From positions 1-25,731 of the IMG/VR virus record IMGVR_UViG_3300048672_000513: a stretch of DNA of 25,731 nt; one strand, given 5' to 3'. This document shows positions 1 through 25,731 of this stretch, piece after piece. The stretch is from a virus. Under the pieces are notes generated by a model that searched no databases, was not told the origin of the DNA, and saw only the letters and a program-made list of their open reading frames with translations. Each line of letters starts with the position of its first letter. Positions within the stretch are counted from its first letter, which is position 1. A program made the position numbers and the translations under genes.

Positions 1-1022
1 GTCTGAAATGCTGATGAGCCACCGCTTGCTGAAAATGCTTGGTTAGACTGTGATGTGAGATAGTTAGCGTTTGATGATTGGTAATCAGTCTTTACAGAGG
101 CTTGAATACCGTTAGCCTGAGTCGCCCACGTTACACCAGAACCCTCAACGAATTTAAGTGTAGAGAAGTTATAGGAGCCGTTAGAGGCAGAAGCTGCAAC
201 TGGTTGTACTGTTTGTGCTGGATAAGAAGCCGAAGCTGTGATTGTTCCAGCATTAAGTCCGAATGATACGTTGTTAGCATCTGATAGGTATTGGGTGTTT
301 GAGAGCGCTGTAGCGTTACCATTTACGCCTAAGATGTTATAGCCATCACCTGCGCCACCGCCTGCTGCTGGACCACTCAATGAAAGATTAACCCCATTTG
401 AATTTACTGTCATTGAACCAGATATATTAACACCGTTAAATGTCGTATTGGTACCTGCATAGCCCCTACCGTCAATAGATAGTCCACTAGAGTTAGCTGT
501 TATAGTGGCATTAGACACAGCCGTATTTAATCCGAGTGCTGGTTGTACAGTCTGGTTAAATGATGCTGATGCCGTTATAGTTGAGTTGTTTCCGCCAAAT
601 GTAATGTTGTTTCCGTTAGCAAATGAAATGTTACCAGTAGAGCCAAGAATAGATACCATATTATCTGTTTGTACTGACTGCGTGGGTACTGTGTACGATG
701 CGGTAATCTGAGTGGAATTAGACATACCAAATGATATACCGTTTGAGTTGGCAAACTTAACAGTAGCAAGCGTTCCAGCAGTTTGTGTACCAGCAGCAAG
801 TCGGTTAAATCCATCTGCGCCACCGCCACCACCAGCAGCACCCTGAAACTCTATAGTGTTTCCATTTTGGGACAAAGTTATGTTGTTGCCACCAGAGAGA
901 TACATCGTACCTGATGAGACTATTGCTGGAACTCCTGCCGTGTTACCTGTAATAGAACCAACGAAACCACCACTTATGTTAATTACGGTTGGATTTAAGT
1001 TAGATACAATTTGAAAGCCCAT
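1..1022 (-). CDS. Repeat-rich tail fibre/appendage-like structural protein, N-terminal part (runs off left edge)
   Basis: The reading frame is open from the ATG at 1022-1020 to the window edge, about 340 residues with no stop. The start overlaps the TAA of the upstream gene, so the two are probably translationally coupled. The protein is rich in Gly, Ser, Asn and Thr. It repeats a beta-type module of the form NxISFGxxNSTxITASY..., seen at least three times (NGISFGMSNST, NNITFGGNNST, NNVSFGLNAGT), each followed by ITAS(Y/A) and a Q-V-Q stretch. Glycine runs (GAAGGGGGGADG, GPAAGGGAGDG) separate the modules. This is typical of fibrous beta-structured phage appendage proteins that touch the host. 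The function is inferred from composition and position at the end of the virion operon; the C-terminus, where receptor specificity usually lies, is outside the window. Confidence 0.7.
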   Translation of the reverse strand, partial: MGFQIVSNLNPTVINISGGFVGSITGNTAGVPAIVSSGTMYLSGGNNITLSQNGNTIEFQGAAGGGGGADGFNRLAAGTQTAGTLATVKFANSNGISFGMSNSTQITASYTVPTQSVQTDNMVSILGSTGNISFANGNNITFGGNNSTITASASFNQTVQPALGLNTAVSNATITANSSGLSIDGRGYAGTNTTFNGVNISGSMTVNSNGVNLSLSGPAAGGGAGDGYNILGVNGNATALSNTQYLSDANNVSFGLNAGTITASASYPAQTVQPVAASASNGSYNFSTLKFVEGSGVTWATQANGIQASVKTDYQSSNANYLTSQSNQAFSASGGSSAFQ

Positions 1023-1942
1023 TATGCGTATGTCCCCGACGCTCTATTATTCCAGGTTACGTCTGTAGCTATTTTACCACTCATTGATGAAGATGTCGTT
1101 ACATCATATTTTGTTATAGTCCACCCCGTAGAATCATCTGGAGTACCTATTACTGCAAATCCAGTGTAAATTATTGGGCTATTACTCGTATCGTATCTCT
1201 CGGTATATACTTTACTTACTGTAGATAATGAGCCGTCTGTAAGGTTAGCTTGTGTTGCCTTACCCGTAGAATCTTTGAACGGTAATACATAATTAGGTAT
1301 GGGAAATTTTAAGTTATTAATGGCTTTTTGAACAGAATCTGTGGATTGAATAAGTGGGGTAAGGTCTAATTTAGTTTCGGGAAAAGTAATTTCTTTTACA
1401 GCTGATACAACTTTGCTTAATTCATCTATTATAGCTGTGTAGTCATCTGGGGTGTCTGGAACATTGATAATAGGTTTGAGCTCTATCTTATCTATAGAGG
1501 TTTTAAGGTCTTTTAACTCTTTTGAGTAGTCTACTTGATTCTTTACAGTAACAGTCTCTATGGGTTTGGGAATCTCAACTATAAAACTCTTAATACTGTT
1601 ATTTAATTCATTAATTGCCGCTATGACTCCAGAGTCATCTGGTTTTTCATTTGTTATGGTTGCTTGTAAATCTTTTAAAGCCTTTACTACTTCTTGTACA
1701 TCTGGGGTATGTACGGTCTCAATCGCTTCGGTTGGATTAGCCACAGTAACAGTGGTATTTGATGCCTGAAAATTAATAAGCTTGTTTATGGCATCTTCGA
1801 TTGTCTTGGTTACTGCCACTCCTGATGTAGCTACGGTCTGAACTATCTCATTGGTATTATTTTTCTGTAAATCAATAAGTGCCTGTTCTTTAGCTAAGTC
1901 TTGTTGCTCTTGATTATAGGCGTCTATTTGGTCTTGATTCAT
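1022..1942 (-). CDS. Coiled-coil virion structural protein (hypothetical)
   Basis: 306 residues. The N-terminal two thirds is polar and heptad-like, with repeated segments of the type 'I..I..LK.L...I' (for example around VVKALKDLQATI, LKDLKTSIDKIELKP and IIDELSKVVSAV) separated by Pro/Thr-rich strands. This suggests a trimeric shaft. The last 75 or so residues form a compact beta-like domain with several Trp, Tyr and Gly residues (...YTGFAVIGTPDDSTGW...). The gene sits directly upstream of the repeat-rich fibre gene with a TAA/ATG overlap. A baseplate, fibre-adaptor or appendage role fits, but I recognise no named family. It follows a 37-nt gap that carries a putative late promoter element. 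Confidence 0.6.
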   Translation of the reverse strand: MNQDQIDAYNQEQQDLAKEQALIDLQKNNTNEIVQTVATSGVAVTKTIEDAINKLINFQASNTTVTVANPTEAIETVHTPDVQEVVKALKDLQATITNEKPDDSGVIAAINELNNSIKSFIVEIPKPIETVTVKNQVDYSKELKDLKTSIDKIELKPIINVPDTPDDYTAIIDELSKVVSAVKEITFPETKLDLTPLIQSTDSVQKAINNLKFPIPNYVLPFKDSTGKATQANLTDGSLSTVSKVYTERYDTSNSPIIYTGFAVIGTPDDSTGWTITKYDVTTSSSMSGKIATDVTWNNRASGTYA

Positions 1943-1950
1943 ATGACTCT

Positions 1951-1971
1951 TGCCCAGTTATTTATATAATA
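1951..1971 (-). promoter_or_regulatory. Putative late promoter element, copy A
   Basis: On the minus strand this reads TATTATA, four bases, then TAACTGGGCA, ending 9 nt before the ATG at 1942. The same 21-nt layout occurs at 12309-12329 and, less perfectly, at 10182-10202. TATTAT would serve as a -10 box, placing transcription start only some 15-20 nt upstream of the gene. No convincing -35 box is present, so a phage-encoded activator or sigma factor is possible. Function is inferred from the repetition. Confidence 0.45.
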
Positions 1972-1979
1972 CCATGAAA

Positions 1980-2633
1980 CTAGTTCGTCCATAAGTGTCT
2001 TCTTTGTTCAAACATTTGCCTATCTTCGTTGACTTTTGCATCATTTTTCTTATAGGTATCATCATGCTTAAAGTCTCCGAGCCATGTGAAACTATGATGT
2101 TGGTGTAAGATACATGGCTTATCACAAAAAGACCATACGCCTCGTCTAATCGCTGTTTCGCTTAATTCATCATCTACATAGTTGTGGTGATATGGATAGA
2201 GAACCCTATTAGGCATATCTATAACACCAGATTGTTCTTCTATATATTTACGACGTATAAATGACATGGAAAAATATCTAGTATTAGGATTGCCATCATG
2301 TACTCCTAGTACACAGATGCTTTCGTTCTTTAATAACTCCAGAGGTTTTACGTCCCAATCTTTTATAAAAAAGAAATCATCATTAGCCCAAAAGAATATC
2401 TTTTCTTTGGTCGATTCATAGATAGACTGTAGGGCATCTGAATAACACGGTCTACCAGTATTAAATATAATCTTGCCCTGTATTTTTGATAACGCGTCTA
2501 TTGTGGGCTGGTCAAACTTTTCCACACCCCAGTATATTTTATATGCAGAGTTTGTAGCACGTTTAATATTATCTGCTACTGAAGCAAGTTTGTCTGCTCT
2601 GCCATAGGTAGGGATATATATTCCAAGCGTCAT
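1980..2633 (-). CDS. GT-A-fold glycosyltransferase-like protein
   Basis: 217 residues. It opens with a beta-strand and nucleotide-sugar-binding style start (MTLGIYIPTYGRADKLASV), as in family 2-type glycosyltransferases. A DXD-like acidic motif follows in 'FFWANDDFFFIKDW' (around residues 80-93), then 'VDDELSETAIRRG', which fits the later acidic/catalytic region. No membrane segment is seen, so it should act in the cytoplasm. It is the last gene of the sugar cassette; its start overlaps the end of the methyltransferase gene by 4 nt (ATGA). The donor and acceptor cannot be told from sequence. Assignment to the GT-A superfamily is fairly secure, the exact family is not. Confidence 0.68.
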   Translation of the reverse strand: MTLGIYIPTYGRADKLASVADNIKRATNSAYKIYWGVEKFDQPTIDALSKIQGKIIFNTGRPCYSDALQSIYESTKEKIFFWANDDFFFIKDWDVKPLELLKNESICVLGVHDGNPNTRYFSMSFIRRKYIEEQSGVIDMPNRVLYPYHHNYVDDELSETAIRRGVWSFCDKPCILHQHHSFTWLGDFKHDDTYKKNDAKVNEDRQMFEQRRHLWTN

Positions 2634-3829
2634 GCTGTTACAAATTCAAACTTTGGAAGCGGCACTATTAAGCAACCACCATTAGTAATATAGTCTTTTT
2701 CTCTATCTATGATTTCTTGGGCAAAGAACCAGGGTCCAACAATCATATAGTCTGGATTTCTTTTTCTTGCTTCTTCTTCGCTGATTATTGGAACATGAAT
2801 AGCATTGAAGTATTTACCTACTTTTTCTGGATTTCTTTCTATTGCGTAGTCAATCTGCTCTGGACCAAGATTTGCTGCTTGCCATATAGTTGCGCCTCTA
2901 GTGGATGCAGCGAGTATTGCGACTGATTTATTATCTTTTTTAGCTTCTATAACAAATTGCTTCAAATCATAAAGATTCTTCCATACATCATTAGCAAATC
3001 TTTCATATGGAGCATCAGTTTCTAGGCCATATTCTTTTTCTATTCTACGTTGATTAGCTACTGAATCTAGAACGGGACGCTGGCCCTTGTGAGCAATAAT
3101 AGTTCTTAAACTCCCGCCATTAACCATAGAAGTAGATAGGTCTATAATTTCTAGTCCATGACGTTCTAGTAGTGGTTCCATAGAGAGTAATGTGTAATAC
3201 TCAAGATGTTCATGACAGAAGTTATCTACAGCGTTTAATTGCATTGTTGGTAGGAGATAGTTTTGTTGGACAATCCATATACCGTTTTTCTTTAATACAG
3301 ATGCTACCCCTTCAACAAATGCATTTGGGTCATCCATATCATAAAAGCAAGATATAGATGTAATGACATCAAACTTAAAATATTTAAGTAGTTCTGCAGA
3401 AAAGAAATTGTTAACTATTAAATCTGCATGTTCTTCTGCCATTTTACAATATTTTGTAATAGGGTCTATCCCTACACGATATATGCTTTTGGGTACATAG
3501 CTTAGTAACGTACCGTCATTAGAGGCAATATCTAACCAGTTTTCTGCTTTAGGGTTAAATTCTAATGCGTTTTCAACATTATCCTTTAGGTCATCTTTAA
3601 TTGAATTAGAAACACCAGATTTAAAACCATAGTTGTCGTGGTACATTTCATGACTTGGGGTTGTATCTCTTAATTGAACTAAGTGACATTTATCACACTT
3701 TACAGCCACTATTGGATATGCTGGCGTATCTGAATTGTCTTTTCTAAAGTCTGATGTAAACTGTACACCTAAATCTAGTATCTCTTTAATATCTCCGTCA
3801 CAACTTCTGCATTTTGTTATAGTTTTCAT
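2630..3829 (-). CDS. SAM-dependent sugar C-methyltransferase (TylC3/NovU-like)
   Basis: 399 residues, the usual length of NDP-ketosugar C-methyltransferases. An N-terminal zinc-binding domain has the cysteine pairs CRSC (residues 7-10) and CDKC (about 45-48). The SAM-binding core includes 'WLDIASNDGTLLSY'. The family's active-site signature is present as 'FCHEHLEYYT', where a His-Glu pair deprotonates the carbon next to the keto group. The C-terminal third ('VAILAASTRGATIWQ') matches the third domain of this family. Known members methylate C-3 or C-5 of nucleotide-linked 4-keto-deoxysugars, giving branched sugars. Overlaps of 4 nt on both sides, with a glycosyltransferase gene and a 4,6-dehydratase gene, support that role here. 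The specific substrate is inferred. Confidence 0.8.
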   Translation of the reverse strand: MKTITKCRSCDGDIKEILDLGVQFTSDFRKDNSDTPAYPIVAVKCDKCHLVQLRDTTPSHEMYHDNYGFKSGVSNSIKDDLKDNVENALEFNPKAENWLDIASNDGTLLSYVPKSIYRVGIDPITKYCKMAEEHADLIVNNFFSAELLKYFKFDVITSISCFYDMDDPNAFVEGVASVLKKNGIWIVQQNYLLPTMQLNAVDNFCHEHLEYYTLLSMEPLLERHGLEIIDLSTSMVNGGSLRTIIAHKGQRPVLDSVANQRRIEKEYGLETDAPYERFANDVWKNLYDLKQFVIEAKKDNKSVAILAASTRGATIWQAANLGPEQIDYAIERNPEKVGKYFNAIHVPIISEEEARKRNPDYMIVGPWFFAQEIIDREKDYITNGGCLIVPLPKFEFVTA

Positions 3830-4731
3830 AATAAACTCTTTACTCCTTCTAAGAATGTTATTTTAGGTTCCCAACCCATTTCTTTTAGTTTATTGCCGTC
3901 TAATGCATATCTAAGGTCGTGTCCTGGGCGTGATGAATGAAAGTCTACCATCCTGTATTTCAAGTTCTTACCAAGTAAATCTGCTATTGTTTGGGCTACT
4001 TCGAGATTAGATACTTCTCTTTCGCCTACTATGTTGTATTTCTCTTGAGATATACCGTGTTCCATAACAAACTCAACTGCTTTAGCTATGTCTAATGTGT
4101 GTATGTAGTAGCGTGAGCCACTTATAGTCTTAGTAGGGTCTGAATGGATAATGACTTCTTCACCTTTTTTAATCTTTTGTATGGTATTTGGTATGAACTT
4201 TTCTATATGTTGAGATGGACCGTATGCGTTCATTGTGTGGGTAATGACTACTGGTATCTTGTATGTGTTTCCATAGGCTAGGGTTAGTTCTTCGCCACCT
4301 GCTTTTGCTGCACTATAAGGATTACCCGAGTTGTATCTGTCCCACTCTTTGTAATTAGTTCCTACTGATGCAGGACCAAATACCTCATCTGTTGAGAAGT
4401 AAAGGAACATCTTTAGGTTCTTTTGTTTACGTGCGAACTCCAGCATATTAGCTGTACCTAGTACGTTAGTGCGTACAAACAACAGTGGGTCTGTAATGGA
4501 GTTATCTACATGTGTTTCTGCTGCAAGATGAAGTATGTAGTCGTACTGCTCATCTATTTCTATTGGGTCTGTGATGTCTAGTTTGTGTATTTTAACGTCC
4601 CATTTAAGACGCGTAATATTAGCTGCGTAGTTTAATATGTCTAGTATTTCTACGTCGTGCCCCATTGTGTGTAGGCGATTTGCTAGTGCGGAGCCTATAA
4701 ATCCAGCACCACCAGTTATTAATACTTTCAT
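3826..4731 (-). CDS. dTDP-glucose 4,6-dehydratase-like SDR enzyme (RmlB-like)
   Basis: 301 residues from the ATG at 4731, which forms an ATGA overlap with the upstream gene and has GGAG 6 nt upstream. A TTG 12 nt earlier is less likely. It is an extended short-chain dehydrogenase with the Rossmann motif GGAGFIG (residues 7-13), the RmlB-type 'AAETHVDNSI', the catalytic Thr-Asp-Glu triplet in 'STDEVFG' and the YxxxK pair in 'NPYSAAKAGGEEL'. These residues fit oxidation at C-4 with loss of water across C-5/C-6, giving a 4-keto-6-deoxy nucleotide sugar. It is slightly shorter than cellular RmlB (about 350). The next gene is a C-methyltransferase that would use exactly such a product. The nucleotide (dTDP, GDP or UDP) is not certain. 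Confidence 0.82.
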   Translation of the reverse strand: MKVLITGGAGFIGSALANRLHTMGHDVEILDILNYAANITRLKWDVKIHKLDITDPIEIDEQYDYILHLAAETHVDNSITDPLLFVRTNVLGTANMLEFARKQKNLKMFLYFSTDEVFGPASVGTNYKEWDRYNSGNPYSAAKAGGEELTLAYGNTYKIPVVITHTMNAYGPSQHIEKFIPNTIQKIKKGEEVIIHSDPTKTISGSRYYIHTLDIAKAVEFVMEHGISQEKYNIVGEREVSNLEVAQTIADLLGKNLKYRMVDFHSSRPGHDLRYALDGNKLKEMGWEPKITFLEGVKSLL

Positions 4732-5612
4732 TTTGTTCTCCAATACTCTAGTACATCGTGAAGTGTACGTTCTATGTTATATTCGGGCTTCCATCCAGCT
4801 TCTTTTAATAAACTACTTGTTTGATACCTTGTTTTATCGGGGGCGTATGGTCTTACGAGGGTTGTATCTGTGGATGTCACAACAGGTACCTTGGCATTAG
4901 CCACTAATCTATCAAGAAGACTTTTAATCTCATATGTTTCCTCTGAGGCGATGTTATAGATATAGGGTTTTAAATCTATTGCTATTCTATAGGCTCTTAC
5001 CACATCTCTTACGTCTAGATAACTTTTAAAACTTGTAAGGTCACCATGTTTTAAAATATCTTGCTCACCGCGCTCTATTGCTACAATTTGTTTTGCAAAA
5101 GATGTAAGTGCAAATGGACCATCTTGTCCAGGACCAGTGTGATTTGTTGTTCTCGTCACTACTACCTGTAGTCCATAAGCCGCTGAATAAATAGCACCCA
5201 TTTGTTCCATAGCTAGTTTAGATACTCCATAAGGTGTTCTGGGTTGAATAGCAGACCCAACATCTAGTGGAGTATCATCAAGAGCTGGAGTATATACTTC
5301 TGTACTAGATGCAAGTTGGATTCTACAAGTAAGGTCTAGATTTTTAATAGCCTCTAATAGGGCAACACTACCTTCGATATTTATACTCATACATTCTGTT
5401 GGATTCTCAAAACTTTGTGGGACGCTTGTTATTGCCGCTAGATGATATATATAGTCTGGACGATGCTTTTTTAGTGCGTCGTACAATTCATGGGATAAGA
5501 TGTCTTTACCATCTACAAGGTCATATATTATAACTTCCTGTCCTTCATCTTCTAGGAGTTTTTTAAGGTGAGTACCGACAAATCCCCTGCCCCCCGTAAT
5601 AAACGATTTCAT
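4728..5612 (-). CDS. GDP-4-keto-6-deoxymannose reductase/dehydratase-like SDR enzyme (Rmd/GMD family)
   Basis: 294 residues, an extended SDR. It has the NAD(P)-binding motif GGRGFVG (7-13), 'LAAITSVPQSFENP', the substrate-region 'SSTEVY' and the YxxxK pair in 'TPYGVSKLAMEQ'. The segment 'RTTNHTGPGQ' followed by 'FAKQIVAIERGEQ...DVRDVVRAY' closely resembles Rmd-type 4-ketoreductases. The length also fits Rmd better than the longer GMD dehydratase. It would reduce a 4-keto-6-deoxysugar, completing a deoxysugar path begun by the RmlB-like neighbour. Its start overlaps the upstream glycosyltransferase by 4 nt. Family membership is secure; the choice between reductase, epimerase and dehydratase is inference. 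Confidence 0.78.
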   Translation of the reverse strand: MKSFITGGRGFVGTHLKKLLEDEGQEVIIYDLVDGKDILSHELYDALKKHRPDYIYHLAAITSVPQSFENPTECMSINIEGSVALLEAIKNLDLTCRIQLASSTEVYTPALDDTPLDVGSAIQPRTPYGVSKLAMEQMGAIYSAAYGLQVVVTRTTNHTGPGQDGPFALTSFAKQIVAIERGEQDILKHGDLTSFKSYLDVRDVVRAYRIAIDLKPYIYNIASEETYEIKSLLDRLVANAKVPVVTSTDTTLVRPYAPDKTRYQTSSLLKEAGWKPEYNIERTLHDVLEYWRTK

Positions 5613-6340
5613 TTTAGTTTCTCCAACAGGTCATCATATCCTCGTTCAGTAAAGGTTTTTGTATAATATTCTGGATAGTCTTTCCAGTTTGATTCGTCTG
5701 CAAATGTATAACCAAGTTTATCCGTCCAATGACCCATAATGAATCCTCTAACCATAATTTCTTGGCTGAACTTTACATCTTCTTGAATTGTGTGTGTTCC
5801 CTTACCAGCACTTTGCCATCTTGTTTCATCATAAATAATGCCCTTTTCCCACACGGCTCGACTTATGATATTTGGACCACCGACATTACCAGGCCAGTGA
5901 TTAATCGTCATGCCATTTAGTGTTAGTCTTTTACCCTGGGCTTCTGGTCCTGCAACAGCACTATAATCTAGTCCTAACTGTCCCAACTCTGGTATTTTTT
6001 CAAAGTATTCAGCTGCTTTTAAGTCCCAACCTTTTAATAAACACATATCATTATCAAGTCTCATAAGATGTGTTGCGTGAGGATAACGTTTTAATCCCTC
6101 AAACCAGCCAATATTACATGCCTTTCCAGGATAGTAGTTTTCTGGGTTAAGTATAAGCTGGTCTATTCTATTGCGTTTGAGTAGATTCTTAAGATATTCT
6201 TTTGTACCATCTGTTGAATCATTATCCACCACTACTAAATGATAGTCGGTATTTATATCTATTGTGTCGTGAAGATATTTTAGGGTCTTCTTGGTGTAGT
6301 TAAGACGATTATAGGTAATGAGTACAATGAGTAATTTCAT
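5609..6340 (-). CDS. Family 2-type glycosyltransferase
   Basis: 243 residues. It shows the classic GT2 opening 'LLIVLITYNRLNYTKKTLKYL', then 'LVVVDNDSTDGTKEYL' (around residue 35) that contacts the nucleotide, and a DXD motif in 'MRLDNDMCLLKGWD'. The Gly/Asn-rich 'GKACNIGWFEGL' before the DXD is also typical. Later, 'HTIQEDVKFSQEIMVRG' carries the acidic residues expected of the catalytic base region. No membrane helices are seen, so it is cytosolic. It is translationally coupled to its neighbours through 4-nt overlaps on both sides. Donor and acceptor are unknown; a sugar made by the downstream dehydratase/methyltransferase/reductase set is the natural guess. Confidence 0.8.
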   Translation of the reverse strand: MKLLIVLITYNRLNYTKKTLKYLHDTIDINTDYHLVVVDNDSTDGTKEYLKNLLKRNRIDQLILNPENYYPGKACNIGWFEGLKRYPHATHLMRLDNDMCLLKGWDLKAAEYFEKIPELGQLGLDYSAVAGPEAQGKRLTLNGMTINHWPGNVGGPNIISRAVWEKGIIYDETRWQSAGKGTHTIQEDVKFSQEIMVRGFIMGHWTDKLGYTFADESNWKDYPEYYTKTFTERGYDDLLEKLK

Positions 6341-7161
6341 ATCTCTATCCCGTTGTAGTCTATAACAACATACTTCTTTGGTGGTTTTACGCCTAAACCT
6401 TTTTCAATAAGAGTTTTTGCATGTCGTTTGTCGGTATTTACTTCTCCAGTTGGAGTAATAACAGATACTAGGTCGCCAGTTTCAACCACTGGATACTTCA
6501 TTATCTTGTTTAAAAGAAGGTTTTTCTTAACTACTGTCCATTCTTCTATCTTATGTGCCCCATTATTAGAGCCAGATTCTCCAAGTTTGATGAGTTTTCT
6601 TTGTCCTATTGAGGTATGTAAGAGAGTAATGGGTATATTATGCTTATATAGTTTGATGGAGAACGTCACATCGTGGATTCCATATCCATCATTGTCGTTC
6701 TGGTTAGCTGTAATTCTTATGTGTGTTCCATAGTTCTGTATGTTCCACTTAATATCTGTGCGGAATATTGGATAGCCTATCTTTTCTAATACTTCTCTCG
6801 TTACAAGAGTACAGCCAGTTCCACATAAAAGCACATTCCCGCCCTTATCTCTAAATACTGAACTCTGTCCCTGTCTATTTAGAGGATAATCGACACTCAC
6901 AACCCGCTCATGCATCCACAGCATATTTGTAAGCGTTTGTTCGGGGATAATCATATCGTCTTCTACAAACCAGAAATGGGTATTGTCATCATCTGCTAAT
7001 GCCCTTAGTGTGGGTTCTTCGAAACACTCAGGAATAGGTTTGCCGTGTGAGAAATATATCTTATGAGATATTCTCTTGACATTTTTGAGTATATCTTCTG
7101 CTGTTCGGCTAAACATTAGTCCTCTAGATGGAAGAATAACTGCAACTTTAAACGGTTTCAT
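6337..7161 (-). CDS. GT-A-like glycosyltransferase, paralogue 1 of a tandem pair
   Basis: 274 residues from the ATG at 7161, preceded by GAGGG 5 nt upstream; a GTG 6 nt earlier is too close to that site. It starts 'VAVILPSRGLMFSRTAEDIL', with a DXD-like 'FVEDDMIIPEQTL' near residue 80 and a conserved core: 'GTGCTLVTREVLEKIGYPIFRTD', 'GIHDVTFSIKLY' and 'GQRKLIKLGESGSNNGAH'. Nearly the same motifs, in the same order, occur in the adjacent gene at 7148-7954, so the two arose by tandem duplication. The C-terminal extension of about 40 residues is not shared. A glycosyltransferase role is inferred from the GT-A start and DXD-like motif. Confidence 0.65.
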   Translation of the reverse strand: MKPFKVAVILPSRGLMFSRTAEDILKNVKRISHKIYFSHGKPIPECFEEPTLRALADDDNTHFWFVEDDMIIPEQTLTNMLWMHERVVSVDYPLNRQGQSSVFRDKGGNVLLCGTGCTLVTREVLEKIGYPIFRTDIKWNIQNYGTHIRITANQNDNDGYGIHDVTFSIKLYKHNIPITLLHTSIGQRKLIKLGESGSNNGAHKIEEWTVVKKNLLLNKIMKYPVVETGDLVSVITPTGEVNTDKRHAKTLIEKGLGVKPPKKYVVIDYNGIEI

Positions 7162-7954
7162 ACTCACCCTCTTTCAAAACTGCTCGACCATCTACATATG
7201 TAATCCAATCAGGGATATGGTCCATTATCTCTACTGTTTTAACACGATTCATAGCACCCCTAAACTTATCTATTGCAACGGGGTCAATAGTTTTAATAAC
7301 TAAATCTCTTCCTACTTTAGTAAGTTTCTTAATCTCATGCGCCCCGTTATTCGTAGTTTTTTCACCAAGCCTGACCAGTTTTCTCTGACCTGCTGTTTTT
7401 ACCATAGTTTTAATTGGTAGTCCTGCGCTATAAAGAGTCATGCCAAAGTTAACATCATGAAGTCCGTAGGCTATTTTATTAAGTTTACGAGGCCAGAAGT
7501 AAAGAACATCTTTACCAATGAATGTGTCCCATGCTGTATCAGTTCTCCATATGGGTTTTTCCATTTGTCTAAGAATATCTGCAGCAACTAAAAGAAATCC
7601 TGTTCCACTCCAATACACATCTCCCTGTGGGTCATGAAGCATGGTAGAATCTCCATCTGCCTTAAATGGATAATCTAGTGCGATAATTGGATAGTTCTTA
7701 GCGAACATCTTTTTGAGAATACCTTTTGGAATAATCATGTCATCTTCACACAAAAGAATAGCGAATACTTCTAGGTCTGCGAGTGCCTGTTCTGTGGGGT
7801 CATTAAAGCATGCTGGAAGGCTTTTTTCGTGCGACCAGTATATTTCATAGTACATGCCCTCAAGCTCGCCCAGAAGTTCCTCAAATGTCTCAGAAAAAAT
7901 CAAGCCACGTGAGGGTAGTATGACAGCTAGCTTATTCTGCTGATTCGAGTTCAT
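7148..7954 (-). CDS. GT-A-like glycosyltransferase, paralogue 2 of a tandem pair
   Basis: 268 residues from the ATG at 7954; a TTG one codon earlier is ignored. It matches its downstream neighbour along its length: 'LAVILPSRGLIFSETFEELL', 'LLCEDDMIIPKGIL' (DXD-like), 'GTGFLLVAADILRQMEKPIWRTD', 'GLHDVNFGMTLY' and 'GQRKLVRLGEKTTNNGAH'. The conserved His-Asp and Gln-Arg-Lys groups are probably functional in both copies. It lies 14 nt into its downstream partner and 23 nt into its upstream neighbour, so all three are co-translated. It is the first enzyme of the sugar cassette. Enzymatic role is inferred, substrate unknown. Confidence 0.65.
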   Translation of the reverse strand: MNSNQQNKLAVILPSRGLIFSETFEELLGELEGMYYEIYWSHEKSLPACFNDPTEQALADLEVFAILLCEDDMIIPKGILKKMFAKNYPIIALDYPFKADGDSTMLHDPQGDVYWSGTGFLLVAADILRQMEKPIWRTDTAWDTFIGKDVLYFWPRKLNKIAYGLHDVNFGMTLYSAGLPIKTMVKTAGQRKLVRLGEKTTNNGAHEIKKLTKVGRDLVIKTIDPVAIDKFRGAMNRVKTVEIMDHIPDWITYVDGRAVLKEGEYETV

Positions 7955-8246
7955 CAACCAACTCTATCAAGGTCTTTACACTTGCTGTAAATTGACGAAT
8001 ATTATGGCGGTACTCAGAAACTTTAGCCTGATATTGACTTAGTACGGCTTCGGATTCTTTATTATCCTGGGCTTGCTTGAGCTGATTAACAGCTAAGATG
8101 TGGTCGATACGCTGGCGATAAAGTGCTTTACGAATTTCATCTAGTTGCGTTTTAACATATGAGTGCTTGATGAGGTCTTCTGCATCAATCTCCCCAGTAA
8201 TGCCAAATTCTTCGCAAACTTTCTTATCAATTTCTAGTGGTGTCAT
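7932..8246 (-). CDS. Alpha-helical hypothetical phage protein
   Basis: 104 residues, almost entirely polar helix. Residues 30-100 have a clear coiled-coil character ('QRIDHILAVNQLKQAQDNKESEAVLSQ', 'IRQFTASVKTLIELVDELE'). The start at 8246 has a good ribosome site (AAGGAG, 5 nt spacing). It is the first gene after the terminator at 8323-8349, so it opens the second part of the virion operon. I do not recognise a family. A small structural, assembly or chaperone role is possible by position only. Confidence 0.6.
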   Translation of the reverse strand: MTPLEIDKKVCEEFGITGEIDAEDLIKHSYVKTQLDEIRKALYRQRIDHILAVNQLKQAQDNKESEAVLSQYQAKVSEYRHNIRQFTASVKTLIELVDELESAE

Positions 8247-8276
8247 GTTACTCCTTATATTGTACTAATATTTATT

Positions 8277-8305
8277 ACAATATCACGTTAGGATAAGCGG
8301 TACAA
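8277..8305 (-). promoter_or_regulatory. Candidate sigma70-type promoter for the glycosylation/fibre operon
   Basis: On the minus strand TTGTAC (8305-8300) and TATTGT (8282-8277) are exactly 17 nt apart, just downstream of the terminator at 8323-8349 and 31 nt ahead of the ATG at 8246. Each box matches consensus at 4 of 6 positions. Position after a terminator and before a new gene run supports it. Confidence 0.45.
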
Positions 8306-8322
8306 GTATTTTATTTACAACT

Positions 8323-8349
8323 AAAAAGAGGACCTTTCGGTCCCCTCAT
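8323..8349 (-). terminator. Rho-independent terminator after the capsid gene block
   Basis: On the minus strand, GAGGGGACC - GAAA - GGTCCTCTTTTT forms a 9-bp stem (two G-T pairs) closed by a GNRA tetraloop and followed by a T run. It lies 7 nt past the stop of the tiny Cys peptide and ends the terminase-to-capsid transcription block. Confidence 0.85.
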
Positions 8350-8355
8350 TAGGTT

Positions 8356-8409
8356 TTAGCACTTACCCGTGCCGCCACATTTCGCGCACTTTTTCTTTGC
8401 AACACCCAT
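8356..8409 (-). CDS. 17-residue Cys-rich mini-protein
   Basis: The reading frame MGVAKKKCAKCGGTGKC starts at ATG 8409 with AAGGAG about 9 nt upstream, and stops just before a strong terminator. The C-x-x-C-G-G-T-G-x-C pattern is the half-site of a DnaJ-type zinc knuckle. It is preceded by a lysine run, suggesting metal binding next to nucleic acid or an acidic surface. It is the only gene between the major capsid gene and the terminator, so it should be transcribed as strongly as capsid. No database family is known to me. A chance ORF is possible, but the ribosome site, position and composition argue for a real gene. Confidence 0.55.
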   Translation of the reverse strand: MGVAKKKCAKCGGTGKC

Positions 8410-8432
8410 AGTGTTATCTCCTTGTTAGTTGA

Positions 8433-9302
8433 TTAGCTCTTAACAACGAAACCGAAGCTTGGTCGTAGAGAAGCCATACCCCAAAGGATATCAACAGTGA
8501 CTAACCAGCCCAAGTATTCCTGCTTGTATTGAGCCTGAGTACGTGGTTCTTGCTGAATAGCAACTGCAAATGCATCTTTGTGGAAGAACAGGTGTGAGTT
8601 CTGGTTAGGGTTTGATGTAAGTTGTACAAGGTTCTGTGACATGTAGACACGAACTCCGTAGATTTCACCAATTTGACCAGTCCTAATGCTGTTTTGGTCT
8701 CCACCGATACCCAATGCGTCGTAACGAATATACTTGTCAATAGCAAGCATTTCTTGCTTACCCTGTGGGGTAACAACGAATGAGCGGTCGGTTTGAGGGG
8801 CTTTTGCATCGTCAAGGTAGCGGTTAACAGTAAGAATAAGTGTATCATTCAAAGCTGTACCAAATGCACCGTAGCTTGTGAAAGCTGTGGTCATAGCGTT
8901 TGCTATACCGTTGTCGATTTTTGCAGAAATAGCATAAGCTGCTGCTGATGTATATTCGCTGCGTAGGTCGTATACTGCCTGAATCTTTGCGAAGTCTTCC
9001 AAAAGGAATGAGCTTTCGTAGTGTTGGTTGACGGTGATAGTTGTTTTAGTTTCTGTGTTGTAGTTCAAAGTAACGGCAACGTTTTGAGCCTTTGCGTTAG
9101 CAGTAATAGTACCAACGTTAGGGATTTCAACGGTCTGACCGCCAGCTTTAATGTCTGAATCGTAGTGGCGAACCAAAGGTACAAGTACCAAGTTTGCTTT
9201 TACGAACATAAGTACATCTTTACTCCAGATGTTAGGACGGAACACAGCTGCTGCTGTAGAACCAATGTTTACGTTTCCTGATGCGTATGCGCCAGTTGTC
9301 AT
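8433..9302 (-). CDS. Major capsid protein (HK97-fold type)
   Basis: 289 residues. The opening 'IWSKDVLMFVKANLVLVPLVRHYDSDIKAGGQTVEIPNVG' is the pattern of phage coat proteins: an N-arm, then a strand-rich domain starting with conserved 'G.T..IP..G'. Later, 'FVVTPQGKQEMLAIDKYI', 'GQIGEIYGVRVYMSQNL' and 'HKDAFAVAIQQEP' fit the A-domain of HK97-fold coats (a probable P-domain loop lies in the middle). It lies immediately downstream of a scaffold-like gene and upstream of a terminator, the usual head-module order. The ATG at 9302 has GGAGA about 8 nt upstream. It should be the most abundant virion protein. Confidence 0.85.
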   Translation of the reverse strand: MTTGAYASGNVNIGSTAAAVFRPNIWSKDVLMFVKANLVLVPLVRHYDSDIKAGGQTVEIPNVGTITANAKAQNVAVTLNYNTETKTTITVNQHYESSFLLEDFAKIQAVYDLRSEYTSAAAYAISAKIDNGIANAMTTAFTSYGAFGTALNDTLILTVNRYLDDAKAPQTDRSFVVTPQGKQEMLAIDKYIRYDALGIGGDQNSIRTGQIGEIYGVRVYMSQNLVQLTSNPNQNSHLFFHKDAFAVAIQQEPRTQAQYKQEYLGWLVTVDILWGMASLRPSFGFVVKS

Positions 9303-9324
9303 TTTAAATTCTCCAAGTTAATTG

Positions 9325-10110
9325 TTAACCTGCGAGTGCTTTGTTTATTTCTGGTAGTCTTTTCTTGTACTCATCTACACTCATGATAGCGACCATTTGG
9401 TCTACATTTTGTGGTGTAATAGCACCAGATGAAAACTCACCCGAATTAGTCGCAGCAGAAGCAGGGGGGATATTCGATTGCTTCTGTGCAAGATTCGTTA
9501 AGGCTTTCTTGCCACCCTCTTGTTGTAGTCGTTCAATAAATTTAGGCTCTCGATATAGATGTGCTGCTACGTCTTCCATATCTTGTAGATAGGGACGTTC
9601 AGCTGATATACGAGCTAAATCCTCACGATATTGTGACATTTCTGGGTTAGCTTGAAACCAATTATTGACATACTGCTTCAGTTCTAGCTCATTCTGACGT
9701 TCCACAATTTTATTAATTGTTGGTTCGTCCACTGATTCTAAAAGTTCTGGTGGCGGTACGACTTTCTTGGCCTGTTCAGTTGCTTGGTGCATCCTTTGCT
9801 CGGCTTCACGTTGCATGGTAGCGAGTTTTACCTCGGTAGGGTTTTCGGGATTAATTTCTAATCCTTTTGACTTTGCCCATTCTGTGATGTCTACAGCTTG
9901 TGTAGGTTCTTCTGTTGGAGCTGGCTCCTTAGATTCTTCTACGGCTGGCTCAGATGTAGCTTCTGTTGATGGAGTCGCTTGTGCTTGGCTTACTGGGACA
10001 AGTGTGGGGGTTCCCATCTCATCGGTTGTAACAACCATATCACTCTGACTCGATACCGCTCCTTCATTGGGTTGTGCTTGCGCGCCCGCATCTTGAGTTG
10101 TGGGGTCCAT
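9325..10110 (-). CDS. Scaffolding protein
   Basis: 261 residues, highly polar. The first 75 residues are disordered, rich in Thr, Ala, Pro, Glu and Gln ('ATPSTEATSEPAVEESKEPAPTEE'). A helical, charged middle follows ('REAEQRMHQATEQAKKVV', 'INKIVERQNELELKQYVNNWF'), then a Ser/Ala linker and a short C-terminal helix ('QMVAIMSVDEYKKRLPEINKAL') of the kind that binds coat protein. Position between portal and major capsid genes and low hydrophobicity match phage scaffolds, which guide shell assembly and leave the head. The start has AAGGAG 5 nt upstream. No protease motif is seen. Confidence 0.78.
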   Translation of the reverse strand: MDPTTQDAGAQAQPNEGAVSSQSDMVVTTDEMGTPTLVPVSQAQATPSTEATSEPAVEESKEPAPTEEPTQAVDITEWAKSKGLEINPENPTEVKLATMQREAEQRMHQATEQAKKVVPPPELLESVDEPTINKIVERQNELELKQYVNNWFQANPEMSQYREDLARISAERPYLQDMEDVAAHLYREPKFIERLQQEGGKKALTNLAQKQSNIPPASAATNSGEFSSGAITPQNVDQMVAIMSVDEYKKRLPEINKALAG

Positions 10111-10157
10111 CTTTTCTCCTTATTGTTAAATGCTCTTGCGAGCTTTCTTGCACTTAG

Positions 10158-10211
10158 TCGAGGGGTAGAGTAACAATCAACTGGACAGTTAAAAATATAA
10201 TTACCCCTCGA
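10158..10211. repeat. Perfect 10-bp inverted repeat in the portal-scaffold intergenic gap
   Basis: TCGAGGGGTA (10158-10167) and TACCCCTCGA (10202-10211) are perfect reverse complements 34 nt apart. The loop holds a smaller inverted pair (AACTG/CAGTT) and the third copy of the putative late element. On the minus strand it begins immediately after the stop of the 10213-10419 gene and ends about 48 nt before the scaffold start. No long T run follows, so it is better seen as an mRNA processing/stability hairpin or an operator than as a terminator. Confidence 0.6.
10182..10202 (-). promoter_or_regulatory. Putative late promoter element, copy C (divergent)
   Basis: On the minus strand this reads AATTATA, TTTT, then TAACTGTCCA: the same 7+4+10 layout as the copies at 1951-1971 and 12309-12329, with changes at the first position and in the GG of the 3' box. 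It lies in the loop of the inverted repeat 10158-10211, upstream of scaffold and capsid genes. Confidence 0.35.
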
Positions 10212-10212
10212 T

Positions 10213-10419
10213 TTATTTCAAGACAGACCCAACTTTAATGTGGTCTATTACCTTTATAACACCACTTGATTCTTTAATCAAGCCATAAGCGACGTCGGCT
10301 GTTTGAGCAGTCTGTGCTTCACGAATAAGTGTGTCACTTAATTTCTGTAAGGTTTCAAGAAAATGTTTACCAAATTCGCTTTTCACAAAAGCGTCGTATT
10401 GTAGTTGTCTATCCTGCAC
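10213..10419 (-). CDS. Small helical protein between portal and scaffold
   Basis: 68 residues starting with GTG at 10419, inside the end of the portal gene; AAGGA lies 7 nt upstream. The predicted structure is almost all helix ('FGKHFLETLQKLSDTLIREAQ', 'VAYGLIKESSGVIKVIDHI'). No Cys and no membrane segment. It overlaps the portal by 11 nt and so is likely co-translated with it. Genes of this size at this location are common in podovirus-like head modules, but I do not recognise a family. Confidence 0.6.
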   Translation of the reverse strand: MQDRQLQYDAFVKSEFGKHFLETLQKLSDTLIREAQTAQTADVAYGLIKESSGVIKVIDHIKVGSVLK

Positions 10420-12307
10420 TTGGAGTTCCTTGTGGTTGTGTTGGGTCTATTGGTGGTGGGCCAGCTATAGATTGATGCATTGTGTCAAGATGTTGCTGTT
10501 GTTGCGCCATATTATCAGTGAGGTGAGTTGTCATCGCAGTATCATGAGTAGCTGATGGTTGGAGTCCTGCCATTTGTTCGAGTTCTGCCTTTATATCAGG
10601 AGCGGTGTTTATATAGGCTTTAGCGACACCTTCTAAAGCTATTTGTTCTGGCGTTTTATCTTTGGCATTCTTTTGTGAACCTTGTGCTGCTTGAGCAAGG
10701 TCCTGTTCACTCATCACTAATGACTGTACTTCTTCTGGGTTTAGGTCAAATGCTCTACCCATTACTAATTTAGTGAGGGGAACCTGCTTAACAATAGGAC
10801 TACCAAGGAAAGCTGAGTACATTTCTTTAAGATTGCGCATTTTAGCGTTCTTTTCCTGTTCAACTCGGCTTTTTAGCTTCACTCTTGGCTCATAATCACC
10901 CCTAAACATCTCTGGGTCGTATAATTCCCAAGAAACACCGTCTTTTCCAACTACTCGGTACATAGTTTTCTGAGTTACGTAGAGTCTAATCATCTGGAAT
11001 ATGAGTTTTGCTTGCTTATAATAGCCACCTGACTCAAGTTGGGTGACAATGAGGTCAAATCTTCGTCCACTAGAAATAGCTTGGGCTTTAATTTCTGTAG
11101 CAGTTTGGTCACCCTGGGCATTTACACCTTTTGCAATCTCATCTACGGCTGATGTTTCACGAATCTCGTTCTTAATGTTTGTTCGTTCATTAAACATATT
11201 GCCTGGAACGATTGGTTTTTGAACGGCCTGGTAACTTCCTGGCTTAAACGGATACACTGCACCCGTAACATTTTTAACTTTATCAATATAGTCCTGATAT
11301 TGTGGGTCTAATTCCATTACTGGGTCTAGTGCCCACGATACTGCGTCTATATTTTGGTTAGTAAGGTCGTTAAGCATCTCTTGAGCTTTGGCTATAGGGT
11401 CAATGATTGATTTTCCATACAGCTGAGACTCGTCTGCAAAGAGTGAATCTATCGTATAAGGGAACATTCCCGTTGGATTCTCTATTCCGAGGAATTGTTG
11501 GCGTTCTTTAAAAGGATTTGTACCCTCATAAACTATCTGTTCGCGGTTTGCTACATAAATCATGTCGTCTTTTGTAAAGTAACAGATGATTTCTAGCTGG
11601 TCTTTTGATGCTTCCTTATCAAGAGTGGACCCCATAGTAGTATCTTTGTCTTGTTTATCGGTGTCATCACCTATTTCAAAGCCTTCACCTAGTTTATCGA
11701 GGTTCTTATACTTAGGAATAAGTTGGTTTTTAGGGTCGTCTCCCTCTTTCCAGTCGGGATTAACTATCTTTTCGTCCATCATCGCACTTTTAGATGCGAG
11801 GAAACGGTGGCCCATATAAGCGGCATTCTCATATTCGTTCAATGTAGCACTAGGGTCACAGAAGAAATCTCTTAAAGGAATGTTTTTCCATACTGGATGG
11901 TCAATGTCCCAGTAATAAAAGGATACTGTTGTTCCTAATTTGAAAAGTATTCGGTTAGATTGAACTGCCTTGAGGGTGAATCCACCTATATCCCAGTAAT
12001 AAGAATAGAGTCCATTAAGGACTGCTGTGTTAGTTTCTTGAGCTGGGTGAGTTGGCATATATTCAACAACTGGTTTTTCACCGCTTGTTGCGGAAACCAT
12101 AGCTTCAACTGTTGAGAAGGCCATTGGGACGAATGTATCTGAGATTCCATTGTATCCTACATTAACTCGCTTGTTATTGTAGAGGTCATCATTGTCTTTC
12201 CATTTCTTATGCCAAGAGCTAGAGGTGTAGTTCCAACTAGAGTTAAATGCTTTTACTACTTTTTGTACTTTGTCGTCGAGTATTTTAGTATCAGCCATAT
12301 CATCCAT
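10409..12307 (-). CDS. Portal protein (P22-like head-to-tail connector)
   Basis: 632 residues, the size of podovirus-type portals. The N-terminus reads 'WHKKWKDNDDLYNNKRV...ISDTFVPMAFSTVEAMV', a typical portal start. The middle carries 'IPLRDFFCDPSA' and 'MLNDLTNQNIDAVSWALDP', plus 'GVNAQGDQTATEIKAQAISSGRRFDLIVTQLESGGYY', features common to P22-like portals. The C-terminus is Gln-rich, ending 'DPTQPQGTPSAG', and probably forms the barrel or a disordered tail. Twelve copies would form the vertex ring through which terminase pumps DNA. It follows the large terminase gene after a 34-nt gap holding a putative late promoter element. Confidence 0.87.
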   Translation of the reverse strand: MDDMADTKILDDKVQKVVKAFNSSWNYTSSSWHKKWKDNDDLYNNKRVNVGYNGISDTFVPMAFSTVEAMVSATSGEKPVVEYMPTHPAQETNTAVLNGLYSYYWDIGGFTLKAVQSNRILFKLGTTVSFYYWDIDHPVWKNIPLRDFFCDPSATLNEYENAAYMGHRFLASKSAMMDEKIVNPDWKEGDDPKNQLIPKYKNLDKLGEGFEIGDDTDKQDKDTTMGSTLDKEASKDQLEIICYFTKDDMIYVANREQIVYEGTNPFKERQQFLGIENPTGMFPYTIDSLFADESQLYGKSIIDPIAKAQEMLNDLTNQNIDAVSWALDPVMELDPQYQDYIDKVKNVTGAVYPFKPGSYQAVQKPIVPGNMFNERTNIKNEIRETSAVDEIAKGVNAQGDQTATEIKAQAISSGRRFDLIVTQLESGGYYKQAKLIFQMIRLYVTQKTMYRVVGKDGVSWELYDPEMFRGDYEPRVKLKSRVEQEKNAKMRNLKEMYSAFLGSPIVKQVPLTKLVMGRAFDLNPEEVQSLVMSEQDLAQAAQGSQKNAKDKTPEQIALEGVAKAYINTAPDIKAELEQMAGLQPSATHDTAMTTHLTDNMAQQQQHLDTMHQSIAGPPPIDPTQPQGTPSAG

Positions 12308-12308
12308 G

Positions 12309-12329
12309 TGCCCAGTTAAGTCTATAATA
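12309..12329 (-). promoter_or_regulatory. Putative late promoter element, copy B
   Basis: On the minus strand this reads TATTATA, GACT, then TAACTGGGCA, ending 1 nt before the portal ATG at 12307. It matches copy A (1951-1971) at all 7 and all 10 bases of its two boxes with identical spacing. The only room between terminase and portal genes is this element. No -35 box is seen, and there is no clear ribosome site, so the transcript would have a very short leader. Confidence 0.5.
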
Positions 12330-12341
12330 TCATATTTTTAA

Positions 12342-13697
12342 TTATCTATAGCGATTTCTTGCTGCTACTTTGTCCATGTCTATGTTGGGTTCAACTATAG
12401 TTGAGGGGCGCTGATTCATTAGTAGGTATCGAACTGCGTCATAAAGGTGGTCCTCTGCTCTTGTATCTATGTCTTCTGGACGTGAAATATCTACAGGAAG
12501 ATTTGGAAAGGTACGGATGAAATTAATACATGATGAAAAGACTTGGAGTCTTGGAAGACCATCTGCTTGTGGGGCAAGAGCTTCATGAATTGCAGCCTTA
12601 CCTGCTTTTCTATCATTATTCGCAGGAGAGAATATTAAATTATGATTCTGGAAGATTTTAGCGATAAGTTCTCCCGTCTCTGCATTACCAACAGCTTTCC
12701 ATATAGATGGGTCGGCAAGATGCATGATGATTCGCTCGTCGGATTCCATCATCTTGATAATTTCGGCCTGTTTGCCAACAATCATTTTAGTCTCATAGAA
12801 CTCTCGATAAATATAAACTCGGTTTGTTATGGGGTCTATGGCTCCCCACACAGCAGCAGCATAGGTGTTATACCCATAGTCATAAGCCATCCACTTCGTC
12901 CAGTGATTGGGAATCTGAAACGGGGCAACAACATGATAATCTTTTCCATCCTTTTCCCTGCGCCATTCTTCAAAAGCCTGTCCCGCAAATATATCCCAGT
13001 CTCCATCACGATATGCCCTACGAAGATTAGGGTCAGAGATTGAATCAAGAACCTTGGAATAAGAAGCAATAAAGTCTTTCGAAACATGGTCAGTTACTTT
13101 GGCGGGAATGAAGGTGCGCGTATTCTTGTATTCATCTGTGTAGATAGTTTCTGGTTCACCTATGTCAATGAAGTAAGACTTCACCCACGCATGTCCAATT
13201 CCGCCTGGGTTTGTGGCGCACATTATCTTAAGAGGATTCTTTAGGCTTGAGCGAACCCTAGTCTTTAAGAACTCGTATTGTTCCTTAGTGAAGTGAGTCA
13301 ACTCGTCCATTAAAAGAAGGTGAATCTCAGCAGACTGGTACCTGTACATATCTGCTGGACTCTCTAAGTAAGCGAGTTGAACGATACTTCCATTCGTGAA
13401 GTTGAAGACAGAATCCTGGGAGTTAAACTTTACGCCTTTAGCGATGTTCATATAATCCGCAGTCTGCTTTAGAAACTCAGGAACTACGGATTGTTTAAGC
13501 TCTGGAGTAGTCTTTCTGAAAACATAGACTCGACTCTTAGGCCATTCTAGAGCATAGGTAATAGCTTCCGCTACAAGGGCCGCAGTCTTTCCACCACCAG
13601 CTGCACCACCATATAAAGTCTCAAAAGCTGTAGACTGATGAAACTTTGTCTGGCGTTCAGAGGGTGTATAGTCAGGTACCTTAACGGTTTTTGGCAC
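12342..13697 (-). CDS. terL: Terminase large subunit
   Basis: 451 residues. The ATPase domain has Walker A 'GGAAGGGKT' (residues 30-38), Walker B 'LLLMDELT' (around 130) and a coupling-type 'MCATNPGG' (about 155-162). The C-terminal RNase H-like nuclease starts with 'WMAYDYGYNTYAAAVWGAI', with further acidic residues at 'HLADPSIW' and 'RAEDHLYDAVRYLL', matching the usual three-metal-ligand arrangement. It packages DNA into the prohead through the portal and cuts the concatemer. The start is GTG at 13697, with GAGG about 7 nt upstream; it overlaps a small upstream ORF. Followed directly by the portal gene. Confidence 0.93.
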   Translation of the reverse strand: MPKTVKVPDYTPSERQTKFHQSTAFETLYGGAAGGGKTAALVAEAITYALEWPKSRVYVFRKTTPELKQSVVPEFLKQTADYMNIAKGVKFNSQDSVFNFTNGSIVQLAYLESPADMYRYQSAEIHLLLMDELTHFTKEQYEFLKTRVRSSLKNPLKIMCATNPGGIGHAWVKSYFIDIGEPETIYTDEYKNTRTFIPAKVTDHVSKDFIASYSKVLDSISDPNLRRAYRDGDWDIFAGQAFEEWRREKDGKDYHVVAPFQIPNHWTKWMAYDYGYNTYAAAVWGAIDPITNRVYIYREFYETKMIVGKQAEIIKMMESDERIIMHLADPSIWKAVGNAETGELIAKIFQNHNLIFSPANNDRKAGKAAIHEALAPQADGLPRLQVFSSCINFIRTFPNLPVDISRPEDIDTRAEDHLYDAVRYLLMNQRPSTIVEPNIDMDKVAARNRYR

Positions 13698-13752
13698 GTC
13701 TATATCCTCGCTTATTTAAAATACCTTCTGCCCATTTGCTAGGACTAAACAT
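13681..13752 (-). CDS. Tiny basic ORF coupled to the terminase start (23 residues)
   Basis: The frame starts with ATG at 13752, sharing one base with the TGA of the preceding tiny gene, and ends 17 nt inside the terminase gene. The product is basic and aromatic, beginning MFSPSKWAEGILNKRG and ending in an Arg/Lys-rich tail. It could be a translational-coupling device that carries ribosomes to the GTG start of terminase, or a small DNA-binding peptide. It has no independent ribosome site. I am not sure it is expressed. Confidence 0.35.
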   Translation of the reverse strand: MFSPSKWAEGILNKRGYRRAKNR

Positions 13753-13808
13753 CAGTCTCCGCCTTTTTTAGTCTTACGTCGTGGTAGTGTCTTCTTAAGT
13801 ACGCCCAT
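13752..13808 (-). CDS. 18-residue highly basic mini-protein
   Basis: MGVLKKTLPRRKTKKGGD starts at ATG 13808 with AAAGGA about 6 nt upstream and lies between the ribbon-helix-helix gene and large terminase. Eight of 18 residues are Lys or Arg, so it probably binds nucleic acid or an acidic protein surface if made. Its opening (MGVxKK) resembles the 17-residue Cys peptide at 8356-8409. Its TGA overlaps the ATG of the next tiny ORF. No family is recognised. Confidence 0.45.
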   Translation of the reverse strand: MGVLKKTLPRRKTKKGGD

Positions 13809-13823
13809 AGTATCCTTTCTTAA

Positions 13824-14129
13824 TCATAATTCTTTAATCTCTCCAGTAAGTGAATTAGTCCAAGTCTGGTCTACTCCATTATAACTCCAATGTCTACAAG
13901 GATTCTTAAGTTTACAGCACGGTAGTTCAATGGGTTGTAGTTCTGGGGCTGTTGGTTTGGACGGTAGGTTGGCTAATTTGTCTAGGATAAGTGATTCACC
14001 ATAACTAACAGTTTGAGGTTTAGAAGCTATAAGGTCTTCTAGAAACTCAGTAGCATTTGATTGTTTGTCTAGTATAGCTACAGCTTCCTCGCTTAGTCTA
14101 AATGTCTTAGGAATCTTCATGTATGACAT
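13824..14129 (-). CDS. Ribbon-helix-helix-type DNA-binding protein (probable regulator)
   Basis: 101 residues. The N-terminal 35 or so residues ('KIPKTFRLSEEAVAILDKQSNATEFLEDLI') have the strand-helix-helix pattern of MetJ/Arc-type proteins, with the strand 'KTFRL' expected to insert in the DNA major groove. The C-terminal half is unrelated, with a Pro-rich linker, a CC...C group and 'CRHWSYNGVDQTW'. It is likely a dimeric repressor or activator. Its own promoter lies at 14178-14206, and a 14-bp sequence repeated at 14327-14340 lies between that promoter and the start, suggesting autoregulation (inference). The start is ATG 14129 or 14120; neither has a good ribosome site. Confidence 0.65.
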   Translation of the reverse strand: MSYMKIPKTFRLSEEAVAILDKQSNATEFLEDLIASKPQTVSYGESLILDKLANLPSKPTAPELQPIELPCCKLKNPCRHWSYNGVDQTWTNSLTGEIKEL

Positions 14130-14134
14130 TGTAT

Positions 14135-14148
14135 TACATTATGTATTG
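14135..14148. repeat. 14-bp direct repeat, copy 1 (possible operator)
   Basis: TACATTATGTATTG, identical to 14327-14340. It lies in the presumed 5' leader of the ribbon-helix-helix gene. Confidence 0.5.
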
Positions 14149-14177
14149 CTTTGTACATACACTTTTATTATTTAGTA

Positions 14178-14206
14178 ATTTTAAAAATGGGGTACCTTAT
14201 TGTTAA
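14178..14206 (-). promoter_or_regulatory. Sigma70-type promoter for the ribbon-helix-helix gene
   Basis: On the minus strand TTAACA (14206-14201) and TAAAAT (14183-14178) are exactly 17 nt apart, each 5/6 to consensus. The transcription start would be near 14171, giving a leader of about 42 nt to the ATG at 14129. Confidence 0.6.
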
Positions 14207-14483
14207 TTTAAGTATTTGTCTGGATATGATGTACCCGACTTTACCCCTAACGCTCATGACACCCCTACTCGATTTAAGGGTTCCCTACCCCTGTTATTAT
14301 TGATTAATTATTTATCTAGTACGTCGTACATTATGTATTGTGCGACCCTATTATTAATGTGTGAATGATGTATATATACACATAATCATTATAATCACGT
14401 TATATAGCTTCTTATAGTGTTATCTATGTATAAATAGGCTTATGACTGTGTATTACTGTATTGTGGGGCTGTTCTACGCTTCT
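14207..14483. promoter_or_regulatory. Non-coding regulatory gap after the small terminase gene
   Basis: No gene is visible. The stretch is AT-rich. It contains the second copy of the 14-bp repeat, several GGGGTA-type motifs on the minus strand (around 14236-14292) and a perfect 12-bp palindrome TGTATATATACA (14369-14380), which lies inside a wider AATGAT/ATCATT inverted pair. It looks like an operator region rather than a degraded gene. Confidence 0.45.
14327..14340. repeat. 14-bp direct repeat, copy 2, inside an inverted repeat
   Basis: TACATTATGTATTG, identical to 14135-14148. Here it is flanked so that GTCGTACA and TGTGCGAC form an 8-bp inverted pair with one mismatch, giving a dyad as expected for a dimeric regulator. 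Confidence 0.5.
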
Positions 14484-14957
14484 CTACTCGCTTATGAGCT
14501 GTTTAGCGTGGTCTATGTCAATATCTGTGTTTGGTAGGTCTATAACGTCCATATGTGGTCTGGGGACTGAGTTTGTAAATGTGACGTTGACTTCTGTTTG
14601 TGTGCGGTCTATGAACATGTTACTTATCTTAGCAAGCATCTCTAAACTTTTGAGACGGTCTCTATCATATTCTGAGTTAAGTGCAATATCCTCTAACTGT
14701 TTAATAATGTGTTCTGGTTTAAAGCTAACGAGTCTTTGATATGCTTCACGTAACCACTGTTTGTCCTCTGTAGCACTTGTTATCTTTATAGCTGTTGCTT
14801 CTGAATAGCCTACTTGCAGCGCACATTGATAAGCGTTACCAAACAAAGGATTGGGCTTGCCGTTAAGTCGAGGGCTAAAATACAGGGCACTGAATAGGTC
14901 GTGTTTTGGGTCTATCTTGCTTAATTGCTTGGCTCGTGGTGGTAGTTTCTTAGTCAT
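14484..14957 (-). CDS. terS: Terminase small subunit
   Basis: 157 residues from ATG 14957 (MTKKLPPRAK). The central segment 'NAYQCALQVGYSEATAIKITSATEDKQWLREAYQRL' is the DNA-binding helix-turn-helix of small terminase subunits, followed by an oligomerisation-type helical part ('HIIKQLEDIALNSEYDRDRLKSLEMLAKISNMF') and an acidic tail. It would recognise the packaging site and form a ring that regulates the large subunit. A longer frame to a TTG at 15032 is rejected because that TTG is part of a strong -35 box. It opens the virion operon, with an ribbon-helix-helix gene and tiny ORFs between it and terL. Confidence 0.75.
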   Translation of the reverse strand: MTKKLPPRAKQLSKIDPKHDLFSALYFSPRLNGKPNPLFGNAYQCALQVGYSEATAIKITSATEDKQWLREAYQRLVSFKPEHIIKQLEDIALNSEYDRDRLKSLEMLAKISNMFIDRTQTEVNVTFTNSVPRPHMDVIDLPNTDIDIDHAKQLISE

Positions 14958-15003
14958 AGTGCGTATGGTTATATTGTAGTATTTACATCTTTCATCTCTG
15001 TTA

Positions 15004-15032
15004 AGTATAGCATTTTGGGTGTATGGGTGCAA
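15004..15032 (-). promoter_or_regulatory. Sigma70-type promoter of the virion operon
   Basis: On the minus strand TTGCAC (15032-15027) and TATACT (15009-15004) are separated by exactly 17 nt. The start of transcription would be near 14997, some 40 nt before the small terminase ATG. It faces away from the plus-strand promoter at 15040-15068. Confidence 0.7.
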
Positions 15033-15039
15033 TAGGGTA

Positions 15040-15068
15040 TTGTATTATAAGCATACCCATGATAGTAT
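15040..15068 (+). promoter_or_regulatory. Candidate divergent promoter of the plus-strand operon
   Basis: TTGTAT (15040-15045) and TAGTAT (15063-15068) are 17 nt apart, 4/6 to consensus each. The two -35 boxes of the divergent pair are only 7 nt apart, so a regulator bound here would control both. The leader to the first gene would be about 150 nt and contains the inverted repeat at 15161-15188. Confidence 0.45.
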
Positions 15069-15160
15069 ATGTACATGGCAAGCAAGGCAAACAACGCAAG
15101 CCAGTACTTCACAACTAGGTAACAGCGAACACAAGCAACCGCCTCGACCATAGAGTTGAC

Positions 15161-15188
15161 GCAACAGCACACTGTAAGTAACTGTTGC
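15161..15188. repeat. Inverted repeat in the plus-operon leader
   Basis: GCAACAG (15161-15167) and CTGTTGC (15182-15188) are perfect reverse complements with a 14-nt loop, 37 nt before the first gene. It could be an RNA hairpin in the leader or an operator. The rest of 15069-15224 shows no convincing gene. Confidence 0.5.
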
Positions 15189-15224
15189 CGAAAGTAAGTA
15201 AACTAACAAAAAGGATAAAACAAA

Positions 15225-15293
15225 ATGAAACAGATAATGGTATGGCACTATCAACAGCCAACAAAATATTACTTTATAAAGATAAAGGGGTAA
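15225..15293 (+). CDS. 22-residue mini-protein (hypothetical)
   Basis: Starts at ATG with AAAGGA 7-8 nt upstream. The product is basic and rich in Tyr and Gln (MKQIMVWHYQQPTKYYFIKIKG). It is followed 3 nt later by the next gene, so the two are likely co-translated. It is the first gene of the plus-strand operon. Function unknown; could be a leader peptide. Confidence 0.4.
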   Translation: MKQIMVWHYQQPTKYYFIKIKG

Positions 15294-15296
15294 ATT

Positions 15297-15473
15297 ATGA
15301 CACATCAATTTGTACCTAAATTCGTAGATAAAACTAAGTGCATGGATTGTGGTGATAGCGTTGCTGTGCATGACCTAACAGCTCAAGAGATACGCAAGTT
15401 GCAAGAGTGTGACGGTGTACACAATACACTTGATGACATATTTAAATGTGACAGTTGCGCTATATTATTCTAA
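15297..15473 (+). CDS. Small zinc-ribbon protein
   Basis: 58 residues with two Cys pairs: 'KCMDCGD' (around residues 15-19) and 'KCDSCAILF' at the C-terminus. This is a treble-clef or zinc-ribbon arrangement with a helical linker ('LTAQEIRKLQECDGVHNTLDDIF'). Start with AAGGGG about 6 nt upstream. Nucleic-acid or protein binding is typical of such folds. One of several mini zinc-binding proteins in this operon. Confidence 0.65.
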   Translation: MTHQFVPKFVDKTKCMDCGDSVAVHDLTAQEIRKLQECDGVHNTLDDIFKCDSCAILF

Positions 15474-15497
15474 CTAACATACAAGGAGTACAAGATA

Positions 15498-15803
15498 ATG
15501 ATAACAACAGAAGTAACAAGCAATGATTTTGTCGACTGGTTACGAACTAGCGACAGTTACATGAATAATTTTAGCGTACAAGGTGCAAGGGCATTATATG
15601 ACTATCTATACGAATATAGCGAAGAAACAGGCGAGCCTATGGACTTCGACCCTGTAGGATGGTGTTGTGAGTTTACAGAATATGAAAACTTCAAAGAACT
15701 ACAAGACAACTACACAGATGTCGAAAACACAGAAGAACTACTAGAACGTACACAGGTTATACCTATAGAGGGTACGGAACGCTTTATAATACAGGATTTT
15801 TAA
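15498..15803 (+). CDS. Acidic conserved-type phage protein
   Basis: 101 residues, strongly acidic. 'FSVQGARALYDYLYEYSEETGEPMDFDPVGWCCEFTEYENFKELQ' follows a pattern I have seen in hypothetical proteins of several unrelated phages: a helix, then 'E.TGE...FD.V..CCE.TEY'. High acidity suggests DNA mimicry or a host-protein inhibitor, but that is speculation. The ribosome site is AAGGAG. Followed by a 2-nt gap to the next gene. Confidence 0.65.
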   Translation: MITTEVTSNDFVDWLRTSDSYMNNFSVQGARALYDYLYEYSEETGEPMDFDPVGWCCEFTEYENFKELQDNYTDVENTEELLERTQVIPIEGTERFIIQDF

Positions 15804-15805
15804 CA

Positions 15806-15988
15806 ATGAAAGACTTTAAGCAAGACTATAAGAGATACAACAGTACAGTAAAAACAGTGCAAGACGCCTGTATAGCTATGAATAACGGCTATCACATGAG
15901 TAGTGGAGATATTGAAGCACTAGCTTATGCAATAAGCGACCTAGCAAGCATATTAGAACATTACAGTAAACAACTAACGGAGGCATAA
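15806..15988 (+). CDS. Hypothetical small helical protein
   Basis: 60 residues, two to three helices ('YNSTVKTVQDACIAMNNGYHM', 'DIEALAYAISDLASILEHYSKQL'). No Cys pair, no membrane segment. It lies in a tight run between an acidic protein and a zinc-binding protein, with AAGGAG-like signal absent, so it is probably coupled to its upstream neighbour (2-nt gap). No family recognised. Confidence 0.55.
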   Translation: MKDFKQDYKRYNSTVKTVQDACIAMNNGYHMSSGDIEALAYAISDLASILEHYSKQLTEA

Positions 15989-15993
15989 GAGAT

Positions 15994-16458
15994 ATGAAAC
16001 TATTAAACTTGCCTATAGACGTAAAGTATACGCTTATAGATGTATACGATGCACAAGAGGTACAAACGGTCTGTAGTAACTGTTTTATGCCTATACGAAA
16101 CATCGCTACTATAGAATCGGTAAACGGTAAGTACGGTGTTGGCGTGGATTGTGCAGAATCATTATGCCGTAACGCTGATACATCGCTTGCAAGTATGCAA
16201 CAAATTAAACTTGTAAAGCGTGAAATAGCAAGAGGTGGTACACCAACTTTAATATGCAAGGGTACAAATGTAGTAGTTTGTTATCAAGCTGATAATAGTA
16301 ATCTATGGTTCGAGACTGTACCCGTATTTAAAACAGCGGTTACATCACTACCCGCACAACTGGCAACACAATACAGCGATGCACCACGTCTTACTTGCTT
16401 AAATGACGCTAAAAATTATGCAACGGCACTTAAAGAACACAGCGAGGTAACAAAATGA
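15994..16458 (+). CDS. Zinc-binding phage protein of unknown function
   Basis: 154 residues. The segment 'VCSNCFMPIRNIATIESVNGKYGVGVDCAESLC' (about residues 26-58) has a CxxC pair followed by 'I.NI..IE..NGK.YGVG.DCA..L', a motif of small phage proteins whose first strands carry a zinc ribbon and in which the second Cys follows 'GVG'. The rest is strand-rich and unrelated to anything I know. A nucleic-acid-related role is likely by family habit. It ends with an ATGA overlap with the membrane protein gene. Confidence 0.6.
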   Translation: MKLLNLPIDVKYTLIDVYDAQEVQTVCSNCFMPIRNIATIESVNGKYGVGVDCAESLCRNADTSLASMQQIKLVKREIARGGTPTLICKGTNVVVCYQADNSNLWFETVPVFKTAVTSLPAQLATQYSDAPRLTCLNDAKNYATALKEHSEVTK

Positions 16459-16667
16459 AACGAAACATAACAACAATAGCTATGTGTATCACAGCGAGTG
16501 GAATAGCGTTTTTAATAGGATACGGTGCTTTTGTGTGGGGTTTTATGCAGGGGGCGTATAAGTTAGCACCTGAAGTACAAACAACTGTTACAGCGTCTCA
16601 AAATGCGTCACAGCTAACTATTACACCTCAGATATACCATGCTATACAACCTTGTGGTGGGTGGTAG
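16455..16667 (+). CDS. Single-pass membrane protein
   Basis: 70 residues: a short basic start (MKRN), then about 25 hydrophobic residues ('IAMCITASGIAFLIGYGAFVWGFM'), and a polar Thr/Gln-rich tail of about 40 residues. It should be anchored in the inner membrane with the tail outside, given the positive-inside rule. Coupled to the upstream gene by ATGA. Superinfection exclusion or early membrane effects are typical for such phage proteins, but there is no direct evidence. Confidence 0.6.
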   Translation: MKRNITTIAMCITASGIAFLIGYGAFVWGFMQGAYKLAPEVQTTVTASQNASQLTITPQIYHAIQPCGGW

Positions 16668-16741
16668 ATTGTGCGACATCTAAAAAGTGAGTTCTCAAAA
16701 AAGAGTAACGCCCACGCGCATGTACGCGCACGCGGGGACAC

Positions 16742-16849
16742 ATGATAACTTTAATTTACTTAGTAGTCGTTCTTTTGAGTCAGGGAGTTTGGTTTACTTG
16801 GTTTGGACTTTTAATCTGCATCGGGGTGGACATGCTTCTGGGGGAGTAA
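16742..16849 (+). CDS. 35-residue hydrophobic membrane mini-protein
   Basis: Starts MITLIYLVVVLLSQGVW and is hydrophobic for nearly its whole length, ending in 'DMLLGE'. GGGGA lies 3-4 nt before the ATG, a tight but usable site. One helix spanning the membrane is expected. An overlapping longer frame from a GTG at 16687 has a composition unlike a phage protein and is rejected. Function unknown. Confidence 0.5.
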   Translation: MITLIYLVVVLLSQGVWFTWFGLLICIGVDMLLGE

Positions 16850-16851
16850 AA

Positions 16852-16894
16852 GAGAAACCCGCCTCTAGAGGGTGGCGGGGTGAACTCGTTTCTC
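16852..16894 (+). terminator. Strong hairpin, possible terminator or processing site
   Basis: GAGAAAC (16852-16858) pairs with GTTTCTC (16888-16894), and inside it CCGCC pairs with GGCGG (16874-16878). It begins 3 nt past the stop of the membrane mini-protein. Only TT follows, so termination may be weak. The right arm overlaps the -35 box of the next promoter, separating two transcription units. Confidence 0.5.
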
Positions 16895-16923
16895 TTGCAT
16901 CATAATAAATCATATGATACAAT
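16895..16923 (+). promoter_or_regulatory. Sigma70-type promoter driving a structured leader
   Basis: TTGCAT (16895-16900) and TACAAT (16918-16923) are 17 nt apart. The transcript would start near 16930 and run through about 215 nt of non-coding, foldable RNA before the gene at 17145. Confidence 0.6.
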
Positions 16924-16929
16924 CTTGTC

Positions 16930-17144
16930 AACGATGAACTCGTTTCTTGCGGGATACCACCTAACGGTAAGAGATAGCAAGGCTAAAGAAGCTCTAGGTT
17001 AGGCGACCTTATACGGGAACTCCACTCGACTGATAAAAAAGACTAATAATAATTAGTTATCAGGAGAGAGAGAATACGGCAAGGGGAAGACAACCAGAAG
17101 CTAACAAAACCTAAAGCGGAGCGCTATTAGGGGTAGGGGGTTCT
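16930..17144 (+). ncRNA. Structured leader or small RNA (unassigned)
   Basis: No long gene fits. Several stems are visible: CCTAAC (from about 16963) with GTTAGG (to about 17003), enclosing AGAG/CTCT and TAGC-aag-GCTA. A second domain pairs CTGATAA with TTATCAG and, nested inside, ACTAAT with ATTAGT (about 17031-17065). CTTGC near 16937 can pair with GCAAG near 17081. A 22-codon frame, 16934-17002, begins 4 nt after the predicted transcription start and stops inside the first stem, as leader peptides do. It could be a cis-regulatory leader for the gene at 17145 or a free small RNA. It does not match any riboswitch or ribozyme consensus I know. Confidence 0.45.
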
Positions 17145-17279
17145 ATGGAAAACGATATTAAATACAACCAAGAACAAGCAAGAATATGGGCGTGTTTACT
17201 TAACAAAGACGAAAGAGCATTAGAGTTTTACGATGCACATATGCAAATAATTGAAGAACTAAGCATTGACAACCTATAA
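17145..17279 (+). CDS. Hypothetical 44-residue acidic protein
   Basis: Starts at ATG with GGGGG about 5 nt upstream. The product (MENDIKYNQEQARIWACLL...) is an amphipathic, acidic helical peptide. It is the first gene after the structured leader and so the presumed target of any control there. Its last codons form the -35 box of the next promoter. No family recognised. Confidence 0.5.
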   Translation: MENDIKYNQEQARIWACLLNKDERALEFYDAHMQIIEELSIDNL

Positions 17280-17294
17280 AGCGTATGCTAACAT
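17266..17294 (+). promoter_or_regulatory. Sigma70-type promoter with perfect -35 box
   Basis: TTGACA (17266-17271, 6/6) and TAACAT (17289-17294) are 17 nt apart. It sits in the end of the 17145-17279 gene and would start transcription near 17301, just before the ribosome site of the gene at 17317 and upstream of the ssb gene. Confidence 0.7.
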
Positions 17295-17316
17295 TAAGTT
17301 ATACAAGGAGCAAACA

Positions 17317-17514
17317 ATGTATAAATGGGCAACAATCTTTAAAGACTTTCACAAAGCACAGATGCTAATTGGAAGCTTAGAAAACCAAGTAACGCTTACG
17401 CGAGAAGAGTTTGATGACAGTCTGTGGATGACAGTCGATGACTACTCTCCTGCACAAAGAAAATACGACGACTTACACGACGTAGAAATAGAATTTGAAG
17501 AAAGGCCATTCTAA
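17317..17514 (+). CDS. Hypothetical 65-residue acidic protein
   Basis: Starts at ATG 17317 with AAGGAG 6 nt upstream. An upstream in-frame TTG at 17266 is discounted because it is the -35 box of a promoter. The product is acidic with many aromatic residues ('EEFDDSLWMTVDDYSPAQRKYDDLHDVEIEFEERPF'). Its TAA overlaps the ATG of the next gene by one base. It may be another DNA-mimic-like or inhibitor protein; nothing beyond composition supports that. Confidence 0.6.
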   Translation: MYKWATIFKDFHKAQMLIGSLENQVTLTREEFDDSLWMTVDDYSPAQRKYDDLHDVEIEFEERPF

Positions 17515-17609
17515 TGGGTAACCCCTATCACAACCATCCACATAATATAAGAAACCATCCAATTACAGGCAAGCCTATGTGCTACTGCGGTGATTGCTAT
17601 GGAAATTAA
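17514..17609 (+). CDS. 31-residue His/Cys-rich mini-protein
   Basis: The N-terminal half is His-rich (PYHNHPHNIRNHP) and the end is CYCGDCYGN, three cysteines in C-x-C-x-x-C. Metal binding is very likely if expressed. It is coupled by TAATG to the preceding gene and lies 8 nt before the ssb start. No family recognised. Confidence 0.5.
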   Translation: MGNPYHNHPHNIRNHPITGKPMCYCGDCYGN

Positions 17610-17617
17610 GGAGTATC

Positions 17618-18091
17618 ATGGAATATAAAATTATTGACGTGAAGCAGGGGAATCAATGGCCTAGCCCCTATGGAGAAATGCAAAGCTACACGCTTGCACT
17701 TGAGGGAGTGGGCGAGCCTGTCGTTCTAAACAAGAAAGTCCCAGTAAAGCACGAACCAAAAGAGGGCGAAACACTTTACGGAAAACTGGAAGAGAAGACA
17801 AACCAAAAAGGCAACGTGTACATGAAGTTTACAGCTGAGAAGCCACCAGAAGCTTCAGGACAGGCGCAAGGCTCAAACTGGCATGAAAGCCCAGAAAAGC
17901 AGGAAAGCATCAACAGAGCCGTTGCATTGAACAATGCAGTAGTATCAATCGGAGTCACGGAAACCGCAGAACCAGTTTTAGAGTTAGCAGATAGATACTT
18001 TGCATGGCTCACTAAAAGCGACAAGGAGAAAATCGAAGATGTTTTAGGCGACACCGAGAAGCCTATCGACATGTCCGACATCCCTTTCTGA
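17618..18091 (+). CDS. Single-stranded DNA-binding protein (OB-fold, phage type)
   Basis: 157 residues from ATG 17618, with AAGGAG 4 nt upstream. The first 80 residues are strand-rich with the spacing of an OB fold ('YKIIDVKQG..W......SYTLALEGVGEPVVLNKK...GETLYGKLEEKTNQKGNVYMKFTAE'). A polar linker follows, then a helical part, and an acidic C-terminal tail ending DMSDIPF. That tail closely resembles the DDDIPF tail with which bacterial SSB recruits repair and replication proteins. The helical insertion (NNAVVSIGVTETAEPVLELADRYFAWL) is unlike cellular SSB. It would coat replication intermediates and may recruit host proteins. Confidence 0.72.
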   Translation: MEYKIIDVKQGNQWPSPYGEMQSYTLALEGVGEPVVLNKKVPVKHEPKEGETLYGKLEEKTNQKGNVYMKFTAEKPPEASGQAQGSNWHESPEKQESINRAVALNNAVVSIGVTETAEPVLELADRYFAWLTKSDKEKIEDVLGDTEKPIDMSDIPF

Positions 18092-18264
18092 TGAGAATAG
18101 AACTAACCTTAGACATGATTTATAAAATGTGTGGCGACATCTCAAGTGAGTGGAACGGTAAAGAATCAGGAACTCAAGAAGATAGAGCACACGTCGCTAC
18201 CGAGACAATGGAACAAGTGGAACTCATAAAGGAAAATCTACGGAGTTTAGGATGCTTAGTTTAG
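18091..18264 (+). CDS. Hypothetical 57-residue protein
   Basis: Coupled to ssb by TGATG. Mostly helical and mixed charge ('LTLDMIYKMCGDISSEWNGKESGTQEDRAHVATETMEQVELIKENLRSLG'). No motif is recognised. It may act with ssb given the overlap. Confidence 0.5.
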   Translation: MRIELTLDMIYKMCGDISSEWNGKESGTQEDRAHVATETMEQVELIKENLRSLGCLV

Positions 18265-18626
18265 AGGAGGGAATTACAGGTATGCTTGATGCTCAGGACA
18301 ATCTCCGTACTAATCAAGCCAAAGAGATACCAGCTTACCTATCGGAGCAGTTCTATAGACTCGGACAGTTTACGGCAGTGGTGGAGTATCATCTGGCTTT
18401 AGCAGAGCAACAGTACGAAAGAGATGAAGCACAAATTCTAAGTAACGCTATACGCATACGCAGGATGAGCGCAACCGCAGCCGAGAAAGAAGTAAAAATA
18501 GAACTAGGGGAAAGAGAGGGGCAAATCAAATACTTAACAAGAATAACAAAAGCAGCATGGGCACAGCATATGGGCGCTATGGCAAGATTTAATCACCTAC
18601 AAGCAGAAATGAAAGGGGCAATATGA
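18252..18626 (+). CDS. Helical coiled-coil-rich protein, unknown function
   Basis: 124 residues, nearly all helix. It has long charged stretches with heptad-like spacing ('VEYHLALAEQQYERDEAQILSNAIRIRRMSATAAEKEVKIELGEREGQIKYLTRITKAAWAQHMG'). No Cys pair. It overlaps both neighbours. Phage recombination-annealing or SSB-interacting helper proteins are possible by position; I cannot assign it. Confidence 0.55.
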   Translation: MLSLEEGITGMLDAQDNLRTNQAKEIPAYLSEQFYRLGQFTAVVEYHLALAEQQYERDEAQILSNAIRIRRMSATAAEKEVKIELGEREGQIKYLTRITKAAWAQHMGAMARFNHLQAEMKGAI

Positions 18627-18874
18627 CACTTAGCAGATTTACTACAGTTAATGAGATACCTATTTGGCAACCTCGCTGGAAAGACCGCAAGGTATTAGTC
18701 GCAAAGTTTAAAGTAGGGACACACAACAGTATTATTTTCACACAAGCACCCACATTAAAAGGAAACTGGTACATGTCGGGGGAGAATATACGAAAATATC
18801 CCCTAGACTCAAACGGTAAAATACCGTGTTATGCAGTACCATTAGAAGATTTAGAACCATTAGAAAGGGGTTAA
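18623..18874 (+). CDS. Conserved-type hypothetical phage protein
   Basis: 83 residues: 'IPIWQPRWKDRKVLVAKFKVGTHNSIIFTQAPTLKGNWYMSGENIRKYPLDSNGKIPCYAVPLEDLEPLE'. This strand-rich layout, starting with 'IWQPRW.DR.VLVA..KVG.HN' and ending 'PCYAVPLEDLEPLE', is a recurring phage hypothetical type. A small beta-barrel is likely. Coupled to the upstream gene by 4 nt. Function unknown. Confidence 0.6.
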   Translation: MTLSRFTTVNEIPIWQPRWKDRKVLVAKFKVGTHNSIIFTQAPTLKGNWYMSGENIRKYPLDSNGKIPCYAVPLEDLEPLERG

Positions 18875-18876
18875 TC

Positions 18877-19092
18877 ATGGCGGGAACAAAAGCGGGCGGA
18901 ATTGCTGCAAGAGAAGCAAACTTAGCAAAAGACCCAGACTTCTATCGTAAGATAGGTGTCATTGGGGCAGAGAATTATAAAAAGAGACAGGCAGAAGGAA
19001 TAGCTAAACCAAGAGGTTTTGCAGCTGATAGAGAATTAGCTATACGCGCAGGCGCTCTAGGCGGAACAGTCAGTAGGAGGGTTAAGAAATGA
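18877..19092 (+). CDS. KGG-repeat-like small protein
   Basis: 71 residues from ATG 18877, with AAAGGGG about 7 nt upstream; an earlier frame start at 18826 lies inside the previous gene. The product has three loose repeats around 'GGIAAREANLAKDP..YRKIGVIGA', 'GFAADRELAIRAGALGG', similar to the KGG (YciG/con-10) stress-protein repeats ('GF....D.....IA..GG'). Such proteins are basic and intrinsically disordered; a DNA- or RNA-coating role has been proposed for relatives. Confidence in the repeat is moderate. Confidence 0.5.
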   Translation: MAGTKAGGIAAREANLAKDPDFYRKIGVIGAENYKKRQAEGIAKPRGFAADRELAIRAGALGGTVSRRVKK

Positions 19093-19187
19093 AATTCTGG
19101 CTAGGAGTCGTTCTCATGCTCACTTTTTACGCATTAGTATTTGTAACATTCTTTAGTCTAGCGGTGTCGTTGGGGATATGGGGGTAA
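19089..19187 (+). CDS. 32-residue membrane mini-protein
   Basis: MKFWLGVVLMLTFYALV... through ...VSLGIWG is hydrophobic almost throughout: one membrane helix. It is joined to the previous gene by an ATGA overlap. Similar in kind to the mini-protein at 16742-16849. Confidence 0.5.
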   Translation: MKFWLGVVLMLTFYALVFVTFFSLAVSLGIWG

Positions 19188-19190
19188 ATT

Positions 19191-19304
19191 ATGAGCATAG
19201 AAGAACAATACAATAACTACGGCGTCGTACACACACCAAACTGTGAAATCTGCACTATAACAACTCAGAAGCCTATAAAGAGGTTGAAATGGAAACTTGT
19301 ATAG
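19191..19304 (+). CDS. 37-residue mini-protein with one Cys pair
   Basis: MSIEEQYNNYGVVHTPNCEIC followed by a basic end rich in Lys. One CxxC pair; the second ligand pair may come from a dimer. Overlaps the next gene by 16 nt. Confidence 0.45.
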   Translation: MSIEEQYNNYGVVHTPNCEICTITTQKPIKRLKWKLV

Positions 19305-19465
19305 GAACACCAGTATGTGAACACGGCTACTGCGCCCCTCACAGCTACAGTCATCATTGTAAGTGTGCGAAGTTAGATAAGAAGTTCCAACTGAAGTTAG
19401 ACGAAGCAGTTAAACAAGTAGTCATTCAGTATGCAAGTACGTTAAATAAATTTAGTAAGGAGTAA
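19289..19465 (+). CDS. Cys/His-rich mini-protein with helical tail
   Basis: 58 residues. The first 26 hold C4, C10, H12, C15, H18, H22, H23, C24 and C26, enough for one or two zinc sites. The rest is a charged helix ('LDKKFQLKLDEAVKQVVIQYAS'). Helix plus zinc head would suit a protein-protein adaptor. Start is inside the previous gene. Confidence 0.5.
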   Translation: METCIGTPVCEHGYCAPHSYSHHCKCAKLDKKFQLKLDEAVKQVVIQYASTLNKFSKE

Positions 19466-19467
19466 AT

Positions 19468-19743
19468 ATGGAAGCAGAAACAAAACAACAAGGTAGCATA
19501 GACTTAGGTCTACAAAACCTACAAATAAGTCTAAATGAAATCGGTGAACTTCAAGATAGTCTAACATATAGATTAGAAAGAGTATTGACCCCACCTAACG
19601 TCACGAGTGCATCGGGACTTGTTGGCGGTGCTAGCACTACACCAGTTCAATCAGGTATCGCACAACACTTGATAGACATGAACTATCAAGCACAGCGAAT
19701 ACTTAGCAACTTTAGAGATATTGCTAGTAGATTAGAACTTTAA
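19468..19743 (+). CDS. Hypothetical helical protein
   Basis: 91 residues: two helical segments ('IDLGLQNLQISLNEIGELQDSLTYRLERVL' and 'IAQHLIDMNYQAQRILSNFRDIASRLEL') joined by a Gly/Ser/Thr linker of about 20 residues. A four-helix bundle or coiled coil is likely. The ATG follows the previous stop by 2 nt; AAGGAG lies about 9 nt upstream. Function unknown. Confidence 0.55.
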   Translation: MEAETKQQGSIDLGLQNLQISLNEIGELQDSLTYRLERVLTPPNVTSASGLVGGASTTPVQSGIAQHLIDMNYQAQRILSNFRDIASRLEL

Positions 19744-19930
19744 CAATCTTGGTGCTTACCATAAAGGGATAAGTTAAATGGTAATAGAGTCCAGCCAAGT
19801 AACCAATCTATTTACTGTTTTGGTGGCTAAGGTGACGTGTGGGTTCATCGCCACGACCCTAGATTGAAGTGATACTTCCTGATGGGTTGGTCTTACCACC
19901 AATACTGTGAATAGAACGGAAGGGAAGAAT
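19744..19930 (+). ncRNA. Non-coding, possibly structured region
   Basis: No gene fits. Folding potential is high: AGCC and GGCT enclose a long hairpin around 19793-19829; GTGG and CCAC form a short hairpin around 19838-19853, alternatively GGGT/ACCC; and TTGGT/ACCAA around 19887-19902 form another. An imperfect direct repeat, TTGGTGCTTACCA near 19748 and TTGGTCTTACCA near 19887, brackets the stretch, and TTGGTG can pair with CACCAA across it. It fits no tRNA. It could be a cis-acting leader for 19931-20077, a small RNA, or a cis-replication or packaging element. Confidence 0.4.
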
Positions 19931-20077
19931 ATGAAAGATGGAGAATTTTTAGACGGATATGTACTTATAATTTTAACTTGCTTACATGTTGGGTTAGGGC
20001 TTAGGTTTAACCTTGTAACTTCGGCATTTATAGGACTACCAATATTAGCCTATATGACATTCAACATTAGGAAATAG
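19931..20077 (+). CDS. 48-residue membrane protein with two helices
   Basis: Acidic start (MKDGEFLDG), then two hydrophobic stretches ('YVLIILTCLHVGLGL' and 'LVTSAFIGLPILAYMTF') and a basic end (NIRK). AAGGGAAG lies just before the ATG. A hairpin-type membrane protein is likely. Function unknown; a holin-like role is conceivable but it lies far from the lysin. Confidence 0.5.
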   Translation: MKDGEFLDGYVLIILTCLHVGLGLRFNLVTSAFIGLPILAYMTFNIRK

Positions 20078-20101
20078 CTTAGGGGAGAGGAAACAATAAC
20101 A

Positions 20102-20173
20102 ATGTTAATCAGATTTATTAAAAGAAGAATTAACCGCAGAAAGTTCTACAAGATACTTCATGAGGGGGAATAA
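20102..20173 (+). CDS. 23-residue very basic mini-protein
   Basis: MLIRFIKRRINRRKFYKILH followed by EGE: an amphipathic basic helix. It has GGAGAGG 11-12 nt upstream. It would bind nucleic acid or membranes if made. The frame ends 4 nt before the next ATG. Confidence 0.4.
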   Translation: MLIRFIKRRINRRKFYKILHEGE

Positions 20174-20177
20174 CAAT

Positions 20178-20243
20178 ATGAGTAACTACTGCTATGAGTG
20201 CGGAAAAATGTTATCAGCATGTAAACATAAACCGAGGTATTAA
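20178..20243 (+). CDS. 21-residue zinc-knuckle mini-protein
   Basis: MSNYCYECGKMLSACKHKPRY contains CxxC and CxH, a minimal zinc-binding set. It sits between two small genes with 2-4 nt gaps. GGGGGA lies about 9 nt upstream of the ATG. Confidence 0.45.
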   Translation: MSNYCYECGKMLSACKHKPRY

Positions 20244-20245
20244 CT

Positions 20246-20743
20246 ATGACAGAACCAACAGACAACACTAAGCACTTTAAGCCAATAGATATTACCCAAA
20301 ATAGTAAACCAACAGACGAACTAAAACAGCGTGTATTTAGGGGTGACGGTGTAGAGCTAGACCCTAAAACTATGAAGCCTTTAAAGTCTGACCCCACACC
20401 AACAGACATAGACCCCGAAATAAGAAGTCTAGTAAACGATAATTTTGAAAAACTACTTTGGAAAAACCCTGACCAAATAGACGATATATTGATGAACCTA
20501 ATTATGGCGATTGCAGGTTACGAGGTTGATGACTTGTCTAAAGATGATAAAGAAGAACTAGCATCAGCCATAGCAGACATCAAGGCTTTAATAACCACTA
20601 CAGTTAAGAACGCCTGTTTAGAAGAAATATCACAAGCAATAAAACATGGCGATACAGTCAATGCACCAATGACAGGATTTAGAAACTATTTAGAATTACG
20701 GCAAAACACGCTAGCTAGGGAGTTACAGGAGTTAATAAAATGA
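20246..20743 (+). CDS. Hypothetical 165-residue acidic protein
   Basis: The first 60 residues are polar and Pro/Thr/Asp-rich, probably disordered. From 'IRSLVNDNFEKLLWKNPDQIDDILMNLIMAIAG' onward it is helical, ending 'FRNYLELRQNTLARELQELIK'. No motif recognised. It is coupled to the next gene by a 4-nt overlap. Confidence 0.6.
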   Translation: MTEPTDNTKHFKPIDITQNSKPTDELKQRVFRGDGVELDPKTMKPLKSDPTPTDIDPEIRSLVNDNFEKLLWKNPDQIDDILMNLIMAIAGYEVDDLSKDDKEELASAIADIKALITTTVKNACLEEISQAIKHGDTVNAPMTGFRNYLELRQNTLARELQELIK

Positions 20744-20991
20744 GTGACGAACTAATAGAGCAGTTAATGTATGACTACATGGTAAACGTCACTGTGCTAA
20801 GTATGAAATCAGACATGGCAGCCAAAGACGGAATCAAAATCATTAAGAACTTATTACTAGAGGCACAGAAAAGTGAGTTGACAAATATTATTGGCGGTTA
20901 CCATAAGGGTGGTCTACAGTTTGCAGCAAATGACCCAGTTTATTTATACATTAAAAAACGCCTAGCCGAGTTACAGGAGATGTTGAAATGA
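20740..20991 (+). CDS. Hypothetical 83-residue helical protein
   Basis: Two helices flank a Gly-rich turn ('IIGGYHKGGLQFAANDPV'). Overlaps on both sides by 4 nt (ATGA). No family recognised. Confidence 0.55.
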   Translation: MSDELIEQLMYDYMVNVTVLSMKSDMAAKDGIKIIKNLLLEAQKSELTNIIGGYHKGGLQFAANDPVYLYIKKRLAELQEMLK

Positions 20992-21137
20992 GCCTGTTTA
21001 AATGGTGCAGTCATTATTGGCAAGAAACAGGCATACCCGACGACATGGTTTTTATGAACGGTAAGTTTGTATACGAGTGTTCAAAGTGTGGTAAACATAA
21101 ATCATTTAGGTATGCACCAGTTAATTTTATAGGTTAG
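20988..21137 (+). CDS. 49-residue zinc-ribbon mini-protein
   Basis: Holds C7-x-x-... H9 near the start (KWCSHYW) and 'YECSKCGKHKSFRY' further on, a zinc ribbon with a beta hairpin. Similar in kind to the proteins at 15297 and 20178. Its ATG overlaps the previous TGA. Function unknown. Confidence 0.55.
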   Translation: MSLFKWCSHYWQETGIPDDMVFMNGKFVYECSKCGKHKSFRYAPVNFIG

Positions 21138-21166
21138 GGGTCTCTAAATGAACAGGAAGGAAAGTA

Positions 21167-21283
21167 ATGTTATTTAAACGTAAAAGTAAATGGCTAGAAC
21201 CAACTACACACGACATAGGTATTTTGCCTGGCGGTCAAGTAATCCATTATTCAGTATGTTGGTGTAAAAAGGGGAAGCGATGA
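21167..21283 (+). CDS. 38-residue basic mini-protein
   Basis: MLFKRKSKWLEPTTHDIGIL... ending 'CWCKKGKR'. AAGGAAAG precedes the ATG. The ATG of the next gene lies inside its stop (ATGA), so it is probably real. A 9-codon frame from 21148 overlaps its start and could be a leader. Confidence 0.5.
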   Translation: MLFKRKSKWLEPTTHDIGILPGGQVIHYSVCWCKKGKR

Positions 21284-21558
21284 CTGACTTCAAGAGCAAA
21301 CTAAGGAAGATACTGGAAGAACTATGTGAAGAATATCACGCAGAGATAGAACATGGCTCACAACAACAAAAGATATTTATAGAACCAGCAGTTGAAAACA
21401 TCATAGCCTTATTTATTAGTAAGCTTCCGACTAAAAAAGAAACATACCAAGTCAACACTAACGACCTATTAAATATAGACTACGAAGCCGTCAATGCCAG
21501 CCAGTACGAATATGGATTTAACCAGTGTTTAGCTGATATTAAGGGAGAGATAGAGTGA
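21280..21558 (+). CDS. Hypothetical 92-residue acidic protein
   Basis: The first half is a charged helix ('SKLRKILEELCEEYHAEIEHG'); the second carries 'YEYGFNQCLADIKGEIE', a pattern common at the end of small phage proteins. Coupled to both neighbours. No function assigned. Confidence 0.6.
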   Translation: MTDFKSKLRKILEELCEEYHAEIEHGSQQQKIFIEPAVENIIALFISKLPTKKETYQVNTNDLLNIDYEAVNASQYEYGFNQCLADIKGEIE

Positions 21559-21920
21559 AGGAGTTTAGGGCTACAGTTCTGGGTAATCTCCAGTCTAAAG
21601 CTAACTCCCGAAGAATGATTAAACCTGGGCTTGTTATTAAATCTAAAGCAGCACTAGAGTTCGAGCAATCTGCACTTCTACAACTCAAAGCTCCCATGAG
21701 GGGTAGAAAACCTTTTGAGGGCGATGTAGCTTGTGAGTTTGAGGTATACTATCAAAGTAGACGAAGCGACCTCGACACCTCTCTTATACGAGATATTCTG
21801 CAGAAGGCTGGTGTCTATCTAAACGACAGGCAGATAACCTCGGTAGGCGAGTGGAAGCATTTAGATAAAGAAAACCCGAGGGTAGAAATAACGGTATATG
21901 AAGAAACCAATAATTTGTAG
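21555..21920 (+). CDS. rusA: RusA-family Holliday junction resolvase
   Basis: 121 residues, the length of RusA. It starts at GTG 21555 (GTGA overlap with the upstream stop). The N-terminal strand 'FRATVLGNLQSKANSRRM' and the segment 'RRSDLDTSLIRDILQKAGVYLNDRQI' carry the family's catalytic aspartates (D..LD... and ND at the end of the helix). It is a dimeric, metal-dependent nuclease that cuts four-way junctions, clearing branched DNA before packaging. Followed, with a 23-nt overlap, by a zinc-knuckle HNH protein often found beside resolvases in phages. Confidence 0.83.
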   Translation: MKEFRATVLGNLQSKANSRRMIKPGLVIKSKAALEFEQSALLQLKAPMRGRKPFEGDVACEFEVYYQSRRSDLDTSLIRDILQKAGVYLNDRQITSVGEWKHLDKENPRVEITVYEETNNL

Positions 21921-22320
21921 AGCTTGCGGGACGCTGGGGCATTACAAATACCAGTGCTACTCAACGCCCAAGAAAAAGATAAAAGTTAAACGAATGGTTA
22001 TAAAACGGAAACCAGTTGTTCAAAAGACAGATATTCGATGGGTTGCTACCAAAAGAAAATGGTTTAAGGCGAATCCTCCTATCAACGGGTATTACCAGTG
22101 TATCTACTGTCTTAAGATAATTACAAAGGATGATGAACTAAACGACTTCGGAGTATCACTTATGACGCTTGACCATAAAATACCAAAAAGTAATATGAAC
22201 GGTATAAAGTTGAAGTACGATATTGGCAATTTAGTTCCTTCGTGCTGGGAGTGTAATTCCAAAAAAGGTTCCATGAGCTATGATAACTACATTAAAAAAT
22301 ATGCCAAGCATTTACTTTAG
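21898..22320 (+). CDS. HNH endonuclease with N-terminal zinc knuckle (NinG-like context)
   Basis: 140 residues. The N-terminus has a CCHC knuckle 'CRACGTLGHYKYQC'. A basic linker follows, then an HNH fold: 'CIYCLK' ... 'LDHKIPKS' ... 'NLVPSCWECNSKKGS', with the zinc-structural Cys pairs and the catalytic His in 'LDHK'. The pairing of an N-terminal knuckle with this HNH core recurs in phages beside RusA and resembles NinG-type recombination proteins in context. It probably nicks or cuts DNA during recombination or packaging. Start at ATG inside rusA. Confidence 0.75.
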   Translation: MKKPIICRACGTLGHYKYQCYSTPKKKIKVKRMVIKRKPVVQKTDIRWVATKRKWFKANPPINGYYQCIYCLKIITKDDELNDFGVSLMTLDHKIPKSNMNGIKLKYDIGNLVPSCWECNSKKGSMSYDNYIKKYAKHLL

Positions 22321-22340
22321 TATTGTGGTATACTGTGAGT

Positions 22341-22850
22341 ATGTATGACGAATGGGCTAAAGACTATAACAGCGGTATGACAACTAGAGAGATAGGCATA
22401 AAGTACAGTGTTAATTCGGGGCTTGTTTACTACCATCTAAATAAACGGGGATTTAAATTCCGTAACAGAGCATTTTCTAAAATGGGGAGTAATAACCCAA
22501 TGTGGAAAGGAGATTCCGTTGGGTATCATCAACTACATAGGTGGATAGAATCAACTTATGGCAAACCAAAGGAGTGTAGCATATGCCACAAAGAACGATT
22601 TTTAGACCTGGCTAACATAAGCCAAGAGTACAGGCGTGACCCCCTAGACTGGGAATGGCTATGTCGCAGTTGTCATATGAAAAAGGATGGTAGAATGGGT
22701 AACTTACATATTTCACGCCCAAAACCATTCGTGAAGTGTGGGGTTGCTGATTGTGAACGCAAACATAGAGCAAATGGATGGTGCAGCATGCATTACCAAA
22801 GAGCCGCATATCGCACGCTTCATGGTATAAAATTAGATAGTCGAACATAA
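22341..22850 (+). CDS. Homing-type HNH endonuclease (HTH + HNH + zinc tail)
   Basis: 169 residues from ATG 22341. An N-terminal helix-turn-helix ('WAKDYNSGMTTREIGIKYSVNSGLVYYHLNKRG') is followed by a NUMOD3-like 'NNPMWKG', then an HNH core with 'CSICHKER' ... 'DWEWLCRSCHMKKDGR', and a C-terminal 'CGVADCERKHRANGWCSMHYQR', a zinc motif common in phage endonucleases. The combination fits a free-standing homing endonuclease, a mobile gene. There is no clear ribosome site. TGGTATACT lies just upstream and could be an extended -10 box, giving a leaderless message. Confidence 0.78.
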   Translation: MYDEWAKDYNSGMTTREIGIKYSVNSGLVYYHLNKRGFKFRNRAFSKMGSNNPMWKGDSVGYHQLHRWIESTYGKPKECSICHKERFLDLANISQEYRRDPLDWEWLCRSCHMKKDGRMGNLHISRPKPFVKCGVADCERKHRANGWCSMHYQRAAYRTLHGIKLDSRT

Positions 22851-22853
22851 TGT

Positions 22854-22924
22854 GGGGCAGGTTACACCTCTCTTGATTTCTCTTATACGGGTCATCTCCA
22901 AGTCGTTGTTTGCTCACCTGTCCC
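22854..22924. repeat. Long-range inverted repeat downstream of the HNH gene
   Basis: GGGGCAGGT (22854-22862) pairs with ACCTGTCCC (22916-22924) with one G-T wobble and a loop of about 53 nt. AGGT can alternatively pair with ACCT at 22866-22869, so two folds compete. It lies in the 83-nt gap between the HNH gene and the lysis promoter and may terminate or process the upstream transcript. Confidence 0.45.
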
Positions 22925-22933
22925 GCAATGTGC

Positions 22934-22962
22934 TTGACTTATTATAACGCTTGTGCTATTAT
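22934..22962 (+). promoter_or_regulatory. Strong sigma70-type promoter of the lysis cassette
   Basis: TTGACT (22934-22939, 5/6) and TATTAT (22957-22962, 5/6) are exactly 17 nt apart. Transcription would begin near 22969, giving a leader of about 23 nt before the gene at 22992, with AAAGGAG in between. Confidence 0.75.
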
Positions 22963-22991
22963 GTAATTACATCGAAAGGAGCAAACAAACG

Positions 22992-23246
22992 ATGAACAAA
23001 GTAAAGCAAATAGAACTAAAAGCCGAAGAAATCGGTACTAGTAAAAGGACAATGAAGAAACCAGTAACAACTCAGAGGTGGGTTTTTGCAGATGCGTTTT
23101 TAGCAGTAGTGAGTTTGGCGATATTAAACGCTACCCTCGTATACAGCACGTTAATTACACTACAGTTCTCAAGGGTAACAGAACTAGTTATCTCTGGGGT
23201 ATTGGTGCTGATTTTGAACTTACATATTGCCAAGCGCATATTCTAA
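22992..23246 (+). CDS. Putative holin (two-helix membrane protein)
   Basis: 84 residues from ATG 22992; AAAGGAG lies about 11 nt upstream. The N-terminal 28 residues are polar and basic. Two membrane helices follow: 'FADAFLAVVSLAILNATLVYSTLI' and 'VTELVISGVLVLILNLHIA', ending in KRIF. It sits directly before the lysin gene and behind its own strong promoter, as holins do. Its small size and two helices fit class II holins. Assignment rests on topology and context; no family motif is recognised. Confidence 0.55.
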   Translation: MNKVKQIELKAEEIGTSKRTMKKPVTTQRWVFADAFLAVVSLAILNATLVYSTLITLQFSRVTELVISGVLVLILNLHIAKRIF

Positions 23247-23276
23247 CGTGCTAAAATAATAGGGTTAAGGAGATTA

Positions 23277-23822
23277 TTGTGGGTTCGTCCACTGATTTTG
23301 AAAAGAATAATAATCAGCCTTGTAGCAACCCTTTTGGGGCTAATAATAGGCTACACAGGCTATACATTAAGAGCAAACCAATTACGACTGAGGCTCGAAC
23401 TGCATCAAACGCAGCAACAAAAGCAAGAATTAGATAATAAGTTACAACAAAAGTCCAGAGAGACTGATGAATTAAAGAAACTAAATGACGATTTACAAAT
23501 ACAGTTACAGGCAAAGAAACAACAGCAAGCTATATTAGCTTCTGCAACACGCCGTGTAACCGTCGTAGAGGCACCTAGAATCGTTCCTAACTGTGGAGAT
23601 AACCAATATGCCCAGTTTATCTATCAACACGAATCTGGGTGTAATTTAAACGCAGTAAATAGTCTTGGTTGTCGGGGTATCGGGCAAGCGTGCCCAGGCT
23701 CGAAGTTACCTTGCGGGGCTGATTATGCCTGCCAAAATGCCTTTTTTACAAACTATACAGTTAGTAGATATGGAAGTTGGTACAATGCATATCAGGCGTG
23801 GCTCATACAACACTGGTGGTAG
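23277..23822 (+). CDS. Membrane-anchored lysozyme-like lysin (aggregation-promoting-factor type domain)
   Basis: 181 residues from TTG 23277, with AAGGAG 4 nt upstream. The N-terminus has a signal anchor ('IIISLVATLLGLIIGYTGYTL'), then a Gln/Lys-rich coiled coil of about 60 residues. The C-terminal 85 residues form a lysozyme-like domain, 'FIYQHESGCNLNAVNSLGCRGIGQACPGSKLPC' with the probable catalytic Glu in HESGC, and the end 'YGSWYNAYQAWLIQHWW', which is the hallmark of APF/Rpf-like muralytic domains. Six cysteines suggest disulfides outside the cell. Known relatives cleave peptidoglycan; the anchor would keep it inactive until holin acts (SAR-like, inference). Confidence 0.75.
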   Translation: MWVRPLILKRIIISLVATLLGLIIGYTGYTLRANQLRLRLELHQTQQQKQELDNKLQQKSRETDELKKLNDDLQIQLQAKKQQQAILASATRRVTVVEAPRIVPNCGDNQYAQFIYQHESGCNLNAVNSLGCRGIGQACPGSKLPCGADYACQNAFFTNYTVSRYGSWYNAYQAWLIQHWW

Positions 23823-23823
23823 T

Positions 23824-24051
23824 CTAGGATAAAGCTGCTGCTAGTTTAGCTGGCTGCCAACCGACTATAAACTCATCACCAATTCTAGTAATGGGGACGG
23901 TAGTGAATCCTGTTATTTTCTGGAGTTCTATTCTTTTAGCAATATCATTAGTCACATCTGTTTCTATGAAATCTTTGTTTTTGTGTTTGAGGTAAGCCTT
24001 AACCTGTTTACAGAAAGCGCAACTAGTAGTAGTGAAAACTTCAATTTTCAT
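23824..24051 (-). CDS. Glutaredoxin-like protein
   Basis: 75 residues: 'IEVFTTTSCAFCKQVKAYLKHKNKDFIETDVTNDIAKRIELQKITGFTTVPITRIGDEFIVGW'. The redox motif is CAFC (C11, C14) and the cis-Pro loop is 'TTVPIT', as in small glutaredoxins of the NrdH type. It would supply electrons to a ribonucleotide reductase. Such genes are common in phages making dNTPs. Its stop is one base from the lysin stop (convergent). GAGGA lies 7 nt before ATG, and a promoter at 24081-24109 drives it. Confidence 0.83.
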   Translation of the reverse strand: MKIEVFTTTSCAFCKQVKAYLKHKNKDFIETDVTNDIAKRIELQKITGFTTVPITRIGDEFIVGWQPAKLAAALS

Positions 24052-24080
24052 GTGAAAATCCTCAATTAATTTGTCTTTAA

Positions 24081-24109
24081 ATTATACACCTAACTAAGCC
24101 AATCGTCAC
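24081..24109 (-). promoter_or_regulatory. Promoter of the glutaredoxin gene
   Basis: On the minus strand GTGACG (24109-24104) and a perfect TATAAT (24086-24081) are 17 nt apart, inside the end of the upstream gene; the leader is about 22 nt. Confidence 0.6.
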
Positions 24110-24383
24110 TTAACATCTGCTCGCCAAACTTCAAATATTGCTCATATTCAGTTGGGGTAATCTCTGGTCGGTATACTGGTGTGATTCCTGCGGCGTTGGC
24201 TACTTCTAGTGCAGATGCTTGAGTTGTGTGCCATTGTAAAAAGCCTTGTTCAGAGACTATTTTCAGTATGCCATGTCCAAGCCAGTCAAAAACATGCACA
24301 TTATCATAGATACGGTTTATAAGTACTGAGTCCTCGCCCATATTTACCGAGATTGAAAAGTCGGGTTCAATTCGATTGTCCAT
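24090..24383 (-). CDS. Hypothetical 97-residue protein
   Basis: Starts at ATG 24383 with AAGGAG 4 nt upstream; an earlier in-frame start would overlap the upstream gene more and lacks a site. 'EPDFSISVNMGEDSVLINRIYDNVHVFDWLGHGILKIVSEQGFLQWHTTQASALEVANAAGITP' reads as a small mixed alpha-beta fold. No family recognised. Confidence 0.55.
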   Translation of the reverse strand: MDNRIEPDFSISVNMGEDSVLINRIYDNVHVFDWLGHGILKIVSEQGFLQWHTTQASALEVANAAGITPVYRPEITPTEYEQYLKFGEQMLSDDWLS

Positions 24384-24516
24384 GATTCTCCTTATAGACA
24401 TAAACTAATTCTTGTCGTCTTAATACTTCCTCTACTGGCATACGACCCAGTTCATACATAAGTCGTGCTGCGGATAGCTGTGCTTCTAAAATGCGTTGTT
24501 CGTTACTGCGTTCCAT
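24367..24516 (-). CDS. Hypothetical 49-residue helical protein
   Basis: MERSNEQRILEAQLSAARLM... a charged amphipathic helix. Its ATG shares a base with the upstream TAA, and its end overlaps the next start by 17 nt. Function unknown. Confidence 0.5.
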   Translation of the reverse strand: MERSNEQRILEAQLSAARLMYELGRMPVEEVLRRQELVYVYKENHGQSN

Positions 24517-24695
24517 TACAAACCGAACCCCACCTCTTGTTCATCTAATAAAAGCTCAATACCTTCTGCGTGTTGGATTTCTACGAGTTGGTCTAAGAGT
24601 ACGTCTGTAGCTTCCATGACTCGTCTGGTGCAGTCGTGACGCTTTAAGTAAGGGATTTGCTCATTAAGTTGTTCGTATATTTGTTCCCTATTCAT
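24516..24695 (-). CDS. Hypothetical 59-residue acidic helical protein
   Basis: MNREQIYEQLNEQIPYLKRH... through 'LLLDEQEVGFGL'. Two helices, one Cys. Its start lies 8 nt inside the upstream gene. No family recognised. Confidence 0.5.
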   Translation of the reverse strand: MNREQIYEQLNEQIPYLKRHDCTRRVMEATDVLLDQLVEIQHAEGIELLLDEQEVGFGL

Positions 24696-24927
24696 AGAAT
24701 GGTTGACTCACAGTCTGTCCTAAGTGGACTACTCGCACATCTGGTCGGGTTTCAGCTATGTATTGATACCAACATTCAGTGGCTTCACGTTCTGATATAG
24801 CGTTTTCGTCTGCTAGTTCCCCAAGTCGGTAAAAGATAGCATCTTCCCTTGCTATAGGGTCTTGGTGGGGTTCTTCAGCTAGGATAGCTTGTATCATGCC
24901 TCTATAAAATTCTGGTGATTGTTCCAT
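24688..24927 (-). CDS. Hypothetical 79-residue acidic protein
   Basis: 'EFYRGMIQAILAEEPHQDPIAREDAIFYRLGELADENAISEREATECWYQYIAETRPDVRVV' is helical and acidic. TAATG overlap with the upstream 5'-nucleotidase fragment suggests co-translation. No family recognised. Confidence 0.5.
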   Translation of the reverse strand: MEQSPEFYRGMIQAILAEEPHQDPIAREDAIFYRLGELADENAISEREATECWYQYIAETRPDVRVVHLGQTVSQPFYE

Positions 24928-25205
24928 TACGACTCCATTACTCGTTTGACAACACGTAAATCATGCCAGCCAAACATTCTATATTTATTGATTCGGTTAC
25001 GGTTCCATGCTTGGTCAAACATGATAGGAATAAACGGTACCTCTATATATGGGTTGTCCTCTATGATTGCTTTTCCTAAGACTTTTGATTTATCTCTTGT
25101 GACTATCGCTTGTTCTGCGAAGTCGGTATCAAAGTGTTCGGCTAACCATTCTCGCTTTTCGGTTTCACAGGTTTTCGATTGTGCAGGTTGCGTACAAACT
25201 ACCAC
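24927..25205 (-). CDS. C-terminal part of a frameshifted 5'-nucleotidase (HAD superfamily)
   Basis: 92 residues from a GTG. Its frame is open further upstream and reads '...KLREQYD' just before the GTG, which joins smoothly to the N-terminal half in the other frame. It holds 'VVVCTQPAQSKTCETEKREWL' (HAD motif II, T/S region), 'VTRDKSKVLGKAIIEDNPYIEV' (motifs III/IV: Lys and acidic pair) and 'MFDQAWNR'. With the upstream fragment it makes a complete phage-type 5'(3')-deoxyribonucleotidase, which dephosphorylates dNMPs. Either a frameshift mutation or an assembly error separates them. It probably has no useful start of its own. Confidence 0.72.
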   Translation of the reverse strand: MVVCTQPAQSKTCETEKREWLAEHFDTDFAEQAIVTRDKSKVLGKAIIEDNPYIEVPFIPIMFDQAWNRNRINKYRMFGWHDLRVVKRVMES

Positions 25206-25219
25206 ATCATATTGCTCTC

Positions 25220-25447
25220 TTAATTTACAGCGCCTACAGCACCCGTTATGACGTCGAGGTGTCTGTATGTTCCCTCTCGGTGCATGATGTCTAAAATAAG
25301 GGGTTTATGTTCGGTGTCGCCAAACCAGTAATCTACTGTATCTGCATGAATAAGTCGGTCGCCTGTTTCGGCTTCGATTTGTGTATATACATGACCCATA
25401 AAGTCAGCAATGACTCCATCCATGTCTAATAGAAGTCGCTCGTTCAT
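25220..25447 (-). CDS. N-terminal part of a frameshifted 5'-nucleotidase (HAD superfamily)
   Basis: 75 residues. 'RLLLDMDGVIADFMGHVYTQIEAETG' is HAD motif I, DxDGVxAD, with the nucleophile Asp8 and acid Asp10. The frame runs into TAA at 25220-25222 right where the family's sequence should continue ('...ITGAVGAVN' then stop). The missing rest is found one frame away at 24927-25205. Adding one A to the AAA run at 25224-25226 restores one continuous protein of about 173 residues. Coupled by ATGA to the MazG-like gene upstream. Confidence 0.75.
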   Translation of the reverse strand: MNERLLLDMDGVIADFMGHVYTQIEAETGDRLIHADTVDYWFGDTEHKPLILDIMHREGTYRHLDVITGAVGAVN

Positions 25448-25647
25448 TTCAGTAGTTCCCTTGCGGTGTAAAGATACGATGCCAAATCTAGGACTTCTTC
25501 AATAGCAAACTCGATGAGTTGTTTAGCGTCAAAATCTTCATGTAGTTGTGTTTTGTGTTCTAAAGCACCTTTAGCAAATTTAATAGCGTGTTCTTCGAGG
25601 AATTGTGTGTGTATTCGTTGTAAGTGGGCTTGTTGAGCTTTATTCAT
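25444..25647 (-). CDS. MazG-like nucleotide pyrophosphohydrolase-related protein
   Basis: 67 residues, all helix: 'FAKGALEHKTQLHEDFDAKQLIEFAIEEVLDLASYLYTARELLK'. The pattern E..EE..D....Y in the second half ('IEFAIEEVLDLASYLYTA') resembles the metal-binding helices of all-alpha NTP pyrophosphatases (MazG, dUTPase type 2). It is shorter than typical, so it could be a dimer-forming minimal version. Neighbouring nucleotidase and glutaredoxin genes support a nucleotide role. Moderate confidence. Confidence 0.55.
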   Translation of the reverse strand: MNKAQQAHLQRIHTQFLEEHAIKFAKGALEHKTQLHEDFDAKQLIEFAIEEVLDLASYLYTARELLK

Positions 25648-25731
25648 TGCCGTCGTATACCCTTCCGTTATATCGTGCCCTACCGTCTTTAATAAGTACG
25701 TTATCGAACTGGTAGTTACCGTCTTGATAAT
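25640..25731 (-). CDS. C-terminal end of an unidentified gene (runs off right edge)
   Basis: An open frame of 29 codons enters from the right edge and stops at TAA 25640-25642, overlapping the next start by 8 nt. The readable end, 'NYQFDNVLIKDGRARYNGRVYDGNE', is polar and Tyr/Gly-rich with no motif. Too short to assign. Confidence 0.5.
   Translation of the reverse strand, partial: YQDGNYQFDNVLIKDGRARYNGRVYDGNE

Follow-up and report, generated by a model that had tools for sequence, protein, structure and literature searches.

Glycosylation encoded by viruses themselves has been described in giant viruses and in some actinophages, and the function of the glycans is unsettled. Glycosylation in giant viruses is autonomous: sugar-nucleotide enzymes and glycosyltransferases build the virion glycan, and the sugar differs by lineage. 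Among sugar C-methyltransferases, the characterised enzymes TylC3 and TcaB9 use dTDP sugars. For mycobacteriophages, the part of PMC12619734 that cites Freeman et al. (2023) describes phage-encoded glycosylation of the capsid and tail tube. In the Synechococcus phage DSL-LC02 (OR032571), a metagenome-assembled cyanomyovirus, genes for Gmd, a C-methyltransferase, a GDP-fucose synthase and glycosyltransferases are consecutive; the passages found in PMC10611076 present Gmd and the fucose synthase as a GDP-fucose route and do not discuss the C-methyltransferase. A search of the open-access literature returned no paper on a phage sugar C-methyltransferase or on C-methyl branched deoxysugars in phages.

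We analyzed a 25,731-nucleotide fragment from an uncultured phage (IMG/VR record IMGVR_UViG_3300048672_000513, hereafter the window), in which a C-methyltransferase gene (CMT) stands in a row with sugar-nucleotide enzymes and glycosyltransferases, as in DSL-LC02. The combination of such viral enzymes and a sugar type that varies among lineages recalls the giant viruses, but the window clade comprises tailed phages with small genomes and a single swap slot adjoining the capsid gene. The likeness to mycobacteriophage virion glycosylation, as far as the cited part describes it, is that transferases of the phage families phrog_7162 and phrog_14945 lie beside Rmd and CMT genes at three viral loci (L011, L012, L025), whereas the window clade encodes a dedicated sugar-nucleotide module that is exchanged at a fixed site.

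Layout of the locus

Open reading frames were confirmed at the coordinates given in an earlier sequence-only reading of this DNA (Table 1). The cassette genes lie on the minus strand, co-directional with their neighbors, and are transcribed in the order GTa-GTb-GTc-RED-DH-CMT-GTd. Four-base ATGA overlaps join GTb/GTc, GTc/RED, RED/DH, DH/CMT and CMT/GTd, on the premise that DH starts at an internal ATG (4731); given this start, the overlaps reported previously at RED/DH and DH/CMT are confirmed. The same reading had placed the set between capsid and fiber genes. The capsid side of this placement holds, and the C-methylation enzymes and their own transferases do sit inside a virion operon. On the other side, "fiber" is a description by position and composition, and Pfam and PHROG searches with the 3-1022 product gave no match. 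A Pfam search with orf306 likewise gave nothing above the cut-off.

Table 1. Features of the capsid-linked locus, listed in the direction of transcription.
Feature	Positions	Strand	Description	Basis
Major capsid protein	8433..9302	-	N4-gp56 / Phage_capsid_2 type, locus anchor	PF19821 2e-12; TIGR04387 3e-7, below cut-off
orf104	7932..8246	-	Small protein, gene lying between capsid and GT genes	Position kept, sequence fast-evolving (26-32% identity in relatives)
GTa	7148..7954	-	GT-A glycosyltransferase (predicted fold), EDDM metal motif, first of constant trio	Predicted model, Foldseek, capsid relatives
GTb	6337..7161	-	GTa paralogue (about 35% identity), EDDM motif as in GTa	Kept alongside GTa in relatives
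GTc	5609..6340	-	GT2-family glycosyltransferase, last of constant trio	PF00535 E 6.4e-13; kept in relatives
RED	4728..5612	-	Rmd-like extended SDR, putative GDP-sugar 4-ketoreductase	SSTEVY, YGVSK, NHTGPGQ; PDB 2pk3 6e-46
DH	3826..4731	-	RmlB-like 4,6-dehydratase	STDEV, YSAAK, RPGHDLRY
CMT	2630..3829	-	Sugar C-methyltransferase	Zn-binding Cys, SAM domain, Methyltransf_14, HEH motif
GTd	1980..2633	-	GT-A glycosyltransferase (predicted fold), probably dedicated to C-methyl sugar	Predicted model, Foldseek, linkage to CMT
orf306	1022..1942	-	Downstream border of slot	Homologues close slot in many relatives
Fiber-like protein	3..1022	-	Ser/Thr/Asn/Gly-rich, cut by window end	Position and composition

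Predicted enzymes of the cassette

A profile search found three domains in CMT, each above its Pfam cut-off: PF08484 (136.5 bits, E = 9e-40), PF13489 (47.5 bits, 2e-12) and PF08421 (40.9 bits against a cut-off of 31.3, 2e-10). TylC3 (4rv9, E = 1e-46) is the closest solved structure, followed by TcaB9, so that the TylC3/NovU-type assignment made from motifs is upheld. CMT shares with these enzymes the complete three-domain build, the cysteines of the N-terminal Zn-binding domain (C7, C10, C45, and C48, nearly invariant) and the catalytic Glu-His pair. This pair (TcaB9 E224 and H225) is retained in 27/27 viral and 73/73 cellular CMT homologues, and the equivalent of TcaB9 Y76 is Tyr throughout except for one gap and one Phe. 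In contrast, the window CMT, like most of its subfamily, has Asp in place of TcaB9 His181 and Cys in place of Tyr222, which leaves the methylated carbon uncertain. Judged by sequence, CMT would thus belong to a distinct subfamily of TylC3/TcaB9/NovU sugar C-methyltransferases with a changed active site. It differs from TylC3 and TcaB9 also in being phage-borne next to a capsid gene, and in that its homologues elsewhere mostly neighbor enzymes of the GDP-sugar type, not the dTDP-sugar type.

The best solved relatives of RED are the GDP-6-deoxy-4-hexulose reductases 2pk3 and 6x3b, with which it has the NH(T/I)GPGQ and YxxxK motifs in common; it scores 160.6 bits against 2pk3 and 64.3 bits against the Gmd 1db3. 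The Rmd-like identification proposed earlier from NHTGPGQ therefore agrees with the comparison to solved structures, and RED is a putative 4-ketoreductase of a GDP-sugar, the direction of the reaction being read from homology. Unlike the Rmd systems, RED adjoins a C-methyltransferase and has no phage-borne Gmd beside it. A Gmd-type dehydratase was considered because RED retains the Glu found at this position in dehydratases and, after the second strand, an Asp typical of NAD users. However, RED has no Gmd signatures (NHTGPGQ instead of NHESPRRG), and the solved Rmd 2pk3 shares the Glu. We give a Gmd-type dehydratase activity low weight; RED may itself act as a dehydratase or C4-dehydrogenase.

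DH retains the RmlB Thr-Asp-Glu and YxxxK catalytic residues and the RPGHDxRY motif in alignment, which bears out its earlier description as an RmlB-like 4,6-dehydratase with STDEV and YxxxK. We class it as RmlB-like only, because its 268.9 bits against TIGR01181 fall below the equivalog cut-off of 365.1. Its nearest relatives (53-55% identity) come from phage contigs without a CMT match. An RmlB-like DH next to an Rmd-like RED makes an odd mixture of dTDP-type and GDP-type enzymes.

The claim of four GT-A-like genes also stands, with GTc matching PF00535, GTb being a paralogue of GTa, and GTa and GTd having a predicted GT-A fold in models of moderate confidence. For GTa (pLDDT 62, pTM 0.67), which had no match in a Pfam search or in a tblastn search of 50,697 phage records, the top Foldseek match is STIV A197 (2c0n, E = 2.5e-6), followed by LH3, ColGalT1 and Mimivirus R699. 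STIV is an archaeal virus. The GTd model (pLDDT 72, pTM 0.75) matches SpsA (3.7e-8) and also RmlT and the fucosyltransferase WrtF. Acidic metal motifs are invariant, EDDM in GTa and GTb and NDDF in GTd. All five strong GTd relatives lie directly downstream of a CMT gene, one of them past a LAGLIDADG insertion. A remote homologue (33%; L210) has no CMT within its fragment, and we therefore claim the pairing for strong homologues only. We regard GTd as the probable dedicated transferase for the C-methyl sugar.

Constant transferases and an exchangeable slot

GTa, GTb, and GTc are present downstream of the capsid gene in 38/38 loci of the capsid clade that extend more than 3.5 kb beyond it; the trio is lacking in capsid relatives whose identity does not exceed 38%. 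The trio is followed by a variable slot, which holds RED/CMT/GTd, FnlA/WecB (UDP-FucNAc type, some variants with FnlB or a WbjC-like protein), DH with WecB, a transferase with an epimerase, a UDP-sugar dehydrogenase, DH with an epimerase, or a methyltransferase with a transferase. The FnlA/WecB type, which resembles the FnlABC/WbjBCD pathway for UDP-L-FucNAc, fills the slot in about 13 relatives; it concerns another sugar and is absent from this window. Both the capsid tree and the GTa tree require at least 12 switches of slot type, and loci of the CMT type are polyphyletic. Between the window and its relative L002, RED and CMT are 81% identical, compared with 65% for the capsid protein, 57% for the portal and 31% for orf306. 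This context was hidden from the sequence-only reading. The TerL matches, at 35-37%, are spread over phages of many hosts and do not fix the host; Saccharibacteria are a possible one.

CMT homologues occur in 7/50,697 annotated phage records, in line with the earlier view that sugar C-methylation with its own transferases is unusual in phages. The RED/CMT/GTd arrangement recurs, and the closest cassettes consist of RED-CMT-GTd; DH is missing from every other viral CMT locus, including L002, L038 and L003, whose RED is 81, 72, and 41% identical, respectively. In L005, GTc and CMT have no SDR between them, and none adjoins CMT in L009 or L004. The proposed complete three-enzyme pathway is thus not borne out by the relatives. 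CMT is preceded, immediately or nearly so, by an Rmd-type SDR in L002, L003, L011, L012, L013, L015, L016, and L025, and Gmd, Rmd or Fcl neighbors were found at 18/27 viral CMT loci, RmlB-type ones at 0/27. Cellular homologues are found near Gmd and Fcl genes, with an RmlB-type SDR near 8/73, all eight archaeal. CMT and GTd also occur downstream of two other capsid types, namely in L004 (phrog_1328 head protein) and L008 (PF25209).

Candidate function of the locus

We think it probable that this is a virion-glycosylation locus, shared across the phage clade, with a constant core and an exchangeable cartridge; its transferase genes are linked to structural genes in all 38 capsid relatives. GTa, GTb, and GTc would begin a short glycan on a virion protein and lengthen it, with the major capsid protein as candidate acceptor and the fiber-like protein as the alternative. 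The cartridge would make a specific sugar nucleotide and supply the cognate transferase. By analogy with its family, CMT would methylate a ring carbon adjacent to the ketone (C3 or C5) in a 4-keto-6-deoxyhexose nucleotide, RED would reduce the ketone of the C-methylated sugar, and GTd, given its strict linkage to CMT, would attach the product to the glycan. The likeliest substrate is GDP-4-keto-6-deoxymannose from a host Gmd, given that SDRs found next to CMT at other loci mostly belong to the GDP-sugar type. The loci without an SDR adjoining CMT suggest either that a host ketosugar is needed or that CMT has another substrate. DH is an unexplained addition to the cassette; it may be a late one that either provides these enzymes with a dTDP-type 4-keto sugar or serves another transferase. 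Recombination would move cartridges between phages and so alter the sugar coat with no change in the structural genes.

The pathway of the sequence-only reading, taken as a single dTDP chain, would have DH make dTDP-4-keto-6-deoxyglucose, CMT methylate it and RED reduce it, so that no host dehydratase is needed. We consider this unlikely despite the intact DH with its RPGHDxRY motif, its position between RED and CMT with an ATGA overlap on each side, the dTDP substrates of TylC3 and TcaB9 and the archaeal loci with RmlB-type neighbors. DH is absent even where RED and CMT are 81% identical, RED resembles GDP-sugar Rmd, and the gene order, said to match the chemistry, departs from it: RED-DH-CMT gives dehydration, methylation, and reduction in neither direction.

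It is rather less probable still that the cassette modifies the host surface (O-antigen or wall polymer) against superinfection, as in serotype-converting phages or cyanophage LPS gene clusters. C-methyl and N-acetyl deoxysugars are indeed typical of O-antigens and cell-wall polymers, and the Gmd and Fcl neighbors of cellular CMT homologues fit this. However, the cassette adjoins the capsid gene in every clade relative, the sugar type varies while structural genes are conserved, and no polymerase, bactoprenol transferase or membrane protein is present. In none of the cassette proteins does a 19-mer exceed a hydrophobicity of 1.5, and hence none has a membrane segment, which excludes a flippase; GtrABC-type serotype conversion, with its membrane flippase and membrane-bound transferases, was rejected on these grounds. 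That the transferases glycosylate modified bases of phage DNA is very improbable: DNA-decorating phage transferases offer a precedent (Pyle et al. 2024, in the part of PMC12619734 that cites it), but these genes lie in a late virion operon, the GTa model resembles GT-A enzymes that modify proteins and glycans, and no base-hydroxymethylating enzyme was recognized among the scanned window proteins.

Beyond the virion-glycosylation reading, we see an even chance that a clade of small tailed phages carries a serotype-like glycan locus, with a fixed capsid-linked core, horizontally moving cartridges that bring their own terminal transferase, and a coat under diversifying selection, one cartridge making a C-methyl branched deoxysugar. 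Candidate pressures on a changing sugar coat are receptor masking, protection of particles in the environment and adhesion to host glycans. With constant structural genes and core transferases and at least 12 exchanges of the sugar module, the clade offers a natural experiment with matched phage pairs. The CMT subfamily, with its altered active site and strictly paired transferase, would also be useful to carbohydrate chemists.

Gene content of the sugar locus

This IMG/VR virus contig spans 25,731 bases. Its virion genes lie on the minus strand (see the table), and the right part consists of plus-strand frames, mostly short. Beyond the capsid gene, transcription on the minus strand runs through orf104, the glycosyltransferase genes GTa, GTb and GTc, the SDR gene RED, the dehydratase gene DH, the sugar C-methyltransferase gene CMT, a further glycosyltransferase gene (GTd), orf306 and a gene for a fibre-like protein. 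orf104 keeps its place in most relatives, with 26-32% identity in four of them as against 65-71% for the capsid protein.

Coordinates of features in the window and in related phage loci
Feature	Contig	Position	Strand	Remark
TerL	window	12342-13697	minus	first in transcription order
SU10-type portal	window	10409-12307	minus	after TerL
Scaffold-like protein	window		minus	between portal and major capsid gene
Major capsid protein, N4-gp56-like	window	8433-9302	minus	
orf104	window	7932-8246	minus	between capsid gene and GTa
HNH endonuclease	window	21898-22320	plus	weak zinc-knuckle match
Two divergent CMT genes	L007 (LR756501), 735-kb uncultured phage	3306-4529; 8001-9227		about 3.5 kb apart
LAGLIDADG endonuclease-like gene	L008	9191-9619		between CMT and GTd; different capsid type upstream

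The enzymes named in the sequence-only reading were borne out: CMT has the complete Methyltransf_13/23/14 architecture with TylC3 and TcaB9 as best solved relatives, DH is RmlB-like by sequence comparison, and solved Rmd enzymes are the closest solved relatives of RED. The equivalents of the catalytic Glu-His of TcaB9 are kept in 100 of 100 aligned homologues, and Tyr76 is almost always present. In the window's CMT and most of its subfamily, Asp replaces His181 and Cys replaces Tyr222; the TcaB9 reference was taken from the alignment with position 181, Asn in the entry, set to His as in TylC3. These residue numbers and their catalytic role follow earlier TcaB9 work. CMT is very probably a C-methyltransferase. 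For CMT and RED, comparison of the window with the related locus L002 gives a dN of about 0.14, with dS saturated; both genes are therefore under purifying selection.

GTc belongs to GT2 and GTb is a paralogue of GTa. Neither GTa nor GTd has a Pfam match. The GTa model matches the GT-A enzymes STIV A197, lysyl hydroxylase LH3, ColGalT1 and Mimivirus R699, and that of GTd matches SpsA, rhamnosyltransferase RmlT and fucosyltransferase WrtF; since model confidence is moderate, the GT-A fold of both is supported rather than proven.

A constant transferase trio and an exchangeable slot

Searching IMG/VR with the capsid gene yielded 80 loci. GTa-GTb-GTc follow the capsid gene in 38 of 38 loci of its clade (at least 60% identity) that extend more than 3.5 kb beyond it, a count including some near-duplicates. 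At capsid identities of 38% or less, the trio is absent and other genes come directly after the capsid gene. The slot behind GTc varies in content: FnlA and WecB joined by either FnlB or a protein like the WbjC C-terminus, in many cases also by a methyltransferase (13 loci; WecB above its NCBIfam cut-off, FnlA below), GT and epimerase (six), DH-like gene and WecB (three), DH-like gene, GT and epimerase (two), DH-like gene only (two), UDP-sugar dehydrogenase (one), methyltransferase and GT (one), and CMT (the window, L002/L159, L003, L005, L009 and L038). In many loci an orf306 homologue closes the slot. Phage UDP-L-FucNAc-type pathways (FnlA, WecB, FnlB or WbjC-like) stand directly behind the trio at L121, L129, L149, L203 and L205.

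Slot type requires at least 12 changes on both the capsid and the GTa tree, and on the former the CMT type is scattered over five positions, these being quick trees with several weakly supported forks. Among relatives whose slot is known, those closest to the window by capsid are of the FnlA/WecB type. RED and CMT are each 81% identical between the window and L002. The capsid protein (65%), GTd (64%) and the portal (57%) are less alike, GTa-GTc lie at 45-63%, and orf306 reaches 31%. Since the module is more alike than the surrounding genes, it has probably moved between phages.

A search with GTd gave four further strong loci, L038 being a fifth. At all five, GTd follows CMT, directly or after the LAGLIDADG gene of L008, and proteins with weaker similarity to GTd serve as the transferase in other kinds of slot, e.g., GT plus epimerase. 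The exchanged unit therefore seems to be sugar synthesis together with its cognate transferase.

Order and likely substrate of the pathway

The earlier proposal that gene order mirrors the chemistry (dehydrate, methylate, reduce, transfer) fails, because the actual order GTa-GTb-GTc-RED-DH-CMT-GTd reads reduce-dehydrate-methylate, or methylate-dehydrate-reduce on the other strand. A stronger objection is that DH is absent from all viral relatives with a CMT gene. L002 lacks it and its RED and CMT overlap by 4 bases; L038 and L003 likewise have only RED and CMT, and L005, L009 and L004 have CMT with no adjoining SDR. The nearest DH relatives (53-55% identical) lie in phage contigs with no CMT match, and remoter DH-like genes turn up again in the slot of further members of the capsid clade; DH is therefore regarded as a separate acquisition.

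Among the SDRs neighbouring 27 viral CMT genes, eight are Rmd-like, seven Gmd-like and seven Fcl-like, and none is RmlB-like; nine of the genes have no such neighbour. Near 73 cellular CMT genes the SDRs are mainly Gmd (23) and Fcl (15), with eight RmlB in archaeal loci. GDP-4-keto-6-deoxymannose is common to Gmd, Rmd and Fcl, which makes it the likeliest CMT substrate. Archaeal genomes with an RmlB-type SDR near a CMT homologue are L054-L058, L063, L065 and L093.

The sequences show the genes and their linkage, conservation and exchange. As a probable mechanism, we propose that GTa-GTc would assemble a short glycan attached to a virion protein, that host Gmd would provide GDP-4-keto-6-deoxymannose, which CMT would C-methylate and RED reduce, and that GTd would cap the glycan with the resulting C-methyl deoxyhexose.

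Probable target, possible host and known systems

CMT and GTd also occur downstream of other capsid types, at L004 (phrog_1328 major head protein) and L008 (PF25209), which points to the particle as target. Action on the host surface is less likely, as a membrane segment was found in no cassette protein and the locus always adjoins the capsid gene; DNA modification by the cassette is least likely.

A Candidatus Saccharibacteria MAG (G001) holds two different phage contigs of the clade, of 22 and 40 kb (C64, C113; L038, L195, L196), and a second genome of its class (G043) holds one (L197). Strong matches came from two of the 393 genomes of this class and from none of 297 genomes in a control class, that of an Actinomadura genome. 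Saccharibacteria are a possible host lead, though these contigs may reflect binning error.

Virion glycosylation is known from mycobacteriophages (cited in PMC12619734), and giant viruses make their own sugar nucleotides (PMC4691112). Gmd and GDP-fucose synthase are mentioned for DSL-LC02 and P-SSM2 (PMC10611076). DSL-LC02 carries a C-methyltransferase between these two genes, which the passages found in that paper leave undiscussed. In the open-access literature, no paper was found that describes a sugar C-methyltransferase from a phage. Virion glycosylation by phages is already known; the arrangement as a cartridge at a fixed site and the predicted C-methyl sugar are a new form of it.
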